A stretch of 64,000 nt of DNA from a bacterium (GTDB lineage: Bacteria > Myxococcota_A > Bradymonadia > UBA7976 > UBA1532): NCBI GenBank assembly GCA_030426085.1, contig JAUHYW010000006.1, positions 62,001 through 126,000 on the forward strand, given 5' to 3'. A program made the translations under genes and the position numbers. How positions within the stretch are numbered: the first letter of the stretch is position 1; each line of letters begins with the position of its first letter. This document shows, piece after piece, positions 1 through 64,000 of the stretch. Below the pieces are notes generated by a model. The model saw only the letters and a program-made list of their open reading frames with translations, was not told the origin of the DNA and did no database searches.

Positions 1-310
1 GGGCGGCGAGCAGCGCGTCGACCAGCCGGGTGAAGCCGCCTTCCCCGGCGTCGGCGAACACCCGGATGCGCTTCAGCCGCCCGCCGGGCGCGGCGTAGCT
101 CAGCAGCAGCTCGTCCACCCCCCGCTCGGGGTCGACGTGCACGTAGAGGTGCTGCAACCGGTCGACGGGGGCGGCCATCGTGCGCACCCCGGCCCGCACC
201 TCGAACCGGCGGGCGTCGAGCCGGGCGCTGACGTTGAAGACGGTGTAGCGGAACTCGAAGACCCGGTCGGGGGTGGCGCCCAGGGGCTCGAAAGGGGGTG
301 GGCCGTTCAT
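1..310 (-). CDS. Hypothetical protein, N-terminal part (runs off left edge)
   Basis: An open frame of 103 codons begins at an ATG at 310 on the minus strand and continues past the window edge. Third positions are nearly all G or C, as in the neighbouring genes, which supports real coding. The visible part begins MNGPPPFEPLGATPDRVFEF, then has alternating hydrophobic and charged strands (FRYTVFNVSARLDA, QHLYVHVDPE, ELLLSYAAPGG) and an amphipathic segment FTRLVDALLAA. This strand-rich then helical pattern recalls small PH-like domains, but I do not recognise a family. It is divergent from the S9 peptidase gene. No strong ribosome binding site is visible. Confidence 0.6.
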   Translation of the reverse strand, partial: MNGPPPFEPLGATPDRVFEFRYTVFNVSARLDARRFEVRAGVRTMAAPVDRLQHLYVHVDPERGVDELLLSYAAPGGRLKRIRVFADAGEGGFTRLVDALLAA

Positions 311-349
311 CGGACTCCGGCAGAGAGGTAGATGAATACCGTAGGCTCT

Positions 350-362
350 GGCACACTGTGCC
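350..362. promoter_or_regulatory. Small inverted repeat in a divergent promoter region
   Basis: GGCACACTGTGCC is a perfect 6-1-6 palindrome in the 188-bp gap between the divergent left-edge gene and the S9 peptidase gene. It could be a dimeric repressor or activator site. No clear sigma-70 hexamers flank it, so the regulatory role is inferred from position and symmetry only. Confidence 0.25.
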
Positions 363-498
363 TGCCCACGCCGCGCCTCGCCGCGGCCGTCGCAGCAAGG
401 GATGAGTCGATGTCTCGAGAGGCGCCCGCGCTTCGCCCCGTCTTCGAAACCCCCGCCTCGACCGCCCGCTCCACCCCCGACCCCCGTGGAGGGCGCCG

Positions 499-2517
499 GT
501 GAGCCCGACCGATCCGAAAGCCGCACTTCAGGCCGACCCCACGGCGTTCGACATCGATGATCTGGTGCGCCTCGGCCGGGTCCGGGCGGCCGAGCCCTCG
601 CCCTGCGGCGGGTGGGTCGCGGTCGAGGTCGCCCGGCTCGACGAGGACGGGGCCCGCTACATCAGCGACCTGTGGCGCATCTCGGCCCACGACCCCGAGG
701 CGACCCCGCTCCGGCTGACCTGGGGCGAGCACCACGACCGCGCGCCCCGCTTCCGCCACGACGGCGCCCTGCTCTTCCTCAGCGCCCGCCCGACCCCCGA
801 CGACGAGGACGGCAAGCGGACCCAGGTGTGGATGCTGCCCCCCGGCGGCGGCGAGGCCCGCCCGCTGACCGACGAGCCCACCGGGGTCGAGGCGTTCGCC
901 TGCGGCGGCGACCGGCTCACGGTGCTGACCCACGTCTGGCCCGGCGTGCCCCACGAGGAGCAGCGGGCCCACGCCGACGACCGGGCGAAGCACGGCCCGT
1001 CGACCCTGCACTACACCACCATGCCGGTGCGCTCGTGGGACCACTGGCTGCCGACGGCCGCGCCCCACCTCGTGGCCTGGGTCGACGGCCGGCGCACCGA
1101 CCTGACCCCCGACGCCGACCGCGACCACCGCGGCTCGCCGTGGGCCATGGCCGCCGGCGGGCGGCGGGTCGTCACCTCCCACGAAGAGCCCGGCCCCGAC
1201 CGCCTGCCCCAGAGCAGCCTGCGGGTCTTCGACCTCGACACCGGCGCGGCGACCCGCATCCCGACCGCGCCCCGCTCGCTGATCGAAGGGGTCGCCGTCT
1301 CGCCCGACGGCCGGTGGGCGGTGGCCGAGGTGCACCGCCGGGCCGACCGCGAGCTGGGCCGGCCGGTGCTGTGGCGCTTCGACCTCGAGGCGGGCACCGG
1401 CCAGCCGCTGGCCCCCGACTGGGACGTGCACCCCGTCGTCTGCGCGCTCACCGACACCCGGGCGCTGGTCACCGCCGGCGTGCGGGCCCGGGTGCCGGCC
1501 TTCGCCGTCGACCTGAAGGGCGGCCGCGTCACCCGGCTGACCGCCGACGACGTGCCGGGCAGCTTCCGCCACCTGCGCCCGACCCCCGACGGCGGCGTGC
1601 TGGCGCTGACCGACCGCCTGACCCACCCCCCCGAGGTGTGCCGGCTCTCCGGCGAGCCCGACGGCGCCCCGACCCGGCTGGCCCCGCTCTCCGGCTTCGA
1701 CCCGGCCCGATCGGCCGACGTCGTCGTCGAAGACGCGTCCACCACCAGCAGCGACGGGGCCGAGGTGCACGGGCTCGTGCTGCGGGCCGGCGCGGGGGAC
1801 CACCACCGCCCGGGGCTCATCTGGATCCACGGCGGCCCGGTGGGCCAGCACGAAGACGGCTGGCACTGGCGGTGGAACGCCTTCACCGCGGCCAAGGCGG
1901 GCTACGTCGTCGCGCTGCCCAACCCCCGGGGGTCGACCGGCTACGGCCAGGCGTTCGTCGAAGGCATCTGGAACAACGCCTGGGGCGGCGTCTGCTACGA
2001 CGACATGATGGCCGCCGCCGATCACTTCGAGGCCCGACCCGACGTCGACCCGGCCCGGATCGGCGTGATGGGGGCCTCGTTCGGCGGCTACATGACCAAC
2101 TGGATCGGCGCTCGCACGGCTCGGTTCCGCTGCCTGGTCACCCACGCCGGGATCTACCGCATGTCGACCTTCCACGGCACCAGCGACTGGCCGGCGTGGT
2201 TCGAACTCCAGGCCGGCATCTCACCGGCCGACCCCCAGTTCGACCGCCACTCGCCGCACCGGCTGGTGCACCAGTGGAAGAGCCCCACGCTCGTGACCCA
2301 CGGCGAGAAGGACTACCGGGTCCCCATCTCGCAGGCGCTGCTGCTCTTCGAAGACCTCCAGCGCCACGAGGTCGAGTCCGAGCTGATGGTCTTCCCCGAC
2401 GAGAACCACTGGCTGCTGCGCCCGCGCAACATCCGGGCGTGGTACCGGGCGTGGCAGAGCTTCGTCGAGCGCCACCTCGCCGAAGACGCCGGCGCTGCCC
2501 GAGCCGAGGCGAGCTGA
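499..2517 (+). CDS. S9 family (prolyl oligopeptidase-type) serine peptidase
   Basis: A 672-residue protein of the acyl-aminoacyl-peptidase/dipeptidyl-peptidase type, predicted to cleave short peptides. The N-terminal two thirds look like a beta-propeller gate (repeated WRI, VWMLPPGGGE and RVFDLDTG blades). The C-terminal alpha/beta hydrolase starts near residue 430. The triad can be read directly: Ser527 in GASFGGYM, Asp605 in KDYRVP and His637 in ENHWLL. The oxyanion-type HGGP motif is present. The GTG start at 499 is supported by GGAGG about six bases upstream. No signal peptide is seen, so it is probably cytoplasmic. Length is normal for the family. The next gene starts 43 bp downstream on the same strand. 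Confidence 0.93.
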   Translation: MSPTDPKAALQADPTAFDIDDLVRLGRVRAAEPSPCGGWVAVEVARLDEDGARYISDLWRISAHDPEATPLRLTWGEHHDRAPRFRHDGALLFLSARPTPDDEDGKRTQVWMLPPGGGEARPLTDEPTGVEAFACGGDRLTVLTHVWPGVPHEEQRAHADDRAKHGPSTLHYTTMPVRSWDHWLPTAAPHLVAWVDGRRTDLTPDADRDHRGSPWAMAAGGRRVVTSHEEPGPDRLPQSSLRVFDLDTGAATRIPTAPRSLIEGVAVSPDGRWAVAEVHRRADRELGRPVLWRFDLEAGTGQPLAPDWDVHPVVCALTDTRALVTAGVRARVPAFAVDLKGGRVTRLTADDVPGSFRHLRPTPDGGVLALTDRLTHPPEVCRLSGEPDGAPTRLAPLSGFDPARSADVVVEDASTTSSDGAEVHGLVLRAGAGDHHRPGLIWIHGGPVGQHEDGWHWRWNAFTAAKAGYVVALPNPRGSTGYGQAFVEGIWNNAWGGVCYDDMMAAADHFEARPDVDPARIGVMGASFGGYMTNWIGARTARFRCLVTHAGIYRMSTFHGTSDWPAWFELQAGISPADPQFDRHSPHRLVHQWKSPTLVTHGEKDYRVPISQALLLFEDLQRHEVESELMVFPDENHWLLRPRNIRAWYRAWQSFVERHLAEDAGAARAEAS

Positions 2518-2560
2518 CCACCCCCGCCGCTGCGCCCCTCGGCCCGGGCGAGGTCGACCG

Positions 2561-4282
2561 GTGAGACTCGTCGACCGCATCCCCCGCCACCCCGCCTTCC
2601 CCGTGCTGTGCGGCCTCCTGATCGCGCTGCCCACGCTCGGCGCGGGCCTCTTCATGGACGACGTGCTCGCCCGGGTGAAGCTGCTCGGCCTCGACACCCC
2701 GTGGAGCCCGGCGCCGTGGTGGGACCTCTACACCTTCGCCCGGGCCGACCTGAACCCCGAGCTGCTCGCCGCCGGCCACCACCCGTGGTGGGCCGACCCC
2801 GCGCTGCGGATGACCTTCTTCCGCCCGCTCTCCGCGGCGACCCACGCCCTGGACTACGCGCTCTGGCCCCACCACCCGGCCCTGCACCACCTGCACAGCG
2901 TGATGTGGTACGGGCTCACGATCGCCGTCACCCTCGCGCTCCTGCGTCGGGTGCACCCCGATCACCCCCGCCTCGTCGCCGTCGCCGGCCTCGCCTTCGC
3001 CGTCGCCGCGCCCCACGTCATGACCGTCGGCTGGCTCGCCGGCCGCAACACCCTGATCGGCTTCGCCTTCGGCGCCCTGGCCGTGCTGGCCCACCTGAGC
3101 TGGCGCCGCACCCGCCGCCCGGCCGCCCTCGCCGCCGCGCTGGGCCTGCTCGCCGTCGGCCTGCTCGCCAGCGAGGCCGCCCTCGGATCGCTGGGCTATG
3201 TCGCCGCGTGGGCGCTGTGCGTCGAGCCGGGGCCCTGGCGCCGCCGCCTCGCCACGCTGGCCCCCTACGCCCTCGTCGTCGCGCTGTGGCGCGTGGCCTA
3301 CGTCGCCGCGGGCTTCGGCGCCACCGCCACCGCCATCTACCACGACCCCGGCACCGACCTGCCCGGCTTCGTCGCCGCCGCGCTGGGCCACCTGCCGGTC
3401 CTGATCCTCGGCCGCTGGATCCCGCTGCCGCTCGACGCCTGGGCCCTCGTCCCCCCCGCGGTCCACGCCCTGCTCATCGCCGCCGCCGCCCTCGCCGTCG
3501 CCGGCCTCTTCGCGCTCTTGTGGCCCCTGCTCGCAGCCCGCCCCCGCGCGCGGTTCTGGGCCGCGGGCATGGTGCTGTCGCTGGTGCCCTTCACCGCGAC
3601 GATGCCCATGGACCGCCTCGTCTTCTTCGCCGGCCCCGGCGCCGCCGGGCTCGTGGGCCTGCTCGCCGCCGCGCCCGACGGGCCGGGCCCCCGGACCCGC
3701 CGCGCGCTGCTGGTGCTGTGCCTGCCCGTCGCCGCCGTCGTCGGCCTGCTGCGCGGGATCACCCTGCCGCTCTACGTGGGCGCCAACACCGCCGGCGCCG
3801 AGCAGGCCCCCCGGGACGCGGCGGTGCCCGGCCAGACCTTCGTGCACGTCACCGGCACCTTCCACCGGACCCACTACGCGACCCTGATGCGTCAGGCGGC
3901 CGGCGACCCGGCCGTGCCCCGGCGCAGCGTCATCCTCTCGTCGATGCTGACCGGCGCGACCGTGCACCGCCCCGACGCCCGCACCCTCGAGATCAGCCCC
4001 GACGGCGGCTACATGGCCCGCATGCTGGACCAGATCCACCGCCGGCCGGACGCCGCGTTCGCCGTCGGCGACACCGTGACCCTGCCCGACCTCGACGTCG
4101 AGATCCGCGCCCTGACCCCCGACGGCCGCCCGGCGCGGGCCGCGTTCCGGTTCCGCCGGCCGCTCGAAGACCCGTCGCTGCGCTGGCTGATGCTCACGCC
4201 GGCCGGCCCGCTCGGCATCGCGACCCGCCCCTTCCCGCTGCCCGCGGTGGGCGAGACCGTGCGGGTGCCGGCCGCGCTGTGA
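2561..4282 (+). CDS. Polytopic membrane protein, possible GT-C type glycosyltransferase
   Basis: A 573-residue protein with roughly ten hydrophobic segments through residue 400 and a soluble C-terminal beta-rich tail. An acidic FMDD pair directly follows the first membrane segment, and FFRPLSAATHALDYAL follows in the first large loop. Acidic residues in the first outer loop are typical of GT-C lipid-linked sugar transferases, so a role in envelope glycan or protein glycosylation is possible. That is inference: no family-defining motif was recognised. The GTG start lies 43 bp after the S9 peptidase. It converges with the large Cys-rich lipoprotein gene, only 9 bp from its stop. Confidence 0.7.
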   Translation: MRLVDRIPRHPAFPVLCGLLIALPTLGAGLFMDDVLARVKLLGLDTPWSPAPWWDLYTFARADLNPELLAAGHHPWWADPALRMTFFRPLSAATHALDYALWPHHPALHHLHSVMWYGLTIAVTLALLRRVHPDHPRLVAVAGLAFAVAAPHVMTVGWLAGRNTLIGFAFGALAVLAHLSWRRTRRPAALAAALGLLAVGLLASEAALGSLGYVAAWALCVEPGPWRRRLATLAPYALVVALWRVAYVAAGFGATATAIYHDPGTDLPGFVAAALGHLPVLILGRWIPLPLDAWALVPPAVHALLIAAAALAVAGLFALLWPLLAARPRARFWAAGMVLSLVPFTATMPMDRLVFFAGPGAAGLVGLLAAAPDGPGPRTRRALLVLCLPVAAVVGLLRGITLPLYVGANTAGAEQAPRDAAVPGQTFVHVTGTFHRTHYATLMRQAAGDPAVPRRSVILSSMLTGATVHRPDARTLEISPDGGYMARMLDQIHRRPDAAFAVGDTVTLPDLDVEIRALTPDGRPARAAFRFRRPLEDPSLRWLMLTPAGPLGIATRPFPLPAVGETVRVPAAL

Positions 4283-4291
4283 CCCGCCGAC

Positions 4292-7200
4292 CTACGGGGC
4301 CGGCTCGCAGACCACCTCGTAGACCCCCGGGAGCTGGCAGTCGGCCCGGCTGTTCCACCGCGCGTCGTACGTCCCGTTGTTCTCGTTGTACGGCCGGCAG
4401 GTCCGCCCGTCGGCGTCGCAGGCGTTGGTCTCGACCCACGACTCCGCCAGGCCGTGCCCGAAGAACTGGCACGCGAAGTCGGCGCAGCCCTCGGCGTTGT
4501 TGCACTCGTTCCAGCTCCCGCAGCTCCCGTGATAGGCGTAGGTCTCGTTCGGCGGCAGCGCCACCAACTCCGGCACCACGATCTGCTCGTTGCACAGCCC
4601 GGTGACCTCGTCGCAGCCGGTGACGCACGGCTGGAAGCGCACGACCCCTTCGCCGAGGAACAGGTAGCTCGTCTCGGGGTTGTCGCAGAACACCGCGCCC
4701 GGCTCGGGCACCTCGCAGGTCAACCCCACGTCCTCGTTGTGCCCGCAGTCCTCCCGGCCCCAGGCGTCGAAGCCGCACTCGCCCAGGTTGGCCTCGGTGC
4801 CGTCGCACGCCAGATCATCGAGCCAGATGACCCCCTGGCCGGCCGCGTCGAACTGCGCCACCCGCCGGGGATAGCCGAGCTGCTGACAGACCACGGTCTC
4901 CTCGCCGAGCAGGAAGCTGTCGTCGCACACCGTGCCCCACTGCCCCGCGTGCCACACCTCGAGCAGCCCGCTCTCGGGGCTCTCGCCCACCAGCCGCACC
5001 TGAGCCTCGGCGGTCACCGAGCGGCAGCGGGCCGTGTTGGGATCACACTCGCACTCGGCGTACAGCTCGAAGCCCAGCCCGTCCGCCGCGCAGATCTCGA
5101 CCCCCGCCTCGCCGCAGCGGAAGTCCCGCAATGGCGCGCAGAACCGCTCGCCGACGCACAGCCCGGTGCCCGTGTCGCACGTCTCGCAGTTCTCCACCGG
5201 GTCGAAGCCGTCTCCCTCGACGTTGCACAGCTCGCTGGCCCCGTCCACGCACCGCCGCTGCCCCGGCCGGCACGCCGCGTTGCAGGCGCCGTCCGCCCGG
5301 CAGCCGAGGGCACACACCGTCGGGATGGCGAAGCCGTCGCCCGCCGCGTTGCACCGCTTCACCTGATCGCCGTTGCAGGTCACCGTCTCGTCGGCCGGGT
5401 TGCAGACCGGGAAGCACTCGACCGGGCCCGGGTCGCAGCCGAAGGCGCAGACCTCCTCCGCCTCGAAGTCGAAGCCGTCCGCCGCGCAGATCTCGCGCAC
5501 GTCGCCGGTGCACCGCCGCTCGCCCTCGGCGCAGACGCAGGTCTCGAGCCGGGCGAAGATGTCGTCGAGCGCCGCCCGCAGCTCGGCCGCGTCGTCGACC
5601 ACGTAATACGGCGGCCCCCCGTCGCGGGCCGTGCCCCCCGCCTCGGCGATGGCCGCGAGCAGCTCGCCGTTGGCCTGCCGGCTGATGCCCACCGCGAACG
5701 TGCGGATGCCGCGCCGGCGCAGGGCCTCCACCCGCTCGACCGCCGCCAGCTCCGCCTCGCAGGTCTCGTCGCCGTCGGTGATCAGGATGACCGACTCCCC
5801 CTCATCGGGGTCGCCGAACACCACCTCGATGCCGTCGAACGCCGCCGCGATGGGCGTCTGGGCCACCTGCGCCGGATCGGGCATGCGCTGGAAGGTGTTC
5901 TGGGCCTCGAACGCCGGCGCGGTGATGCCGCCCGCCGCGCAGCCGTCGCCCGCGGAGGGGAAGGTGCGCAGGCCGAGCCGAGCGGTGTCCGCCCGATCAC
6001 CCGAGTTGCCGATGAGCGTATCGCGGGTGAACTGCCACCGCTCGCCGATCATGCTCGACGAGCGATCGACGAGCACGATGACCTCCGGCTTGACGCACGA
6101 CCCGGCGCAGGCGCCCCCGCCGCAGTCGCGCCCCTCGCCGCACGGGATGCGCCGCGACGGCATCGTGCAGCCCGGCCGCTCCGGATCGGGGATGCACACC
6201 CGCAGCCCGAAGCCATCCACCGTGCACGCCCCGACCCACGGCTCGCCGCAATCGTCGGGGCACTCGAAGACGCACTGCCCGCCGGCGCAGACCGCGCCCT
6301 CGGCGCACGCCCCGCACGACCCGCCGCAGCCGTCGCCCCCGCACTCGGCGCCCCCGCAGGCCGGCACGCAGACGCACTCGTTGTTGACGCAGTCCAGCCC
6401 CTCGTCGCAGGCGCAGTCCGCCGCGCAGTTGCCGCAGTCCTCGTCCGCGCCGCACACCCCGTCGCCGCAGCGCGGCGCGTCTACGCACACCCCCGCCTCG
6501 CAGTTCTGCCCCGCCTCGCAGGCGCAGTCCGCCGCGCAGCGCCCGCAGTCCTCACCCGGATCACACGCCCCGTCTCCGCAGCGCGGCGCGTCCACGCACA
6601 TGCCGTCGGTGCAGTCCTGCCCCGCCTCGCACGCGCAGTCCGCCGCGCAGCTCCCGCAGTCCTCGCCCGGATCACACGCCCCGTCCCCGCAGCGCGGCGC
6701 GTCCACGCACATGCCGTTGGTGCAGTCCTGACCCGCCTCGCAGGCGCAGTCCGCGGCGCAGTTGGCGCAGTCCTCGCCCGCGTCGCACGCCCCGTCGCCG
6801 CACGAATCCGGCGGCGGCGCGCAGGCCCCGTCCCCGCCGCAGACCTCGCCCTCGGGGCACTCGCCGCACGACCCGCCGCAGCCGTCGGCCCCGCACGCCC
6901 GCCCATCGCAGTCGGGCACACACGCCGGCTCGCAGACCCCGCCCCCGCCGCAGGCCTCGCCCTCGGGGCAGCCGCAGTCGGCGGGGCACGTCCCGCAGTT
7001 CTCGCCCTGGGCCTCGGTGCACGCCCCGTCGCCGCAGCACGCCCCGCAGTCGGCGGGGCACGTCTCGCACGTCTCGCCGTCGGCCTCGGCGCAGGTCCCG
7101 TCCCCGCAGCTCGCCGGCACCTCGAAGCAGGCCCCCGCCGCGGTGCAGACCTCGCCCTCGGCGCACGCGCCGCACGACCCGCCGCAGCCGTCGTCCCCGC

Positions 7201-7345
7201 ACGCCCGGCCCTCGCAGTCCGGGGTGCAGGCCACCGCGTCGGTCTCCGGCGGCGTGGCGTCGCCGCCCTCCCCCTCCCCGCCGCCGTCGGGCACGCAGCC
7301 CCAGCACATCAGAAGCACCGCCAATCCACCGATCCAGCGCGACAT
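4292..7345 (-). CDS. Large Cys-rich lipoprotein with vWA and SRCR domains
   Basis: A 1,017-residue secreted lipoprotein. ATG at 7345 is preferred over an in-frame start 132 bp upstream, because GGAGG lies just upstream and a signal peptide with a Cys-terminated hydrophobic core (LAVLLMCWGC) starts here. Residues about 30-410 are Cys-rich modules, including near-identical CGDGACDPGEDC-type repeats. About 420-600 is a von Willebrand A domain with an intact MIDAS-like DRSSS and later ITDGDE. More short Cys motifs follow. A scavenger-receptor Cys-rich (SRCR) domain lies at about 783-877 (QWGTVCDDSF, VVCQQLGYPRR, GTEANLGEC). The likely role is adhesion or binding at the cell surface. It belongs with the Cys-rich lipoproteins at 26.1 and 29.2 kb. 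Confidence 0.85.
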   Translation of the reverse strand: MSRWIGGLAVLLMCWGCVPDGGGEGEGGDATPPETDAVACTPDCEGRACGDDGCGGSCGACAEGEVCTAAGACFEVPASCGDGTCAEADGETCETCPADCGACCGDGACTEAQGENCGTCPADCGCPEGEACGGGGVCEPACVPDCDGRACGADGCGGSCGECPEGEVCGGDGACAPPPDSCGDGACDAGEDCANCAADCACEAGQDCTNGMCVDAPRCGDGACDPGEDCGSCAADCACEAGQDCTDGMCVDAPRCGDGACDPGEDCGRCAADCACEAGQNCEAGVCVDAPRCGDGVCGADEDCGNCAADCACDEGLDCVNNECVCVPACGGAECGGDGCGGSCGACAEGAVCAGGQCVFECPDDCGEPWVGACTVDGFGLRVCIPDPERPGCTMPSRRIPCGEGRDCGGGACAGSCVKPEVIVLVDRSSSMIGERWQFTRDTLIGNSGDRADTARLGLRTFPSAGDGCAAGGITAPAFEAQNTFQRMPDPAQVAQTPIAAAFDGIEVVFGDPDEGESVILITDGDETCEAELAAVERVEALRRRGIRTFAVGISRQANGELLAAIAEAGGTARDGGPPYYVVDDAAELRAALDDIFARLETCVCAEGERRCTGDVREICAADGFDFEAEEVCAFGCDPGPVECFPVCNPADETVTCNGDQVKRCNAAGDGFAIPTVCALGCRADGACNAACRPGQRRCVDGASELCNVEGDGFDPVENCETCDTGTGLCVGERFCAPLRDFRCGEAGVEICAADGLGFELYAECECDPNTARCRSVTAEAQVRLVGESPESGLLEVWHAGQWGTVCDDSFLLGEETVVCQQLGYPRRVAQFDAAGQGVIWLDDLACDGTEANLGECGFDAWGREDCGHNEDVGLTCEVPEPGAVFCDNPETSYLFLGEGVVRFQPCVTGCDEVTGLCNEQIVVPELVALPPNETYAYHGSCGSWNECNNAEGCADFACQFFGHGLAESWVETNACDADGRTCRPYNENNGTYDARWNSRADCQLPGVYEVVCEPAP

Positions 7346-7506
7346 CCGGCTCCCCTCCTCATCCGCTGATTGTGTAGAAATACAAACGAATGGTCGCAGA
7401 TCCCATTGGCCGATCCCAGCGCGGTCTTTGCCCTGACCCCTGCGGTCGGCGACCCCTGCCCCGCCCCGGACATCCATCCCCGAAGCGCTGACCGAGAGGA
7501 GGCCCC

Positions 7507-8553
7507 ATGACCCGCGCCGCCCCCATCGATCGCCGCCACCGGATCCTGCTGGCGACGCTCGCGCTCGCCATCCCCGCGACGCTGGTCGCCCTCGCCCGCC
7601 TGCCGCTCGCCCTCGACGACCTGCGCCTCGTCTACACCGCCGCCATCGTCGACATCCTGATCTTCGGCGGCGGCGCCCTGTGGTGGATCGCCCGATCCCG
7701 CGGCGGCCTCGCCGCGCTCGGCATCGACTGGCTGCGGGTCACCCGGGGCGCCGTCATCGCGCTGGCCCTGCTCGGCCTCGCCGCCCGCCTCTCCGGGGCC
7801 CCGCTCGCCGGCTGGATGCTCGCCCCGCTCCTGCTCGTCGAAGCCCTCGTCGCCGTCACCGTGTGGCGCGCCGTCTACCGCGGCTGGCGGTCGGGCACCG
7901 GCGCCGGCTGGGCCCGCATCGAGCAGGCCCTCGCCATCCGCCTCGGCCCGACCCTGGCCGCCGCTGCCGTCGGCGAAGCCCGCGTCGTCGGCGCCGCTCT
8001 GCGCACGCTGACCCTGCGCCCCGTCCGCCGCCCGCCCGGCACCCACCCGGCCGCCGGCGCGACCTGGCGGGCCATCGCCATCGCCCTGACGCTGGTCACC
8101 GTCGCCGAGGGCGTCGCCCTGCACGTCATCCTGTCCGCCTTCGACGTCACCCACCCCGCCCTGCACGGGATCCTGGCGCTGCTCCACATCTGGGGCGTGC
8201 TCTGGCTGCTGGGCGACCTGCGCCTGATGACCGAGACCGGCCACCGGGCCACCGCCGCGGGCGTCGACATCGAGCTGGGCCTGCGCGGCCGGGCCCACAT
8301 CCCGTGGTCGGCCATCGACCGCGTCGAAGCCCGCGAGCTGGACCCGCCCGACCGCCTCGTCGGCGAGCGCTGGCCGGACCACCTCGTGCCGGTCACAGCC
8401 AGCGAGGCGCCCAACATCACGCTGCACCTGAACCACGAGGCCGCCGTCCGGGGCCTCTTCGGCGTCGAGCGCCGGGGCACTGCGATCGCGCTGCGCCTCG
8501 ACGACCCCGCCGCCTTCGCCGCCGCGCTCGCCGAGGCCCGGCCCGATCCCTGA
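7507..8553 (+). CDS. Integral membrane protein of unknown function
   Basis: A 348-residue protein. The first 120 residues hold about four membrane segments (ILLATLALAIPATLVALA; AAIVDILIFGGGALWWI; GAVIALALLGLAARL; LAPLLLVEALVAVTV). After a loop, two more lie near residues 180-240. The C-terminal 100 residues are soluble and strand-rich, ending RRGTAIALRLDDPAAFAAAL, reminiscent of bacterial PH-like tails such as IELGLRGRAHIPWSAI. The ATG follows GAGAGGAGG. It is divergent from the vWA/SRCR lipoprotein, with 161 bp between their starts. I do not recognise a named family. Confidence 0.75.
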   Translation: MTRAAPIDRRHRILLATLALAIPATLVALARLPLALDDLRLVYTAAIVDILIFGGGALWWIARSRGGLAALGIDWLRVTRGAVIALALLGLAARLSGAPLAGWMLAPLLLVEALVAVTVWRAVYRGWRSGTGAGWARIEQALAIRLGPTLAAAAVGEARVVGAALRTLTLRPVRRPPGTHPAAGATWRAIAIALTLVTVAEGVALHVILSAFDVTHPALHGILALLHIWGVLWLLGDLRLMTETGHRATAAGVDIELGLRGRAHIPWSAIDRVEARELDPPDRLVGERWPDHLVPVTASEAPNITLHLNHEAAVRGLFGVERRGTAIALRLDDPAAFAAALAEARPDP

Positions 8554-8708
8554 GCCGCCCGGCATACCGCCACCCGTGACGCCTGCTCGGATACCCATCG
8601 GGGTCGTCGAGCGAAGCCATTCGTGGCGGCGGGCGGCGTCGAGCGTCAGGACGTAGCGTGCGTGGTCGAGATACCGCCGGGGCCACATGTCGGCGGCGGC
8701 GGCGGGTC

Positions 8709-9683
8709 TCAGGCGAGCAGGTCGGGCAGATCCTCGGGGGCCAGCGCGGCCCGGGCGAAGAGGCGCGTGGTCCACCGGTCGAGCGTCTGCTCGTCGGCTG
8801 CTTCGATCCGCGCCCGGCTCGCCGCCGGAACGCAGCCTGCCCGCGCCTCGATGTATCTCAGCAGCATCTCGACCCGGCCTTCGGCCCAGCCCTCGGCCCG
8901 GCCCTCGTTTCGCAATCGCTCGGCAGTGGACATGATCGCCTCCCGCTTCTCGTCCGAGACGCCCTCCGAGATGCGCGCCTCGATGGACCCCGGCGGTACG
9001 TCGCCTACACTATAGATGTAGTTCAGGGCCTGCACGACACCCTCCGCCGTCTCCTCGGTGCGCAGCGCGATGTTCAGGTGCTCGAGCAGCCGCTGCGAGA
9101 CGGCGCCCTCCCGCAGTCGGTGCGCGCTCCGCAGCGCGAGCAGGGCCGCGGTCGCCAGCGAGATCCGGGTCGACGCCTCGATCTCGGCCTCGGTCGAGCG
9201 GGTCAGGTCGTCGATCAACAGCCGATACGACGGCAGGTGCGGCGCGAGGTGGCCCTTGAGCGGGTCGGGCAGGTCGAGCACGTCCAGCAGCCCGGCCGGC
9301 GACGTCCACGGCTGCTGCCCGTGGTACAGCACCACCGGCAGCACCGCCGGCAAGCGCCGCGCGCCCGGGTTCTCGCGGAGCCACGCGCGCTGGATGCGCA
9401 CCACGTAGACCTGCGCCCGGAAGGGCATCAGCGGGTCGATCGTGGACTGGTGCTCGAAGAGCAGGAAGAGGAACACCGGCTCGCCATCCAGCCGGGCCCG
9501 GAAGACCAGATCGGCCCGGCGGTCGGTGAGGTCGTCGCCGATGTAGTCGTTGGGCACCTGCTCGAGGGTGTCCCAGTCGATGCGGGCGACGGCGGCGGCG
9601 GGCAGCGCCCGGCGCAGGGCCTCGGCCGCCAGCCGGGGGTCGGAGAACGTCGCCTTGTAAAGCGCGTCGTGGGGGGTGTTCAT
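8709..9683 (-). CDS. Rpn family recombination-promoting nuclease / putative transposase
   Basis: A 324-residue protein starting MNTPHDALYKATFSDP at 9683. The longer in-frame extension upstream is low-complexity and unlikely to be coding. The Rpn/YhgA family shares a PD-(D/E)XK nuclease core. Here RRADLVFRARLD and FLFLLFEHQSTIDPLMPF match the catalytic D...E-x-Q arrangement, and LPAVLPVVLYHGQQPW is the typical following segment. Length fits the family. The C-terminus contains RNEGRAEGWAEGRVEMLLRY, the usual helical tail. Related proteins promote RecA-independent recombination and often occur in many genomic copies. It converges with the membrane gene to the left. Confidence 0.88.
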   Translation of the reverse strand: MNTPHDALYKATFSDPRLAAEALRRALPAAAVARIDWDTLEQVPNDYIGDDLTDRRADLVFRARLDGEPVFLFLLFEHQSTIDPLMPFRAQVYVVRIQRAWLRENPGARRLPAVLPVVLYHGQQPWTSPAGLLDVLDLPDPLKGHLAPHLPSYRLLIDDLTRSTEAEIEASTRISLATAALLALRSAHRLREGAVSQRLLEHLNIALRTEETAEGVVQALNYIYSVGDVPPGSIEARISEGVSDEKREAIMSTAERLRNEGRAEGWAEGRVEMLLRYIEARAGCVPAASRARIEAADEQTLDRWTTRLFARAALAPEDLPDLLA

Positions 9684-9873
9684 GGTGGGAATAGGGGACG
9701 AGGGCGGCGAAGTGTCCGAATGACGGGTTTTGGACCGCGAGGCCGGGGGCCATAGCCGGGCGGTCCGGCCGACCGCCGCGGGCAGTGGGTCGGGTGCCAG
9801 GCGGACGGAGCGCGAGGAGCAGCATGAAGCTCGCGCCCCGTCCACCGACCCTGCCCGCAGCCGGCGCACGCCT

Positions 9874-10090
9874 TCAGCCGATGCTTCGGTTCTCGAGAGC
9901 CGCGAGAGGCAGCCACACCAGGGCGATGGCCAGGGAGCCGCCATCTGGGCGGCATGAGGCAGGCGATCATCACTGCGCCAGCGAGGGCCGCGGCTGGGAA
10001 GCTGTAGCGCGCAGGGCGGCCACCAGCGCCGTGAGGGCTCAGACGGCGGGCAGGGTGAGGGGGATGAGCAGGCCCGCCGGGGCGCCTCCG
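9874..10090 (-). pseudogene. Possible relic of a small membrane protein gene
   Basis: The 512-bp gap between the Rpn gene and the K+ channel gene has no intact gene. On the minus strand, hydrophobic membrane-like pieces occur in different frames in order: AGLLIPLTLPAV, stop, ALTALVAALR; then YSFPAAALAGAVMIACLMP; then GGSLAIALVWLPLAALENRS ending in a stop at 9874-9876. This order suggests a multi-span protein broken by at least two frameshifts and one stop. High GC can generate hydrophobic frames by chance, so this is tentative. The rest of the gap (9684-9873 and 10091-10195) holds nothing I recognise except the channel gene's ribosome binding site. Confidence 0.3.
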
Positions 10091-10195
10091 GGCTGAGGTC
10101 ACAGCGGGTGTGGTGGGGCGCGAGTTGGTCGCCCGGACGAATCCCTCGACGCCGCCAGCGGCATGAGTTAGCTACCCCCCAGCGTGGGAGGAGAC

Positions 10196-10942
10196 ATGGC
10201 AGACGCCCTGCGGGTCCGCTTGCGGCCCATCATCGAAGACGGTGAGGGGACGGCCGGGCGGCTCTTCGCCGTCGTCATCCAGCTCTTGATCATCGCCAGC
10301 CTCGTGACCTTCGCGGTCGAGACGCTCCCCGATCTGAGCCCATCCACCCGATGGGGACTGCGCTTGGCCGAGATCGGCTTCGTGTCCGTCTTCACCATCG
10401 AGTATCTGCTACGGCTCTGGGTCGCCGAGCGCCGGTGGCGATTCGTCTTCAGCTTCTTCGGGATCATCGATCTGCTGGCGATCCTGCCGTTCTACCTGCG
10501 ATTGACCGTCGACCTTCGCTCGGTGCGGGTGCTGCGTCTTCTGCGGCTGTTCCGCATCTTCAAGCTCGTCCGCTACAACGACGCAGTCCGGCGCTTCCGC
10601 CTGGCGCTGCAGCTCGCCCGCGAGGAGCTGATCCTCTACCTGACGTCTACACTGCTGATGCTCTACCTCTGCGCGGTGGGCATCTTCCACTTCGAGAGCG
10701 CCGCCCAGCCGGACGTGTTCGTGAGCGTCTTCGACGGCATGTGGTGGGCAGTCGCCAGCCTGACGACCGTCGGCTACGGGGATGTGGTGCCCATCACCGT
10801 CGGGGGCAAGATCTTCACGTTCGTGATGCTGATGCTGGGCTTGAGCATCGTCGCGGTGCCTGCTGGCCTGATATCCTCCGCGCTGTCCCGGGCCCGAGCG
10901 CTGCTCGGAGATGGGGCCGAGCCGCCCGATCAGTCGTCGTAG
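10196..10942 (+). CDS. Voltage-gated-type potassium channel, six membrane segments
   Basis: A 248-residue channel subunit. ATG at 10196 is chosen over the GTG four codons upstream because GGGAGGAG sits 3-10 bases before it. Five hydrophobic spans precede the pore. The S4-like segment near residues 108-128 (VRVLRLLRLFRIFKLVRY) has regularly spaced arginines, as in voltage sensors. The selectivity filter TTVGYGD is intact near residue 190, followed by the S6 helix FTFVMLMLGLSIVAVPAGL. Length matches KvAP-like bacterial channels, and no C-terminal RCK domain is present. Its last 13 bases overlap the end of a converging gene relic. Codons are slightly less GC-biased than in neighbouring genes. 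Confidence 0.93.
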   Translation: MADALRVRLRPIIEDGEGTAGRLFAVVIQLLIIASLVTFAVETLPDLSPSTRWGLRLAEIGFVSVFTIEYLLRLWVAERRWRFVFSFFGIIDLLAILPFYLRLTVDLRSVRVLRLLRLFRIFKLVRYNDAVRRFRLALQLAREELILYLTSTLLMLYLCAVGIFHFESAAQPDVFVSVFDGMWWAVASLTTVGYGDVVPITVGGKIFTFVMLMLGLSIVAVPAGLISSALSRARALLGDGAEPPDQSS

Positions 10943-11121
10943 AAGGAGGCCGTGGCCTTGATCCGCTCGGCGTACTGATAAATATCGTCCAGCGACCCGA
11001 TCGGGGTCTTGTCCTCGTCATCCACGTCGAACGTCGACTTGGGCAGGCCCTTGACCTCGGCGACCGTCCCTTCAGTGATGTCGAGCAGGTTCAGCTCGAG
11101 GAATGGCCGGGGATCGTGCCA
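10930..11121 (-). pseudogene. C-terminal remnant of an unrecognised protein gene
   Basis: The minus strand reads 63 codons, from just after an in-frame TGA at 11122-11124 to a stop at 10930. It includes FLELNLLDITEG, EVKGLPKSTFDVDDEDKTP and IGSLDDIYQYAERIKATA. Third positions are almost all G or C and the residue mix is protein-like, so this was coding. There is no plausible start: a stop interrupts the frame, although the same frame upstream reads VVYAIDVCGSA. I do not recognise the family. The tail overlaps the 3' end of the K+ channel gene by 13 bp, suggesting an old convergent junction. Confidence 0.5.
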
Positions 11122-11474
11122 TCACGCGCTCCCGCAGACATCAATTGCATATACGACATGGACGGCTGCGGACCTTGCTGTGACGCTGTTGGCCCGCTCG
11201 GGCTGCGACGACGAAAGCACAGGTGGGTCGGACCCGCCGCGCGCCCATGGGTCTCACGGCTCGGCGCCGCCGAAGCCCGCTCCTCCAGCGCCGCCGCCAA
11301 GCACAGCCTGAAAAGCCTGTCCCCCGCCGCGGCGCCGTCGCCGGCCCACGGGGGCACCGCGGCGGTGGGGACCGGCGCGCCGATCCGCAGGCCGTCGTCA
11401 TCCGGCCGCACATCCCCCACCACCGCCCGTCCGCCGGGCAGCGGCGCAATGGCCGACGCGAGCAACCGACCCAC
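11091..11474 (-). CDS. Doubtful small protein, or 5' part of a decayed gene
   Basis: A GTG at 11474 with GGAGGGGG about eight bases upstream opens a frame of 127 codons. The first 90 residues have genuine-looking GC3 bias (LLASAIAPLPGGRAVVGDV, LFRLCLAAALEERASAAP). After about 11205 the bias is lost. The last residues overlap the remnant at 10930-11121 in another frame. The simplest reading is that both pieces belonged to one minus-strand gene, now frameshifted or deleted in the middle. No function is assigned. Between 11475 and 11615 I see only the ribosome binding site of the next plus-strand gene. Confidence 0.3.
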   Translation of the reverse strand: MGRLLASAIAPLPGGRAVVGDVRPDDDGLRIGAPVPTAAVPPWAGDGAAAGDRLFRLCLAAALEERASAAPSRETHGRAAGPTHLCFRRRSPSGPTASQQGPQPSMSYMQLMSAGARDGTIPGHSSS

Positions 11475-11615
11475 CGTATGAGCCCCCTCCGTCACCGGGT
11501 CTGTCGGACAGTGTGCGGGGTTCGTGCGGTCGGATCCGCCGACGGGCATCCGCCGACGGGCGTCTGCCCGCCGCAGCTTCTGGTTCAATCGGCGCCCCCG
11601 ATATGGAGGCCCGAG

Positions 11616-12218
11616 ATGGACGAAGCCCGCCTGTTCGAGAAGCTGGCCCGCATCGAGGCGCTGTACGCCGGCGCGACGACCGACGGCGAGCGGGTGGCCG
11701 CGGGGCTGGCCCGGGAGCGCATCCTGGCCCGGCTGCGCGAGGTCGAGGCCCTCGACCCGCCGGTGGAGTACCGCTTCTCGCTGGGCGACGTGTGGTCCCG
11801 GCGGGTCTTCCTGGCGCTGCTGCGGCGCTACGAGATCCGGCCCTATCGCTACCCCCGCCAGCGGCGCACGACGGTGATGGCCCGGGTCTCGCGGCGCTTC
11901 GTCGACGAGACGCTGTGGCCCGAGTACCAGGAGATCGACAAGACGCTGCGGGCCTATCTGTCCGAGGTGACCGACCGGGTAGTGCGCGAGGTGCTGAGCG
12001 GCGACGGCTCCGAGGCCGACGTGGTCGAGGAGCAGCCGCAGCTCCCCCTCCAGCCGGCCGGGGGCGCGCCCGGGCCGAAGCCCGAGCCGAAGCCGGCGCC
12101 CGAGCCCCCGCCGAAGCCCGAGCCGAAGTCGACGCCCGCTCCCCCGCCGTCCGGCCGCGGTCGATCCGGATCGGGCAAGAAGAGCCGCAAGAAGAAGAAG
12201 AAGCGCAAGCGGCGCTGA
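11616..12218 (+). CDS. DUF2786-like protein with proline linker and polybasic tail
   Basis: A 200-residue protein starting MDEARLFEKLARIEALYAGA, with GGAGGC upstream of the ATG. The N-terminal helix pair (about residues 4-40, ARLFEKLARIEALYAGATTD then RVAAGLARERILARL) resembles DUF2786-type modules. A middle region (45-130) includes YRFSLGDVWSRRVFLALLRRYEIRPYRY. From about residue 150 a Pro-Lys-Glu-rich linker leads into a strongly basic end, GSGKKSRKKKKKRKRR, suited to nucleic-acid or membrane-phosphate binding. No enzyme motif is seen. A role with DNA or RNA is inferred from the tail only. Confidence 0.7.
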   Translation: MDEARLFEKLARIEALYAGATTDGERVAAGLARERILARLREVEALDPPVEYRFSLGDVWSRRVFLALLRRYEIRPYRYPRQRRTTVMARVSRRFVDETLWPEYQEIDKTLRAYLSEVTDRVVREVLSGDGSEADVVEEQPQLPLQPAGGAPGPKPEPKPAPEPPPKPEPKSTPAPPPSGRGRSGSGKKSRKKKKKRKRR

Positions 12219-12305
12219 GCCGGGCGCGGCGCGCGGCGGTGGGGCCCGGAGCGGCGATGGTGTACCGTTCGACGCCGAGCATCACCCCCGACCCGCGAGC
12301 GCGCC

Positions 12306-13727
12306 ATGCACCCATCGGATCCCCGCGTCCTGTCCCTCGACGGCATCCACCGCAGCCGGCGCCAGCTCGCGCTGCGCTACGGCATCGGCGACCTGAGCTT
12401 CCACACGACGTTCTGGTACGACGACGTCGACCTGCCAGCGCTCGAGGCCCGCCACGGGGTCGAGGTGATGCAGCGCATCTACCTGCACGTCGCCCTGTTC
12501 GACCTCAACAAGCTCGTCAGCCTGCGCCCCGACGCGATCGACCTCGGCCCCTGGCGGCGCTTCGTGACCCCCGCGCTCGCCGCGCTGTGGCGCACCGTCA
12601 CCCACCGCATCTTCGCCCAGTGGCGCTACGAGAACGACCTGCCCGACTACGAGACGCCGCCCCTGCCGGTCGCCGACGAGCCGGACGGCATCGGCCCCCT
12701 GCGCATCGGCCCGCCGACCGACGGCCGGCCGGACGTGCTGGCGTTCTGCGGCGGGGGCAAGGACAGCCTCGTGATGAACGGGCTGCTCCAGCGGGCGGGC
12801 GTCGACTACGGCTCGTTCGTGTACGCCCACTCGGTCTACGGCCGGGCGGCCCCGCAGCACGCGCTCATCGGGCGGCTGCTCGACCGCTGCACCCCGCAGA
12901 CCCGCCACCGGATGTGGAGCTACGACGACACCCTCGACGCCCCGATCATCGAGCTGTGCCCCGAGCTGGGCACGAAGACGCTGTGCGCCGGCGAGACGCC
13001 CAGCGCGCTGTTCGCGGCGGTGCCGGTGATGCTGGCCCACGGCTACCGCCGGCTGGCCCTGGGGCACGAGGCGAGCGCCAACGTGGGCAACCTCGTGTGG
13101 GATCGCACCGGCGAGATGGTCAACCACCAGTGGGGCAAGTCGCTGGAGGCCGAGCGCCTGCTCAACGGCTACCTGCAAGCGGCGGTGGTGGCCGACGCCC
13201 GCTACTTCAGCCTGCTCCAGCCGATCCACGACGCGGTGATCTTCAACCTGCTGCGCCGGGACGCGGCGGCCCTCGACGCGACCCACTCGTGCAACGTGGC
13301 CAAGCCGTGGTGCAAGCGCTGCCCGAAGTGCGCCTACGTGTGGATGAACTACATGGCGTGGCTCGATCCGGCGGCGGTGGAGGCCATCTTCGGGGAGAAC
13401 CTGTTCGATCTGCCCGAGAACCGGGTCGCCTTCCGCCAGATGGTGGGTCTGGGCGCGCACACGCCGTTCGAGTGCATCGGCCAGATCGAAGAGGCCCGGG
13501 TGGCGATGCGCCTGTGCGCGGCCAAGGGCGTGGTGGGCGCGGCGACCGCCGAGTGCCTGCCGAAGCTGCCCCCGCTCGATCTGGACGCGTTCGCCGCGCG
13601 CTTCATGGGGGTCGACGCGGCCGGGTGCGACATGCCGCCGGGGCTGGCTGAGGGGGTCATCCCGCAGATGAAGGCCGCCGCCGAGGCGGGGCTGGCCTAC
13701 GCCCGGCGCTGGCTCGGGGCGGGGTGA
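12306..13727 (+). CDS. PP-loop enzyme resembling MurL-type UDP-MurNAc-L-Ala-L-Glu epimerase
   Basis: A 473-residue protein. A PP-loop-like ATP-binding motif, FCGGGKDSLV, lies near residues 145-155. Farther on are LGHEASANVGN, MVNHQWGKSLEAERLL and a Cys cluster NVAKPWCKRCPKCAYVWMNY. From memory, the ASxGN...VNHQWxKSxEAE block and terminal CxxCPKC cluster match MurL. That enzyme uses ATP to epimerise the terminal L-Glu of UDP-MurNAc-L-Ala-L-Glu in an alternative peptidoglycan pathway. A related PP-loop enzyme such as a QueC relative cannot be excluded by eye. No mur genes lie nearby. The ATG at 12306 has no strong ribosome binding site. Confidence 0.62.
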   Translation: MHPSDPRVLSLDGIHRSRRQLALRYGIGDLSFHTTFWYDDVDLPALEARHGVEVMQRIYLHVALFDLNKLVSLRPDAIDLGPWRRFVTPALAALWRTVTHRIFAQWRYENDLPDYETPPLPVADEPDGIGPLRIGPPTDGRPDVLAFCGGGKDSLVMNGLLQRAGVDYGSFVYAHSVYGRAAPQHALIGRLLDRCTPQTRHRMWSYDDTLDAPIIELCPELGTKTLCAGETPSALFAAVPVMLAHGYRRLALGHEASANVGNLVWDRTGEMVNHQWGKSLEAERLLNGYLQAAVVADARYFSLLQPIHDAVIFNLLRRDAAALDATHSCNVAKPWCKRCPKCAYVWMNYMAWLDPAAVEAIFGENLFDLPENRVAFRQMVGLGAHTPFECIGQIEEARVAMRLCAAKGVVGAATAECLPKLPPLDLDAFAARFMGVDAAGCDMPPGLAEGVIPQMKAAAEAGLAYARRWLGAG

Positions 13728-13779
13728 GGCTCAGGGGGTAGATGGGACCGGGAGACCGTGAGTCGCGCAGCCCTGTGAC

Positions 13780-13914
13780 GAGCACGCGAGCGGAGCGAGC
13801 CGCCGCGCGCAGGGAGGCCGGGCCCACGATGAGCGCATCCGATGGGGCAGGCCGTGAGGGCGAAGCCCGAGCACGCGAGCGAAGCGAGCCGCCGCGCGCA
13901 GGGAGGCCGGGCCC
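13780..13914. repeat. Two near-identical 46-bp direct repeats, 89 bp apart
   Basis: Copies at 13780-13825 and 13869-13914 share 45 of 46 bases (GAGCACGCGAGCGGAGCGAG versus GAGCACGCGAGCGAAGCGAG at the start, then identical through GGCCGGGCCC). They lie in the 277-bp gap between the converging MurL-like gene and the MCE lipoprotein gene. A further GC-rich palindromic stretch follows at about 13950-13990. This looks like a repetitive extragenic element. No gene is supported here. Confidence 0.7.
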
Positions 13915-14004
13915 GCGAGGGGCCCGGGCCGGAGCGAGGAGGAGGGCGCAGCCCGACGACGCTGCGCAGCGCCCGCCCGCAGGGCGGCCGAACGAGCACG
14001 GCAC

Positions 14005-16254
14005 CTAGAAAAGCGTATACGAGAAGCGGAGCTGCACGTCGTGCTCGGTCTGCGTCTCGTCGATGATCGCCGGGTCGAGGGTGAGGTTGTAGCGGTAGTT
14101 CAGCGACGCGAAGCTGGCCAGACGCAGGCTGATCTGGTTGCGCCAGGTGAAGCTGGAGTTCTCCTGGTCGAAGGCGAGCAGGCCGTCGAACTCGGTGCTG
14201 ACGGTGACCCACGGCAGCGGGCGGGCGAAGCCGACGATGGTGCCCTCGACGCCGGTGACGTAGCTGTCCTCGACGAGCTCGTAGGCGTAGACGGCGAGCA
14301 CCCGGTCGGGGTCGTCGGCGGTGGGGTCGGGGCGGCTCTGGCGGGCGCCGTAGGTGCGCAGGCCGTTGGCCAGGGTCTGGCGGGCGCCGAGGCCGAGGCG
14401 CAGGTCGAGCTCGATGGTGCGCTTGCGCAGCACCCGGAAGTTGCCGCCCGACCCCTGGCGGAGCTGGAGCGGGGCGAATGAGCCGCCGAGCTCGAGGCGG
14501 TCGACCTCTTCGGCGGCGTCCCGGTCGACGTCGATGAGCGTCTGGGGGCCGTCGGGGCCGTCGACGACCCGGGTCGAGCAGGGCGCGGCGAGGCCGCCGT
14601 CGGGGCCGGGGGGGCAGACGTAGGCCGGGTTGGCGATGGCCTGATGCCGGGTGAGCAGGCTGGTCTCGGCGCCGGCCCGGGCGTAGGGGCCGAACCAGGG
14701 CACGACGACGTAGGTGTAGATGGTGTGGGCGAAGAGCCGGTCGGCGTCGTTGGTGAAGTAGTCGTCCTCGGGGGCCCGGGTCTGCTCTTCTTCGAGCTCG
14801 AGCCGGGTGTGCCACAGGTGGGCGTCCTCACGGTAGGTGAGCGATCCGTCGAAGAAGACGCTGGCCCCGTAGCTGGTGCCCTGCTGCTGCTCGGCCTGAT
14901 CGGTGTCGTTGAAGACGACGCTGCCGCCGACAACGCCCCGCAGGGTCCAGGTCTGATCCCGGTCGACGGTCTGGCTGGGGTCGACCTCGCCGGCCCCGAG
15001 GAACTCGCCGGTGTCGCCGTCGAGCACGAGGGTGAAGCGGCTGGCCTCGCCGGGCACGAGGCGCACGGTGGCGAAGTCGGTGCGGTCGCGGTAGGTGCCG
15101 CCCGAGCGGATGATCTTGTACAGGCCGGGCGGCAGCACCCACACCCGCACCTTCTCGCCCTGCTGCTCGTCGGCCCCGAAGCCGATGCCGTAGTCCTCCC
15201 GGTTGTCCATGCGGATCAGCTCGTAGGTGCCCCGGAAGGGCACGAACTGCTCGTCGACGACGTCGATCTGGAGGGTGGCCCAGGTGGGCGGCACGATGGC
15301 GGTGCGGCCGTCGTCGACCTGCACCCGGGTCCTGATCTGCTGGGCGAGGGTGCCGGTGCCGAAGCGCACGTCGTAGGTGCCGGGCCGCAGCACGATGCGG
15401 GCCCCCGGGCGGCCCTCGGCGACGGCGTCGCCGCTCTCGGCGTCGTAGACCGCGACCGGCGGCTCCTGGCGGGTGGCGGAGAGCGCGGGCACGTAGATCG
15501 CGCCGAAGCCGACGCCCATCGGGGTGGGGTCGGCGTGCACCCCGGGCAGGTCGTTGAGCGGGTCTTCGGGGCGCCAGCGGATGGCGCCGGGCTCGGCCGG
15601 CGCGGGGGCCTCTTCGGGCTCCTCCATGCGGGCGAGCCGGGGGGTCTCGGGGGCGTCGAGGTACTGCGCGAGGTCGTCGAGCGCGAGGTCGAACTGCGCT
15701 TGCAGCATCTCGCTGAGCGCGCGCACCGTCGAGCGGGTGCTGCCCTCCCCGACCTCGCCCACCGGGCGCCGGGCGTCGAACTGGTAGGTCCAGACGAGCG
15801 CGTCGTCCTTGAACCGCACCAGCCGGAAGCTCATCGAGAGCCGGGCCAGCGCCTGGTCGCCGGCCTGCACCTGCTCGATGGCCTCGACCTCGGCGCTGAG
15901 GGTGTAGTCGGCCGGGATCTGGGAGACCTCTTCGTCGACCTGCTTGACGAGGTTCGAGGCCCGCAGGTGGTCGATGATCAGGGCGGTGATCATCTTCTGG
16001 GGGCGCTCGCTCCACCGCCGGGCGCGGTCGTAGCGCAGCTCGTGGGTGTCGGGCCGCAGCACGATCTCCGAGCGGCGGTAGCTCTCCCGCAGGTCGACCT
16101 CCCGGACCCGGATGGTGGCCGGGCGGGGCTCTTCGAAGCGCCCCTGGTCGGCGGGGTAGGTCAGGGTGTAGTAGCTGCGGGTCGCCGGGCCGTTGCAGCC
16201 CCACAGGACCAGCCCGCAGGCCGCCCCGAGCAGCAGCAGGATCGGGCGCATCAT
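14005..16254 (-). CDS. MCE-transporter auxiliary lipoprotein fused to a predicted outer-membrane beta-barrel
   Basis: 749 residues. A lipoprotein signal (LLLLGAACGLVLWGC) leads into an ABC-transporter auxiliary domain (PqiC/DUF330 type) at about 25-210: RSYYTLTYPAD, TIRVREVDLRESYRRSEIVLR, ITALIIDHLRASNLV. About 250-430 is a PEGA-like beta region. From about 430 to the end there are alternating amphipathic strands with aromatic girdles (FTWRNQISLRLASFASLNYRY), closing with DVQLRFSYTLF. A terminal Phe is the classic outer-membrane barrel signature. Its ATG overlaps the MCE gene's TGA by 4 bp. Normal auxiliary lipoproteins are about 200 residues, so the fusion is unusual. Confidence 0.78.
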   Translation of the reverse strand: MMRPILLLLGAACGLVLWGCNGPATRSYYTLTYPADQGRFEEPRPATIRVREVDLRESYRRSEIVLRPDTHELRYDRARRWSERPQKMITALIIDHLRASNLVKQVDEEVSQIPADYTLSAEVEAIEQVQAGDQALARLSMSFRLVRFKDDALVWTYQFDARRPVGEVGEGSTRSTVRALSEMLQAQFDLALDDLAQYLDAPETPRLARMEEPEEAPAPAEPGAIRWRPEDPLNDLPGVHADPTPMGVGFGAIYVPALSATRQEPPVAVYDAESGDAVAEGRPGARIVLRPGTYDVRFGTGTLAQQIRTRVQVDDGRTAIVPPTWATLQIDVVDEQFVPFRGTYELIRMDNREDYGIGFGADEQQGEKVRVWVLPPGLYKIIRSGGTYRDRTDFATVRLVPGEASRFTLVLDGDTGEFLGAGEVDPSQTVDRDQTWTLRGVVGGSVVFNDTDQAEQQQGTSYGASVFFDGSLTYREDAHLWHTRLELEEEQTRAPEDDYFTNDADRLFAHTIYTYVVVPWFGPYARAGAETSLLTRHQAIANPAYVCPPGPDGGLAAPCSTRVVDGPDGPQTLIDVDRDAAEEVDRLELGGSFAPLQLRQGSGGNFRVLRKRTIELDLRLGLGARQTLANGLRTYGARQSRPDPTADDPDRVLAVYAYELVEDSYVTGVEGTIVGFARPLPWVTVSTEFDGLLAFDQENSSFTWRNQISLRLASFASLNYRYNLTLDPAIIDETQTEHDVQLRFSYTLF

Positions 16255-17231
16255 GGGCTCTCCCCGTCGCCGAGCAGCAGCAGCGACGGGTCCTCGCGCA
16301 CCCGGCGGGAGAAGTCGCTGAGGTTCTCGGCGGTCTCGCGCAGGAAGCCGAACGCCTCGACCAGATCTTCACGGCTCTGGCGCACCAGCAGGCCGGTGTG
16401 GTCGATCAGGGGCAGGGCGCCGACCAGCGCGTCGTTGGCGCTCATCATCATCGCGTCGGCCGAGGCCAGGGTCGCGTCGAGGTTCTCTCGGGTGCCATCG
16501 AGCCGGCTGAGCAGCCGGGTGAGCGCCTGCAGGCTGCGGTCGATGCCGGGGGCGGCCCGGGCGAGCAGGCCGTTGGTGGTCTCGGCGATGTCGGCCACCT
16601 CGCCGGTGAGCCGCTCGGCCTCGGCGACCAGCCCCCGCATGGCGACCCGGTTCTCGGTGACGGTGGAGTCGAGGGTCTCGAGCAGGCGGTCGGTGCGGTC
16701 GAGGATCGAGGCCAGCCGGTCCTTCATCTCGGGCGAGAGCAGGTCGTTGACCCGGTCGACGGTGGTCGAGACCTTGTCGGCGATCTCGCCGGCCCGGTTG
16801 GTCAGCTCGTCGATGCCCGACGATCCGGGCGGGATGCGGCCGCCGGGTTCCCGCAGGCCGGACGCGCGGGTGCCCCGGGTCAGCTCGATGTACTTGAGCC
16901 CGGTGATGCCCATCGAGCCGAGGTTGGCCTGGGAGTCCTTGGCGACGGGGGTGTCGGCGGTGAGGCTGACCCCGACCTCGATGACCGACATGTCGTCGGG
17001 CGCGATGCGGATGAACTCGACCCGCCCGACCCGGATGCCGGAGTACTTCACCGGCGAGCCGACCTCGAGGCCCGACAGCGAGACGGCGCCCTCGGAATAG
17101 CGGATGGTGTATTCATCGCGCTCCTCGCCCAGCCGGGCGCCGGCGAGCGCGATCAAGCCCCCGACCATCACCAGCAGCCCCAGGCCGACGAAGGCCCCGA
17201 GCCGCACTTTCTGCGCGCGGGTCGCGGCCAC
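16251..17231 (-). CDS. mlaD: MCE (MlaD-type) substrate-binding protein
   Basis: A 326-residue protein with one N-terminal membrane anchor (VRLGAFVGLGLLVMVGGLIALAG). An MCE domain follows at about 40-120, with GAVSLSGLEVGSPVKYSGIR and GSMGITGLKYIELTRGTR. A long helical segment (130-326) with heptad-like spacing suits a periplasmic needle or hexamer. Homologues bind phospholipid or other lipids in the periplasm as part of Mla/Mce transporters. The GTG start lies 2 bp after the ATPase stop, and its stop overlaps the auxiliary lipoprotein start, so the two are translationally coupled. Confidence 0.93.
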   Translation of the reverse strand: MAATRAQKVRLGAFVGLGLLVMVGGLIALAGARLGEERDEYTIRYSEGAVSLSGLEVGSPVKYSGIRVGRVEFIRIAPDDMSVIEVGVSLTADTPVAKDSQANLGSMGITGLKYIELTRGTRASGLREPGGRIPPGSSGIDELTNRAGEIADKVSTTVDRVNDLLSPEMKDRLASILDRTDRLLETLDSTVTENRVAMRGLVAEAERLTGEVADIAETTNGLLARAAPGIDRSLQALTRLLSRLDGTRENLDATLASADAMMMSANDALVGALPLIDHTGLLVRQSREDLVEAFGFLRETAENLSDFSRRVREDPSLLLLGDGESP

Positions 17232-17233
17232 CG

Positions 17234-18025
17234 CTAACCCCCCGCCGCCAGCGCTTCGAGCGCCGTCTGGGGCCCCCGCATCTCGCCGGCGGCCTGCCGG
17301 GCGAAGAAGGCGCGGACCTCGTCTTCACCGCTGTACTTGAGATCGTCGAGGGTGCCGTCGGCGATGGGCACCCCTTCGGCCAGATAGATCAGCTTGTCGC
17401 TGATGCGCTCGATGGACAGCAGCTCGTGGGTCACCACCACCACCGCCATGCCGAAGCGGTCGCGCAGGCGCATGAGCAGCTCGTCGAGCTCGGCGCTGGT
17501 GAGCGGGTCGAGGCCGGCCCCGGGCTCGTCGCAGAAGAGCAGCTCGGGGTCGAGGGCCAGCGCCCGGGCGAGCGCGGCCCGCTTGCGCATGCCGCCCGAC
17601 AGCTCGGAGGGCAGCAGGTGCTCGGCGTGGGTCAGCTCGACGGCGGCGAGCTTGAGCCGCACCATCTCGTTGATGACCGACTCCGGCAGGTCGGTGTGCT
17701 CGCGCATGGGCAGGGCCACGTTCTCCCCGATGGTGATGGAGCCGAGCAGCGCCCCGTATTGGAACAGCACCCCGATGCGGGTCAGCAGCGCGGTGCGCTC
17801 GGCGCCGTCGAGCTGGTCGAGGCGCTGGCCGAGCATCTCGATCTCGCCGTCCATGGGCCGCAGCAGCCCGATGCAGCACTTGAGCAGGGTCGACTTGCCG
17901 CAGCCCGAGCCGCCGAGGATGACCCGGATCTCGCCGGTCTCGACGGTCAGGTCGACGTCTTTGAGGATGACCTTTTCGCCGTAGCCTGCTTTGAGGCCCC
18001 GGACGCTCAGCGCGATCTCGGGCAA
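17234..18025 (-). CDS. mlaF: MlaF-type ABC transporter ATPase
   Basis: 263 residues. Walker A is GGSGCGKSTLL, the signature is LSGGMRKRAALARAL, and Walker B with catalytic Glu is ELLFCDEPGAGLDP, followed by the switch His in VVVTHE. The Q-loop LFQYGALLGSITIGENV and the GMRKR variant of the signature are typical of MCE-transporter ATPases. The start codon is TTG at 18025, with GAGGGGGAG upstream on the minus strand. It powers lipid movement with the permease encoded just upstream. Confidence 0.95.
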   Translation of the reverse strand: MPEIALSVRGLKAGYGEKVILKDVDLTVETGEIRVILGGSGCGKSTLLKCCIGLLRPMDGEIEMLGQRLDQLDGAERTALLTRIGVLFQYGALLGSITIGENVALPMREHTDLPESVINEMVRLKLAAVELTHAEHLLPSELSGGMRKRAALARALALDPELLFCDEPGAGLDPLTSAELDELLMRLRDRFGMAVVVVTHELLSIERISDKLIYLAEGVPIADGTLDDLKYSGEDEVRAFFARQAAGEMRGPQTALEALAAGG

Positions 18026-18092
18026 CCGCTCTCTCCCCCTCGGCGCACGGTGTACAAGAGTAGCCGACTCCCCCGGCGGTCTCGGCGCGCGC

Positions 18093-19217
18093 TCACAACA
18101 CGATGTAGAAGAGCACGCTGAACAGGCAGTCGGCCACGATGATGTAGAAGATCGAGGCCACCACCGAGGCGGTCGTCGTGCGGCCGACCTCGCTGGCCCC
18201 GCCCCGCACCCGGAAGCCGTAGAACAGCCCGATCAAGCCGATGCCATAGGCGAACGCGACGCTCTTGATGAGCCCCGAGATCAGATCCCAGGGGGCGATC
18301 GCCTCGAGCATCTTGTTGAGGAAGGCGTTCCACGCGATGTCGAGATAGCCCACCCCCACCAGGAAGCCGCCGAGGCAGCCGAGCAGGTCGGCGAGCACGG
18401 TCAGCAGCGGCACCATCATGATGATGGCCAGCAGGCGGGGCACGGCCAGATAGCGGGTGGGCTCCATGCCCATGACGGTGAGCGCGTCGACCTCCTCGCT
18501 GACCTTCATCGTCGCGATCTCGGCGGCGATGGACGAGCCCGACCGGCCGGCGACGAGGATGGCGGTCATCAGCGGGCCCATCTCGCGCACCATCGAGACG
18601 GCGGTGAGGTCGGCGACGAAGATGGCCGCCCCGAACTGCCGGAGCTGGTGGGCCGACTGGAAGGCGACGGTCAACCCCACGAGGAACGTGATCAGGCCGA
18701 CGATGCCCAGCGCCCGGGAGCCGATGTCGATCGACTGCTCGGCGAGCGCGCCCCACCGCATGCGGCGCGGCGCGCGCAGGGCGTCGAAGATGGCGAAGGT
18801 GGCGTCGGCGGCGAGCTGCAGGAAGTCGACGAAGCCCTGGAAGCCGCCGATGACGGTGCCCCCGGTGCTCTCGAGCAGGCCCGGCGGCGCGGGCTTGGGC
18901 TGGGGGTCGGGGCCGAGGCGGAAGGTGGCCAGCGCCCGCCGGGCCTGCTCGCTGAGCGGGTCGGTGACGAGGCGGCCGCCGGCGTCCCGGGCCCGGCGGA
19001 AGGCGGTGACCATCGCGGCGACGGCGGCGCTGTCCATGGCCTCGACGTCGGCGAGGTCGAGGGTCAGCGTGGCCCCCGATCCGGGCGCGTGGCGCTCGAG
19101 CAGGGTGTTCAGCTCGGCGACGACGTCCCGCCGCACCGGGCCGGCGAGGCGCAGGGTCGCGGCCGACGGGTCGCCGTCGAGTTCGAACCGCAGGCTGGTT
19201 TTGGGGGAGGTCTTCAC
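18093..19217 (-). CDS. mlaE: MlaE-type permease with N-terminal STAS domain
   Basis: A 374-residue inner-membrane permease. Residues about 5-105 form a STAS/MlaB-like domain (LTLDLADVEAMDSAAVAAMV), so the separate MlaB subunit of E. coli is fused here. The MlaE domain (about 130-374) shows the characteristic EIATMKVSEEVDALTVMGM loop and four to six membrane segments. The GTG start is at 19217. It is first in the minus-strand operon permease-ATPase-MCE-lipoprotein. No separate MlaC or MlaA gene is present. Confidence 0.94.
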   Translation of the reverse strand: MKTSPKTSLRFELDGDPSAATLRLAGPVRRDVVAELNTLLERHAPGSGATLTLDLADVEAMDSAAVAAMVTAFRRARDAGGRLVTDPLSEQARRALATFRLGPDPQPKPAPPGLLESTGGTVIGGFQGFVDFLQLAADATFAIFDALRAPRRMRWGALAEQSIDIGSRALGIVGLITFLVGLTVAFQSAHQLRQFGAAIFVADLTAVSMVREMGPLMTAILVAGRSGSSIAAEIATMKVSEEVDALTVMGMEPTRYLAVPRLLAIIMMVPLLTVLADLLGCLGGFLVGVGYLDIAWNAFLNKMLEAIAPWDLISGLIKSVAFAYGIGLIGLFYGFRVRGGASEVGRTTTASVVASIFYIIVADCLFSVLFYIVL

Positions 19218-19268
19218 GCGGGCGTCAGGATACGCCCGGAGGTCGGCCGGCGTCCAAGTCGGCGTGCT

Positions 19269-21086
19269 TCAGCCGGGGTCGACGGCGTCGGCCCAGCCGA
19301 GCAGCGCCGCCGAGGGGGCCTTGGCCCGGTCCTTCTGGTGAGTGACGAGCAGCGCGAGGCGCAGGCAGACCTCGGCCCCCACCCGCTCGACGGTGCGGGG
19401 CACCTTGAGCCCGCTGTCGAGGGCCAGCTTCACCGCGCCCCGAGCGGCGCGGGTGTCGCCGGTGCCCCAGGCGCACAGGGCGAGGTGCAGGGGGAAGACC
19501 GCGGCGACCGGGCCCTCGAGCGCCATCAGCCCCGCCTGCCCGACCTCGCGCCCCCGCTGGAACCAGGGCCCCCCGGCCTCGTCGTCTTCGAGCGCGGCGA
19601 AGGCGAGGTGGGTGCAGGCCACCGTCAGCGGCAGCATCTGCGTCGCCCGGGGGGGTTCGGCCCGGCGCAGCAGGGTGCGGCCGACGATGCGGGCGAGCAG
19701 GGGCAGGCCGGCGGCGCGATCTTTGATCATGGCCCGCAGGCCGGCGTCGACGGCGACCTCGATGCGGTCGGCGTCCACCGCGGCGTCGGCGATCTCGGCC
19801 AGCCCGGCGAAGGTGGGGCCGGGGCCGGCGTGCACCGCGAGGTCGAAGGCTTCGAAGGCCTTGAGCGGCTCGCCCTCGGCCAACAGCGCCCGCCCGGCGA
19901 GCACCCGCAGGGCGTTGCGCTGCTCGACGTCGAGGCGGCGGGCGCCCTCGGCGTCGACCGAGCGGCGCAGGGCGTCGGCCCCCCGCCCGCAGGCGAGGTA
20001 GTGCCGGGCGGCGTCGAGCGGGCTGTCGGGGACCGGCCACGCCTCGGGGGCCGGGATCTCCATGGTGGCGGGCAGCGCTTCGCCGTCGGCGGGCTCCGGC
20101 TCGAACGCGGGGGCCGGCTCGGGCTCGGGTGCGGGCGGCTCGGGTTCGTCGCTGCGGGTCCAGCCGAGCGCGGCGAGCGCCAGCCCCGGGCGGCGGCGGC
20201 CGGGCGGCCGGGAGAACGCGGGGCCGGTGACCGAGCGCCGGGCCGGCGGGGGCGCGGTGCGCAGCAGGGTCAGCGCGTCGCGGGCGTTGGCCGGGCGGTG
20301 GTCGGGATCCTTGGCCAGCAGCCGGTGCACGAGGTCGAGCAGCGCGGGGGATGGGCCGGCGGCCAGCCGGGCGGGCTCGGTGTGCACATGGTGCCACGCG
20401 ATGTCGGGCCCCGGCTCGAAGGGCGCGCGGCCGGCGAGCAGGCCGTAGAGCAGGACCCCCACGGCGTACAGGTCGACCCGGGGGTCGGGCGGGGCGCCGA
20501 GCCACGACTCGGGGGCCCGGATGCGGGCGTCCACCGTCAACTCGGGCGGCGGCTGGCCCTCGACCGCGGCCGCGGTCCAGCCGACGAGCCCCAGGCCGCC
20601 GGGGCCCCAGAAGAGGTTGGTCGGGGTCGGCGCCCGGTGCACCACCCCCCGGGCGTGGGCGTGGCTCAGCGCCTCGAGCAGCGCCTCGGCGAGCGGCAGC
20701 ACCTCGGCCCCGTGCCACGGCAGCGCGTGCAGGGCGACCGGGGCCCCCGCCGGGCGGCGGGTCACGATCCACGGCCGCAGATCGACGGTGCCGACCCCTT
20801 CGGGCCGGGGGATGGCCGGGTGGTGGAACCGATGCAGGGCCCGGGCGGCGGCGGCGATCGGGGTCGGCGGGGTGCCCGCGCCGAAGCACAGGGCGGCCGC
20901 GCCGTGGAACGCCGACAGCGGATCGTCGAAGAGCGTGGCCCGGGTGGCCAGCTCGAGGATGAGCGGGGCGTCCCGGTCGTCGATCACCGCGAAGCGCTCG
21001 ACGCCGGGCGAGACGGCGAGCACCGCCGTCACCGCGAAGCGCTCGCCGAGCGCGCCGGGCAGTCGCACGGACCCGCCGTCGGTCAT
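19269..21086 (-). CDS. Predicted pseudokinase with C-terminal helical repeat region
   Basis: A 605-residue protein with a Ser/Thr-kinase fold whose catalytic residues are gone. The HRD-Lys-Asn loop reads HRAPTPTN (150-157), losing the Asp and Lys. The DFG position reads LVGW (about 167-170). The glycine loop and the VAIK Lys are absent. Structural marks remain: APES at 191-194, DLYAVGVLLYGLLAGRAPFE, and a later HRPAN. Residues about 330-600 are helix-rich, TPR-like (ALRVLAGRALLAEGEPLKAFEAFD). It probably works as a scaffold or allosteric partner rather than an enzyme. It follows the MCE operon promoter region and is downstream of a TetR gene. Confidence 0.82.
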   Translation of the reverse strand: MTDGGSVRLPGALGERFAVTAVLAVSPGVERFAVIDDRDAPLILELATRATLFDDPLSAFHGAAALCFGAGTPPTPIAAAARALHRFHHPAIPRPEGVGTVDLRPWIVTRRPAGAPVALHALPWHGAEVLPLAEALLEALSHAHARGVVHRAPTPTNLFWGPGGLGLVGWTAAAVEGQPPPELTVDARIRAPESWLGAPPDPRVDLYAVGVLLYGLLAGRAPFEPGPDIAWHHVHTEPARLAAGPSPALLDLVHRLLAKDPDHRPANARDALTLLRTAPPPARRSVTGPAFSRPPGRRRPGLALAALGWTRSDEPEPPAPEPEPAPAFEPEPADGEALPATMEIPAPEAWPVPDSPLDAARHYLACGRGADALRRSVDAEGARRLDVEQRNALRVLAGRALLAEGEPLKAFEAFDLAVHAGPGPTFAGLAEIADAAVDADRIEVAVDAGLRAMIKDRAAGLPLLARIVGRTLLRRAEPPRATQMLPLTVACTHLAFAALEDDEAGGPWFQRGREVGQAGLMALEGPVAAVFPLHLALCAWGTGDTRAARGAVKLALDSGLKVPRTVERVGAEVCLRLALLVTHQKDRAKAPSAALLGWADAVDPG

Positions 21087-21126
21087 GGGCTCCCCCGGGG
21101 TGCGCCGCGGGCCCCGACCACCGCGC

Positions 21127-21789
21127 TCAGCGGCGGCGGAGCCCGTCGAGGATGAGCAGCACCAGCGCGCTGGCCGCCGCGGCCGGGTCTTCGACGAGGC
21201 CCTCGTCGCTGAGGAAGTCGAAGGCCAGCCGCTCGACGGCGCCGATCACCGCCAAGGTGCTCACCGCGGGGTCGATGTCGTGGAAGTCGCCGTGGGTCCG
21301 GGCGGCGTGGGTCATGCCCAGGGCCCGCTCGGTGACGGCCTTGGCCAGCCGCCGCACCGGGCGCCGGGCGCCGACCGCCGGGGCCCGGTTCTCCTGGAGG
21401 TAGAGCAGCACGATCTGCCGCTTCTGGATCACGATCGGCGCGAGTTCGAAGGCCACCTGACGGAAGGCGCCCATCGTCTCGGGCCACGTCTGGGCCCTGG
21501 CCAACGCCTCCCGCCCCCGGTCGAGCGCCGCGATGAGCTGCTCGGAGATGGGGGCGAACAAGGCGTCCACCAGATCTTCTTTGTCGTTGTAGTAGCGGTA
21601 GAAGCTGCCTTTGGCGACCCCTGCCCCTTGCACGATGTCGTCGATGGTCACCCGCTCGATGCCGCTCTCGACGAAGAGAGGCAGCGCCGCATCGCGGAGC
21701 TGCTTGAGCCGGCGTCGGCGGTTTCGGGCCCGCTTGCCCTCCGGCTTGCCGCCGGAATCCTGTTCGCTTCGGTTGTCTGAGTCGAGCAT
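21127..21789 (-). CDS. TetR/AcrR family transcriptional regulator
   Basis: 220 residues. The helix-turn-helix at about 25-75 is clear: RDAALPLFVESGIERVTIDD, then IVQGAGVAKGSFYRYYNDKEDLVDAL. The C-terminal ligand domain is typical in size. It is divergent, with 94 bp between starts, from a fatty-acid-hydroxylase-like gene, the usual arrangement of a local repressor and its target. Control of that lipid-modifying enzyme is inferred from the layout. ATG at 21789. Confidence 0.93.
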   Translation of the reverse strand: MLDSDNRSEQDSGGKPEGKRARNRRRRLKQLRDAALPLFVESGIERVTIDDIVQGAGVAKGSFYRYYNDKEDLVDALFAPISEQLIAALDRGREALARAQTWPETMGAFRQVAFELAPIVIQKRQIVLLYLQENRAPAVGARRPVRRLAKAVTERALGMTHAARTHGDFHDIDPAVSTLAVIGAVERLAFDFLSDEGLVEDPAAAASALVLLILDGLRRR

Positions 21790-21816
21790 GGCGGGAATAT
21801 GCGGTCAGCTTTCGGT

Positions 21817-21846
21817 TTGACGCAACCCCGAGTTTTCGTGTCGAAT
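21817..21846 (+). promoter_or_regulatory. Possible promoter in the TetR/hydroxylase divergent region
   Basis: TTGACG at 21817-21822 and TCGAAT at 21841-21846 are separated by 18 bases and read toward the hydroxylase gene, whose ATG is at 21884. The gap (21790-21883) is visibly AT-richer than its surroundings. A TetR operator is expected here, but I could not find a convincing palindrome. Confidence 0.3.
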
Positions 21847-21883
21847 ACAGACCATCGAGTCAGACGATAGAGAGGCGCACGAC

Positions 21884-22411
21884 ATGATCGGCATCCCCCT
21901 CGGTCTCGCGGTCGGCAACGCCGCCGAATGGGCCATCCACAAGCACATCCTCCACGGCCGGGGCCGCGACAAATCGTCGTTCTGGGCCTTTCACTGGCAC
22001 GATCATCACCGCAATTCGAGAAGGGACGGTCATCGGGACGAGGATTACCGGCGTCCGTGGTGGGCCGCACGGGGCCAGCGGCGAGAGGCCGTCGCCCTGA
22101 CCGCGGCGTCCGCGGCGGTGGCGCCGCTCTTCCCGGTCGCGCCCTTCTTCACGGCCACCTTGTGGTACTGCTGCGCACGGTACTACAGGGTGCACAAGCG
22201 GGCTCACCTCGACCCCGAGTTCGCCCGGGAACACCTGCCGTGGCACTACGATCACCACATGGGCCCCGACCAGAACGCCAACTGGTGCGTGACCCGGCCG
22301 TGGTTCGATCACCTCATGGGCACCCGCAAGCCGTACCTGGGCACCGCCCGGGCGCTGAAAGGGCGCCGTCGGGTCGCTCGGCGGCGGTCGACGACGGCCG
22401 ACAACGGCTGA
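21884..22411 (+). CDS. Fatty acid hydroxylase / sterol desaturase-like di-iron membrane protein
   Basis: 175 residues. Histidine boxes of the membrane di-iron hydroxylase superfamily are present: HKHILH near residue 20, FHWHDHHR near 37-44, and HYDHHMG near 123-129, followed by the conserved tail RPWFDHLMGT. One central hydrophobic span (VAPLFPVAPFFTATLWYCC) lies between the boxes. Members hydroxylate or desaturate lipids such as fatty acids, sterols or carotenoids. This is a short member, and the substrate cannot be told. AGAGAGG precedes the ATG. It is divergent from the TetR gene, which probably controls it. Confidence 0.85.
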   Translation: MIGIPLGLAVGNAAEWAIHKHILHGRGRDKSSFWAFHWHDHHRNSRRDGHRDEDYRRPWWAARGQRREAVALTAASAAVAPLFPVAPFFTATLWYCCARYYRVHKRAHLDPEFAREHLPWHYDHHMGPDQNANWCVTRPWFDHLMGTRKPYLGTARALKGRRRVARRRSTTADNG

Positions 22412-22543
22412 TAACTCCGGGGGTTGCGCGGATCCGTCCGCGCGTTCTCCCAACGGGCGGGTCTGTGGTGTACCCTGTGGGCGAGGACGCGTTCGGGGCG
22501 CTCGGGCGCGCCCGGACACCATCACCCCCGCGGAGAGGACTCG

Positions 22544-23995
22544 GTGACGGAGCGCAAGATCAGCCAGCTCGCCGGCAAGGTGCTCGCCGGGCGCTACGAG
22601 CTGGTCAAAGTGATCGGTGACGGCGGTATGGGTCGGGTCTACCGCGGGGTGCAGCTCAGCACCGGCGGGCGGGTGGCCATCAAGATCATGGACGCCTGGG
22701 ATCACGACGCCGCCACCGTCAAGCGGTTCCGCTACGAGGCGGAGACCACCGCGTCCCTGTCCCACCCCAACACGGTCCGCATCCTCGACTTCGGCTCGGA
22801 CGACGACCTGTTCTTCCTGGTGATGGAGTACCTGCCGGGCACCGATCTGACCCGCTACCTGCGCCGCGAGGGCCAGAGCGATCCGTTCGTGGCCCACGTG
22901 CTGCTCCAGACGGCGTGCAGCCTCGCCGAGGCCCACAGCCGGGGCGTCGTGCACCGCGACATCAAGCCCAACAACATCATGCTGCTGCACCACGCGGGGC
23001 TGCCGTCGTTCGTCAAGGTGATCGACTTCGGCATCGCCCGGGCCATCGGCGGGCCGGGCAACGGCACGGTGGGGGTGCTGGGCACGATGGGCTATATCGC
23101 GCCCGAGCAGATGAAGGACGGGGTGCAGCTCGACGCGCGCACCGATCTGTACTCGCTGGGCTGCGTGGCCTACGAGCTGCTCTCGGGGCGGCTGCCGTTC
23201 GACGGCATCACCCACAACAGCCCGCCGATGGACGTGCTCGAGGCTCACCTGCGGGGCAACCCGACGCCGCTGTCCAAGGCCAAGCCGGGGGTTCACCCGG
23301 GGCTGGCCGATCTGATCATGAACATGATCCGGAAGCGCCCCGACGACCGGCCGCCGGCGGCCGGGGAGCTGATCGATCCGCTCTACGCCCTGCGCCGGGA
23401 GCTGTCCCCCGAGCTGTCGTCGGGCTACGACCGCTCCGACCGCAGCGAGGCCGCGCCGGCCGACGAGCCGGCGGTCGAGGTGCCGGGCAGCGAGGACATG
23501 ATGCCCTCGGGCACGGCGGCCTATATGTCGCCGGCGATGATGGTCACCTCCGATCCGCCGCCCCGGCAGCCGCCCCGGGCGAGCGACGCCCCGTTCGACG
23601 ACGAGGACGACGAAGACGTGATCTCGTCGGTGGCGCCCGAGCGGCGGCCTCCGTCCCAGCCGCCGAACGCGGCGTCGTCGGTGACGGCCGAGCCGGGCCC
23701 CGAGGGCGAGGACGAGGCGACGGCGGCCCGCACGGTGCGGGTCAGCCAGCCCCCGGTCGATCCGCCGAGCGACGAGCCGGCGTCGGTCGACAGCCCCGAA
23801 TCCGATCCGCCCGACGCGCCCGAGCCGAGCCCCGAGATCGAAGCCAGCGACGAGTGGCGCTTCGGCGGCCGCCCGGGCTCGACCGAGCCGGTGAACCCGC
23901 CGACCCCGGCGCCGCCCGGCGTCGCCCGCACCGGCCTGAGCGTGGTGCTGGGGGTGGTCATCGGCATGATCGTGATGTGGGCCCTGCTGCGCTGA
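22544..23995 (+). CDS. Membrane-anchored Ser/Thr protein kinase
   Basis: 483 residues, starting at GTG 22544 with GGAGAGGA upstream. An intact kinase domain (about 15-290) has the glycine loop GDGGMGRVY, Lys47 in VAIKIMD, His137-Asp139 in HRDIKPNN, Asp161 in DFG, and APEQ in the activation loop. A long acidic, proline-rich juxtamembrane region (about 300-455) with many Ser/Thr follows. A single terminal hydrophobic helix (LSVVLGVVIGMIVMWALL) ends the protein with no sensor domain beyond it. This tail-anchored layout suggests the kinase senses through partners or the linker. Confidence 0.94.
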   Translation: MTERKISQLAGKVLAGRYELVKVIGDGGMGRVYRGVQLSTGGRVAIKIMDAWDHDAATVKRFRYEAETTASLSHPNTVRILDFGSDDDLFFLVMEYLPGTDLTRYLRREGQSDPFVAHVLLQTACSLAEAHSRGVVHRDIKPNNIMLLHHAGLPSFVKVIDFGIARAIGGPGNGTVGVLGTMGYIAPEQMKDGVQLDARTDLYSLGCVAYELLSGRLPFDGITHNSPPMDVLEAHLRGNPTPLSKAKPGVHPGLADLIMNMIRKRPDDRPPAAGELIDPLYALRRELSPELSSGYDRSDRSEAAPADEPAVEVPGSEDMMPSGTAAYMSPAMMVTSDPPPRQPPRASDAPFDDEDDEDVISSVAPERRPPSQPPNAASSVTAEPGPEGEDEATAARTVRVSQPPVDPPSDEPASVDSPESDPPDAPEPSPEIEASDEWRFGGRPGSTEPVNPPTPAPPGVARTGLSVVLGVVIGMIVMWALLR

Positions 23996-24115
23996 ACGGC
24001 CTGCGCGGGCGCCCGCCCGGCTGCGCTCGACGGACGACCCTCGATCAGACCGCCCTCGAAAGCTCTGGCACGACGCCCGCCCGGCGTCGCCCGCGGTCAC
24101 CGCCCGCGAGGCGGC

Positions 24116-25204
24116 TCACCCGTCGTCGCGGGCGTCCAGCAGCCGATCGAGGCGGGCGACCTCGGCCTCGAAGGCGGGCATGACGCCGGCCGGCAGCCGG
24201 CGGTGGAAGGTCTCGTGGTAGTCGAGCGGGTCGATGACCTTGGGGCCGCGCTCGAGCTGATAGTGCAGGTGCGGCGCGGTGCTGCGGCCGGTGTTGCCTG
24301 TCTTGCCGATGACCTGCCCCGCGCTGACCCGCTGCCCCGGCTTCACCCCGGTGTGGCTCAGGTGCAGGAACTTGGCCACCACCCCATCGTCGAGGCGCAT
24401 CTCGATGCTGTTGCCGTTGTAGCGCCAGTTCCAGTCGGTGCGCAGCACCTTGCCCCCCCTGGGCGCCTTGAGCGGGGTGCCCACGGCGACCTTGAAGTCC
24501 ATGCCGGCGTGCGAGGGGCGATCCTTGAGCAGCGCGGTGATCTGCTCGTAGGTGTCGATGGGCGCGCCCTTCAGCCGGGCGGGCACCTCGCGGCCGTCGG
24601 CCCGCCAGAAGCTGGGGTGGCTGTCGCCGGGCGCGGTGTAGGCGTAGGCCCGCAGGTCGCCCTTCTTGCCCGAGCGCAGCCGGGCGGCGGCGATGGCGTA
24701 CTCGGCGGCCTCGCCCTCGCCGGTCTTGCGCCACACCGCGGCCAGCGCGTCGCCCCGCAGCAGGTCGCGCTTCATGTCCAGATCCCACACGAAGAGGCGG
24801 GCGAACTCGGCGGCGACCGCCGGGCCGTCCTCACCGAGCGCGAGCTGGAAGGTGCGGGCGATGGAGTGCTTCACGTCGGCCCGGGTGGCCATCCACTCGC
24901 CGGGGGCCGCCGCGGCGGGGGCGGCGGCCGGGTCGGGCTCGGCGGCGGCGCGGGCGGCGAACGCGGCCTCGGCCGGGACCGACGGAGCCGACTCGGCGGC
25001 GGGCGTCGCCGCGGCGGGGGCCTCGACCGGGGCCGCCTCGACCGCCACCGTCGGCTCGGGGGCCTCGACCCCGTCCCCTCGGGTGATGAGCACGATGTTG
25101 AGCAGCAGCGAGACGCCGAGCAGCACGTAGACCGCCAGGTGCGGCTTGGGCAGGGCCGACGGGGCGGCCGCGGCGGGGGGCAGATCGAGTCGGGTGTCGC
25201 TCAT
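24116..25204 (-). CDS. Membrane-anchored M23 family metallopeptidase
   Basis: A 362-residue protein. ATG at 25204 with GAGGAG upstream is preferred over a longer low-complexity in-frame extension. One N-terminal membrane helix (LAVYVLLGVSLLLNIVLI) anchors it. An Ala-Pro-Glu-rich linker follows to about residue 100, then a helical region. The LytM domain (about 225-340) keeps the zinc ligands: HAGMD (His-x-x-x-Asp) and HLHYQ (His-x-His), with GVVAKFLHLS between. Family members are endopeptidases that cut peptidoglycan cross-links. The active ligands imply a real enzyme rather than a degenerate LytM regulator. Confidence 0.92.
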   Translation of the reverse strand: MSDTRLDLPPAAAAPSALPKPHLAVYVLLGVSLLLNIVLITRGDGVEAPEPTVAVEAAPVEAPAAATPAAESAPSVPAEAAFAARAAAEPDPAAAPAAAAPGEWMATRADVKHSIARTFQLALGEDGPAVAAEFARLFVWDLDMKRDLLRGDALAAVWRKTGEGEAAEYAIAAARLRSGKKGDLRAYAYTAPGDSHPSFWRADGREVPARLKGAPIDTYEQITALLKDRPSHAGMDFKVAVGTPLKAPRGGKVLRTDWNWRYNGNSIEMRLDDGVVAKFLHLSHTGVKPGQRVSAGQVIGKTGNTGRSTAPHLHYQLERGPKVIDPLDYHETFHRRLPAGVMPAFEAEVARLDRLLDARDDG

Positions 25205-25358
25205 GGGGCTCTCCTCGGGGCGCGGGGCGGCGCGTTTCTCGTACACTGAAGTCAATACACCTACATGTACGCGCGAAACAAGGGGGTTTCTCGCCGGGTG
25301 GTCGCGCGGGTTGTCACCGGGCGCGTCCCGGCGCACCATCGCCCCCGGGAGGTGCACC

Positions 25359-26036
25359 ATGAACGCGACCATCAGCCAGACCCGCCCACCCGCGCGGCTC
25401 GTCGACCCCCAGGGCCCCCTGATGCTGCGGGCGCCCACCGTGCAGGACGCCCCGGCGCTGGTCGACGCGATCCAGGCCAGCCTGCCGGCGCTGCGGGCGT
25501 TCATGCCCTGGTCCCACCTGCCCCAGACGGTCGACGTGCAGTACGCCCGGCTGGCGGATGTCGTGGCGGCCTACTGGAAGGGCGAGGACTACATCTGGCA
25601 CATCGCCCACCCCGACCGCCCGGGGGTCATCCTGGGCTGCATGGGGCTGCACCGGCGGGCGATGAACCGCCGGGCGCTCGAGTTGGGGTATTGGGTGCGC
25701 ACCAACCACGCCGGCCGCGGGATCTGCACCCGGGCGGCGCGCATGATCGTGGTGCTGGCCGTCGAGCACTTCGGCTGTCGCCGGGTGCAGTGCGGCTTCG
25801 ACACCGCCAACGCGGCCAGCGGGCGGGTGGGGGCCAAGGCGGGGTTCGAGGTGGAGGGTGATCTGAAAGGCTACGGCCCGGCGGGGGACGCCGCCATGCG
25901 GGCCGCCGGCTGGGCGGCGGACGACGTCAACCGGATGACCGCGCTCGATCCGACGCGGGCCCGGGCCCAGCCGTGGTACGGGCCGCTGGCGGCCCGAATG
26001 CAGCTCTGGGACTGGCGGGGCGAGCGGCTGACCTGA
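25359..26036 (+). CDS. GNAT family N-acetyltransferase (RimJ/RimL-like)
   Basis: 225 residues, starting at ATG 25359 with GGGAGGTG upstream. The pattern LMLRAPTVQDAPALVDAI, ELGYWVRTNHAGRGICTRAARMIV (acetyl-CoA loop, here NHAGRGI in place of the usual QGKGY) and VQCGFDTANAASGRVGAKAGFEVEG is typical of RimJ/RimL-type N-terminal or small-amine acetyltransferases. About 50 residues after the usual domain end may cap the substrate site. The substrate is unknown. It is convergent with the Kazal-type lipoprotein. Confidence 0.9.
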   Translation: MNATISQTRPPARLVDPQGPLMLRAPTVQDAPALVDAIQASLPALRAFMPWSHLPQTVDVQYARLADVVAAYWKGEDYIWHIAHPDRPGVILGCMGLHRRAMNRRALELGYWVRTNHAGRGICTRAARMIVVLAVEHFGCRRVQCGFDTANAASGRVGAKAGFEVEGDLKGYGPAGDAAMRAAGWAADDVNRMTALDPTRARAQPWYGPLAARMQLWDWRGERLT

Positions 26037-26077
26037 CGCCGGTCAGCGCGTGACGCGGGCCCGCCGCTCGGTGGGGG

Positions 26078-28858
26078 TCACTGCCGGTCGCGGCACTCGC
26101 CCTCGTAGTCGATGGGCACCCCGGCGCAGTCCGCCTCGCAGCGGTTGCCGTAGGTCCGGCCGTCCTCGCCGCACACCGGGGCGTAGATCTGGGGGCAGAT
26201 GCAGCCCTCGCCGCCGCCCACGCACCAGCCGGCGCACACGTCGCACGCCGGGCAGGTCGGATCCTGCATGCAGACGTCGGCCGCGTTGCACCGCTGGTCG
26301 GGCGCGCACTCCTGCGGGCCCCGGCACAGCCGCTCGCAGGCCTCGCCGCTCCAGATCTGGCCCTCGGGGCACATCATCGGCCGCTGCTCGCCGATGCAGC
26401 CACAACCGCAGCGGTTGGAGAACGCCTCACCGCCCTCTTCGCAGGCGAAGCGGATGACCGCGCACTGCGCCGGGTCGTCGCTGACGTAGCGCACCGCCGG
26501 GTCGTCGGGGTCGGGGCACGGCTGCTCGGCGAGGATGCACCCACATCCGCAGCGGTTGGAGAACATCTCGGCGCCCTCGGGGCACTGGAACAGGATCGCG
26601 GCGCACTCGGCGGGATCGTCGCCCATGTAGTCCACCCGGGGGTCGTCGGCCGGCGGGCACATCACCGCCGGCTGGCACCGGCCGTCGATGCACTGCTCGC
26701 CGTCGGCGCAGGGGCGGTCGGGGCCGCAGCCGACGGGCGCGTCGGGGCACTCCCCCTCACCGGCGATCGCCACCCCGGCGCAGCCGGCCTCGCAGGCGTT
26801 GCCGTAGGTCCGTCCGTCGGCCCCGCACACCGGATCGTAGATCTGGGGGCAGAAGCAGCCCTCGTCGGGCACGCAGACCCCGAGCGCGCAGCGCTGACCC
26901 ACGGGGCACGGCCGCTGGTCGTCGCAGTCGGCCGGCGCGTCGGGGCACTCGCCCTCGTCGACGATCATCACCCCGGCGCAGGCCGCCTCGCAGGCGTTGC
27001 CGTAGGTCCGCCCGTCGGCCCCGCACACCGGCGCGTAGATCGCGGGGCAGACGCAGCCCTCGATGGGCACGCAGGCCCCCTCGATGCACCGCTCACCCCG
27101 GGCGCACGGCGCGTCGGGCCCGCAGGCCGGCGGCTCTTCGATCGGGCGGCACACCTCGTCGATGCACGCCAGGCCCTCGCCGCAGTCGGCGTCGTCCCGG
27201 CAGGGCACCGCCGGACACTCGCCTTCGGCCACGATGCGCACCCCGGCGCACTCCGCCTCGCAGCGGTTGCCGTAGGTCCGCCCGTCCGACCCGCAGACCG
27301 GGGCATAGACGTCGGGGCAGATGCAGCCCTCGTCGGGCCGGCACACGCCCTCGACGCAGATCTGATCGCGGGGGCAGGGGCGCTCGGGGCCGCACTCGGC
27401 GGGCTCGACGACGTCCATGCAGACCCCCTCGACGCAGCGCTGGGCCTCGCCGCAGTCGGCGTCCGCCTCGCAGGGCCGGGGCCCCTCCTGGGCGATGCAG
27501 CCGCAGCCGCAGGCGTTCGAGAAGCCCCGCTCGCCCTGGTCGCAGCCGAAGTCGATGACCGCGCACTCCAGCGGATCACGGCTGATGTAGCTCACCCGGG
27601 GGTCGTCCGGATCGGGGCACTCGGGGGCCGGGTTGCAGGCGCAGATCTCGCAGCCCCGCTCGTCGGTGCGGAACCCGAACTCGCAGAACAGCTCGCACAG
27701 CACCGGCTCGCAGACCGGCTCGTCGGGCACGCAGGCGCCGTCGACACAGCGCTCGCCCTCGGCGCACATCCCGTCGTCCCGGCACAGGCAGCGCAGCCGG
27801 CACTGGCCCTCGACGCAGGCCGCCTCGCAGTTGGCCGCGCCCGGCTGGGGGCAGTCGGCGTCGGCCTCGCACACCGGCGCCTCGCAGCGGCCCTCGCCGA
27901 CGACGTCGACCCCGGCGCACTCGGCGAAGCAGGCGTTGGGGTAGGTCTCGCCGTCGGCCCCGCACACCGGGTCGAAGTTCTCGGGGCAGATGCAGGGCTC
28001 GGCGGGCATGCAGCCGCAGCCGCACTCGCTGAAGAAGGCCTGCTCACCCGGCTCGCAGGCGAAGCGGATGCGGGCGCACTGCTCGGGGCTGTCGCCGAGG
28101 TAGCGCACCCCGGGCGCGTTCGGATCGGGGCAGTCCTCGGGGCGCGGCTGGCACTCGCAGATCGCGCAGCCCCGGTCGTCGGTGCGGAAGCCGAACTCAC
28201 AGGCCAGATCGCAGAGGAGCTCCTCGCACTCACCCGGCTCGCACTCGCCCTCGGAGGCCACGTCGACCCCCGCGCAGCGGGCCTGGCAGGCGTTGCCGTA
28301 GGTCATCCCGTCGGCCCCGCAGACCGGCATGAAGACATCGGGACAGTCACAGGCCCGGGGCCGGCAGCGGCCCTCGACGCAGCGCTCGCCCTCGGCGCAG
28401 TCGGCGTCGGCCTCGCACGCGGCGGGGCGGCACTCGACCCGGCAGGCGCCCTCGACGCAGAGGGCCCGGCAGTCGGGGTCGTCCGGCTGGGCGCAATCGT
28501 CGGCGGCGCGGCACTCGCCCTCGCCTTCCCCTTCGCCCTCGCCTTCCCCTTCGCCTTCGCCCTCGCCCTCTCCTTCGCCTTCGCCTTCGCCCTCGCCCTC
28601 GCCCTCTCCTTCGCCTTCGCCCTCGCCCTCTCCTTCGCCCTCGCCCTCTCCTTCGCCCTCGCCCTCTCCTTCGCCCTCTCCTTCGCCCTCTCCTTCGCCC
28701 TCGCCCTCTCCTTCGCCTTCCCCTTCTCCTTCACCGCCCATGCTGCCGTCGACAGTGGGTGAGCCGGCGTCTTCGTCGTCGCCGCCGGTGTCGATGTTGC
28801 AGCCGAAGAGCGCGATCGCCAGCAAGAGTGGCCAGGCGCCGAGACGTGTGACGGGCAT
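26078..28858 (-). CDS. Lipoprotein with six Kazal-type and two antistasin-like modules
   Basis: 926 residues. A signal peptide with lipobox ([10 protein letters not shown]) follows ATG 28858, which has GGGGAGGGGAG upstream. Residues about 42-114 are a Gly-Glu repeat. The rest is Cys-rich. I count six Kazal modules, each of the form PVCGADGxTYGNxCxAxCAGV. Two are antistasin-like units ([34 protein letters not shown]). Four copies of a CPDPDDPxVxY...FSNxCGCGC module are also present. Kazal and antistasin folds are serine-protease inhibitors in animals, so this may be a surface inhibitor array or a multivalent binder. Inhibition is inferred from fold; the reactive-site residues were not tested. 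Confidence 0.87.
28515..28734. repeat. Hexanucleotide repeat coding (Gly-Glu)n
   Basis: About 220 bp of imperfect GAGGGC/GAAGGC hexamers (minus-strand sense) encode some 73 alternating Gly and Glu residues between the lipid anchor and the first Cys module. It probably makes an extended, acidic stalk. Hexamer gains or losses would keep the frame, so the length may vary between strains. Confidence 0.93.
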
Positions 28859-29018
28859 ATCTCCCCCTCCCCGAGTTCTGGTGCGGAGCCGCCTGCGCGG
28901 CCCCTCGATTCGACCATGTACGCTCAGTCCGATGCTACCGCTGCGACCACCGTGACGTCCGGCGCATCACGCCCCCGGTCGCGCCCCCCGCACCATCGAG
29001 CCCGCCGTGGAGCCCGCC

Positions 29019-29210
29019 ATGAGCCCCGAAGTCGCCGCCCTCGAGGCCCGCATCGTCGAGTTGGAGATCCGCTACAGCCACCAGGACGCCACGCTGGAGA
29101 CCCTCAGCGAGCTGGTGCGGGAGCAATACGAGACCATCGAGGCGCTGCGCCGCGCGCTGAAAGCCCTGCGGGCGCAGATGGACGAGGCCCGGAGCGGGCC
29201 GCTCGGCTGA
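29019..29210 (+). CDS. slyX: SlyX family protein
   Basis: 63 residues starting at ATG 29019 (a GTG four codons upstream is also possible). The whole protein is a heptad coiled coil: ALEARIVELEIRYSHQDATL, then ETLSELVREQYETIEALRRAL. This matches SlyX in length, in the ELEIR...QD.TLE.L core, and in the second helix. SlyX function is unknown. It sits alone between two Cys-rich lipoprotein genes. Confidence 0.85.
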   Translation: MSPEVAALEARIVELEIRYSHQDATLETLSELVREQYETIEALRRALKALRAQMDEARSGPLG

Positions 29211-29220
29211 CGGGCTCCTG

Positions 29221-30468
29221 TCAGGGGAAGCAGGTGTTCCACTCCTGGGGGCAGGTCTGATCGCAGACCTGAGCCGGGATGCAGCCGGTGGCGACGGCGC
29301 AGTCCGACAGCGCGTACCACTGGAGGTAACCCAGGGCCGACGCCTGCTCGAAGCAGGCGTCGATGCACGGCTGGTCGTTGTTGTTGCAGTCGTTGAGGCA
29401 GTTGTTGAGTTGCTGGCAGCTCGAGTTGCCCTGGGGGTAGGGGATGTCGCCGAGGCAGCCGTCGAGCTCGGCCCCGCAATACGCCCGCTGGCAGGGGCCG
29501 TAATTGCCGCAGTCGTTCTCGGCGATGCACTCGAGGACCTGATCGAACTCTTCGAGGGCCGCCGCCGGCGTATTCAGGGCGCAGTCGCGGGGGCAGGCGT
29601 TGTCGCCCGCGGGGCACTCGCCGAGGCAGGTGTTGAACTGATCGCAGGTCAGGTCGGCCGCCGGGCGGGGGCCGAAGCAGGCGTCGTGCTCGGCGGCGCA
29701 CTCGAACAGCGCGCAGGTCCGATCACCGGCCGGGCACCCTTCGAACGACGCGCAGTCCCGATAGGCGTCGTGGGTCGCCCGCGCGGCCGGATCGGCCTGG
29801 GTCTGGCAGTCGGCGGCGCAGCCGAAGTCATTGCCGCAGCCCACGATGCAGGTGTCGAGCGCGGGGCAGTCCAAGCCCGGCTCACCCTCTCCTTCGCCCT
29901 CGCCCTCCCCTTCGCCCTCGCCCTCTCCTTCACCCTCGCCCTCGCCCTCGCCCTCGCCCCCGCCATCGGGCACGCAATAGTTCGAGACGTGGCACATGAA
30001 ACCGTCGGGGCAGGTCCCGTTGGGCCGGCAGAACTCGACGCAGATGGTGCCCTGCCCGGTGGCGAAGTCGACGCAGTCGTCGCCGGCGCAGTCGGTCTCG
30101 TCCTCGCACGGCGCGCCCGCCGGCAGCCCGCCCGGCTCGCCGCCGACCCCGCCCGCGCCCCCGCCCATGCCGCCCGCGCCGGGGTCGCCGCCCATCCCGC
30201 CCGCGCCGCCGCCCATGCCGCCCATGCCGGGGTCGCCGCCCATGCCGCCCGGCGTCATGTCCACCGGCGGCGGCACCTTCATGTCGACCGGGGTGACCAC
30301 GCCCCCGCTGCCTCCGGCCCCGCCCTGCCCACTCGGCGGGTCGAAGCCGAAGTCCAGCCGGGCGGCGTCGGCCGGCCCGCCGTCGGTCGGGTCGAGCGAT
30401 CCCCCGGCGCAGCCGATGAGGGTGAGGGTGAAGAGCGATGCGAGGAGGCCCGAGGGCATGCGAGACAT
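29221..30468 (-). CDS. Cys-rich lipoprotein with Gly/Met-rich and Gly-Glu repeats
   Basis: 415 residues. ATG at 30468 has AGGAG upstream, and a codon-11 Met of a longer frame is this start. The lipobox is LFTLTLIGC. Residues about 70-125 are glycine-rich (GMGGDPGAGGMGG), then a Cys module (CEDETDCAGDDC...CRPNGTCPDGFMC), then a Gly-Glu stalk (29881-29958). Four or five repeated helical Cys units of the form TCDQFNTCLGECPAGDNAC and SCQQLNNCLNDCNNNDQPC follow. The unit CxxLxxCxxxCxxxxxxC recurs in myxobacterial surface lipoproteins. Function unknown; surface binding is inferred. Confidence 0.83.
   Translation of the reverse strand: MSRMPSGLLASLFTLTLIGCAGGSLDPTDGGPADAARLDFGFDPPSGQGGAGGSGGVVTPVDMKVPPPVDMTPGGMGGDPGMGGMGGGAGGMGGDPGAGGMGGGAGGVGGEPGGLPAGAPCEDETDCAGDDCVDFATGQGTICVEFCRPNGTCPDGFMCHVSNYCVPDGGGEGEGEGEGEGEGEGEGEGEGEGEGEPGLDCPALDTCIVGCGNDFGCAADCQTQADPAARATHDAYRDCASFEGCPAGDRTCALFECAAEHDACFGPRPAADLTCDQFNTCLGECPAGDNACPRDCALNTPAAALEEFDQVLECIAENDCGNYGPCQRAYCGAELDGCLGDIPYPQGNSSCQQLNNCLNDCNNNDQPCIDACFEQASALGYLQWYALSDCAVATGCIPAQVCDQTCPQEWNTCFP
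29881..29958. repeat. Short hexanucleotide repeat coding (Gly-Glu)n
   Basis: About 78 bp of the same GAGGGC/GAAGGC hexamer family as at 28515-28734, coding an acidic Gly-Glu stalk in the next lipoprotein. The same repeat in two neighbouring, otherwise different lipoproteins suggests shared linker use or local copying. Confidence 0.88.
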
Positions 30469-30534
30469 GGCCGACTCCTGAGGGTGCTCCTTCGGCATAC
30501 CGCCACCGGCGGGGCGCCGTCCAGCGCGCCGGTA

Positions 30535-31053
30535 TCAGTCCCGCCCGCGCCAGGTCCAGTAGAAGTTCGCCAGATAATTCCAGCCGGTCGCCGCCGCGAT
30601 GCCCAGGAGCTGCGCCGGATACACCCCGGCCCCCACGTCGGGCGGGTCGCGCACCAGCCGCTGCACGTAATGCTGGAAGAACGGCCCCTCACCCTCGAAG
30701 TACAGCTCGATGGCCTCGGGCCCCTCCATCAGCCGCAGCAGCGCCACGATGCCCCCGAGGAAGACGAGCCACTGCAACACGCCCCCGATCAGCGATACGA
30801 GCTGGAAGCGCACCGCCCGGCCGAGCACGCTGCCCTCGCCCCGGTCGCCGAAGGTCCACCACTCGTTGATGACGAAGTTGCTCAGGATCGAGATCTCGAT
30901 CGCCCACGCCGAGGCGTAGCTCGAGCGCACCCCGCCCGCGGTGAGCGCGGCGAGCACCCCGAGGTTGACCAGCACCCCGCTCGCGCCCACGGCGCAGAAC
31001 TTGAGGAATCGCACGGTGAAGAAGGGCCGCAGGGCCTCGAAGAGTCGGGTCAC
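30535..31053 (-). CDS. GtrA family membrane protein
   Basis: 172 residues with four membrane segments. GtrA landmarks are clear: FLKFCAVGASGVLVNLGVL at the start, SNFVINEWWTFGDR in the middle and WNYLANFYWTWR at the end. GtrA-like proteins are thought to flip lipid-linked sugars such as undecaprenyl-phosphate-glucose across the inner membrane. No gtrB glycosyltransferase is adjacent. An insert of about 30 residues (EGPEAIELYFEGEGPFFQHY) before the last span is longer than usual. Confidence 0.9.
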   Translation of the reverse strand: MTRLFEALRPFFTVRFLKFCAVGASGVLVNLGVLAALTAGGVRSSYASAWAIEISILSNFVINEWWTFGDRGEGSVLGRAVRFQLVSLIGGVLQWLVFLGGIVALLRLMEGPEAIELYFEGEGPFFQHYVQRLVRDPPDVGAGVYPAQLLGIAAATGWNYLANFYWTWRGRD

Positions 31054-31109
31054 GGGCGGGTGTCGGGGGCAATCATGCCCGCCGGAGTATCACCGGGGCC
31101 CGGGGGCGG

Positions 31110-32117
31110 TCAACGCGGGGCCTCGACCGCCGCCTCGTCGTCGCCCGAGGCCAGCGACCGCCCGATGTGGACCAGCGCGTCCCCCCGGTGCACCACCGGG
31201 TTGTTCGCCCGGCCGATCACCACCCCGTCGAACGGCGCCTTGAGCCTGGCCACCACCCGCCCGAAGACATCGACGATGCGCCCGATACGGGCCTTGCCCA
31301 CCACCTCGTCGCCGGCCTCGACGTCCAGTTCGACCATGCCCGAGCGCGGCGCCCGGACCCAGCTCGACTTGCCCAGCCGGCGGGTCGGCGACCCCGGCGC
31401 CGGCGGCGGGATCATGCCCAGGTGCCCCAGCAGCCGCTGGACACCCTCGACCCCCACCCGCACCGCCTTCGAATCGAAGCGCAGACCCTCGCCGCCCTCG
31501 TAGAGCAGGCAGCGGACCCCGGCCGCGGTCGCCGCCCGGCGCAGCGAACCCTGGCGCTCGGTGCCGTGCAGCGAGACCGGCGCGGCGAACGCCTCGGCCA
31601 GCGCCCGGGTCTCGGGGTCGTCCAGGTTGGCCCGCACCTGGGGCAGGTTGCTGCGCATCAGCGAGCCGGTGTGCAGGTCGACGCCCACGTCCGACCCCCG
31701 GATGACGGTCTCCATGAGCATGTTCGCCAGCCGCCCGGCCAGCGACCCCCGGGCCGAGCCGGGGAAGGCCCGGTTCAGATCACGGCGGTCGGGCAGATAG
31801 CGCGACTGCGCCGCCACCGCGAAGCCATTGGCCACCGGCGCGGCCACCACCGACCCCCGCAGCGTCGCCGGCTGCAAGCGGCGCATCGTGCGCCAGATGA
31901 TCGGCAGCCCGTTCAGCTCGTCGCCGTGCACCGCCGCCGTCAGGAAGACCCGCGGCCCGGGGCGGGCTCCGTGCACCACCGTGATCGGCAGCTCGATCGG
32001 ACTCTGGATCGGCGAACGGGCCACCAGCACGCTGAACTCGAGGCGGCTGCCCGCCGGCACGGCGCGCTCGCCGATCGTCAGCGCCGGCGGCGCGCCCTCA
32101 GTGACGGAGGAGGTCAT
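31110..32117 (-). CDS. Succinylglutamate desuccinylase/aspartoacylase family metalloenzyme
   Basis: 335 residues. The M14-type zinc site is seen in [11 protein letters not shown] (His and Glu ligands) and later VDLHTGS (third ligand), with DLNRAFPG between them, as in AstE/AspA enzymes. The C-terminal beta region ([18 protein letters not shown]) is the usual extra domain. Its start lies inside the end of rimK (20-bp overlap, different frame). Neighbouring a ligase that adds glutamate, it may trim or hydrolyse related amides. That partnership is inferred. Confidence 0.9.
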
Positions 32118-33003
32118 CAGAGCTGCCCCGGGACGCGTTGGCCACCACGAAGTCGATGATCGCGCCGGCCACGTCGGCCCCGGTGTAGGTCTCGATGCCC
32201 TCGAGCCCCGGCGACGAGTTGACCTCCATCACCACCGGCCCGTCGTTGCTGCGCAGCATGTCGACCCCGGCCACCCGCAGCCCCATCGCCTCGGCCGCCG
32301 CCAGCGCCGTCTTGCGCTCGTCGACGCTCAGATCCTCGGCCTGGGCGTGCCCCCCGCGGTGCAGGTTCGAGCGGAACTCCCCCGGGGCCCCCTGCCGCTT
32401 CATGCTGGCCACCACCCGGTCGCCCACCACGAACGCCCGGATGTCGCTGCCCTTCGACTCGGCGACGAACTGCTGCACCAGGATGTTGGCGTCCAGCCCG
32501 CGGAACGCCTCGATCACCGACCGGGCCGCCCCATCGGTCTCACACAGCACGATGCCGATGCCCTGGGTGCCCTCGAGCAGCTTGACCACCAGCGGCGTGC
32601 CGCCCACCGACGCGATGAGGCCGTCGATGTCCTTGACGCTGTGGGCCATGCCGGTCACCGGCAGCCCGACCCCCTTGCGGGCCAGGATCTGCAGCGCCCG
32701 CAGCTTGTCCCGGGACCGGGTGATGGCCTGGGCCGGGTTGACCGAGTAGGTGCCCATCATCTCGAACTGCCGCACCACCGCGCAGCCGTAGAACGTCGCC
32801 GACACGCCGATACGGGGGATGATCGCCTGGATGTCGCCCATCGGCCGCCCCTGGTAGACCACGTCGGGCTCGGACGACGCGATGGTCATCCGGCACCGCA
32901 GGAAGTCCACGATCTCGATGGCGTGGCCCCGCTTGCGCCCGGCTTCGATGAGCCGCTTCGTCGAGTAGAGTTCGGGGTTGCGGGACAGGACGGCGAGCTT
33001 CAT
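32098..33003 (-). CDS. rimK: RimK family ATP-grasp alpha-L-glutamate ligase
   Basis: 301 residues, normal for RimK, which adds glutamate residues to the C-terminus of ribosomal protein S6 using ATP. Diagnostic segments are [58 protein letters not shown] (ATP-grasp), [20 protein letters not shown] and [14 protein letters not shown] (metal and ATP ligands). It is upstream of and overlaps the AstE/AspA-type gene. The 196-bp gap between rimK and the TIR-receiver gene holds a short inverted repeat (CGCCCG/CGGGCG near 33034) and no gene. Confidence 0.96.
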
Positions 33004-33199
33004 CGGACCTCCTCGGTGGCGATCCGTCTTCGCCCGTCGCGGGCGTGGGGGTCAAGGCCGAATGGCCGAAGGAGCGCCTGGACACACGCAGCACACGGGC
33101 ACAGGCGACGGGCCTTGCGGCACGGGATGGGACGAACTGAGCTGCTGATGGGCCCGGGCTCGGAAACCGCCTTGGATCGACGAGTCGCGAGGGGCTCGG

Positions 33200-34084
33200 T
33201 CAGCGGAATGTGCGCCAGTATCGCGGGCGCTCGAGAACGTCAATGCATAGATGCACAATTTCCTGGTGGTTGTCGGCTATGCCGAACGCATAGGGTGGAA
33301 CACCACGCTCCGGTTCGAAGCGATAGACCGAGAAAATGGTCGGCCGATGCAATCCCTCCCTGATGGCTCTCACCAGAAAGCGTTGGCCCTCATCCGGGAT
33401 GCCGCCTCGACGCATATCTGATATCACGACATCGACGTCTTGCTTCCGGAGTATTCGAAGCGCCTCATCGGTGGTCGTAGTTTCCGAGATACTGACGCCA
33501 TGTCGTCGGAGAACGGCCGTTGTCAAATGCATGGTCTCCGGATAGTCATTAACTATCAGGACATGAGCCGAAGCAAGCCTACGATGCCCTCTCTGTGCCC
33601 GTCCGTGGAGCCCCCGGGTCCAATCGGCATCACTGGCTCGCGAGGCGGTGATTCCGAAGATGTCGCGTGTCAATCGGCCCAATAGCTCGTCCCATACTCC
33701 ATCCAGACCCTGACTCGAGTCGAGGTACCGCCGACCCTGCAAACCCGTCGGCAAGGGACATTCGTCGCAGATCAACGGTAGAATCCTGGGCGTTCCCCCT
33801 TTACGCTCGCACTTCAGAGCGAAGGCCAACTCACGTTGGACCCATTCGGATCGATTTGCAGCTCGTGACCACAGGAGGACGAGGTGGCTGCATTGAGAGA
33901 TGGACCATGCAAGTTCCCTCCAAATGTCGTCCCCTACTCGAATGTGAGCGTGATCGAGGTATGCGGGTATATGCTCACTCTCCAGTCGTTGATGGAGTTG
34001 TCGAGCCAAGAACTCATGTGAGCCGCTGAAGCTGAGGAAAACCTTCGCAGCCACTGTCCGATCTCTTTGAGCTTTACGAGCCAT
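33200..34084 (-). CDS. TIR domain fused to a response-regulator receiver domain
   Basis: 294 residues. The TIR domain (about 13-140) has KVFLSFSGSHEFLARQLHQR, a conserved middle HLVLLWSRAANRSEWVQREL with Glu85 at the usual catalytic-Glu site of TIR NADases, and LPLICDECPLP. A receiver-like domain follows at about 173-285 (HVLIVNDYPETMHLTTAVLR), with Asp180, phosphoacceptor Asp223 in VVISDM and Ser252. The conserved receiver Lys is not evident. The gene is AT-richer than its neighbours, suggesting transfer. It starts 7 bp after the FG-GAP gene's stop. It could be a phosphorylation-gated NAD+-consuming or scaffolding protein. TIR plus receiver is clear; activity is inferred. Confidence 0.82.
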   Translation of the reverse strand: MARKAQRDRTVAAKVFLSFSGSHEFLARQLHQRLESEHIPAYLDHAHIRVGDDIWRELAWSISQCSHLVLLWSRAANRSEWVQRELAFALKCERKGGTPRILPLICDECPLPTGLQGRRYLDSSQGLDGVWDELLGRLTRDIFGITASRASDADWTRGLHGRAQRGHRRLASAHVLIVNDYPETMHLTTAVLRRHGVSISETTTTDEALRILRKQDVDVVISDMRRGGIPDEGQRFLVRAIREGLHRPTIFSVYRFEPERGVPPYAFGIADNHQEIVHLCIDVLERPRYWRTFR

Positions 34085-34091
34085 AGCAATC

Positions 34092-37000
34092 TCAATCCAC
34101 GTCGATCACGTACACCGAGCCGTTGTCCCGGCCGGTGCCCTGGCCCTGGTAGGCGCCGATGATCAAGCCCGCCCGCTGGCCGAAGCGGCCGCCGCGCATC
34201 TTCTCGCCGGCCCGGCCCTCGGGGCGCCAGGTCTCGCCGACGAAGACCGCCCACGGGTTCGCCTGGAGGCGGGTGCCGGCGCCGTTGGCGACGTAGAGCC
34301 GCACGACGCCCACCCGGGGCACGCCGGCCTCGTCGCCGAACGGGCCGCCGACCGCCACCTTGCCGTCGGCGATGGCCACCGAGCTGCCGAGGCGCTCGCC
34401 GTTGAACTGGCCCTCGACGAGCCAGTCGGCGCCGTCGGGGTTGAGCGGCAGCGGGGTGCCCTCGGGGCTGCGGAACGGGATCGGGCGCGGGGGGTCGTCC
34501 TCGGTGTACCGCTGGGGGTCGGGCGTCGCGGCGAGGAGCTGGTCCCGCAGCCAGTCGCCGCGCAGGACCCACGCCCCGCCCCGGCTCTGGTTCTCGACCC
34601 GGTGGCTCACCGCGCCGATGGCCACCTCGTCGAGCCCGTCGCCGGTCAGATCGCCGGCGGCCATCGACCAGCCGGCCTGACTGTTGGCCAGCCCCGAGGT
34701 CAGCTTGAGGATACGCGGCTCGGCCGCGCCGCACTCGGGGCCGAAGCCGCCGACGATCCACGCGGCGCCCTGGTTGTTGGCGCCCTCGTCGTAGTTGATC
34801 GCGCCGTAGCCGAACTCGTCGCAGCCGTCGCCGTCGAGGTCGCCGATGCCGGTCACCGCCCGCCCGAGCTGCTCGCTGGCGCTGTCGCCGTAGGCCTTGA
34901 ACGACCGGTCGCAGAGCACCCGCACCCGGCCCTCGGGATCCGCCGGGCGGCCATAGGCCACCTCGACCGCGCCGCCGTCGCCGAAGGTGCCCCCGTCGGG
35001 GTCGGGCGGGTTGGCCCGGAAGCCACCCACGATCAGGTCGTGCAGGCCGTCGCCGTTCATGTCGAAGCCGCCGGCGGCGACCTCGGGCTGGTTGTTGGCC
35101 TCGTCGGGCCAGAAGATCCAGCTCGGGGTGGTGGCCACCGTGCCGTCGTCCCGCCCGCGGAAGATCCACAGCCCGCCCGAGTTGCTGCGGCTGTTGAGCG
35201 CCCGGTCGTCCTGACCCCGAAAGCGGTAGCGGTTGTTGTTGCCGTTCTTGCATTCGTCGGGCACCCACAGGGTGGCGTCGCCCAGGTTGAAGCGCTCGTC
35301 GTCCCGGATGAGCACGAACCAGTCGTCGAGGCCGTCGCCGTCCACGTCGCCGGCGGGCCCCATGTCCTGCATGCCGAAGTCGAACGGGGTGTGGCCGGTC
35401 CAGGTCCCGATCTCGGTCTCGGGGTCGAGCCCGATGCCGTCGGCGGTGCCCCGGTAGAGCCAGCCGGCGCCGCTGCGCATGCCGTTGCCGGTCGACATGC
35501 CGAACGGCGCGCCCACCGCGGCGTCGCCGAAGCCGTCGCCGTCCACGTCGCCGATGAGCCCCACCCCCTGGCCGAACCAGCTGTTGCCGACCGGGGTGGG
35601 CATGTCGAGCCGGGCGAGCGGGTCGCGGAACGCTTCGAGGGCCGGCTCACCGCCCTCGGGCGGCTCGACCTCGCGGGCGGGGCCGCCCGAGAACAGGAAG
35701 ACGTCGCCCACATCCCGGTTGACGGTGTCGCTGCGGTCGGCGTGCCCGGCGACGTCGGGGATGCCGTCCCCGTCGACGTCTCCGACCACCGCCAGCTCCT
35801 GGCCGAGCAGCGCGTTGCCCTCGGGGCCGGCGAGCACGATGGCCGGCTCGGCGGCGGGCAGGCCCTCCGGCTGGCCGGGGTAGATGTAGATCGCGCCGGC
35901 GTCGCCCCGCCCGGGGAAGTCGTCGACCCAGGCCCCGGTCAGCAGGTCGGGCAGGCCGTCGCCGGTGGCGTCGCCGATGGTCACCGCGAAGCCGAACTGG
36001 TCCTGGGACGACCCGCCGACGGCGGTCCAGTCGGCCTCGGCGTGCGAGGTGACCGTGGTGGCTTCGGGGGGCAGATCGCGCCCGCGCCACACGAAGAGGC
36101 CGCCGCCGTTGTTGTCGCCGGCGTTGATGGTCCGCGGGTCGTGCAGGTACGACCCCACCGCGATGTCGGCGAGGCCGTCTCCGTCGAGGTCGCCCACCCG
36201 CAGCTTGCGGGCGAAGCGGGGCTGGTTCGAGTCGCTCTGCTCGGCCAGGATCCACGACGGGCGCGGGCCGACGCCGCCCGGCCCGAGGTCGTTCGGCGGC
36301 AGGCCGCGGTAGACGAAGGCCGCGCCCGAGTTGGCCCGGTTCCGGCCGCCGTTGCGGTCGCGATAGACCTGGGTCCCGGCGACCAGATCGCAGTAGCCGT
36401 CGCCGTCCACGTCGCCCGCGCCGAGGGCCTGGCCGAGCTGCTGGTTGTTGTCGTAGAGCCAGCGCCCCTCGTCGGTGAGGCGCTGGCCGACGACGATGAC
36501 GTCGGGGTTGGCCAGGTACCCGTCGGGGTAGCCCAGCCAGATGAAGACCCCGCCCTGCTGGCCGGCGACCGTGTCGACGTTGCGGTCTTCGTAGAGCGGG
36601 GCCCCGCCGGCGATGTCGAGCAGGCCGTCGCCGTTGAAGTCGCACACCGCGACGGTCCACCCCAGGTGGTCGCCGCCGCGCACCCCGCCGAGCACGTAGT
36701 CCGGGGCCTCTTCGAAGGTGCCGTCGGGCCGCCCCCGGTACACGAGCACCGCCCCGCTGTCGTTGACCCCCACGTCCATCAGGCGGGCGCCCACCACGAG
36801 GTCGACGAAGCCGTCGCCGTCGAGGTCGGCCGAGGTGACGTCGTGCCCGAAGTAGTCGACCCGGGTGTCGGCGGCCAGGGTCTGCACCGGGGCCTCGAAG
36901 GCGCCGCCCTCGGAGTGGAAGACGTGCACCGACCCCCCGCGCCCGGACCCGTCGTTGTGCTGGGGCCCGGAGACGATCAGATCGGCGATGCCGTCGCCGT

Positions 37001-38054
37001 CGAGGTCGCCCGGCGCGTGCAGCATCTCGGTGGCGTCGGTGACGTTGAACGGCGCCATGTCGGCCCGCAGGCTGGCGACGACGTCGACCCGCACGGTGGT
37101 CTCGAGGTCGAGGAACCGGTCGGTGATCGTGAGGCTGGCCCGCCCGGGCACGAGGCCTTCGAAGTGGTCGTCGACGAAGGCCACCGTCTCGCCGCCGCCC
37201 TCGACGGCGAAGGCCCCGCTGCCCCCGTCGATGCGCAGCGGCATGCGGGCGCCCACCGGCAGGTACAGCCGGCGGGGGCGGGGCACGAGGGTCAGCTCTT
37301 CGTCGACCACCTGCACGGTGACGTCGACCGTCTCGGCGGTGCCCACGTCGATGACCCGCACGATGTCCTGCCCGGGGTCGGATCCGGCGGTGTAGGTGCC
37401 GTCGGGGGCCACCTCGCCGCCCGACAGATCCATCACCATCTGGAAGGCGAACTCGCCCGAGCCGCCGCCGATCTCGAAGGTGAAGCGCTGGTCGACCCGG
37501 ATCTGGACCCCCAGGGGCGCCACGTCCATCGGCGAGACGACCCGGATCTCGATCTCCGCTTCGCCCAGGCAGCCGTCGTCGGTCACCACGATCCGGTCGA
37601 CCGCGCCCGGCGCGTCCCCGGCGAGGTAGGCCCCGGTGAACCCGTTGAGCAGCGCGTCGGAGGCGTTCTCGGCGAAGGCGTAGCGGTAGGCCCCGGTGCC
37701 GCCGATGCCCCGCACGGTCACCAGATCGAACGGGCGGGCGGCGGTCGGATCGGCCTCGACCTGAAGCTCGGGGATGCACGGCCCGGGGCCCACCATCGCG
37801 TCCGGCTCGGGGTCGGGCGCCATGTCCGGCTCGGGATCGGGCGCGGCGTCCGGGCCCAGGTCCGGGGTCGGAGCCATGTCCGGCTCGGGATCGGGCGCCA
37901 GATCGGGATCGGGCGCCCCGTCGATGGCGCCGTCGACCGTCACCTCGGCGTCCGGCTCGAGGTCGGTCGCCTCCTGGCAACCCCACGCCCCGATCAGGAT
38001 CGAGAACACCAGCCCGGCGCCGGCGACGGGCCCCGGCCCGTGTCGATTGAACAT
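34092..38054 (-). CDS. Giant FG-GAP/integrin-alpha-like beta-propeller lipoprotein
   Basis: A 1,320-residue lipoprotein. ATG at 38054 with GGGGGAG upstream fits a signal peptide ending in a Cys (FSILIGAWGC). Upstream in-frame sequence is antisense to another gene and was rejected. An Asp-Pro-rich linker (about 30-70) leads to beta-sandwich-like repeats (about 75-345). From about residue 350 I count 12 canonical repeats with calcium-binding DxDGDG loops (GDLDGDGIADLIVSG type) plus one degenerate one, enough for more than one propeller. Such proteins bind ligands or surfaces in a calcium-dependent manner. Adhesion is inferred. Confidence 0.88.
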   Translation of the reverse strand: MFNRHGPGPVAGAGLVFSILIGAWGCQEATDLEPDAEVTVDGAIDGAPDPDLAPDPEPDMAPTPDLGPDAAPDPEPDMAPDPEPDAMVGPGPCIPELQVEADPTAARPFDLVTVRGIGGTGAYRYAFAENASDALLNGFTGAYLAGDAPGAVDRIVVTDDGCLGEAEIEIRVVSPMDVAPLGVQIRVDQRFTFEIGGGSGEFAFQMVMDLSGGEVAPDGTYTAGSDPGQDIVRVIDVGTAETVDVTVQVVDEELTLVPRPRRLYLPVGARMPLRIDGGSGAFAVEGGGETVAFVDDHFEGLVPGRASLTITDRFLDLETTVRVDVVASLRADMAPFNVTDATEMLHAPGDLDGDGIADLIVSGPQHNDGSGRGGSVHVFHSEGGAFEAPVQTLAADTRVDYFGHDVTSADLDGDGFVDLVVGARLMDVGVNDSGAVLVYRGRPDGTFEEAPDYVLGGVRGGDHLGWTVAVCDFNGDGLLDIAGGAPLYEDRNVDTVAGQQGGVFIWLGYPDGYLANPDVIVVGQRLTDEGRWLYDNNQQLGQALGAGDVDGDGYCDLVAGTQVYRDRNGGRNRANSGAAFVYRGLPPNDLGPGGVGPRPSWILAEQSDSNQPRFARKLRVGDLDGDGLADIAVGSYLHDPRTINAGDNNGGGLFVWRGRDLPPEATTVTSHAEADWTAVGGSSQDQFGFAVTIGDATGDGLPDLLTGAWVDDFPGRGDAGAIYIYPGQPEGLPAAEPAIVLAGPEGNALLGQELAVVGDVDGDGIPDVAGHADRSDTVNRDVGDVFLFSGGPAREVEPPEGGEPALEAFRDPLARLDMPTPVGNSWFGQGVGLIGDVDGDGFGDAAVGAPFGMSTGNGMRSGAGWLYRGTADGIGLDPETEIGTWTGHTPFDFGMQDMGPAGDVDGDGLDDWFVLIRDDERFNLGDATLWVPDECKNGNNNRYRFRGQDDRALNSRSNSGGLWIFRGRDDGTVATTPSWIFWPDEANNQPEVAAGGFDMNGDGLHDLIVGGFRANPPDPDGGTFGDGGAVEVAYGRPADPEGRVRVLCDRSFKAYGDSASEQLGRAVTGIGDLDGDGCDEFGYGAINYDEGANNQGAAWIVGGFGPECGAAEPRILKLTSGLANSQAGWSMAAGDLTGDGLDEVAIGAVSHRVENQSRGGAWVLRGDWLRDQLLAATPDPQRYTEDDPPRPIPFRSPEGTPLPLNPDGADWLVEGQFNGERLGSSVAIADGKVAVGGPFGDEAGVPRVGVVRLYVANGAGTRLQANPWAVFVGETWRPEGRAGEKMRGGRFGQRAGLIIGAYQGQGTGRDNGSVYVIDVD

Positions 38055-38171
38055 CTCCGTACTCCCCCGCTCTCGGTGTCGGTTTCCACCTGTAGCGTAA
38101 ATGTTACTCCCATGGACCATTCCGTTTCCGTTAAACTCCGGTGACGCTGGATCCCCAGGGAGTTCCTCCGA

Positions 38172-39701
38172 ATGTCGATGTCGCGCAAGCACTTGTACCT
38201 GCTGGCCGGGATCTGTCTGTCGATGGCGGTCGCCGGCTGCGACGACAGCGGGACGCCCGCGCCGGCCACGCCGGACGCCGCCGAGCCCGAGCCGCAGCCC
38301 GATCCCGAGCCGGAGGGCGAGCCGGAGCCGGACCCCGATCCCGAACCGGAGCCCGATCCCGAGCCCGAGCCGACGCCGGTCGATCCGGCCCGCGCGGTGG
38401 AGCCGGAGGCGCTCGTCGAGGGCGCGGTGCCGCTCGCGGTGCCCCTGCCCGACGGCCGGGTGGTGGCCCAGACCCCGACCCACATCGCCCTGATCGCGCC
38501 CGAAGGCGCCCGCGACCTCGGCGCCGAGAGCGGAGACCTCTCGGCGGCCGGGCTGGTCGACGGGCAGCTCCTCGTCTCGACCTCGACCGGCCTCTTCGCC
38601 GACGTGGACGGCGCGCTGATGCCCTCCCCGCTCGGCGACCTGCTCGACGGGATCACCGCCCTGCACACCACCGCCGACGGCGCGCTGTGGATCCTCGACG
38701 GGGGCGGGCTGCACGTCTACCGCGAGGGCCGGCTGAGCGGCGTCGACCCGGGTCCGATGGGGGCCGGCGCGATGACCGCGGTCGGGGCCTGGGGCGACAC
38801 CCCCGCGCTGTGGGTCGTCGGCGACGAGGCGCTGTACGCGGTGGGCTTCGGCGACGAGGGCCTGCGCGCGTGGGAGCTCGCCCCCGAGGCGACGGTGGAC
38901 GGGGTCGCGGTCAACGACATGGGCGGCCTGTGGATCGCCGCCGGCGGCGCGGTCAGCCACCTCGCCGACGACGGCGCCTGGACCGACCTCGTGCTGCCGT
39001 TCACGGTCGAGGCCCTCGCGGCCCACCCCGCCGCGCCCGACGTCTGGCTGGTCGGCGACGATACGCTGTGGCAGCTCCGCGACGGTCGGATCCGCCCGAT
39101 CGAGGGCGTGTCGGCCTTCTCCGGGATGCAGGGCGAGCTGGACGGATCGGTGCTCTTGTGGGGCGACATCGGCTTGCAGCGGGTGCGCCCGGGGCGCTTC
39201 GTCAGCCTCGACGGCATCGAAGAGGGCGCCATCGTCGACCGGCTGACCCCGGTCACCGTCTCGGTGACCGCGCCCGACGACGTGATCCAGCTCACGATGC
39301 GGCTCGACGACGAGGCCTCGGTGGCCCTCGAGGGCCCGCCGTTCGCCTTCGACCTCGAGCCGGGCCCGATCCCCGAGGGGGCCCACACCCTCACGGTGAC
39401 CGCCGACTACGAGGACGGCGAGCAGATCGTGGCCGAGGTGCGCTTCACGGTGCAGGGCCCGCCCACCTGGGAGGGCGACATCTCGCCGATCTTCTTCGAG
39501 CACTGCGATGCATGTCACGGCGAACGGGGTTATGCTCACCGCATGGAGACGATGGCGGTCTGGGTCGAGGAGTTCGACCAGATCATCGACGCCATCGTCG
39601 GCAATCGAATGCCGCTGCCCCCCAACCCCCCGGTCACCCCCGAGCAGCTCGAGCTGATCCGGGCGTGGGGCGAAACCGGCTACCTGAGGAGCTGGCCATG
39701 A
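38172..39701 (+). CDS. Lipoprotein with beta-propeller and C-terminal c-type heme site
   Basis: 509 residues. The lipobox is MAVAGC after MSMSRKHLYLLAGICLS; a second Met two codons in is also possible. A Pro-Glu-Asp linker runs to about residue 75. Residues about 80-360 are repeated strands with Gly-Asp turns (ALWILDGGGLHVY; LWIAAGGAVSHL; DVWLVGDDTLWQL), resembling two-component sensor-type propellers. The end holds one heme motif CDACH with a distal Met in RMPLPPNPPVTPEQLELIRA. First gene of a four-gene operon. Its TGA overlaps the next ATG by 4 bp. Confidence 0.82.
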   Translation: MSMSRKHLYLLAGICLSMAVAGCDDSGTPAPATPDAAEPEPQPDPEPEGEPEPDPDPEPEPDPEPEPTPVDPARAVEPEALVEGAVPLAVPLPDGRVVAQTPTHIALIAPEGARDLGAESGDLSAAGLVDGQLLVSTSTGLFADVDGALMPSPLGDLLDGITALHTTADGALWILDGGGLHVYREGRLSGVDPGPMGAGAMTAVGAWGDTPALWVVGDEALYAVGFGDEGLRAWELAPEATVDGVAVNDMGGLWIAAGGAVSHLADDGAWTDLVLPFTVEALAAHPAAPDVWLVGDDTLWQLRDGRIRPIEGVSAFSGMQGELDGSVLLWGDIGLQRVRPGRFVSLDGIEEGAIVDRLTPVTVSVTAPDDVIQLTMRLDDEASVALEGPPFAFDLEPGPIPEGAHTLTVTADYEDGEQIVAEVRFTVQGPPTWEGDISPIFFEHCDACHGERGYAHRMETMAVWVEEFDQIIDAIVGNRMPLPPNPPVTPEQLELIRAWGETGYLRSWP

Positions 39702-41314
39702 GGAGAACCCGCCCGGCCCGCTGGCTGGCCCTGGGCACGCTGCTGCTCGCGACGAGCGCGGCGGCCCAGATCAACGGCGGTATCGAAGACGACCCCGGCG
39801 CCGCGCTGCGCTGCGAGCCCGACTCGGTGGACATCGAGCCGGTGCGCTACCTGCGCGCGCTGAGCCTCGACCTGCGGGGCACCGTGCCCTCCGCCGAGGA
39901 GGTCGACCGCGTCCGCGAGCTGGGCGAGGTGCCCGAGGCGATGGTCGACCGCTGGCTGGAGGGCGACGACTTCGCCCAGCAGGCGGTGCGTCACCACCGG
40001 TCGCTGCTGTGGAACAATGTCGGCAACGCCCGGATCTTCAACGCCTCCTCGGGGCTGGGCGGCAACGGCACCAACCAGCCGATGTGGCGCCGCAACCGGG
40101 GCATCATGTACCGCGGCGCGACGGTGGCCTGCTTCAACCGGCCGGCGGAGTACGACCCCGAGACCGGGGCCATCCTCACCACCGAAGAGGTCCAGGCCGA
40201 CGGGCGCACCGCCCGCCGCGAGGGCTACGTCGACGTGGTGCCTTACTGGGATCCGGCCGGCACGGTGCGGGTCTGCGCCTTCGACGCCCAGGACGTCGAG
40301 TTCAGCCCCAGCGGCACCGAGTGCAAGACCGCGGCGGGCAACAACGACCCCGAGTGCGGCTGCGGCCCCAACCTGCGGTGGTGCAACGGGCGCAACGCGC
40401 AGGCGGCCACCGTCGACTCGATGGGCGAGGCGCTCGACCGGCTGATGTTCGACATCTTCCGCCGGGATGCGCCCTACACCGAGCTGTTCACCAGCCGCAA
40501 AGCCTTCGTCAACGGCCCGCTGTCGTACTTCTGGTACCACCAGACGCTGCGCGGCCCGGGGCTGGTCTTCGAGCCCAAGCCGGTCGCGCTCGAGACGCTG
40601 CCCGAGATGCAGTGGGCCGAGCGGGACACCTGGGTCGAGATCGAGCTGCCCTCGCACCACGCCGGGGTGCTGACCCGGCCGGCGTTCCTGCTGCGGTTCC
40701 AGACCAACCGGGCCCGGGCGAACCGGTTCTACGATGCCTTCCTCTGCCAGCCGTTCAACCCGCCCGACGGGGGGCTGCCGGTGGCCGACGAGGAGAGCGC
40801 CCGCAACCCCGACCTCCAGCTCCGGGCGGGCTGCAAGTACTGCCACGCGCTGCTCGAGCCGGCCGCCTCGCACTGGGGCCGGTGGACCGAGCAGGGCATC
40901 GGCTACCTCGACCCGGCCGGCTTCCCCCAGACCCGGGCCGACTGCGAGGCCTGCGCGCTGCGGGGCCAGGGGTGCAGCGGCGAGTGCCGCAACTTCTACG
41001 TCACCCAGGCCCTCGCCCCCGAGGAGGAGCAGTTCCTCGGGCAGCTCAACGCCTACTACTTCCGGCGCGACGACCACGTCGTCAACGTCGAGCAGGGCCC
41101 GCGCTACCTCGCGCTGACCGGCGTCGCCGACAACCGCATGCCCACCTGCGTCGCGAAGCGCACCGGCGAGTGGCTGCTCGGCCGCGCGCTGGACCAGGAC
41201 GGCGACGAGAAGTGGATCGACAGCCTCGCCCGCGACTTCGTGCAGGACGGCTACAGCTTCCGGGCGCTGGTCAAGCGCATCGTGTCGAATCCCCGCTACT
41301 GGAGGGTCCGATGA
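39698..41314 (+). CDS. DUF1549/DUF1585-like exported protein with c-type heme motif
   Basis: 538 residues. A cleavable signal (WLALGTLLLATSAAAQ) precedes the DUF1549-like opening VRYLRALSLDLRGTVPSAEE. One heme-binding motif, CKYCH, sits near residue 384, with other Cys clusters (CGCGPNLRWC; CEACALRGQGCSGEC). The end, WIDSLARDFVQDGYSFRALV then KRIVSNPRYW, resembles DUF1585. In planctomycetes and deltaproteobacteria such cytochrome-like proteins are paired with DUF1501 proteins, as here. Biochemical role unknown. ATGA overlaps exist on both sides. Confidence 0.83.
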   Translation: MRRTRPARWLALGTLLLATSAAAQINGGIEDDPGAALRCEPDSVDIEPVRYLRALSLDLRGTVPSAEEVDRVRELGEVPEAMVDRWLEGDDFAQQAVRHHRSLLWNNVGNARIFNASSGLGGNGTNQPMWRRNRGIMYRGATVACFNRPAEYDPETGAILTTEEVQADGRTARREGYVDVVPYWDPAGTVRVCAFDAQDVEFSPSGTECKTAAGNNDPECGCGPNLRWCNGRNAQAATVDSMGEALDRLMFDIFRRDAPYTELFTSRKAFVNGPLSYFWYHQTLRGPGLVFEPKPVALETLPEMQWAERDTWVEIELPSHHAGVLTRPAFLLRFQTNRARANRFYDAFLCQPFNPPDGGLPVADEESARNPDLQLRAGCKYCHALLEPAASHWGRWTEQGIGYLDPAGFPQTRADCEACALRGQGCSGECRNFYVTQALAPEEEQFLGQLNAYYFRRDDHVVNVEQGPRYLALTGVADNRMPTCVAKRTGEWLLGRALDQDGDEKWIDSLARDFVQDGYSFRALVKRIVSNPRYWRVR

Positions 41315-42072
41315 ACCGCGCAACCGTCGCGCTCTGCGCGCTGCTCGCCGCCTCGCTGGCGGCGTGTGACCCCGACACCGCCCCGACGCCGACCCCGGCC
41401 CCGGAGCAGCCCGAGCAGCCCGAGCCCGAGCAGCCCGAGCCTGAGCAGCCCGAGCAGCCCGAGACGCCGGAGCGGCCCGAGGCCCCCGAGGAGACCCGCC
41501 CGGTGCCCGCACCGGTCGACGTCGACACCGTCGGCGACCGGCCGGCCGAGCTCGCCCCGGCCCCCGAGCCGTGGCAGGCCCCGGCCCGCGCCCGGCGGCG
41601 CATGAACATCGACCAGCTCGACGCCGCCTTCCGCCGCACCAGCGGGGGCATCGGCTGGACCGAGACCCGGGGCAACCGCGAGGTCAACCTCTTCGAAGAG
41701 CTCTCGGCGACCCTCGGCAAGCCGGACTACATCCAGATCACCAACGAGAGCCTCGAGCCCTCGGCGCTGTTCCAGAAGTTCCTCGACGACGCCGCCCGGC
41801 AGGTGTGCGCCCGCATGATCGAGGCCGATCAGGCCCGGGGTGCTACGCCCATCCTGCTGCCGGTGGCCGACGAGGCCGGAGAGATGGACGTCGACCGGCA
41901 CCTGCAAGGGCTGCTGCTGCGGTTCCACAATCGGGACCTGTCGCTCGACTCGCCCGATCTGATGCACTGGCGCTGGCTGTACGACACCTCGACGTTCGTC
42001 GGGGACGAGGTCACCGCCTGGCAGGCGATCTGCGCCACGCTCTTCACCCACCCCGACTTCTACAGCTACTGA
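41311..42072 (+). CDS. Lipoprotein of the DUF1501 operon, function unknown
   Basis: 253 residues. The lipobox is LLAASLAAC. A Pro-Glu-Gln-rich linker (EQPEQPEPEQPEPEQPEQPE) runs to about residue 75. A folded domain at 95-253 contains RRMNIDQLDAAFRRTSGGIG, FLDDAARQVCARMI and HLQGLLLRFHNRDL. That arrangement resembles the helical cytochrome-like subunits of DUF1549 clusters, but there is no CxxCH. ATG at 41311 overlaps the previous TGA. The next gene starts 10 bp downstream. Confidence 0.78.
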   Translation: MNRATVALCALLAASLAACDPDTAPTPTPAPEQPEQPEPEQPEPEQPEQPETPERPEAPEETRPVPAPVDVDTVGDRPAELAPAPEPWQAPARARRRMNIDQLDAAFRRTSGGIGWTETRGNREVNLFEELSATLGKPDYIQITNESLEPSALFQKFLDDAARQVCARMIEADQARGATPILLPVADEAGEMDVDRHLQGLLLRFHNRDLSLDSPDLMHWRWLYDTSTFVGDEVTAWQAICATLFTHPDFYSY

Positions 42073-42082
42073 GGAGGCACCG

Positions 42083-43516
42083 ATGGCCCGCACTCGCATC
42101 TCGCGCCGCGGCTTCCTCCGCGGGGCCCTCGTCGCCGGCGGCGGACTCGCCGCGCTCGGCGGCGGGGTCCACACCCTGACCCGGCTGGCCAACGCGCAGG
42201 TCGACAACCCCGACGCGCCCGACCGGTACTACATCTTCGCGTACTTCCCCGGGGCGTGGGACGTGCTGCTGGGGCTCGACCCCCGGGACCCGCGCACGTT
42301 CACCAACGGCAACCTGCGCACCACCCGCATCCAGCCGGGCTACGAGCTGGTCGAGCTGGACGCCGCCGACCTCGTGCGGGTGCCCACCGCGGCCGGCCCG
42401 GAGATGGTCTTCGGCCCCTACATCGGCGAGCTGACCCGGCACGTCGACCGGCTGGCGGTCATCCGCGGCATGTCGATGGACACCCTGACCCACGAGGTCG
42501 GCCGGCGGCGCTTCCTGACCGGCAAGCCGCCCAGCGGCCTGCAAGCCCGGGGCAGCTCGGCCGGCACCTGGCTGGCGGGGCACTTCGGGGGCAAGGAGCC
42601 CATCCCTCAGCTCTCGGTGCAGGTCGAGGCCTACAATACGAAGCTGCCCGACTACGCCACCGCGCTGGCGGTCAACAGCGTCGACGACCTGCTGCGGGCC
42701 CTGCGCCCGGCCGACCCGACCTTCGACTGGCGCATCGCCCGCCAGATGTCGGCCACGCTCGCCGAGCAGGCCCGCTGCCTGCGGGCCGAGCCGTCGCCGC
42801 TGTGGCAGAGCGCCGAGGGCGGGCGGGTCAAGGCCCGGGAGATGGTCACCGGGGGCTACGCGGACGCGTTCGACTTCCGGGCGCTCAACCCGCTGATGAA
42901 CGAGCTGCGGGACCACTACGGCATCACCAACCGCAACCAGCTCAACGTGCCCGAGGCCCGGGCCGCGCTGGCGGTGCAGGCGATCACGACCGGCATCAGC
43001 CGGGTGGTGAACATCACGGTGACCCCCAGCCTCGACACCCACTTCCAGGACTGGGAGACCGACCAGGGCCCCGACCAGCGGCGGGGCTTCGACTGCATCG
43101 CCCGCATGGCCGACATGCTCGAGCGGCTGCCCTACGGCAACACCGGCGAGAGCTGGCTCGACCGGACCACCATCGTCGGCTTCAGCGAGTTCAGCCGGAC
43201 CCCGCTGATCAACACCCGCGGCGGCCGGGACCACCACCTGACCAACTCCTGCTTCCTGCTCGGCGGCAGCGTCAAGGGCGGCCGGGTCATCGGCGCGAGC
43301 AGCGACGTCGGCATGGCGCCCCAGGCGGTCGACCTGCACACCGGCGCGCTGGACCCCGAGGGCGAGGTCATCCGCCCGGAGCACGTCATCCAGAGCCTCT
43401 TCGACGAGGTCGGCGTGCCCTTCGCCGACAGCGACCTGCGGGTGCCCGAGTGCCGGGCCGACCTGCTCGACGACTGCGCCGAGCAGACGATCGCGATCCC
43501 GGCCCTGCTCGGCTGA
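42083..43516 (+). CDS. DUF1501 family protein, Tat-exported
   Basis: 477 residues. A Tat signal (RISRRGFLRGALVAGGGLAALGG) has the twin-Arg motif. The rest matches DUF1501: YYIFAYFPGAWDVLLGLDPR, RGMSMDTLTHEVGRRRFLTG, FDCIARMADMLERLPYGNTG and EFSRTPLINTRGGRDHHLTN. DUF1501 belongs to the alkaline-phosphatase/sulfatase-like fold, but the real activity is unknown. It closes the four-gene operon starting at 38172 and probably folds in the cytoplasm with a cofactor or metal before export. Confidence 0.92.
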   Translation: MARTRISRRGFLRGALVAGGGLAALGGGVHTLTRLANAQVDNPDAPDRYYIFAYFPGAWDVLLGLDPRDPRTFTNGNLRTTRIQPGYELVELDAADLVRVPTAAGPEMVFGPYIGELTRHVDRLAVIRGMSMDTLTHEVGRRRFLTGKPPSGLQARGSSAGTWLAGHFGGKEPIPQLSVQVEAYNTKLPDYATALAVNSVDDLLRALRPADPTFDWRIARQMSATLAEQARCLRAEPSPLWQSAEGGRVKAREMVTGGYADAFDFRALNPLMNELRDHYGITNRNQLNVPEARAALAVQAITTGISRVVNITVTPSLDTHFQDWETDQGPDQRRGFDCIARMADMLERLPYGNTGESWLDRTTIVGFSEFSRTPLINTRGGRDHHLTNSCFLLGGSVKGGRVIGASSDVGMAPQAVDLHTGALDPEGEVIRPEHVIQSLFDEVGVPFADSDLRVPECRADLLDDCAEQTIAIPALLG

Positions 43517-43524
43517 GCCATCCT

Positions 43525-44883
43525 CTACTCCGGCGGAGCCTCGTGCTCCGCCGTCTTCAGCCAATGCTCGACCGTGTCGAGTTCGCTGCCCAACCGGCCT
43601 GTGCCCGCCCGCCCGAGGAGCGCGCGAATCCGCCGCCCATCGGCCACTTCGGCGAGTCCGGAGCGTCGATCGCCCAGATGCCCCTGGATCCACGCCGCCC
43701 GGGCGTGATGGTGCCCGAGCAGCGGCAGATCACCCAGGCCCTCCGCGGCGGAGCGAGCGATCTGCAACGCAGACCTCATCTCTGAGGGTGATAGCCCTGC
43801 CGCTGCCGAAGCCACCGCCCGATCGATGGCAAAGCATGCCTTCGCGCCGGGGGATCCGGTCCGCGCATACGCCCGCTTCAGGTGCAGCACAGCCGGGCCC
43901 GGCTCGGCGGGCAGACGTCCGAGGGCTGTAGTCAAGGACGGGGGCAGCTCGTAGGCCCCCGACTCTGCCGACCGGATGGGTTCGCCTTCTCCCATCAATG
44001 CTCGACGCCAGCGCTCGAAGACCATGCTCGGTGGCCGCGGACTCGTGAGCCGGGCAGCGTTGGCGAGCCAGACGGCGAGGGGTGGCTCAGCGAGCCCGTC
44101 GAGTCGTGGCGTGCGCTCCAACTCCATGAGATCGGACCGCAGTTGATCGATGGGACGGCTGGCTCGCGGTAGCCTGGCGATATACCACACCGGCAACCCA
44201 TAGAAGAGCATCCGGCGGGTCTCGGGGCCCACGAGACCCGCCTTGAGTGCCGCGCGAACGAGTTCCTCGAGATCCTCGAGACGGGGATGCAATGGCTCAG
44301 GATAGAGCCCGCGGCGCTCCTCGGAGGATGTCCTGGAAGCCTCGGGCGCCTCGGCCAGACGGCTGAGTTGAGTGAGACTCAGCGGCTCTCGCAGCGGGAA
44401 GCCCGGTGGATCGGAGAGGGGGCGCTCGGAGAAGCGGATGACATCGATGTGCACGCTCCACAGGTCGGTGGCCTCCTCCCGGGCGTTGCGCCAGTCCAAG
44501 GGGTGGAGCGCCAGGACGAACGGGCCCTTCAGCATGCCCCGCAAGACATCTCGCTTCTGATTCAGGACCGCCGCCGCTCGGGCGACCTCCGTCGGCGACG
44601 CGTCGCCGGCCCGCAGCAGCCAGCCCCCGGCCCTTCGGAGTTCGGTCGAGGCTTCGGAGGCGAACGGCCGGTCGCGCAGGAAACCGGAGACATCCGCCTG
44701 GAGCCAGCGGGGCGACGCGGCTCGCAGCGTCGCCCCGAAGGACGCAGCGAACGCATCCTCGAGCGCACTCGATGGGATATGGACCACCCAGAGTTGAAAG
44801 AAGTCGGCCAGCCCCACCCCGTCGATGAGCCGGCTCCACTCACGCCGATTCTCGCCGAGGGCGAGCCAGTCGAGGGCGCTCAC
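43525..44883 (-). CDS. Partner protein of an adjacent P-loop NTPase (unknown family)
   Basis: 452 residues. GTG at 44883 overlaps the NTPase's TGA by 4 bp (GTGA), giving this start over a longer frame. There is no Walker A. The segment AVLNQKRDVL (about 106-114) then FVLALHPLDWRNA and ATDLWSVHIDVIRF (139-151) resembles the LNxxRxxL...DLWSxR block seen in many bacterial TPR-type signalling proteins and inactive STAND-like NTPase modules. The N-terminus LDWLALGENRREWSRLIDGV is separate. The C-terminal third is helical and repeat-like (LHLKRAYARTGSPGAKACFA). It may be a sensor or effector arm of the pair. The family is from memory, not confirmed. Confidence 0.7.
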   Translation of the reverse strand: MSALDWLALGENRREWSRLIDGVGLADFFQLWVVHIPSSALEDAFAASFGATLRAASPRWLQADVSGFLRDRPFASEASTELRRAGGWLLRAGDASPTEVARAAAVLNQKRDVLRGMLKGPFVLALHPLDWRNAREEATDLWSVHIDVIRFSERPLSDPPGFPLREPLSLTQLSRLAEAPEASRTSSEERRGLYPEPLHPRLEDLEELVRAALKAGLVGPETRRMLFYGLPVWYIARLPRASRPIDQLRSDLMELERTPRLDGLAEPPLAVWLANAARLTSPRPPSMVFERWRRALMGEGEPIRSAESGAYELPPSLTTALGRLPAEPGPAVLHLKRAYARTGSPGAKACFAIDRAVASAAAGLSPSEMRSALQIARSAAEGLGDLPLLGHHHARAAWIQGHLGDRRSGLAEVADGRRIRALLGRAGTGRLGSELDTVEHWLKTAEHEAPPE

Positions 44884-46202
44884 GTCGCGACGTGGCGGTC
44901 CCAATCGACCCCATCGACCTCCAGGCGGCTCCACAAGAGCGGATGCGCGCCGTACCACCAATGAGAGTTGTGATATCGCATCATGGCGTGGCTCTGGAGG
45001 AGCCGATCCATGAGCGGACCCAGATCCTGGTTGAGCGGATAGTCGCGGGTCTTCTGCACCTCGCGCAACAGCGTCTCGTGCTCGATGTAGAGCCCTTCGA
45101 GATAGGTCTGCCTGACCCTTGCGACCGCCTCGTCGGCCATGGTCCGCGTGATGCGGTCCTCGGGCGGGCGGCACGCATACACGCACTGGGTCGCCATGCG
45201 CAGCAGATCACGCATGAAGCCGCCGCTGTGCAGGATCAGCCAGTCGGCGATCCGGGGATCCTCGAAGTGATGCCGAGGGATGCGCAGGAACAGGGCCTCC
45301 CGCATGGCGTGCACGCCGAGCCGATCGACCGCGGGGCCGTGCTCGCCTCGCACCCGCCCCCAGACCCTCACCATCGGCAGGAACTCCATCTCCTGCCCGA
45401 AAGCCTCCCCGAACTCGGCCGCGCGTCGGATCATGAAAGAGGGCAGCGTATAGACCACATGCACCGGGGGCTTGAGATCGGGGGCCCGGGTGAGGAAGGC
45501 GCTGAACCAATGACTCCGATACTTCTCTCGCTCCTCGGGGCCGTGCAGATCACCCGTGGCGCGCTTCTCGATGCCATCGAGCAGGATGACGAGGGGCGCG
45601 CCGGCCCTCTCGGCCGACCGGGCGGCGAAGTCCAACAGGTCGAAGACTTGATCCCGGAGGCCCGTCGACGACGCCAGATGCTTCGCGACCCGTTGGAAGA
45701 GCGTATCGTCGGTCGTGAGCGTCGCCTTGGCGGTGAGCGCGCCGACCTTGGCGCTGATCTGTGTCACATCCACCTCGGTGGACAAGAAGGACCAGACCCG
45801 CCGAGCGTACTCGGCCAGCCACGCCACCTTCGAGTCGGGGCCGCCCTCGGGATACAGCGAGAGCACCAGCGCCAACCAGATCGTCTCGACATCGATCGGC
45901 GCGTCGTCCCGAACCCAGGCCCCGGCGTCGGCGAGCACGATGGTGTAGCCCTGGCGCTGCATCTCTGCCGCGAGCTGCTTGAGCTCGGTCGTCTTGCCGC
46001 TGCCCCGGAGCCCGGTGACGCCCTGAGCCGTCGGTTCGCTGGCGAACTCGATGACTTCCGCCACCCGCTCCCGCCATGGCCGGCCGCGCAGCCCGTGCGC
46101 GTCGAAGTCCACATGTCGTGGATCCGACGGGGGGATGGGGTCGTCCGGCTTGCAGGCCCAGATGAGCTGCTTCTTGGTGGCCTTGTCCATGCCGCCGATC
46201 AT
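44880..46202 (-). CDS. P-loop NTPase (AAA/STAND-like) of a two-gene module
   Basis: 440 residues from ATG 46202; ATG 46190 is also possible. Walker A is GLRGSGKTTELKQLAAEM (about 64-81) and Walker B is LVILLDGIEK (about 204-213), with a sensor-like DPRIADWLILHSGGFMRDLL farther on. RGSGKTTEL is a variant typical of signal-transduction ATPases that pair with separate partners rather than carrying an effector. A C-terminal winged-helix-like region, IEHETLLREVQKTRDYPLNQ, precedes MMRYHNSHWWYGAHPLL. The downstream gene overlaps by 4 bp. Likely an ATP-driven switch; role inferred. Confidence 0.78.
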   Translation of the reverse strand: MIGGMDKATKKQLIWACKPDDPIPPSDPRHVDFDAHGLRGRPWRERVAEVIEFASEPTAQGVTGLRGSGKTTELKQLAAEMQRQGYTIVLADAGAWVRDDAPIDVETIWLALVLSLYPEGGPDSKVAWLAEYARRVWSFLSTEVDVTQISAKVGALTAKATLTTDDTLFQRVAKHLASSTGLRDQVFDLLDFAARSAERAGAPLVILLDGIEKRATGDLHGPEEREKYRSHWFSAFLTRAPDLKPPVHVVYTLPSFMIRRAAEFGEAFGQEMEFLPMVRVWGRVRGEHGPAVDRLGVHAMREALFLRIPRHHFEDPRIADWLILHSGGFMRDLLRMATQCVYACRPPEDRITRTMADEAVARVRQTYLEGLYIEHETLLREVQKTRDYPLNQDLGPLMDRLLQSHAMMRYHNSHWWYGAHPLLWSRLEVDGVDWDRHVAT

Positions 46203-46284
46203 GCCCCCCGTCCCCCGACCGGTCAACGAGGACGCCCCGCGCACCGGAGTTGCCCCCGCCCCCGGCCCCTGATAGACCGCAGCG

Positions 46285-47277
46285 ATGCGCCACCTGCTCT
46301 ACATCATCCCCACGCTGTGCGCGCTGTGGATGTTCGACAACTCGGCGAGCATGGACCGCTACGCCGGGTGGGAGCGCAACTCCGTCCGCAACTCGATGCA
46401 CCGCTGGCATCGGCGCTCGAAGGCGAAGGTGGCGATCTTCGGATCGAGCACCTCCAAGGACTGGCTCCCCCGCACCCTGGCGGCCGAGGTCACCGGGGCG
46501 AAGCTCGGCGACGTGCTCGACGCGCACATCAACGGCTGCCACCAGGGCTGCACCTGGGCCGAGGTGCGCAAGATGATGCAGCGCCAGCGGCGGTTCGAGG
46601 TGGCGTTCTTCGGCACCAACCTGTTCCAGATGTGCGAAGAGACCCACAGCAAGCGGGTCTTGCAGCAGCAGATCATGCTGCCCGCCGCCGACGCGCCCCG
46701 GCTCTTCGGGCTGTATGCCCACGCCGCGCAGCCGCTGAACTACATGGGGCGCTACATCGGCATGACGCTGTCGGGGGCCTACGGCGATACGGCGGCGGTG
46801 CAGCGGTTCCTGGCGGAGGACGTCTACGGCAAGCCGAAGCGGGGGCGGACCCACCGCTGGGCCCGGCGGGCGCTCCCGGGCAAGAGCAAGACCGCGAGCT
46901 GCCGCTATCGGCCGGCGGACGTGGCGTTCAAGGCGGCGGTGAGCGGGGCGCTGCTCGATGATCTGGGGGTCATCGCAGAGCAGGTGTTCCTCATCTTGCT
47001 GCCCGATCCGACCGCCGGGCTCGACGACCCGGCGCACCGGGCGCGGTGGGCGGCCCACCGGGCGCTGCACGATGCGCTGGCCGCCGAGCGGCCCCACGTC
47101 ACGCTGATCGATCTGGTGACCGACGGGGTGACCGACGCCGCCGACTTCCGGGACGCCATCCACCTGCATCGACGGGCGATGCCCCGCCAGCAGCGGCTCT
47201 TCGAGCGGCGGATGAAGGCCGCGGGCTGGCCGCCGCCCCGGGGAGCCCCACCGGACGAGGCACCGGGCGGCCGATGA
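46285..47277 (+). CDS. SGNH-like partner of an MBOAT O-acyltransferase
   Basis: 330 residues. An N-terminal membrane or signal segment (LLYIIPTLCALWMF) is followed by AIFGSSTSKDWL near residue 50, in the GxS block-I position of SGNH hydrolases. A late Asp-x-x-His pair (DAIHLHRRAM) lies near residues 293-302. Together with the adjoining AlgI-like gene (ATGA overlap of 4 bp) this fits a two-protein O-acetylation machine for cell-surface polysaccharide. The family is degenerate, so activity is inferred from context. Confidence 0.72.
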   Translation: MRHLLYIIPTLCALWMFDNSASMDRYAGWERNSVRNSMHRWHRRSKAKVAIFGSSTSKDWLPRTLAAEVTGAKLGDVLDAHINGCHQGCTWAEVRKMMQRQRRFEVAFFGTNLFQMCEETHSKRVLQQQIMLPAADAPRLFGLYAHAAQPLNYMGRYIGMTLSGAYGDTAAVQRFLAEDVYGKPKRGRTHRWARRALPGKSKTASCRYRPADVAFKAAVSGALLDDLGVIAEQVFLILLPDPTAGLDDPAHRARWAAHRALHDALAAERPHVTLIDLVTDGVTDAADFRDAIHLHRRAMPRQQRLFERRMKAAGWPPPRGAPPDEAPGGR

Positions 47278-48731
47278 TCTTCACCACCCCGGCCTTCGTC
47301 CTCTTCTTCGCGCTCTTCTTCGCGGTGCACTTCAGCCTGCGGGGCGTCGGGCGCAAGTGGTGGCTGCTGACGGCGAGCTACGTCTTCTACGGGAGCTGGA
47401 ACGCCGCGTTCCTGCTGCTCATCGTCGGCTCGACGCTGGTCGACTTCTACGTCGGCCGGGCGCTGCACGTCGCCGAAGACCCCCGGCGGCGCAACCGGCT
47501 CTTGTGGGTCTCGTGCGGGGTCAACCTCGGCGCGCTGGCCTTCTTCAAGTACTGCAACTTCTTCATCGACTCGTTCGTGGCGCTGCTCGGCGCGGTGGGG
47601 GTCGAGGCGTCGCCCGCGGTGCTCGAGATCGTGCTGCCGGTGGGCATCAGCTTCTACACGTTCCAGACGATGAGCTACACGATCGACATCTGGCGCCGCC
47701 GCCAGACGCCGAGCGATTCGCTGCTCGACTTCGCCTTGTACGTGGCGTTCTTCCCCCAGCTCGTCGCCGGGCCCATCGAGCGGGCGAGCCACCTGCTGCC
47801 CCAGATCGCGAAGCTGCCCGCGCTCTCGCCCCGGCTGAGCGGCTTCGGCCTCATCGCCCTCGGCTGCTTCAAGAAGGCGGTGGTCGCCGATCACATCGCG
47901 GCGGTGGTCGAGCTGACCTATTCCGACCCGTCGGCGACCTACGGCCCGGCGCTGTGGCTGGGCACCTACGCGTTTGCGGTCCAGATCTACTGCGACTTCT
48001 CGGGCTACAGCGACATCGCGGTGGGCCTGGGGCGGCTGCTGGGCCTCGACATCGTCTCCAACTTCGCCGCGCCCTACGCCGCCGCCGGGCCGTCGGAGTT
48101 CTGGCGCCGATGGCACATCTCGCTGTCGAGCTGGCTGCGGGACTACCTCTACATCCCGCTGGGCGGCAACCGCGGCGGCTGGTTCTACGTGCGGCGCAAC
48201 CTGATGCTGACGATGCTGCTCGGCGGCCTGTGGCACGGCGCGGCGTGGAACTTCGTGCTGTGGGGCTTCTGGCACGGGGCGCTGCTGATCGTCTTCCGGG
48301 CCCGTATCTTCCAAGCGGCGCTGGCCTGGATCGCCACCTTGCCGGCCGCCGTCCGGGGCGGGGTCCTGGTGCTGCGCCGGCTGGTCTTCTTCCACCTCGT
48401 CTGCCTCGGCTGGGCGCTCTTCCGGGCCGAGTCGCTGGCCGACTGCGCGGTGCTCTTCGAGGGCCTGCTGAACGTATCGGCCTGGGATCTGGAGCTGTGG
48501 CTGTCCGAGGTCGCCGTCTCGGGCGAGGCGCTGTACCTGAAGGTCGTGCTGGGGGTCGCGCTGCTGCTGGTGCTGGCGCACAACCTGTGGCCGGTGGACG
48601 GCAAGCGGGTGGTCGACGTCTTCTGGAGGGCCCCGCCGGCCCTGCGCTTCGTGGCCCTGGCGGTGGTCTTCTACGCCTGCATGCTCATGGCCCCCGAGAC
48701 GCCGCCGCCCTTCATCTACTTCCAGTTCTGA
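47274..48731 (+). CDS. MBOAT family O-acyltransferase (AlgI-like)
   Basis: 485 residues with about ten membrane segments. AlgI hallmarks are present: SYVFYGSWNAAFLLLIVGST, NFFIDSF, VGISFYTFQTMSYTIDIWRR, VAFFPQLVAGPIERASHLLP, FSGYSDIAVGLGRLLG and FWRRWHISLSSWLRDYLYIP. The catalytic His lies in LLGGLWHGAAWNFVLWGFWHG. AlgI-type enzymes move acetyl groups across the inner membrane onto exopolysaccharide. Start ATG at 47274 overlaps the SGNH-like gene's stop. Confidence 0.95.
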   Translation: MIFTTPAFVLFFALFFAVHFSLRGVGRKWWLLTASYVFYGSWNAAFLLLIVGSTLVDFYVGRALHVAEDPRRRNRLLWVSCGVNLGALAFFKYCNFFIDSFVALLGAVGVEASPAVLEIVLPVGISFYTFQTMSYTIDIWRRRQTPSDSLLDFALYVAFFPQLVAGPIERASHLLPQIAKLPALSPRLSGFGLIALGCFKKAVVADHIAAVVELTYSDPSATYGPALWLGTYAFAVQIYCDFSGYSDIAVGLGRLLGLDIVSNFAAPYAAAGPSEFWRRWHISLSSWLRDYLYIPLGGNRGGWFYVRRNLMLTMLLGGLWHGAAWNFVLWGFWHGALLIVFRARIFQAALAWIATLPAAVRGGVLVLRRLVFFHLVCLGWALFRAESLADCAVLFEGLLNVSAWDLELWLSEVAVSGEALYLKVVLGVALLLVLAHNLWPVDGKRVVDVFWRAPPALRFVALAVVFYACMLMAPETPPPFIYFQF

Positions 48732-48740
48732 GCGACGGGC

Positions 48741-50096
48741 TCAGCGCTTCTCTTCGCTCGGCGGGTCCCCCCGCAGCGTGCGGCGCAGCGCGGGCACGTC
48801 CTCCTCGATCACATGGCGCAGCCGCTTGCGCGACTTGCGGCGCAGGCGGGGGAAGCTCAGCGGCCCCAGGCTCTTGAGCGTGCGGGCGGTGCGCTTGCGG
48901 ATCTCGGCCCAGAGCTGGCGCAGGTCCTCGGCGTGCTCCCGGACGAGCAGATCGCGGCCGTAGAGCCGGGTGAACAGCGCGTCGACCCCGGCCACGATGG
49001 CGTCGACCCGGCGGCGGATGACCCCCCGGGCGAGCACCAGCGCCAGCCCGACGAGCGCCGCGGCCCCGGCGTAGGCCAGCGCCGTGCGCTGCCAGTCGAT
49101 CGGGCCCTCGCCGAGCAGCGTCAGGCTGGCCCCGCCGAACGCGAACAGCGCGGCGACCGCCACCCAGCCGTAGGCTCCCCGGCGGGCGGCGCGGGCGTCG
49201 TGCACCGCGGCGTCGACGATGCGGGCGTGCAGGTCGAGCCGGGCGCCGTGCTCGGCGAGGCGGGTGATCATGGTGTCGGCCCGCCGCTGGGGCGTCTCCC
49301 GGATCTCGTCGACGAGCTGCTGCCGGGCCTTGTCGAAGTCGTCGAGCGGCAGCTTGCCCTGGGCCGCGTCGGGGATGGGGGTGTAGGTGGTGTAGACGAG
49401 CGGCAGATCCTTGCGGGCCATGACCTTGGCCAGGTTCCAGCACAGCGCGCCGTAGGCCCGGGCGAAGTCCTCCATGCTGCGGAACATATCGACCTTGTTC
49501 ATCACCACCCGCAGCTTGTGACTCAGGTCGCCGAGCGCGGTGTTGAACACCTCGAGCGTCTCGCCGGTGGTGCCCGGCTTGTCGGGGTCGAAGAACATCA
49601 GCACCAGCTCGGCCCGCTCGGCGAACCAGCGCACCGCGGCGGTGAAGTCGTAGCCCCGCCCCGAATCCTCGCGGGCGCTGTCGATCATGCCCGGGGTGTC
49701 GACGAGGTTGACCGTGCGCAGCAGCTCGATCGGGCGGGTGCGGCGGCGCAGGTGCGAGAGGAAGGTCGGGCCGAAGTGGCTCAGCCCCTCCAGCGGCAGG
49801 TCGGGGTCGCTGACCACCGCCCGGCCGTCGCGCTCGCCGGGCTCGCCGTGGGCCAGCACGGTGAACGCGTCGTCGGTGGGCGCGAGGCCGGTGGTCTGGA
49901 TCGACTCGCCGAGCAGGTGGTTGATGAAGCTCGACTTGCCCGACGAGTGGTTGCCGATGACGAGCACCATCGGCGGGCCGCTGATCTCGCCGGCGTGCGG
50001 CGCGCGGGGGAAGGCGAAGCGCTCGCCGACGGGGTCGACGGCCTCCCGGTAGAGGGTCTCGATGCGGCGGGCGATGGGCGCGAGTTCGGGGGTCAC
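48741..50096 (-). CDS. Dynamin-like / EHD-like large GTPase with two membrane helices
   Basis: 451 residues. GTPase motifs are G1 GNHSSGKSSFIN, G2-like Thr in TGLAPTDD, G3 VNLVDTPGMIDS and G4 NKVD. Near residues 320-370 are two hydrophobic helices (AYGWVAVAALFAFGGASLTL; ALAYAGAAALVGLALVLARG). The rest is helical and basic. This matches bacterial dynamin-like or EHD-like proteins that remodel membranes, though membrane helices rather than a paddle suggest firm anchoring. GTG start at 50096. Convergent with the MBOAT gene, 9 bp from its stop. Confidence 0.85.
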   Translation of the reverse strand: MTPELAPIARRIETLYREAVDPVGERFAFPRAPHAGEISGPPMVLVIGNHSSGKSSFINHLLGESIQTTGLAPTDDAFTVLAHGEPGERDGRAVVSDPDLPLEGLSHFGPTFLSHLRRRTRPIELLRTVNLVDTPGMIDSAREDSGRGYDFTAAVRWFAERAELVLMFFDPDKPGTTGETLEVFNTALGDLSHKLRVVMNKVDMFRSMEDFARAYGALCWNLAKVMARKDLPLVYTTYTPIPDAAQGKLPLDDFDKARQQLVDEIRETPQRRADTMITRLAEHGARLDLHARIVDAAVHDARAARRGAYGWVAVAALFAFGGASLTLLGEGPIDWQRTALAYAGAAALVGLALVLARGVIRRRVDAIVAGVDALFTRLYGRDLLVREHAEDLRQLWAEIRKRTARTLKSLGPLSFPRLRRKSRKRLRHVIEEDVPALRRTLRGDPPSEEKR

Positions 50097-50255
50097 GCGG
50101 TCTCCATGCGGTCTGCGGAGAAGTCCGGGGCGCCATCATGTCCGATCCGGCGCGCCGACGGGAGGGAGAGTCGTCGACCGCGGTCGCCGTCACGCTTGCG
50201 CGCCACCCGGCGGAGTGCGACCGTCTCGGGGCTCGACAGTCGAACGGAGGTGCAG

Positions 50256-50786
50256 ATGGACTACGAGCAGACCCTGGCCGACGCCCGCGAGCTCGATCAC
50301 CCGCTGGAGGCCCTGGCCTTCGGCGTGCTGCGAGGGCTGGATCTGGCCGGGGCCGACGACGCGGCCATCGAGGCGGTGCGCAAGGTGCTCGACGGGTGGT
50401 TCCCCCGCATCGGCGAGGAGGAGGGGCAGGCGCTGGCCGACGTCATCGAGACCCGCCTGCACGAGCTGCACGAGCGGGGCGCCTTCGACGACGCGGTCAA
50501 GCTGGTGGGCCGCATGACGATGATCGAGGCCCACATCGCCCACGACGCGCTGGCCGAGTCGGGCATCGCCACCCGCCTGCGCCACGAGACGCTGCCCGCC
50601 AGCGAGTTCCCCGAGCCGCCGAGCCAGGTCGAGCTGTGGATCAAGCCCCGCGATCTGGCCCGGGGCCGGCGGGTGCTGGCCGAGATGGCGCAGAAGGCGG
50701 ACGAGACGGTGGTCTGCCCGAGCTGCGGCGAGACGAACCCCGCCAACTTCGCGACCTGCTGGAGCTGCCACGCCGCGCTGGGCTGA
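50256..50786 (+). CDS. DUF2007-like protein with C-terminal zinc ribbon
   Basis: 176 residues, ATG at 50256 with GGAGG upstream. An N-terminal helical region (1-85) leads to a DUF2007-like unit at about 85-145 (MTMIEAHIAHDALAESGIAT, then PSQVELWIKPRDLARGRRVL). A CxxC...CxxC zinc ribbon (CPSCGETNPANFATCWSC) ends the protein. DUF2007 proteins are small signal-type domains of unknown role. Divergent from the dynamin-like gene, 159 bp between starts. Confidence 0.78.
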   Translation: MDYEQTLADARELDHPLEALAFGVLRGLDLAGADDAAIEAVRKVLDGWFPRIGEEEGQALADVIETRLHELHERGAFDDAVKLVGRMTMIEAHIAHDALAESGIATRLRHETLPASEFPEPPSQVELWIKPRDLARGRRVLAEMAQKADETVVCPSCGETNPANFATCWSCHAALG

Positions 50787-50791
50787 CGCCG

Positions 50792-50837
50792 CGCGCCGGG
50801 CTGACCACGCGCCGGGCTGACCGCGCGCCGGGCTGAC
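50792..50837. repeat. Three short direct repeats after the zinc-ribbon gene
   Basis: CGCGCCGGGCTGAC occurs at 50792-50805, 50808-50821 and 50824-50837, period 16. They begin just after the stop codon and partly copy the end of the coding sequence, suggesting slippage duplication. Confidence 0.75.
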
Positions 50838-51298
50838 GGCCCACCCACCAGACCCGTACATTCGAAAGGCGGGACGATCCAGCCTCGGCTGGATCCGGGC
50901 CGGCAGGCGGCGCAGGACGACGTCGCCCGGCGCAGCCCGTGGGGCTCGACCCACCCCCGCAGCCACCCCGGCGACGGTCGGCATCGCCGAGCGCCTGCGC
51001 CACCCCTCGCTCGAGTATCGAGCCCGTGGGGCACCCTCCAATACGACTCGACCGGAGATACGGGCCTCCGCCCGGTCGAGCAGCGCTGCTCGACGGCGGA
51101 TATGAGCCATCCGGCGCGTCGGCAGCCGCGCTCGACGGCTCGACCCGGCGTGCCGCAGCGCCGGATCAGCCGGTCGAGCCGTCGACTGCTCGATCCCACG
51201 CGGCCGGACGCATACTCGACAGATTGCAACGGGTATCGACGGCGCGGGGACGGCGACTGCGCGCGTCGAGTCGGCCTACCCGGGCCGGCGGACATCCA
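50838..51298. other. Gene-free stretch rich in TCGA-containing palindromes
   Basis: No frame has consistent coding bias. It holds many copies of CTCGA/TCGAG/GTCGAC, for example the inverted repeat CTCGA-GTA-TCGAG near 51010 and a perfect 20-base palindrome at 51075-51094. Near 51215 there is a degenerate copy of the motif of the downstream array (CTCGACAGATTGCAACGGGT). It may be a decayed extension of the array or a cluster of protein-binding sites. Confidence 0.55.
51075..51094. repeat. Perfect 20-base palindrome
   Basis: GTCGAGCAGCGCTGCTCGAC reads the same on both strands. It lies in the repeat-rich non-coding stretch. It could be a binding site for a dimeric protein or a cruciform-prone sequence. 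Confidence 0.8.
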
Positions 51299-51655
51299 CT
51301 GCGGCTGTTGCAGTCTATGTCTCGGGGGTCAGGCAGGATCACTTGATGGATTGCAGTGGGTTCCCGTGGGGTCGGGCAGGGCGGCTCGACAGTTTCAGTG
51401 GGGTTCCCGGGGGGTCGGGCAGGGCCACTCGACGGGTTGCAGTGGGTCTCCCGGGGGGTCGGGCAGAGCAACTCGACGGGTTGCAGTGGGTCTCCCGGGG
51501 GGTCGGGCAGGGCAACTCGACGGGTTGCAGTAGGCCTCCCGGGGGGTCGGGCAGCGCCACTCGACGGGTTGCAGTGGGTCTTCTGGGGGGGGGGTCGGGC
51601 AGGGCGACTCGACGGGTTGCAGTGGGTCTTCTGGGGGGGGGGTCGGGCAGGGTCG
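51299..51655. repeat. 44-bp tandem repeat array (minisatellite)
   Basis: About eight units with period 43-44 bp (one step is 48). The unit contains CTCGACGGGTTGCAGTGGGT and, farther on, CCCGGGGGGTCGGGCAG. Unit starts at CTCGAC/CTTGAT: 51342, 51385, 51428, 51472, 51516, 51560 and 51608; an earlier degenerate copy starts near 51299. G-runs lengthen in the last two units to 8-9 G. There are no unique spacers, so this is not CRISPR. It sits just downstream of the kinase-FGE gene (stop at 51700). Confidence 0.9.
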
Positions 51656-51699
51656 CGGGCGCCGGCTGAAGCCCGCGGCGAGGCGCAGGGCCGCGCGGC

Positions 51700-54240
51700 T
51701 CAGGGCAGCGGGTCGCGGGCCACCCGGAAGCCGATGTCGGGCGCGGCGAAGTCGGCCCGGACCAGCTCCCGGGTCCACAGCGGGCGCCCCTCTTCGTCGC
51801 CGGTCAGAAACGACCCCCCGCGCACGATCTGGCGCGGGGTGCGGCCGGGCGCGGCGGTGGCGGTCCACTCCCGGACCCCGCCGGCCAGATCGCACACCCC
51901 GAACGGCGAGCAGTCGTAGCCGGCGTAGCCCACCGGCGGCGGCCAGGGGCCGGGCCAGGTCGCGGGGCAGGCGGCGTAGGCCGGCTCCCAGCCGGGCCCC
52001 CAGGGGAAGCTGCGCCCCTCGGTGCCCCGGGCGGCCTTCTCCCACTCCTCTTCGGTGGGCAGCCGCACGGTGGCCCCCTCGGCGTCGCTGCGCCAGCGGC
52101 AGTAGGCCACCGCGTCGTCGGCGGTGATGCCCACGATGGGCATGTCGGGGGTCCAGCCGGCGTGCTCGGGCAGCTGATAGTAGCCCTGGGCGTCGACCCC
52201 CCACAGCCAGCCCCGGCCGTCGTGGGTCCGCGGCAGGCGGCCGGCGGCCTCCTCGGGGCGGGCGGCGGCCAGGGTCCGGATGAACTCGAGGTACTGGCCG
52301 GCGGTGACCGGGTGGCTCCCGACGAGCACGTCGGGCAGCGCCTGCTCGGTGGGCCCGAGGAACGGGTGGCGGGGGCTGCCGAAGCGGAACGTACCCGCTG
52401 GGATGTGCACGTAGCCCTCGGGCACCGCGCCCGCCCGCAGCATGCGCAGCCGCAGCCGGGCGCAGCGGCCGGGCTCGACGACGACGGTGGTGGTCAGCGT
52501 CTCGCGCCCGGCGGCCTGGGCGGCGAGCTGATAGATGCCGGCCGGCATCTGCTCCACCTTGACCGGCGCCGGGCCGAGCTCCTGGCGGTGGCCGGCGACG
52601 AGGCGCTGCTGCTGCCGGTCGAAGCGCCACAGCCACAGGTGGGCCCCGGCGGGGCTGATCTCGACGTGCAGGCTGCCCTCGCCGGCGACGAGCTGGGCGT
52701 AGCGCCCGGTGTCGTGCTCGGCGAGCAGCCGCCGGAAGAAGGCCATGCCGCCCTCGTCGCCCCGGGCGAGGTGGAACTCGTGGCGGGCGACGTACAGGTC
52801 GCACAGCAGCTTGCGCGCCTGATGGTGGTCGGGGTCGATGGCCACCGCGGCCCCCAGCGCGTGCATCGCCTGGGCGATGACGTCGGCCGTCTCGGCCTGC
52901 ACCTCTTCGAGCCGGGCCACCGCCTCCCAGGCGGCGGCCTTCGAGCCGAGCTGATCGTCGGGGTCGAGGGTCGCCCGGGCGGTGTTCAGCTCGTCGGTGA
53001 TGAGGGCCGCGTCCTCGAGCAGGCTGTCCTGGCGGGTCATCGCCGCCACCCCCCGCCGCACGAGGTTGTCGACCCGGCTGATGGCCGCCGTGCCGGTGCC
53101 CGGCGCGTCGAGCACCCGCCGGATGGCCTCGGCGAGCGCCCGGGCGTTGGGGTAGCGCTGGGCCTGCTTCTGGGCGAGGCAGCGCAGGCAGATCTCTTCG
53201 AGGTCGCCGGGGATGTCGCGGTCCGGCGCCCGCTCGCTCGGCGGGCGGACCCGCTCCTTGAGCACCCGGTTGACGATCTCGCGGTTGCTCTTGCCGCTGA
53301 ACGGCGGGCGCAGGGTCAGCAGGTGGTACAGGATGGCCCCGAGGCCGTAGACGTCGGTGCGCTGGTCGACCTGATCGATGAGCCCCATCGCCTGCTCGGG
53401 CGCCATGTAGGCCGGGGTGCCGATGATCTGGCCGTGCACCGTCTTCCACCGCTCGCTCGTCGAGCGGGTCGAGCGGGTCGCCGCGCCGATGATCTTGCAC
53501 AGGCCCCAGTCGAGCAGCACCACCTCGCCGAAGTCGCCGAGCATGACGTTGCTCGGCTTGAGGTCGCGGTGCACGACCTGCCGGGTGTGGGCGTAGGCCA
53601 CCGCCAGGCAGAGCTGGTGGAAGATGTTGAGCAGCCGCATGCGGCCGTAGCTGCGCTCGGTCTCGGGGTCGCCCCGGCGCAGGCCCGAGATGACGTCCTT
53701 GAGGCTGCGGCCCTCGATGCGGCGCATCACGAAGGCCACCTGGTCCCGCAGCCGCCCCAGCTCGTAGACCGGCATGATGCTCGGGTGCTGGAGCTGGCCG
53801 GTGACCTGGGCCTCTTCGAGGAACCGGGCCCGATCGAGGTCGCGGGCCGAGGCTTTGCGCAGGATCTTGATCGCCACCGGCCGCCCGAGGTGCAGATCCC
53901 ACGCGGCGAGGATGCGCCCCATCGCGCCCCGGGCGATCTCGCCCTGGAGCTGGAACCGGGGGGTCATGTTGACCAGCCGGGCGATGAGGTCGTCGACGCT
54001 GGGCTCGTCGGTGACCGTGGTGACGGTGGTGGTCTCTTCGGCGACGGTGTGGTCGGGCGCGTCGTCCTCCGATCGGTCGAGCAGCGCCCGCACCTGATCG
54101 AGGCTCAGCCCGGCTTGCAGCAGGATCTCGTCTGGCGCGTGGCGCCCGTCGCGCAGGGCCGCGTCCACCTTGAGCGTGGTCTGCTCCGAGAGAAGGCCCC
54201 GCCGCCGGAGGCGATCGATCAGCGCGTCGACGTCCACCAT
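51700..54240 (-). CDS. Ser/Thr kinase fused to a formylglycine-generating-enzyme-like domain
   Basis: 846 residues. An N-terminal helical region (1-90) leads to a kinase domain (about 97-370): GEIARGAMGRI, Lys125 in VAIKILRK, HRDLKPSN near 221, and DWG in place of DFG near 243 (LLDWGLCKI). A helical middle (370-600) follows. The last 240 residues are a SUMF1/FGE-type domain: HIPAGTFRFGSPRHPFLGPT, HPVTAGQYLEFIR, RLPTEEEWEKAARGTEGRSF and IVRGGSFLTGD, as in myxobacterial Pkn1-like proteins. No FGE active-site Cys pair was located, so the domain may only bind. No membrane helix is seen. Confidence 0.93.
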   Translation of the reverse strand: MVDVDALIDRLRRRGLLSEQTTLKVDAALRDGRHAPDEILLQAGLSLDQVRALLDRSEDDAPDHTVAEETTTVTTVTDEPSVDDLIARLVNMTPRFQLQGEIARGAMGRILAAWDLHLGRPVAIKILRKASARDLDRARFLEEAQVTGQLQHPSIMPVYELGRLRDQVAFVMRRIEGRSLKDVISGLRRGDPETERSYGRMRLLNIFHQLCLAVAYAHTRQVVHRDLKPSNVMLGDFGEVVLLDWGLCKIIGAATRSTRSTSERWKTVHGQIIGTPAYMAPEQAMGLIDQVDQRTDVYGLGAILYHLLTLRPPFSGKSNREIVNRVLKERVRPPSERAPDRDIPGDLEEICLRCLAQKQAQRYPNARALAEAIRRVLDAPGTGTAAISRVDNLVRRGVAAMTRQDSLLEDAALITDELNTARATLDPDDQLGSKAAAWEAVARLEEVQAETADVIAQAMHALGAAVAIDPDHHQARKLLCDLYVARHEFHLARGDEGGMAFFRRLLAEHDTGRYAQLVAGEGSLHVEISPAGAHLWLWRFDRQQQRLVAGHRQELGPAPVKVEQMPAGIYQLAAQAAGRETLTTTVVVEPGRCARLRLRMLRAGAVPEGYVHIPAGTFRFGSPRHPFLGPTEQALPDVLVGSHPVTAGQYLEFIRTLAAARPEEAAGRLPRTHDGRGWLWGVDAQGYYQLPEHAGWTPDMPIVGITADDAVAYCRWRSDAEGATVRLPTEEEWEKAARGTEGRSFPWGPGWEPAYAACPATWPGPWPPPVGYAGYDCSPFGVCDLAGGVREWTATAAPGRTPRQIVRGGSFLTGDEEGRPLWTRELVRADFAAPDIGFRVARDPLP

Positions 54241-54348
54241 GGCGTTACATTAGCCCAGCCTCTCCGGGGGGAAAAGAACCGCCGCGCATCCCCTCGCCCG
54301 CGCAGCCCTCTTGCGCCGCCTCGGAGTGGCCCGTAGCGTGGCGGGCGT

Positions 54349-56274
54349 ATGTCGCTCCGTCTCCTCCTGGTGCTGGTCGCGGTCCTCGCGCTCGGATGCG
54401 GCGCCGGGCCCACGCCGCGCCCGCTGATCGACGACGTCTTCCACGACGTGTACCTGCGGGGGGCCCCCAGCCCCGGCGGGCGGGGGCGGGTCGCGCTGAC
54501 CGTGCCCGGCCCCGGGCCGTGCACCGATCGGCTGCTGGCGGTGGCCGCCGAGCACGGGCTGGCGCTGACGGTGATGGTCGACCCGGCGGCGCTCGACGCG
54601 GCCGAGGGGCCGGCGCTGAAGGCGACCCTGGCCCGCATCGACACCGACGGCCACGGCCTCGGCCTCGCGCCCCGGGCGCTGCCCGCCGACTGGCAGGATC
54701 CCGTCGCCTTCCGCCAGGGGCTCGCCGAGATCACCCGGGCCGTGCGGGCCCACCTGACGGCCCACGGGATCGAGGCGCCGCCCCTGCGGGCGTGGCGCCC
54801 GCCCTCGGCCGATCGGGCGACCCTCTCCGCCGCCCGCGCCGCCGAGCGCCCGATCGTCTTGTGGAGCCTGCGGGCCCCGGGCGGCCCCGACTTCGCCCCG
54901 GCCCTGCCCGCGCTGCTCGACCGGCTCACCGACGGGGACATCGTCGCCCTGCCCGCCGGCGACCGGGGCGCCTGCCCCGCGGCCGACGGCCTGCCCCGGC
55001 TCGCCGCCGCGCTGAAGGCCGCCGCGCTGGACGCGGTGCCCCTCGACGCGCTGCTCGCCCCCCACGCCGCCCGCTACGGCCCCCCCCGGGTCGTGCGCTT
55101 CCGCGGCCCGCCGCCCAGCGCCGCCTGCCGGGCCCTGGCCGGCGCGCCCCCCGAAGACCCGGCCCCCGAAGACCCCGCCCCCGAAGACCCCGCCCCCGAC
55201 GCCGCCCGCTGGGGTCTGGTGCACGCCGTCGGCCCCGGCGAGGTGACCGCGCTGCCCGTCGGTGGAGACGAGGGCACCGCCGCGCTGCTCGCCGATCGGG
55301 GCCGGATCGACCGCCTGTGGGCGGCGCGAGCCGCCTGGGCCGCCCGCCCGGCCTGCCTGCGCACGATCCCCATCGACCGCCTGCTGCCCCCGATCACGCC
55401 GACCCGGGGCGCCGCCCCCATCGGCTGGTGGTCGGTCGGGGCCGAGGCGATCGAGCGCCGCGAGCCCCGGGCCATCGGCGCGCCCGGCGGCCCGACGCTG
55501 CTGCCCGACCGGGCCGATCTGGCCCGCTTCGAAGCCCGGCAGAAGGTCCCCTGGGCCGCCCGGGGCGTCGTGGCCGGCGCGCTGGAGATGCTCGGCCTGG
55601 ACGTGCCGCTGCTCACCGAGCTGCGCAGCACGCTGGCGCTGGTGATCGGGGCCCGGCTGACCCCCGACGCGGCCGACGACGACGCCGCGATCCGGCGGGC
55701 CATCGCGGCCTACGCCCCGGTCGCCGAGCTGTCGATGGGCGAGTACCTCTTCCTCGCCGAGAGCCTGCCCGCCGCGGCGAACCAGCTGCGGCGCACCGCC
55801 CGGGCGGCCGACGGGTTCTTGCGGCCGGGCCCGATGCTGGTGCTCGCCGCGCCCGGCCGCGGCCCCGACCCCGGCCGGCTGGGGCTCGACGGCGGCGCGA
55901 TCTTCGGCGAGCGGCCGGTGGCGCTGGTGCGGCGGCTGCTGGCCGACGGGCGCGCGCTCGAGCCGGGGGACGTCGTCGCCGCCGCCCCGCCCCCGCCCCG
56001 GGGCGCGCCGCTGGTCTTCGCCACCGGCCGGGCCGAGTCGATGGGCGCCGCCCTGCGCACCGCGCTCGGCCGCTCGCTGCTGGTGGCGATGATGCTCCCG
56101 ATCTACCTGCGCCCGGGGGCCACCCGGGGCTTCGACGGTGATCTGTTCGGCCGCTGGCGGCTGCGGGTCGCCGTGCCCGCGGGGGTCGCCGCCCCGGCCA
56201 CCGAGGCCCGCCCGCTCGGCCAGCGCCCGCGCGAAGAGGCGGCCGACGACGCACCGGCGAAACGGCGGCCATGA
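54349..56274 (+). CDS. Lipoprotein with degenerate NodB-like (polysaccharide deacetylase) fold
   Basis: 641 residues. The lipobox is LVAVLALGC. Residues about 45-230 resemble a NodB fold: RVALTVPGPGPCTDRLLAVA aligns with the usual TFDDGP motif, but the metal-binding Asp pair is replaced by VPGPGP. PPLRAWRPPSADRATL follows in the R-x-P-x-G position. A repeated PEDPA linker near residue 270 joins a second region of unknown type (about 290-610), with EYLFLAESLPAAANQL and RPGPMLVLAAPGR. The deacetylase is probably inactive. First of three genes joined by ATGA overlaps. Confidence 0.68.
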   Translation: MSLRLLLVLVAVLALGCGAGPTPRPLIDDVFHDVYLRGAPSPGGRGRVALTVPGPGPCTDRLLAVAAEHGLALTVMVDPAALDAAEGPALKATLARIDTDGHGLGLAPRALPADWQDPVAFRQGLAEITRAVRAHLTAHGIEAPPLRAWRPPSADRATLSAARAAERPIVLWSLRAPGGPDFAPALPALLDRLTDGDIVALPAGDRGACPAADGLPRLAAALKAAALDAVPLDALLAPHAARYGPPRVVRFRGPPPSAACRALAGAPPEDPAPEDPAPEDPAPDAARWGLVHAVGPGEVTALPVGGDEGTAALLADRGRIDRLWAARAAWAARPACLRTIPIDRLLPPITPTRGAAPIGWWSVGAEAIERREPRAIGAPGGPTLLPDRADLARFEARQKVPWAARGVVAGALEMLGLDVPLLTELRSTLALVIGARLTPDAADDDAAIRRAIAAYAPVAELSMGEYLFLAESLPAAANQLRRTARAADGFLRPGPMLVLAAPGRGPDPGRLGLDGGAIFGERPVALVRRLLADGRALEPGDVVAAAPPPPRGAPLVFATGRAESMGAALRTALGRSLLVAMMLPIYLRPGATRGFDGDLFGRWRLRVAVPAGVAAPATEARPLGQRPREEAADDAPAKRRP

Positions 56275-57452
56275 TGATCGAGCGCCTGGCCCTCAAGCAC
56301 TTCGAGCGCGGACGCCGCTTCGAACTCCAGGAGAAGCACGACGAGGCCATCGAGTGCTACGAGAAGGCGGTGGCCCTCGAGCCGGAGAGCCCCGATCCCT
56401 ACCTCGCCCTGGGCCGGCTGCAAGCGATGCGGGGCCAGTTCCAGACGGCGCTGAGCCTGCTCGATCGGGCCGCCGAGCGCAGCGAAGACGGCCAGATCCG
56501 GGAGTGGCGGGCCTATGTCTACGGCCGGCTGCGGCGCTACGACGAGGCGCTGGCCGACTACCGGGCGGTGCTCGACGACGGCGACCCCTCGGTGCGGGTG
56601 AACCTGGGGCGCATGCTGCTGGCGCTGTCCCGCTACGACGAGGCGGGCGAGGTGCTCGACGAGAGCCACGACCCCGCCGGGCGCCAGCTCCTCGCCGCGC
56701 TGCCCCGCTACCGCGAGTTCCAGGGCGAGCGGCTCGACGACATGCGCACCACCCGCTACCTCTTCGGGCGCACCCTGCTGCTGGGCACCCTGGGCGACGG
56801 CGGCTTGCGGCCCACCGGCCACCGCTACCTGCTGCTCACCGCGCGCCACGTCGCGCTCACCCTGCGCCGGCTGACGACCCTGATCGGGCAGCGGGGCTGG
56901 CGCTTCGCGGGCGTCGCCGGCGACGGGGTGCACCACCGCCCGGTCGTGCGGGCCGCGGCCGAGCTGCTCGAGCTGCCGCAGGTGACCCCCGACGACCTCG
57001 ACCCCGGCGACCTCGAGGCCGACGGGGTGCTGCTGTGCAGCGCGGTGGTCAAGGGCAGCGCCGAGGCGAGGCGGATCGAGGCCCCCTGGCGGGCGCGGGG
57101 CGTGCCGGTGCTGCACGTCGCGGTGGGGCTCATCCCCGACGGCGACCCCGATGAGGACGAGCCGGCGGTGATCGGGTTCGCCGGCCGCTGCGCGGCCTAC
57201 TGGCATCGGGTGGAGAGCTTCAGCCGGCTGGTGCAGGATCGCGACGCCGAGGACGGCCCGTGGCCCGGGTTCCGGGTGGGGCCGGCGTTCATCGACCCCA
57301 ACGTCGATCGGGTGGTCGGGGCCATCCTCGAGGCCGCCCGCCAGCCGGGCTCCGACCCCACCGCGCGCAGCATCCTGACGTGGTATACCCGACATGCGCA
57401 GACTCGGGCCTTCGCCTGGCCCCCGGCCGCCGCGCGCGAGGAGATCCGATGA
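56271..57452 (+). CDS. TPR protein with unknown C-terminal domain
   Basis: 393 residues. Tetratricopeptide repeats occupy about 1-140 (ALKHFERGRRFELQEKHDEA; YLALGRLQAMRGQFQTALSL; YVYGRLRRYDEALADYRAVL). The C-terminal 240 residues (TTLIGQRGWRFAGVAGDGVH; VPVLHVAVGLIPDG; GPAFIDPNVDRVVGAILEA) are not recognised; the alternation of strands and helices suggests an alpha/beta fold. The ATG overlaps the upstream stop and its stop overlaps the downstream start. Confidence 0.8.
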   Translation: MMIERLALKHFERGRRFELQEKHDEAIECYEKAVALEPESPDPYLALGRLQAMRGQFQTALSLLDRAAERSEDGQIREWRAYVYGRLRRYDEALADYRAVLDDGDPSVRVNLGRMLLALSRYDEAGEVLDESHDPAGRQLLAALPRYREFQGERLDDMRTTRYLFGRTLLLGTLGDGGLRPTGHRYLLLTARHVALTLRRLTTLIGQRGWRFAGVAGDGVHHRPVVRAAAELLELPQVTPDDLDPGDLEADGVLLCSAVVKGSAEARRIEAPWRARGVPVLHVAVGLIPDGDPDEDEPAVIGFAGRCAAYWHRVESFSRLVQDRDAEDGPWPGFRVGPAFIDPNVDRVVGAILEAARQPGSDPTARSILTWYTRHAQTRAFAWPPAAAREEIR

Positions 57453-58018
57453 CCCCGACCCCGCTGCGACTCGCCGCGCTGGCCCTGGCCGCGCTGGCCC
57501 TCGGCGGCTGCAAGGACGAGACCCCCGCCGCCCCCGACGCAGCCCCCGACGCCCGGCTGCGCCCGACCATCGTCGAGACCCCGCCCGACGCCGGCCCGGC
57601 CGACGCCGCCCCGCCCGACGCCAGCACCGACGCCCAGGTCCTGGTGGGCAGCACCACCATCATCAAGCTCGGCCCCCCGCCCGGCAGCGGCAACGGCGGC
57701 AGCGGCGCCAAGAACCCCAAGCCGAAGCCGCCGCCGGGGCGGGTGTCGATCATGGGCACCATCCGCAAGAACCAGAATCAGGTCATCGACTGCTACGCCC
57801 GGGTCGCCGAGAGCAAGCCCGAGGTGGGCGGCCAGCTCACCATGCGCTGGACGCTGGGGGCCGACGGCAAGCCGACCATGGCCGCGGTGGCCCGCGATAC
57901 GCTGGGGGACGCCGCGGTGGGGCGCTGCGTCAAGAGCCAGTCGATGAAGTGGCAGTTCCCCAAGCCCGCCGGCGGCACCTCGGTGGTCAAGTACACCTGG
58001 ACCCTGCGCATGCAGTAG
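57449..58018 (+). CDS. Lipoprotein with AgmX/PglI C-terminal domain
   Basis: 189 residues. The lipobox is ALAALALGGC. An Asp-Pro-Ala-rich linker runs to about residue 100. The last 85 residues match the AgmX/PglI C-terminal domain (GTIRKNQNQVIDCYARVAES; LTMRWTLGADGKPTMAAVA; VGRCVKSQSMKWQFPKPAGG), with two Cys probably disulfide-bonded. This TonB-C-like domain occurs in myxobacterial gliding (AgmX) and related proteins. Third gene of the operon from 54349. Confidence 0.88.
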   Translation: MTPTPLRLAALALAALALGGCKDETPAAPDAAPDARLRPTIVETPPDAGPADAAPPDASTDAQVLVGSTTIIKLGPPPGSGNGGSGAKNPKPKPPPGRVSIMGTIRKNQNQVIDCYARVAESKPEVGGQLTMRWTLGADGKPTMAAVARDTLGDAAVGRCVKSQSMKWQFPKPAGGTSVVKYTWTLRMQ

Positions 58019-58033
58019 CCCGGCGCGCCCGGC

Positions 58034-59518
58034 TCAGCGCCAGCGCAGTTCGAAGCCCGCCTGGGCCACCCGCCCCGCCTCCATCTCCAGATCGGCCAGG
58101 GTCAGCGGCCGCTCGGTCAGCCAGCCATCGGGGAAGGTCAGCGAGATCGTCGGCCCCTCGACCGACAGCGCGATGGGCGGCCGGGGGTTGGGGCTGCGGG
58201 TGCGGCTCAGGCGGGTGGCCAGCCGCAGGAGCACGATCAGGCGCAGCGCCTCGTCGGTGCGCCGGCCGGCCAGCTCGCGCACCCGATCGGGCAGCAGCTT
58301 GCGCCGCTGACCCTGGAGCAGCGCCGCGACCATCGCCTGCTCGCCCCGGCTGAAGCCCGGCAGGTCGCCGTGGGCCACCAGATATGCCCCGTGGCGGTGA
58401 TAGCCGGCGTACGACACCGCCTTGCCGATCTCGTGCAGCGTCGCCGCCCAGCGCAGCAGCCGGCGCCCCTCCTCGCGGTCGAGCTGCCAGCCCACCGCCG
58501 CCTGATCGAAGAGCCGCAGGGCCAGCTCGGCCACCCGGGCCGCGTGCACCGGATCGGCCCCGAAGCGGTCCCGCAGGCGCTCGACCGTCTCGTCGCGCAC
58601 GTCGTGCTGCGCGTCCCGGCCCACCAGCTCGTGGATGACGCCCTCCCGCAGCGCCGCCGACGAGGCCACCATCCGCTCGATGCGCAGGCTGCGGAACAGC
58701 GCCAGCAGGATGGCGACCCCCCCGGCGAACACCTGGGCCCGCTCGTCCTTGAGCCCGTCGAGGGACAGCTTGCGCACCTTGCGGGCCGACTGCATCTGGG
58801 CGATGAGCCACTCCAGGCCGGGCGTGGTGATGCAGTGGTCGGTGATGCCATTGACCGACAGGACGGTCTGCACCGCGTTGATCGTGCCCGACGAGCCCAG
58901 GGCCCGGCTCCAGCCCAGCCGCTTGAACGGCCGGTGCACCGATCCCAGCTCGAGGCGGGCGGCGACCACCGCCCGGTCGAAGTTCTCCGCCGACAGCCGC
59001 CCGTCGTCGAAGTAGCGGTTCGTGAACTCGACGCAGCCCATGTACAGCGAGTCGGCCCGCAGGATGTCGCTGCCCGCGCCCACGATGCACTCGGTGCTGC
59101 CCCCGCCGATGTCGACCACCAGCCGCCGCTCGCCGTCGTCGGCGAGGTCGTGGGCCACGCCGCGGTACACCAGCCGGGCCTCCTCGGCGCCCGAGATCAC
59201 CTCGATGCGATGCCCCAGCGCCGCCTCGGCCTGGGCCAGGAAGGTCGCCGGATCGGCCATCTTGCGCAGCGTATTGGTGCCCACCGCCCGCACATGGTCC
59301 GGCGGGACGTGCACCAGCCGGTGGCCGAACAGCTCCAGGCACTCCAGCGCCCGCCCGCAGGCCTCGTCCGAGAGCTGCCGCTCGGCGTCCAGCCCGGCGG
59401 CCAGCCGCACCCGCTCCTTGAGCTTGTCGACGATGGCCAGCCGCCCGTCGGTGTCCCGGGCGATGAGCAGGTGGAAGCTGTTGGATCCGAGGTCGACGGC
59501 GGCGAAGGTGCGATTCAT
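58034..59518 (-). CDS. Ppx/GppA family exopolyphosphatase/guanosine pentaphosphatase
   Basis: 494 residues. The ASKHA phosphate motifs are FAAVDLGSNSFHLLIA at the start and VVDIGGGSTECIVG (about 140-153), with VRAVGTNTLRKMAD between. An HD-like C-terminal part has ATLHEIGKAVSYAGYHRHGA. The family removes terminal phosphates from polyphosphate or pppGpp and links nutrient stress to phosphate storage. Length is normal. Convergent with the AgmX-type gene. Starts ATG 59518. Confidence 0.94.
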   Translation of the reverse strand: MNRTFAAVDLGSNSFHLLIARDTDGRLAIVDKLKERVRLAAGLDAERQLSDEACGRALECLELFGHRLVHVPPDHVRAVGTNTLRKMADPATFLAQAEAALGHRIEVISGAEEARLVYRGVAHDLADDGERRLVVDIGGGSTECIVGAGSDILRADSLYMGCVEFTNRYFDDGRLSAENFDRAVVAARLELGSVHRPFKRLGWSRALGSSGTINAVQTVLSVNGITDHCITTPGLEWLIAQMQSARKVRKLSLDGLKDERAQVFAGGVAILLALFRSLRIERMVASSAALREGVIHELVGRDAQHDVRDETVERLRDRFGADPVHAARVAELALRLFDQAAVGWQLDREEGRRLLRWAATLHEIGKAVSYAGYHRHGAYLVAHGDLPGFSRGEQAMVAALLQGQRRKLLPDRVRELAGRRTDEALRLIVLLRLATRLSRTRSPNPRPPIALSVEGPTISLTFPDGWLTERPLTLADLEMEAGRVAQAGFELRWR

Positions 59519-59701
59519 CGAGCCGGTGTACCACGGCGGCGCGCCCCGATCACGCGATGACGCGCCGCGTCGCCCGGCCGCCGCCCGCGGGCTGGTTTTC
59601 GGGGCGGGCCCGGTGTACCACGGGGCGAGTGGCGGAATCCGAGGAGCCCATGGCCCGCATCACCCGGCTGCTCTTCGACGCCCTGCTCAGCGCCCCCGAC
59701 C

Positions 59702-59790
59702 CCTCAACTGCTCATCAGCACCCACTCGCCGGCGATCCTGACCAGCCGGCGGCTCGACCTGTCGATGATCCGGGTCGTCGAGTGGCCGTG
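59702..59790 (+). pseudogene. Relic of an AAA/ABC-type ATPase (STHSP motif)
   Basis: The 358-bp gap between ppx and the permease gene has no intact gene. In one frame it reads PQLLISTHSPAILTSRRLDL, then SMIRVVEW. LLISTHSPAIL is the H-loop signature of AAA_21/OLD/RecF-like ATPases, near their C-terminus. The frame lacks a Walker A, start or tail, and coding bias fades after about 59790. An overlapping frame from ATG 59650 with GAGGAG upstream (MARITRLLFDALLSAPD) may be an unrelated gene start. I take this as the remnant of a lost ATPase gene. Confidence 0.45.
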
Positions 59791-59876
59791 GCCGCGACAG
59801 GCCCGATCACCTCGTGCAGCGGCGACATCGCGCCCGCGCGCGTACCCCCGGAGCGCGTCGCGGACAGGGCTCGACG

Positions 59877-61292
59877 TCAGCGCAGGAAGACCAGCACGTA
59901 GACCGTCGCCAGCGCGAGCTGCACCAGGGCGTAGGGCACCGCGACCTTGACGAAGCCGGCGAAGGTCATCGGCAGCTTGTTCTTGTGGATGATGGTGACC
60001 GCCACCAGCGTCGAGGCGCTGCCGATGGGGGTGATGTTGCCGCCGAGGTTGGCCCCGAAGATCACCGACCACCAGAAGGGGCTGTCGCCGGGGGTGCCCA
60101 GGCCGCCGAGGATCTTGGCCAGCATCGCGGCGAGCGGGATGTTGTCGGTCACCGAGCTGAACCCGGCCGAGGCGACGAGCAGCACCCCGCTGCCGAGCAG
60201 GTCGCCGAGCGCGAGCACATGCTGCAGCCCGGCGCCGATGAGGGCGAGGACCTGGGCGTGCTCCATGACGTTGATGACGATGAAGAGGCCGACGAAGAAG
60301 CCGAGCAGGTCCCAGTCGACGGCCCGGTAGAAGCGGTCGACCTCGCTCTTGTAGCGCACGAGCATGATCACCGCGAAGGCGCAGGCGACGAACGCCATGC
60401 CCAGGTCGGAGAGCACCGGCAGCGCCGAGGCCCCGGCGATGCACACGATGAAGGTCAGGGTCATCACCGCCGAGAAGGTGAAGAACGCCTTGCTGGTCAG
60501 GCCCTCGTTCTCGTCGAAGCCCTCCACCAGCGCGCGGGCGGCGGCCTTCTCGGCGTCGTCGCCCAGCCGGCGGATGCCGAACTGCTTCGCCGCGATCAGG
60601 ATGGTCACCACGGTCGCGACCACCACGAACGGCGCGGCGACGTAGAAGAACCGCATGAAGCTGATGCCGGCGGTGGTGCCCACGATGATGTTGGGCACCG
60701 AGCTGATGAGCGTCAGCAGGCCGCCGACGTTGGTCAGCAGGCCCTCGGTGAGCAGGAACCCGAGCAGCTTGTCCCGCCGGTCGAGCTTGTCGAGGCTGAC
60801 CGCGGTCAGCGAGCCGACGATGATCATCGCGGTGACGTTGTTGAGCACGGCCGAGAAGACGACCGTCATCACCCCGTAGGACCACAGCAGCTTGTAGGGG
60901 TCGCCGCCGCTGGCCTTGGTGAGCTTGACCGCGATCCAGGTGAAGAGGCCGGACCCGCTGGTGACGTCGACGAAGAGCGACGAGCCGAGGATGATCCCGA
61001 TCACCGGCCAGTCGACGCCTTGCAGCCAGACGGGCAGGTGCAGGTGCTGGCCCCAGATGTTGACGACGTCGCCGACGGGCAGCAGCCCCAGCGCGTCGCC
61101 GAGGAAGAGCGAGACCACCGCGAAGACGCCCGCGATGAGGCTCTTCTTGGCGTGGATCTTCTCTTCGAAGGCCAGGCACAGCACGAGCCCGACGAGCAGG
61201 CCGGCGAAGACCAGGGTGGTGCCCAGCGGCACCTCGGGCGGGCTGGATGCGGCGGCGGCGGCGGCGCCGGCGGCCAGAGTCGTGGGGGTCAT
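59877..61292 (-). CDS. NhaD/ArsB-type (ion transporter superfamily) permease
   Basis: 471 residues with about twelve membrane segments. The fold's signature turns are repeated: FSAVLNNVTAMIIVGSLTAV, TLISSVPNIIVGTTAGISFM, SVTDNIPLAAMLAKILGGLG and FGANLGGNITPIGSASTLVA. These DN(V/I)xA and SNP-like motifs mark the NhaD Na+/H+ antiporter and ArsB/CitM superfamily. The substrate cannot be decided by eye: Na+/H+ exchange is most likely, given the NhaD-like GGNITPIGSAS motif. The start is 13 bp after a UspA-like gene, suggesting an operon. Confidence 0.9.
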   Translation of the reverse strand: MTPTTLAAGAAAAAASSPPEVPLGTTLVFAGLLVGLVLCLAFEEKIHAKKSLIAGVFAVVSLFLGDALGLLPVGDVVNIWGQHLHLPVWLQGVDWPVIGIILGSSLFVDVTSGSGLFTWIAVKLTKASGGDPYKLLWSYGVMTVVFSAVLNNVTAMIIVGSLTAVSLDKLDRRDKLLGFLLTEGLLTNVGGLLTLISSVPNIIVGTTAGISFMRFFYVAAPFVVVATVVTILIAAKQFGIRRLGDDAEKAAARALVEGFDENEGLTSKAFFTFSAVMTLTFIVCIAGASALPVLSDLGMAFVACAFAVIMLVRYKSEVDRFYRAVDWDLLGFFVGLFIVINVMEHAQVLALIGAGLQHVLALGDLLGSGVLLVASAGFSSVTDNIPLAAMLAKILGGLGTPGDSPFWWSVIFGANLGGNITPIGSASTLVAVTIIHKNKLPMTFAGFVKVAVPYALVQLALATVYVLVFLR

Positions 61293-61305
61293 CGGTCGCC
61301 TCGCG

Positions 61306-62154
61306 TCACAGCATCAGCATCGGCACGCGGCGCAGCTCGACCGCGAGCGGGTAGGCCAGCCCGTGCATCGCGAGCTGGTCGTCGTCTTTGGTGTTGAGCA
61401 CGAGCAGGTCGATGCCCTGCTTGTCGACGAGCGCCCGGTAGGCCGAGAGCTGGTGGCCCATGATCACCTCGTCGGTCACGGTCACCCCCGCGTCGGTCAG
61501 CGCGCTGCGGATGCTGTCGACGTAGTCCCGGGGCTCTTTGAGCAGCCGGGCGGCGATGAGCTCCCGGGCGGTGTCGGTGTCGATCTCGGGGATCTTGCCG
61601 ATGACGTCGAGGTAGCGTTCGAAGACGCCGTCGTCCTCGACGTGGGCCAGGGTCAGCGTGCCCCCGGGGCGGGTGAAGGCCAGCGCGTGGTCGACCAGCC
61701 GGGCGTCGCCGGCGAGGTGGTCGGTGATGGCCATGACCCGGTCGGTGTTCTTCAGGGCCTCGTCGAGCGCGTCGTCGTCCGGCCGGGGCAGCAGCAGCAC
61801 CGGGGCGTCGGTGACCTGGGTCAGCACCGCGGCGTGGTCCCCGAGGGTGTACGGCCAGCGGAACGAGCCGCTGTGCAGGTTGCGGTAGGTGCACACGAGG
61901 TCGGGGCGGTGGTTCTGCACCGCCTCGAGCAGCGCGCCGACGGTCTCGGCCTCGCCGTGCAGCTCGGTCCACTCGGCGCTGTCGATGCCGGCGACCCCCC
62001 CGAGGAAGGCCATGATCCGGGCGGTGTAGCGCCGGCCGGCCTCGCCGTCGAGGTCGGTGACCACCAGGATGCGGTCGAGCCGCACGTCGCCGGGGGCATA
62101 GCGCGGCTTGCTCGCCGCGCGGAAGACGCTCTCGAACTGGTCGATGCGGGTCAT
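61306..62154 (-). CDS. UspA-like universal stress protein (two tandem domains)
   Basis: 282 residues from ATG 62154 (GGGGAG upstream; the longer extension lacks coding bias). Two alpha/beta units are seen: DRILVVTDLDGEAGRRYTAR in the first, and VMAITDHLAGDARLVDHALA then LLVLNTKDDDQLAMHGLAYP in the second. The second ends with the usual strand (ELRRVPMLML). The G-2x-G-9x-G ATP loop is not intact, so it may not bind ATP. It precedes the permease gene and may regulate it; Usp proteins beside transporters often do. Confidence 0.82.
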   Translation of the reverse strand: MTRIDQFESVFRAASKPRYAPGDVRLDRILVVTDLDGEAGRRYTARIMAFLGGVAGIDSAEWTELHGEAETVGALLEAVQNHRPDLVCTYRNLHSGSFRWPYTLGDHAAVLTQVTDAPVLLLPRPDDDALDEALKNTDRVMAITDHLAGDARLVDHALAFTRPGGTLTLAHVEDDGVFERYLDVIGKIPEIDTDTARELIAARLLKEPRDYVDSIRSALTDAGVTVTDEVIMGHQLSAYRALVDKQGIDLLVLNTKDDDQLAMHGLAYPLAVELRRVPMLML

Positions 62155-62279
62155 CGCTCCCCCCGGGGCGTGTGGATTCGGCGGGCAGCATGCCATCGCG
62201 GGCGAGCGGGATCGAGTGTGAGTTGCAACCGTCGGCCGGCTGGGTTCTCCTCGGAGGTGGAGCAATTCGAGGAGCCAGC

Positions 62280-64000
62280 ATGCGCAGCCGACGGGGTCGG
62301 CCCGATCAGATCGGCCGCTACGAGGTGCGGGGCAACCTGGGCGGCGGCGGCATGGGCGATGTCTACCGGGTGTTCGACCCGGTCACCGGGCGCGAGCTGG
62401 CCCTCAAGGTGCTCAAGTTCACCTATCCCCGGGCGCTGCACTACTTCAAGCGGGAGTTCCGGGCGGTGGCGGCCCTGAGCCACCCCAACCTGGTGGGCCT
62501 CTACGACCTGCACTACGCCGACGGGCAGTACTTCTACACGATGGAGATCGTGGAGGGCACCGACCTCTACATCCACGTCAACGGGCACAACCGGGTGGTG
62601 ACCCACGCCCCGACCCTGACCCGCGTCGACCGCGTCGCCCGGCTGCGGGCGGACTTCGTGCAGCTCCTGCGGGGGCTGGCCTATCTGCACGCCCACGGGC
62701 GCATCCACCGCGACATCAAGCCGAGCAACGTGCTGGTCGACAAGTCGGGGGTGCTCAAGCTGGTCGACTTCGGCATCGTCAAAGAGCTCTTGCCCGGCGG
62801 CCTGGGGCAGAGCCTGTCCCAGGTGTTCGGCACCTCGACCTACTTCAGCCCCGAGCAGTCCCTCGGCTCGCAGGTGACGGCGGCGACCGATCTGTACGCC
62901 GCGGGGGTGGTGCTCTACGAGCTGCTGGCCGGCACCCCGCCGTTCGAGGGCGAGAGCGCCGAGGTGGCGGTGATGCACCGCGAGCAGCCCCCGCCGTCTC
63001 TGGTGCAGCGGGTGCCCGGCGTGCCGCCCGATCTGGCGCTGGTGTGCATGGAGCTGCTCAAGAAGGCGCCCACCGATCGCCCGTCGGCGGTCGAGGCCCT
63101 CGAGATGCTCAAGGCCGAGGTGGAGCCGGTGGTGGCGGCCACCGAGTTCGTCGGCCGCCGCCCGGCCCGCAAGGTGCTGCATCAGGCGCTGTCCGACGTG
63201 CGCGGGGGGCAGGGGCGGCTGGTGGTGGTCGAGGGGCCGGCGGGCATCGGCAAGTCGGCGCTGATCGAGGAGTTCGGCCGCGAGGCCCGGCTGTATGGCG
63301 CGGCGCTGTTCACCGGGGACTGCGTGGTGCGCGATCACGTGCCCCTGCGCGGCCTCGACACGGTGGTCGAGCGCATCGCCGAGGCCTATCGCCGGCAGAC
63401 GGCCCGGGTGCTGCGCCGCCAGCCGCGGGCGATGCGGGCGCCGCTCATCGCGGGGCTGACCTTCCTCGGCGAGCTGCTGCCGGCCCGGGAGCACGGCGAG
63501 CCGGACGGGACCCACAGCCTCGCGGAGTCGCTGAGCGGGTTGCTGACGAGCCTGGCCGGCAAGCGGCTGCTGGTGCTGGCGCTGGAGCAGGTGCACCTGG
63601 CCGACGAGAGCGTCTGCGAGGTGATCGAGGCCCTGCAAGGGGGCGGGCAGCCGCCGCCGGTGCTGCTGATCGTCACGGTGCAGCCGGACGGGGTGGCCCC
63701 CGACGGGCGGGTGGCGCAGCTCCTCGACTTCGTGGCCGATCTGCCCTCGACCCGCCGGGTGACCCTGGCCCCGTTCACCCTGGCCGAGACCCGGCAGCTC
63801 CTCGAAGATCAGCTCGACGCGGCGCCGTCGTGGCTGGCCGATCACATCCACGCCCAGACCCGGGGGGTGCCGCTCTTCGTGGCCGAGATGGTCGACGCCC
63901 TGCGCCGCGATCCCGACGCGGCCCCGCCGACGCTGGCCGACTCGGTGGCCCGGCGGCTGGCGACGCTCGACGGGCACGGGCTGGCGCTGGTCGAGCTGCT
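62280..64000 (+). CDS. Ser/Thr protein kinase with AAA (STAND-like) domain, C-terminus beyond window
   Basis: 573 codons visible, with no stop before the right edge. ATG 62280 has GGAGG-like sequence upstream. The kinase domain (about 13-285) has the glycine loop GGGGMGDVY, Lys43 in LALKVLKF, IHRDIKPSN near 142, VDFGIVKE and YFSPEQSL. A P-loop follows at about 320 (GPAGIGKSALIEEF), beginning an AAA_16/STAND ATPase region with FLGELLPARE and LLVLALEQVHLADES (Walker-B-like). Kinase-AAA proteins of this type usually end in TPR or sensor repeats, which would lie beyond 64,000. Confidence 0.92.
   Translation, partial: MRSRRGRPDQIGRYEVRGNLGGGGMGDVYRVFDPVTGRELALKVLKFTYPRALHYFKREFRAVAALSHPNLVGLYDLHYADGQYFYTMEIVEGTDLYIHVNGHNRVVTHAPTLTRVDRVARLRADFVQLLRGLAYLHAHGRIHRDIKPSNVLVDKSGVLKLVDFGIVKELLPGGLGQSLSQVFGTSTYFSPEQSLGSQVTAATDLYAAGVVLYELLAGTPPFEGESAEVAVMHREQPPPSLVQRVPGVPPDLALVCMELLKKAPTDRPSAVEALEMLKAEVEPVVAATEFVGRRPARKVLHQALSDVRGGQGRLVVVEGPAGIGKSALIEEFGREARLYGAALFTGDCVVRDHVPLRGLDTVVERIAEAYRRQTARVLRRQPRAMRAPLIAGLTFLGELLPAREHGEPDGTHSLAESLSGLLTSLAGKRLLVLALEQVHLADESVCEVIEALQGGGQPPPVLLIVTVQPDGVAPDGRVAQLLDFVADLPSTRRVTLAPFTLAETRQLLEDQLDAAPSWLADHIHAQTRGVPLFVAEMVDALRRDPDAAPPTLADSVARRLATLDGHGLALVEL

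Follow-up and report, generated by a model that had tools for sequence, protein, structure and literature searches.

The operon described herein is probably an Mpc-type MCE transporter that has gained an outer-membrane barrel subunit, fused in this genome to the lipoprotein, and that would work as proposed below. It lies on the minus strand at positions 14005-19217 of the window (the whole stretch of 64,000 nucleotides that was analysed) and encodes, in order, STAS-MlaE, MlaF, a 326-aa MlaD and a 749-aa lipoprotein (Table 1). An earlier note on this DNA had given these limits and the order permease-ATPase-MCE-lipoprotein correctly, as well as the 749 residues and terminal Phe of the last protein, and its statement that the operon lacks MlaC and MlaA was confirmed by Pfam. 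Gene content, domain order, conservation and the occurrence of split and fused forms were all read directly from sequence.

Table 1. Features of the operon and of the fusion lipoprotein, in window positions
Feature	Position	Strand	Basis
MlaE-type permease with N-terminal STAS domain, MpcE-like, 374 aa	18093..19217	-	Pfam MlaE 6.1e-75, STAS_2 2.7e-10
MlaF-type ABC ATPase, 263 aa	17234..18025	-	Pfam ABC_tran 6.8e-30
MlaD-type MCE protein, 326 aa, single MCE domain, long tail	16251..17231	-	Pfam MlaD 6.8e-16 at 51-120
Fusion lipoprotein, 749 aa	14005..16254	-	Terminal Phe
Signal peptide and lipobox, Cys20	16195..16254	-	Sequence; conservation of 90% or more for the Cys column of alignment A4
PqiC-like ABC_trans_aux region, residues 1-205	15640..16254	-	PF03886 1.5e-14
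Beta-rich periplasmic module, conserved, PGxY motifs, residues 238-428	14971..15543	-	Alignment; PEGA identity unconfirmed
Predicted outer-membrane beta-barrel, residues 431-749, about 12 strands as counted by eye in the profile	14008..14964	-	Alternation z 5.7-6.6; Pfam matches in relatives
C-terminal beta-signal-like strand HDVQLRFSYTLF	14008..14043	-	F/L ending in homologues; BamA barrels similar

The permease also exceeded the TIGR00056 cut-off (236 bits, cut-off 212). The conserved tip motif of the MlaD was 'SRRVREDPSLLLLG', and the MlaD family profile matched PDB chain 13hr_I over 2-318 with the tip motif included (E 6.6e-43); in profile searches of PDB sequences, the tail matched helical chains and 13hr_I. 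Among the related entries 13hr, 13hs, 13hq and 2iqi, 13hr contains a 312-aa MCE protein (8 chains listed) and an ABC_trans_aux lipoprotein, both of which match the profiles made here, but the lipoprotein chain is 214 aa long and so without a barrel, unlike the 749-aa fusion.

The operon has the features of the Mpc (Mla-Pqi chimeric) type, namely a STAS-permease, an MlaF ATPase, a one-MCE MlaD with a helical tail and a PqiC-like lipoprotein as the last gene, here extended by the barrel. In Brucella abortus, MpcEFDA forms an E-F-D-A complex in pull-down assays, and in the part of that report drawn on here the four genes have the same roles, the one-MCE protein being ~330 aa with a helical needle (PMC12436622). 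Like the genome studied here, the Mpc system is described there without MlaA. The four genes presented in that part include none for a barrel subunit, whereas the barrel here is fused to the lipoprotein or, in split relatives, encoded next to it (PMC12436622). An Mpc-type genome would be expected to have neither MlaA nor MlaC; here there was no MlaA but one orphan MlaC.

In the front part of the lipoprotein, PF03886 (ABC_trans_aux) spanned residues 29-185, in agreement with the PqiC-like N-terminus proposed earlier, and the 749-aa protein was the only match to this family in the whole genome. The profile of alignment A4, from which 1 of 39 rows (L115, short) was removed before counting, matched PqiC, XCC0632 and the 13hr lipoprotein (PDB 2iqi 1.9e-12, 13hr_A 2.4e-11, PqiC 8q2c 3.1e-5). 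For residues 238-428 (alignment A6, 41 of 64 available rows) all Pfam matches were weak: Fn3-like in 13 of 41 members (best 0.003) and CarboxypepD_reg in 7 of 41 (best 0.0063). PEGA (PF08308) was rejected for this module, as it matched a single member of the 41 (E 0.091) and not the query, and the 'PEGA-like linkers' of the earlier note could not be retained.

That residues 431-749 form an outer-membrane beta-barrel is well supported by sequence-based prediction. The alternating hydrophobicity of this part reached z 6.6 and lay above all 1000 column shuffles, in line with the ~320 C-terminal residues of amphipathic strands noted before. BamA barrels, the positive control, gave z 4.4, and three non-barrel alignments, the negative control, gave 0.3, -0.2 and -0.8. 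Of 64 homologues, 58 ended in F or L, and BamA barrels from these genomes have a similar terminus. Pfam matches with E up to 0.1 in the barrel family (n=70) were to DUF3078 (23), OMP_b-brl (18) and DUF481 (10), most of them under the curated cut-offs; six of 76 rows of the barrel alignment A2 had been removed before these counts, L069 and L117 being cut at contig ends, L126 having a very long branch and L135-L137 carrying C-terminal extensions. The similarity to these families (PF11276, PF13505 and PF04338, respectively) is weak. Among the members shown singly, only L131 passed a Pfam cut-off (DUF3078, 26.7 vs 25 bits).

It is very improbable that residues 431-749 instead fold as a soluble periplasmic beta domain. 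Such a domain would be compatible with the Pfam matches of the query itself, all under cut-off, no barrel family being above it (DUF3078 16.8 bits vs 25), and with AlphaFold models that were uninformative both for the whole protein (alignment A1, 3 sequences; mean pLDDT 37.4, pTM 0.26) and for the barrel alone (A3, 2 sequences; mean pLDDT 29.6, pTM 0.30). Against it stand the alternation, which is on a par with that of BamA barrels and close to z 0 in the soluble domains of this chain, the C-terminal F/L, the family-wide matches to OMP_b-brl, DUF481 and DUF3078, and the stand-alone relatives of 340-440 aa, which have signal-peptide-like starts. The barrel profile had no match among PDB sequences up to E 10. 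A PqiC-like auxiliary lipoprotein and a predicted outer-membrane barrel in one chain, one part of the earlier proposal, are borne out by Pfam and by the alternation z; the further role given to the chain there, as acceptor in a self-contained lipid path, is hypothetical.

We scanned 356 genomes of the phylum. The strong lipoprotein type was present in 46 of them, and 43 of these have the barrel, 19 within the same frame and 24 as the next gene, the lipoprotein profile having been made mostly from loci found via the fused protein and so being biased toward finding barrels beside it. In the 37 loci whose flanks were examined, E, F and D lay upstream in 31 and at least D in the other 6. By a rule-based pick, the 21 split loci examined had a hydrophobic N-terminus ahead of the barrel protein, which starts between -14 and +52 bases relative to the stop of the lipoprotein gene. 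Since both parts adjoin in 24 other genomes in the same operon type, the association of lipoprotein and barrel is real and older than the fusion. Two genomes (G095 and G334) carried the strong lipoprotein without a barrel beside it, and the weaker lipoprotein type, found in 19 genomes, had an adjacent barrel in none, indicating that the core can exist without it.

All fusions, save one doubtful case, formed one supported clade; the second tree was built on 47 of the 64 rows, leaving out near-copies as well as distant and short sequences. L065 had been dropped because its contig, of equal length, is the one that carries L035. Considering this clade and the 43 genomes with the barrel in the same frame or the next gene, the predicted barrel constitutes a fifth, conserved component of this kind of MCE operon. 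A second species of the genus had the same fused frame, with 83% identity over residues 7-749, and the frame also occurred in further genera, so that the fusion is not the product of read-through or of an assembly error. For the L092 fusion alone such an origin is possible: its linker contains a signal-peptide-like stretch with a hydropathy of 1.95, compared with at most 1.21 in the 15 other fused loci, three of which have a linker too short to score. A plasmid search returned 143 records, all with short matches confined to the lipoprotein domain and with less than 80% coverage of the query.

The earlier note would have given way to a missed MlaA or MlaC acting as the true partner, and this applied only to a small extent. 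In the whole genome, which is 95% complete, MlaA (PF04333) had no match, and MlaC (PF05494) had one strong match (1.0e-30) on contig C62 and one more below the cut-off. The C62 gene overlaps a TolC-like OEP gene, and this orphan pair, or another porin, could be the true outer-membrane partner, with the fusion as an accessory. We regard this as improbable, considering that no MCE gene lay in the 10 kb examined near the pair, that MlaA is missing from the genome and that the C62 protein scores nearer HpnM than E. coli MlaC (52 vs 24.5 bits, both below cut-offs).

Other known MCE systems were compared with the operon. The canonical Mla system was rejected because MlaC and MlaA are absent from the operon and MlaA from the genome. 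E. coli PqiABC shares the PqiC-type lipoprotein, which forms an octameric toroid at the outer membrane and accepts an MCE needle, but in the sections of that report used here PqiA is not an ABC transporter, PqiB carries three MCE domains and there is no barrel (PMC10897342). A Pqi assignment was also rejected, the operon having an ABC permease and ATPase with one MCE domain rather than PqiA and a three-MCE PqiB. Veillonella parvula MlaEFD is likewise described, in the part consulted, as an MCE system with an outer-membrane barrel and without MlaA/MlaC, but its ten-stranded barrel is on MlaD, whereas here it is on the lipoprotein (PMC10665443). A Veillonella-type barrel-tailed MlaD did not fit, as the operon MlaD has no barrel of its own and ends after the helical tail. 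Another MlaD in the genome has a barrel-like tail, and hhalign of the barrel profile against it gave a probability of 1.9%, a weak test with a single sequence on one side. The claim of novelty stood in part. Among the title and abstract matches listed, in a search covering few subscription papers or preprints, no paper described a PqiC-like lipoprotein with a barrel either fused to it or encoded after it. The four-gene core is, however, that of Mpc (PMC12436622), and in the cited part of the Veillonella work an MCE-barrel fusion on MlaD is already known (PMC10665443).

By analogy with the named families, the ring, the needle, their docking, the direction of transport and the substrate can be proposed as follows. 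STAS-MlaE and MlaF would constitute the inner-membrane ABC engine, and MlaD would supply both the MCE ring and, spanning the periplasm, a long needle. The PqiC-like domain would form a ring beneath the outer membrane and receive the needle tip, each ring subunit running via the beta-rich periplasmic module into a barrel. The barrel would fix the ring to the outer membrane, and it may open or thin the bilayer over the needle for phospholipid passage. PqiC is described as an octamer at the membrane in the part of that study drawn on here (PMC10897342). A more specific version, which we put forward tentatively and consider rather unlikely, is that about eight lipoprotein subunits with one barrel each make a crown round the MlaD tip, phospholipid moving through or between the barrels; the barrel would then be the outer-membrane port long sought for MCE bridges, the fusion would fix a 1:1 ratio and the split barrel would be a ring-binding subunit. 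If this were true, the route between the membranes would be complete and protein-lined without MlaA/MlaC.

In the portions of the literature drawn on here, models of Pqi/Mpc-kind bridges stop at the lipoprotein ring under the outer membrane, with lipid entry or exit there left open (PMC12436622, PMC10897342). A predicted barrel accompanying the ring in nearly all genomes of one operon type is a concrete and testable candidate for this outer-membrane end. In the fused form both partner and ratio are set, at one barrel for each subunit of the ring, and the complex should be easy to purify and to model, while the split form permits the barrel alone to be deleted; together they make the need for the barrel and the passage of lipid directly testable.

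It is also quite conceivable, at somewhat less than an even chance, that the barrel is a passive anchor by which the PqiC-like ring is kept in the outer membrane, with no part in lipid passage. PqiC and Brucella MpcA, as published, work without a barrel, which would suit such a role, but the lipoprotein is already lipid-anchored, so that a second anchor needs a reason, and the barrel has been retained in 43 of the 46 genomes of the operon type. Paralogs outside MCE operons also favor anchoring: they keep both the beta-rich part and the barrel, and because they often adjoin OmpA-type lipoproteins, a general outer-membrane docking module is suggested. Of 25 barrel relatives away from MCE genes, 13 were near an OmpA-type lipoprotein cluster, which lay directly downstream in 11 and one gene off in 2.

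The earlier note had described a four-gene operon, and all four genes were recovered where it had placed them, on the minus strand throughout and with small gaps between them (table). Pfam searches assigned an N-terminal STAS domain followed by an MlaE domain to the permease, identified an ABC ATPase, and found a single MCE (MlaD) domain in the 326-aa protein. In the 749-aa protein, residues 29–185 matched ABC_trans_aux, the family of PqiC, and the remainder had no Pfam match above the cut-off. Its N-terminus was a signal peptide with the lipobox cysteine at residue 20, a column at least 90% conserved among 38 lipoprotein domains. A separate 175-aa protein of the window, encoded divergently from a TetR gene, gave a weak FA_hydroxylase match below the cut-off and is possibly a lipid-modifying enzyme.

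Coordinates of the features discussed
Feature	Sequence	Coordinates	Strand
Operon (STAS-MlaE, MlaF, MlaD, fusion lipoprotein)	window	14005-19217	minus
Fusion lipoprotein (749 aa)	window	14005-16254	minus
175-aa protein	window	21884-22408	
One-frame lipoprotein and barrel within the split clade	L092	4708-7647	
Fused-clade descendant	L059	8003-10033	
MlaC gene overlapping TolC-like gene	L144, contig C62	2169-4431	
Further MlaD-type gene near LpxB-like gene	L062, contig C9	5480-9310	
MlaE-MlaD pair with 495-aa MlaD	L063, contig C39	8957-10441	

Judged by sequence pattern, the residues after the middle module (residues 238–428) very probably form a barrel. Structure predictions, whose input was at most the window and two fetched loci, gave uninformative pLDDT values of 37 and 30. 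The alternation of hydrophobic and polar columns was compared with column shuffles in an alignment of 70 relatives (A2), and the barrel region reached a z of 6.6, whereas the middle module (0.3), the lipoprotein domain (−0.2) and MlaD (−0.8) did not alternate. As the positive control, 25 BamA-type barrels of this genome group were put through the identical procedure and gave a z of 4.4. About 12 strands were counted by eye from the alternation profile. At E ≤0.1, DUF3078 matched 23 of the 70 relatives, OMP_b-brl 18 and DUF481 10; among the relatives shown singly, only that of locus L131 reached the DUF3078 cut-off (26.7 vs 25 bits), and the OMP_b-brl match of L087 (27.1 bits) lay below the cut-off of 28.7. 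Of 64 homologues, 58 ended in F or L, and relatives of the barrel also occurred as stand-alone proteins with signal-peptide-like starts.

A search with the whole protein found matches in 117 of the 377 genomes of the phylum, and in many of them the lipoprotein and the module-plus-barrel were two neighbouring genes closing the same type of operon. We examined 37 loci with their flanks, 16 in one frame and 21 split. MlaE, MlaF and MlaD lay upstream in 31 of them; the other six had at least MlaD: five are truncated where the contig ends, and in L097 there is no MlaE match. With starts picked by rule, a hydrophobic N-terminus could be selected for the barrel gene in all 21 split loci, beginning at −14 to +52 bases relative to the stop codon of the lipoprotein gene, and in 9 of the 21 the two genes overlapped by 4 bases, as coupled genes typically do. 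Of 356 genomes scanned with a profile of the lipoprotein domain (A4), 65 had matches at E ≤1e-12, falling into a strong set of 46 (E <1e-48) and a weaker set of 19 (E 1e-33 to 1e-13). By positions from the whole-protein search, the barrel was in the lipoprotein's own frame in 19 of the 46 and in the next gene in 24, a co-occurrence count skewed towards barrels because A4 was built almost entirely from loci retrieved with the fused protein. In genome G182 the lipoprotein and the barrel lay at the ends of two contigs, and in G095 and G334 (2/46) the barrel was absent beside the lipoprotein. None of the 19 weaker genomes had a barrel match adjoining the lipoprotein in the whole-protein search, and the two that were fetched, G155 and G141, had MlaE, MlaF, MlaD and the lipoprotein without a barrel. 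Thus, the core can occur barrel-free.

A maximum-likelihood tree was built from 47 rows of the module-plus-barrel, with 11 non-MCE relatives as the root. All 12 fused rows fell into one clade (support 100/98) that also included four paralogs, and a larger quick tree of 64 rows gave the same picture. A single fusion event therefore accounts for every fused case except L092, which is in one frame yet lies inside the split clade and has a signal-peptide-like stretch between lipoprotein and barrel; it may reflect a sequencing error with a lost stop or a transitional fusion. The four paralogs within the fused clade belong to the window's family and are located outside MCE operons, which suggests that the barrel later departed from the operon. 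In the fused-clade descendants L059, L066, L072 and L074, the PqiC-like domain has been lost and an N-terminal stretch rich in Pro and Cys is present (CxxxC...CPDVFLGN...C...C). In the fused clade, the window's family stands together with families from other classes, whereas another family of the window's class falls among the split forms; horizontal transfer or an old duplication would account for this mixing.

The core of the operon corresponds in its four parts to Brucella Mpc, described as a STAS-permease, an ATPase, an MCE protein of 331 aa that bears a helical needle, and a lipoprotein resembling PqiC, whose components form a complex by pull-down (PMC12436622). The MlaD profile matched PDB 13hr along the whole of its chain I (E 6.6e-43) and shared a tip motif with it (ISRRLEENPANYLLGR in 13hr, FSRRVREDPSLLLLGD here), and the lipoprotein profile also matched the lipoprotein of 13hr. 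PqiC is described as an octamer located in the head-group region that accepts the MCE needle, with a toroid of about 100 angstrom (PMC10897342). By analogy, an inner-membrane ABC engine would drive the system, MlaD would be the needle, the PqiC-like domains would form the ring, and the barrel would fasten this ring into the outer membrane. If the ring is octameric, about eight barrels would surround the ~100 angstrom toroid; that eight small barrels fit is our own estimate. The question of lipid passing through the barrel was also met in Veillonella, where every MlaD carries a barrel and the authors judged a single one too narrow for lipid (PMC10665443); there the barrel is on MlaD, whereas here it is on the lipoprotein. 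The four-part core is already known. The barrel component in the outer membrane and its fusion to the lipoprotein appear to be undescribed: in the literature searched, with partial coverage, we found no description of a lipoprotein-barrel fusion or of such an operon with a barrel as its fifth gene.

That the barrel serves for docking or anchoring is suggested chiefly by its paralogs outside MCE operons, about half of which lie by a gene of an OmpA-type cluster (c5). L099, the contig break of G182, was set aside from the 26 rows labelled non-MCE. In the remaining 25, a c5 gene was directly downstream of the barrel paralog in 11 (L060, L067, L108, L111, L113, L114, L120, L125, L128, L129 and L130) and one gene away in 2. 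All four c5 members scanned matched Pfam OmpA, three above the cut-off, and another matched OmpA-type lipoprotein models of NCBIfam below the cut-offs. The module-plus-barrel and an OmpA-type (peptidoglycan-binding) protein there make up a second outer-membrane pair, apparently undescribed. Near some paralogs, namely L121, L122 and L130 (and L119), lies a conserved group of three other families, c15, c16 and c17, whose proteins by eye are MscS-like, Asp23-like and sigma-factor-like.

The absence of MlaA and MlaC from the operon, claimed in the earlier note, was borne out, and MlaA had zero matches across the whole genome as well (10.1 Mb, 95% complete). No second ABC_trans_aux protein was found in this genome. 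MlaC gave one strong match on another contig and one under the cut-off. The gene of the strong match, which overlaps a gene for a TolC-like outer-membrane efflux protein, is an orphan within the 10 kb fetched around it; its product scored better with HpnM than with the MlaC of E. coli, neither score reaching the cut-off. There were four MlaD matches in the genome. A further MlaD-type gene (contig C9) and an LpxB-like gene of the lipid A disaccharide synthase family are ~1.5 kb apart, with no MlaE or MlaF match in the 18 kb fetched. In another MCE operon (contig C39), the MlaD is 495 aa long with a tail that is beta-rich by eye, resembling the barrel-tailed MlaD of Veillonella; a weak test detected no relationship between this tail and the fusion-lipoprotein barrel. 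With the C39 tail appearing beta-rich by eye, the genome looks to hold two barrel solutions, one on the lipoprotein and one on MlaD.

Follow-up and report, generated by a model that had tools for sequence, protein, structure and literature searches.

A protein joining a TIR domain to a degenerate receiver as a candidate phosphorylation-independent, NAD+-directed effector

The protein P0001, encoded by a single intact frame with an ATG start, joins an N-terminal TIR domain with a catalytic-type Glu to a C-terminal receiver domain with a degenerate active site. The gene was analyzed within a window of 64 kb, which is the whole stretch of DNA under study. We read P0001 as a horizontally acquired stand-alone TIR effector of the bacterial immune/conflict type, probably anti-phage and NAD+-directed, which would be gated by a phosphorylation-independent pseudo-receiver, and we assign this reading a probability of roughly 45%. 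In the proposed mechanism, the TIR domain would cleave NAD+, possibly yielding a cyclic ADP-ribose, and the pseudo-receiver would bind a ligand or a partner, acting as a switch without phosphorylation. Through its state, the pseudo-receiver would control how the TIR domain self-assembles; assembly would activate the enzyme and lead to either NAD+ depletion or a cADPR signal. We infer the NADase activity, the switch, this direction of control, and the anti-phage role. In the relatives, the same receiver would act as the switch while anchored in the membrane, and the TIR may be a separate gene; in P0001, the TIR would take the place of the anchor. The patchy distribution, the foreign composition, a synteny break, and the conflict-type neighbors and fusions were counted for the effector reading, whereas the non-defense neighborhood, the membrane-anchored receivers (TM-receivers) without effector neighbors, and two DNA-binding members of the receiver family (L141 and L155) speak against it. 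Table 1 summarizes the features of the gene.

Table 1. Features of the P0001 gene and their positions in the window
Feature	Position	Strand	Remarks
TIR-receiver fusion CDS (P0001)	33200..34084	-	294 aa + stop; GC3 0.59; mean pLDDT 84
TIR domain, aa 15-129	33698..34042	-	Pfam TIR_2 1.9e-22; modelled strands 15-18, 41-43, 67-72, 100-105
W81-x3-E85 (W81-V-Q-R-E85), start of helix alpha-C, catalytic-type Glu	33830..33844	-	modelled helix 80-94
Interdomain linker (disordered aa 146-159) and connecting helix (aa 152-171)	33572..33649	-	pLDDT <50 at 146-159
Pseudo-receiver domain, aa 174-285	33230..33565	-	Response_reg match; alpha-4 region shrunk to a loop
Asn179-Asp180, beta-1 acidic pair, one acid replaced by Asn	33545..33550	-	alignment
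Asp223 (S222-D223-M224), phosphoacceptor position, kept	33416..33418	-	alignment
AFGIADN loop, aa 266-272, site expected for the conserved Lys; no Lys	33269..33289	-	alignment
Gap between P0001 and the large FG-GAP gene	34085..34091	.	7 bp, after the FG-GAP stop codon

The TIR fold is that of immune "suicide" enzymes. The initial annotation had described a TIR domain with a catalytic-type Glu85 in the motif WVQREL, and both were confirmed; the TIR_2 score of P0001 reached 80.4 bits against a curated gathering cut-off of 28, and W81 and E85 form a WxxxE motif. Chain 7uxr has its Trp and Glu at the positions aligned with these two residues. Additionally, S18, G51, and E85 are invariant in nine aligned TIRs, and the P0001 TIR also keeps D44. 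In AbTir, NAD+ cleavage requires the Glu (E208), the Trp (W204), a BB-region Asp, and the strand A Ser (PMC11374754). Because W81 and E85 are conserved and their AbTir equivalents are required for cleavage, the P0001 TIR is predicted from its sequence to be plausibly competent as a NADase of the WxxxE catalytic type. The best Foldseek match of the TIR half was SPARTA TIR-APAZ, and animal TIRs, including SARM1, were among the best matches.

The genome carrying P0001 (10.1 Mb) is TIR-rich, and the P0001 TIR is the strongest of its 35 TIR_2 matches. Many of these matches lie in frames of 700-1200 aa, which are probably TIR plus NTPase/repeat proteins. A receiver of the P0001 type was absent from all 30 loci examined (30/30) among the other TIR proteins of the genome. 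The closest TIR in the phylum to that of P0001 belongs to a TIR-HEAT-repeat protein (L025:1522-2382; TIR_2 2.3e-26, HEAT_2 3.6e-8). Beyond the window, the same genome has a gene for a membrane-type histidine kinase (HATPase_c 8e-28) that is followed immediately, in the same orientation, by the gene of a large TIR-containing protein (L072, G000:C11:55848-59141), and the two genes are possibly a real kinase-TIR pair.

In the receiver half, Pfam Response_reg matched aa 175-228 of P0001 (E 6.1e-8, 33.3 bits versus a cut-off of 30.2), and the assignment of Asp223 to the phosphoacceptor position held in the alignment. The canonical set of five active-site residues (DD, D, T/S, K) is incomplete. Besides the Asn of the acidic pair, the Thr of receivers is missing, with Val253 at its place by the CheY register and Ser252 one position earlier, and the Lys reported earlier as not evident is truly absent from the alignment. 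Because of Asn179 and the missing Thr and Lys, the domain is a pseudo-receiver by the definition of PMC12632262. The earlier suspicion of an atypical, phosphorylation-independent receiver is supported by the same residues and by its closest relatives, which are kinase-less orphan receivers.

Structure prediction, which had been named as the check for both domains, returned a TIR-like and a receiver-like fold with AlphaFold and Foldseek. The AlphaFold model, computed from an alignment of 14 rows, placed most of both domains above a pLDDT of 90, and its pTM of 0.52 does not fix the relative arrangement of the two domains. In the modelled receiver, the segment joining beta-4 (249-252) to beta-5 (268-270) contains no helix of at least four residues. 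As a result of the Foldseek search, the receiver half matched many response regulators with a target-normalized TM-score of about 0.8.

The nearest receiver in the phylum belongs to a membrane-anchored protein (L024 in G293) with 38% identity to P0001. A profile made from these two receivers retrieved further members from Chloroflexia (L094), Streptomyces (L095), and Bradyrhizobium (L096), and a fusion with a KAP NTPase (L097). The L094 and P0001 receivers have the common ends 'GLHRPT.F.V..F.P.RGVP..AFGI....' and 'DVLER.R'. The conserved Lys was found in 0 of the 15 aligned family members, whereas it is present in both outgroup receivers; the P0001 clade is marked by SDMxR, an AFGITN-type loop, and a LERxR end. 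In the receiver tree, P0001 was grouped with the TM-receivers L095, L094, and L024 with a support of 100/99. The family members are orphans with no adjoining kinase, spread across phyla, and mostly membrane-anchored. The orphan TM-receivers, such as those of L094, L095, and E. coli (WP_000433086), thus have the Lys-less subfamily and the lack of an adjoining kinase in common with P0001, but they carry the N-terminal membrane helix that is usual in the subfamily; in P0001 and in a second fusion protein (L142), a TIR stands there instead. Pfam covers this subfamily only as Response_reg, and we know of no name for it.

The E. coli member was found by tblastn; it carries the annotation 'response regulator' and occurs in 26 of 5426 complete genomes. 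Its gene is flanked by yfgI and guaA and accompanied by an AAA ATPase gene (AAA_15-type) and an integrase remnant (L109/L110). A relative of this TM-receiver (L141/L150) also adjoins guaA in the genome G1257. In the phylum around the Chloroflexia member, 4 of 350 genomes carry the family at E 1e-10, and this sparse distribution fits mobile accessory genes. The broader receiver family was detected on eight IMG/VR viral contigs; no receivers of the P0001 clade were found on viral contigs, and none of the TIR relatives of P0001 on such contigs carries a receiver.

The genomic contexts of the Lys-less receivers are mixed, and the family is often, but not always, partnered with conflict-type genes. 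In Streptomyces, L097:4228-6384 encodes a kinase-free fusion in which a Lys-less receiver forms the C-terminal part of a KAP P-loop NTPase. The Bradyrhizobium locus contains a HEPN-type DUF4145-like gene and L152 a PLD-like gene, each by a weak match, and L165 encodes a GAF protein carrying two receivers of the family. In L119, the gene upstream of the receiver gene was considered as a TIR; its weak profile match (probability 60) with no Pfam hit leaves this unproven. Several TM-receivers have no recognizable effector neighbor, and L141 and L155 combine a winged helix, a membrane helix, and the Lys-less receiver, in the reverse of the OmpR-type domain order; the family is therefore not exclusively conflict-related.

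The main rival reading takes the receiver as an enzyme or sensor for the product of the TIR domain, either cyclic ADP-ribose or a cyclic phosphate, which would end or read the signal as proposed for cREC domains (PF20274). Divergent kinase-free receivers linked to NAD+/ADP-ribose enzymes, with the catalytic Asp kept, have been proposed as cyclic-phosphate processors (cRec, PMC7824862), a role that is itself a proposal. P0001 resembles them in its divergent receiver, the lack of a histidine kinase, the link to an NAD+/ADPR enzyme, and the kept Asp, and TIR enzymes occur either in one protein or in one operon with receivers keeping this Asp. However, P0001 gave no PF20274 match up to E = 1, for which reason membership in cREC was rejected; the first acid of its pair is Asn, and among the relatives only the E. 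coli one matches PF20274, weakly (18 of 27 bits). We consider this reading unlikely. A quite unlikely further proposal is a self-contained circuit, in which the receiver would bind or hydrolyze an ADP-ribose derivative produced by its own TIR, working as a feedback switch or a terminator. If true, it would provide a direct ligand or substrate for pseudo-receivers, and the receiver-gated TIR immune proteins would constitute a new class that arose independently in at least two phyla.

The initial annotation had also proposed that the fusion would tie the TIR activity to two-component phosphorylation, a claim that is not supported given Asn179, the missing Lys and Thr, the absence of the Lys throughout the aligned family, and the lack of a kinase nearby. 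The remark that no kinase is adjacent was correct, as the window contains no HATPase_c match and the nearest one on the contig lies about 38 kb away, although orphan regulators lack a neighboring kinase as well. The degenerate receiver could still be phosphorylated if a distant histidine kinase acted on D223 and thereby activated or silenced the TIR. Such control would resemble Detocs, which was published as a 'defence two-component system' (PMC9966839); D223 and D180 are kept, and the host genome has 95 HATPase_c matches. Such distant control is less likely because the active-site residues of the receiver are missing, with no Lys or Thr and an Asn for one acid; moreover, the alpha-4 region is lost, the relatives are orphans across phyla, and no Detocs-type neighbors accompany P0001. 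We regard it as decidedly unlikely. Detocs likewise links a receiver to a suicide effector, but it requires a sensor kinase and has an ATP nucleosidase effector in the published cases, and neither occurs at P0001. Membership in Detocs was rejected due to the lack of an adjacent sensor kinase, the lack of a PNP match, and the TIR nature of the effector.

The P0001 gene has a GC content of 56.5% and a GC3 of 0.59, versus 69-75% and 0.95-0.97 in its neighbors, and it is the lowest-GC stretch of 885 bp in the window (mean 72.9%, sd 3.5). It had been described as an AT-rich island right behind a large FG-GAP lipoprotein gene; the spacing and the composition were both verified, whereas the island itself is compatible with the data but unproven, as the synteny break is one-sided. 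From 34091 to 42561, on the side of the FG-GAP gene, the window is collinear with the sole same-genus genome (G006) over about 8.6 kb at 82.7% nucleotide identity. The collinearity ends at the FG-GAP stop codon (34091), and nothing to the left of it is collinear in the stretch compared. At the position corresponding to P0001, G006 carries a different, convergent gene (PAS/kinase/receiver), and the RimK, AstE, and GtrA genes on the other side of P0001 are likewise not collinear. Because G006 is collinear on one side only, a single-gene insertion and a larger rearrangement are inseparable, and a clean one-gene insertion was not demonstrable. The low GC3 and the GC minimum of the window mark the gene as a recent acquisition.

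The genes immediately flanking P0001 (RimK ligase, AstE-like, GtrA, and FG-GAP lipoprotein) have housekeeping or surface roles and do not form a defense island. This neighborhood would agree with both domains being an inactive interaction scaffold in ordinary signaling with no defense link, as would the DNA-binding domains of some receiver-family members and the number of TIRs in the genome, not all of which are necessarily enzymes. However, W81, E85, D44, and S18 are kept despite the fast sequence divergence of TIRs, and the foreign composition and patchy distribution fit conflict genes better, which makes the scaffold distinctly improbable.

The fusion had been proposed for a search in other genomes, and the outcome was divided: the phylum genomes yielded no orthologue, but a second TIR-receiver protein (L142) was found in Pseudomonadota by scanning 398 genomes of the phylum around the Bradyrhizobium member with P0001. 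Its frame of 335 aa (317 aa from the ATG, in L149) has the same domain order as P0001 (TIR_2 8.4e-27, Response_reg 1.5e-8) and aligns with it over the full length (25%, 2e-20). In the receiver tree, L142 was placed with the E. coli protein and L115 with a support of 88/99, or 96/99 in the tree with outgroups. Constraining P0001 and L142 to one clade was 40.9 log-likelihood units worse (AU p 9.9e-5). Because this test rejects a single clade, the simplest reading of the sequences is that the TIR-receiver fusion formed separately at least twice, in two phyla, with a long P0001 branch (1.27) and a small sample. The second fusion suggests a real, little-studied mode of control of TIR enzymes.

No orthologue of the whole fusion was found in 13 family genomes, 379 phylum genomes, GTDB species contigs, or phages; in plasmids, the matches were TIR-only or receiver-only, and P0002 had no plasmid match. 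This absence (0/13 and 0/379) might indicate that two unrelated genes were joined by chance within a low-GC insertion and that their fusion is decaying. However, the frame is uninterrupted, each domain keeps its conserved motifs and its fold, and L142 shows that such a pairing also arose separately, so that we hold this origin to be highly improbable. In the open-access literature searched, no description of a TIR-receiver fusion or of its receiver subfamily was found, although domain-architecture databases may well list some such fusions.

A related arrangement was found in L115, where a CAP12-PCTIR_TIR gene (8.6e-23) and a gene for a two-TM receiver share 4 bp, the end of the former lying over the start of the latter. 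The pair (L115:2997-4375) adjoins an Eco57I-type methylase gene and is a candidate two-gene defense system.

We also compared P0001 with further known systems. Its best PADLOC match concerned only the TIR component of a different system. The TIR effectors of CAP12/Pycsar and ThsB of Thoeris are NADase-type TIRs, as the P0001 domain is predicted to be, and belong to anti-phage systems; however, the former are controlled by a cyclic-nucleotide synthase and ThsB acts with ThsA, whereas P0001 has no such partner genes. Membership in Thoeris was rejected, since the ThsB_TIR score was 19.5 versus 21.2 bits and no ThsA was present among the flanking genes examined. The receiver effectors of the iSTAND2/TERNS3/VMAP ternary systems are kinase-free and proposed as nucleotide-responsive switches, with TIR as an alternative effector (PMC8195603, PMC7159879). 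P0001 shares with them a kinase-free receiver in a putative conflict setting, but these systems are multi-gene and NTPase-based, and none of their partners was recognized beside P0001.

The broad idea of kinase-free, possibly nucleotide-responsive receivers in NAD+/nucleotide conflict systems is already published (PMC7159879, PMC8195603, PMC7824862), and the switching mechanisms of pseudo-receivers have been called a mystery (PMC12632262). Because the loss of NAD+ is a simple readout, the fusion makes the switching of a pseudo-receiver directly testable within a single small protein. Should the ligand of the switch prove to be a nucleotide or ADP-ribose, this would support the role proposed for receivers without kinases in conflict systems and contribute a further class of TIR regulators.

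Elsewhere in the window, two lipoprotein-like genes on the minus strand (26078-30498) contain long (EG)n/GEGE repeats, and one of them has many Kazal-like cysteine repeats.
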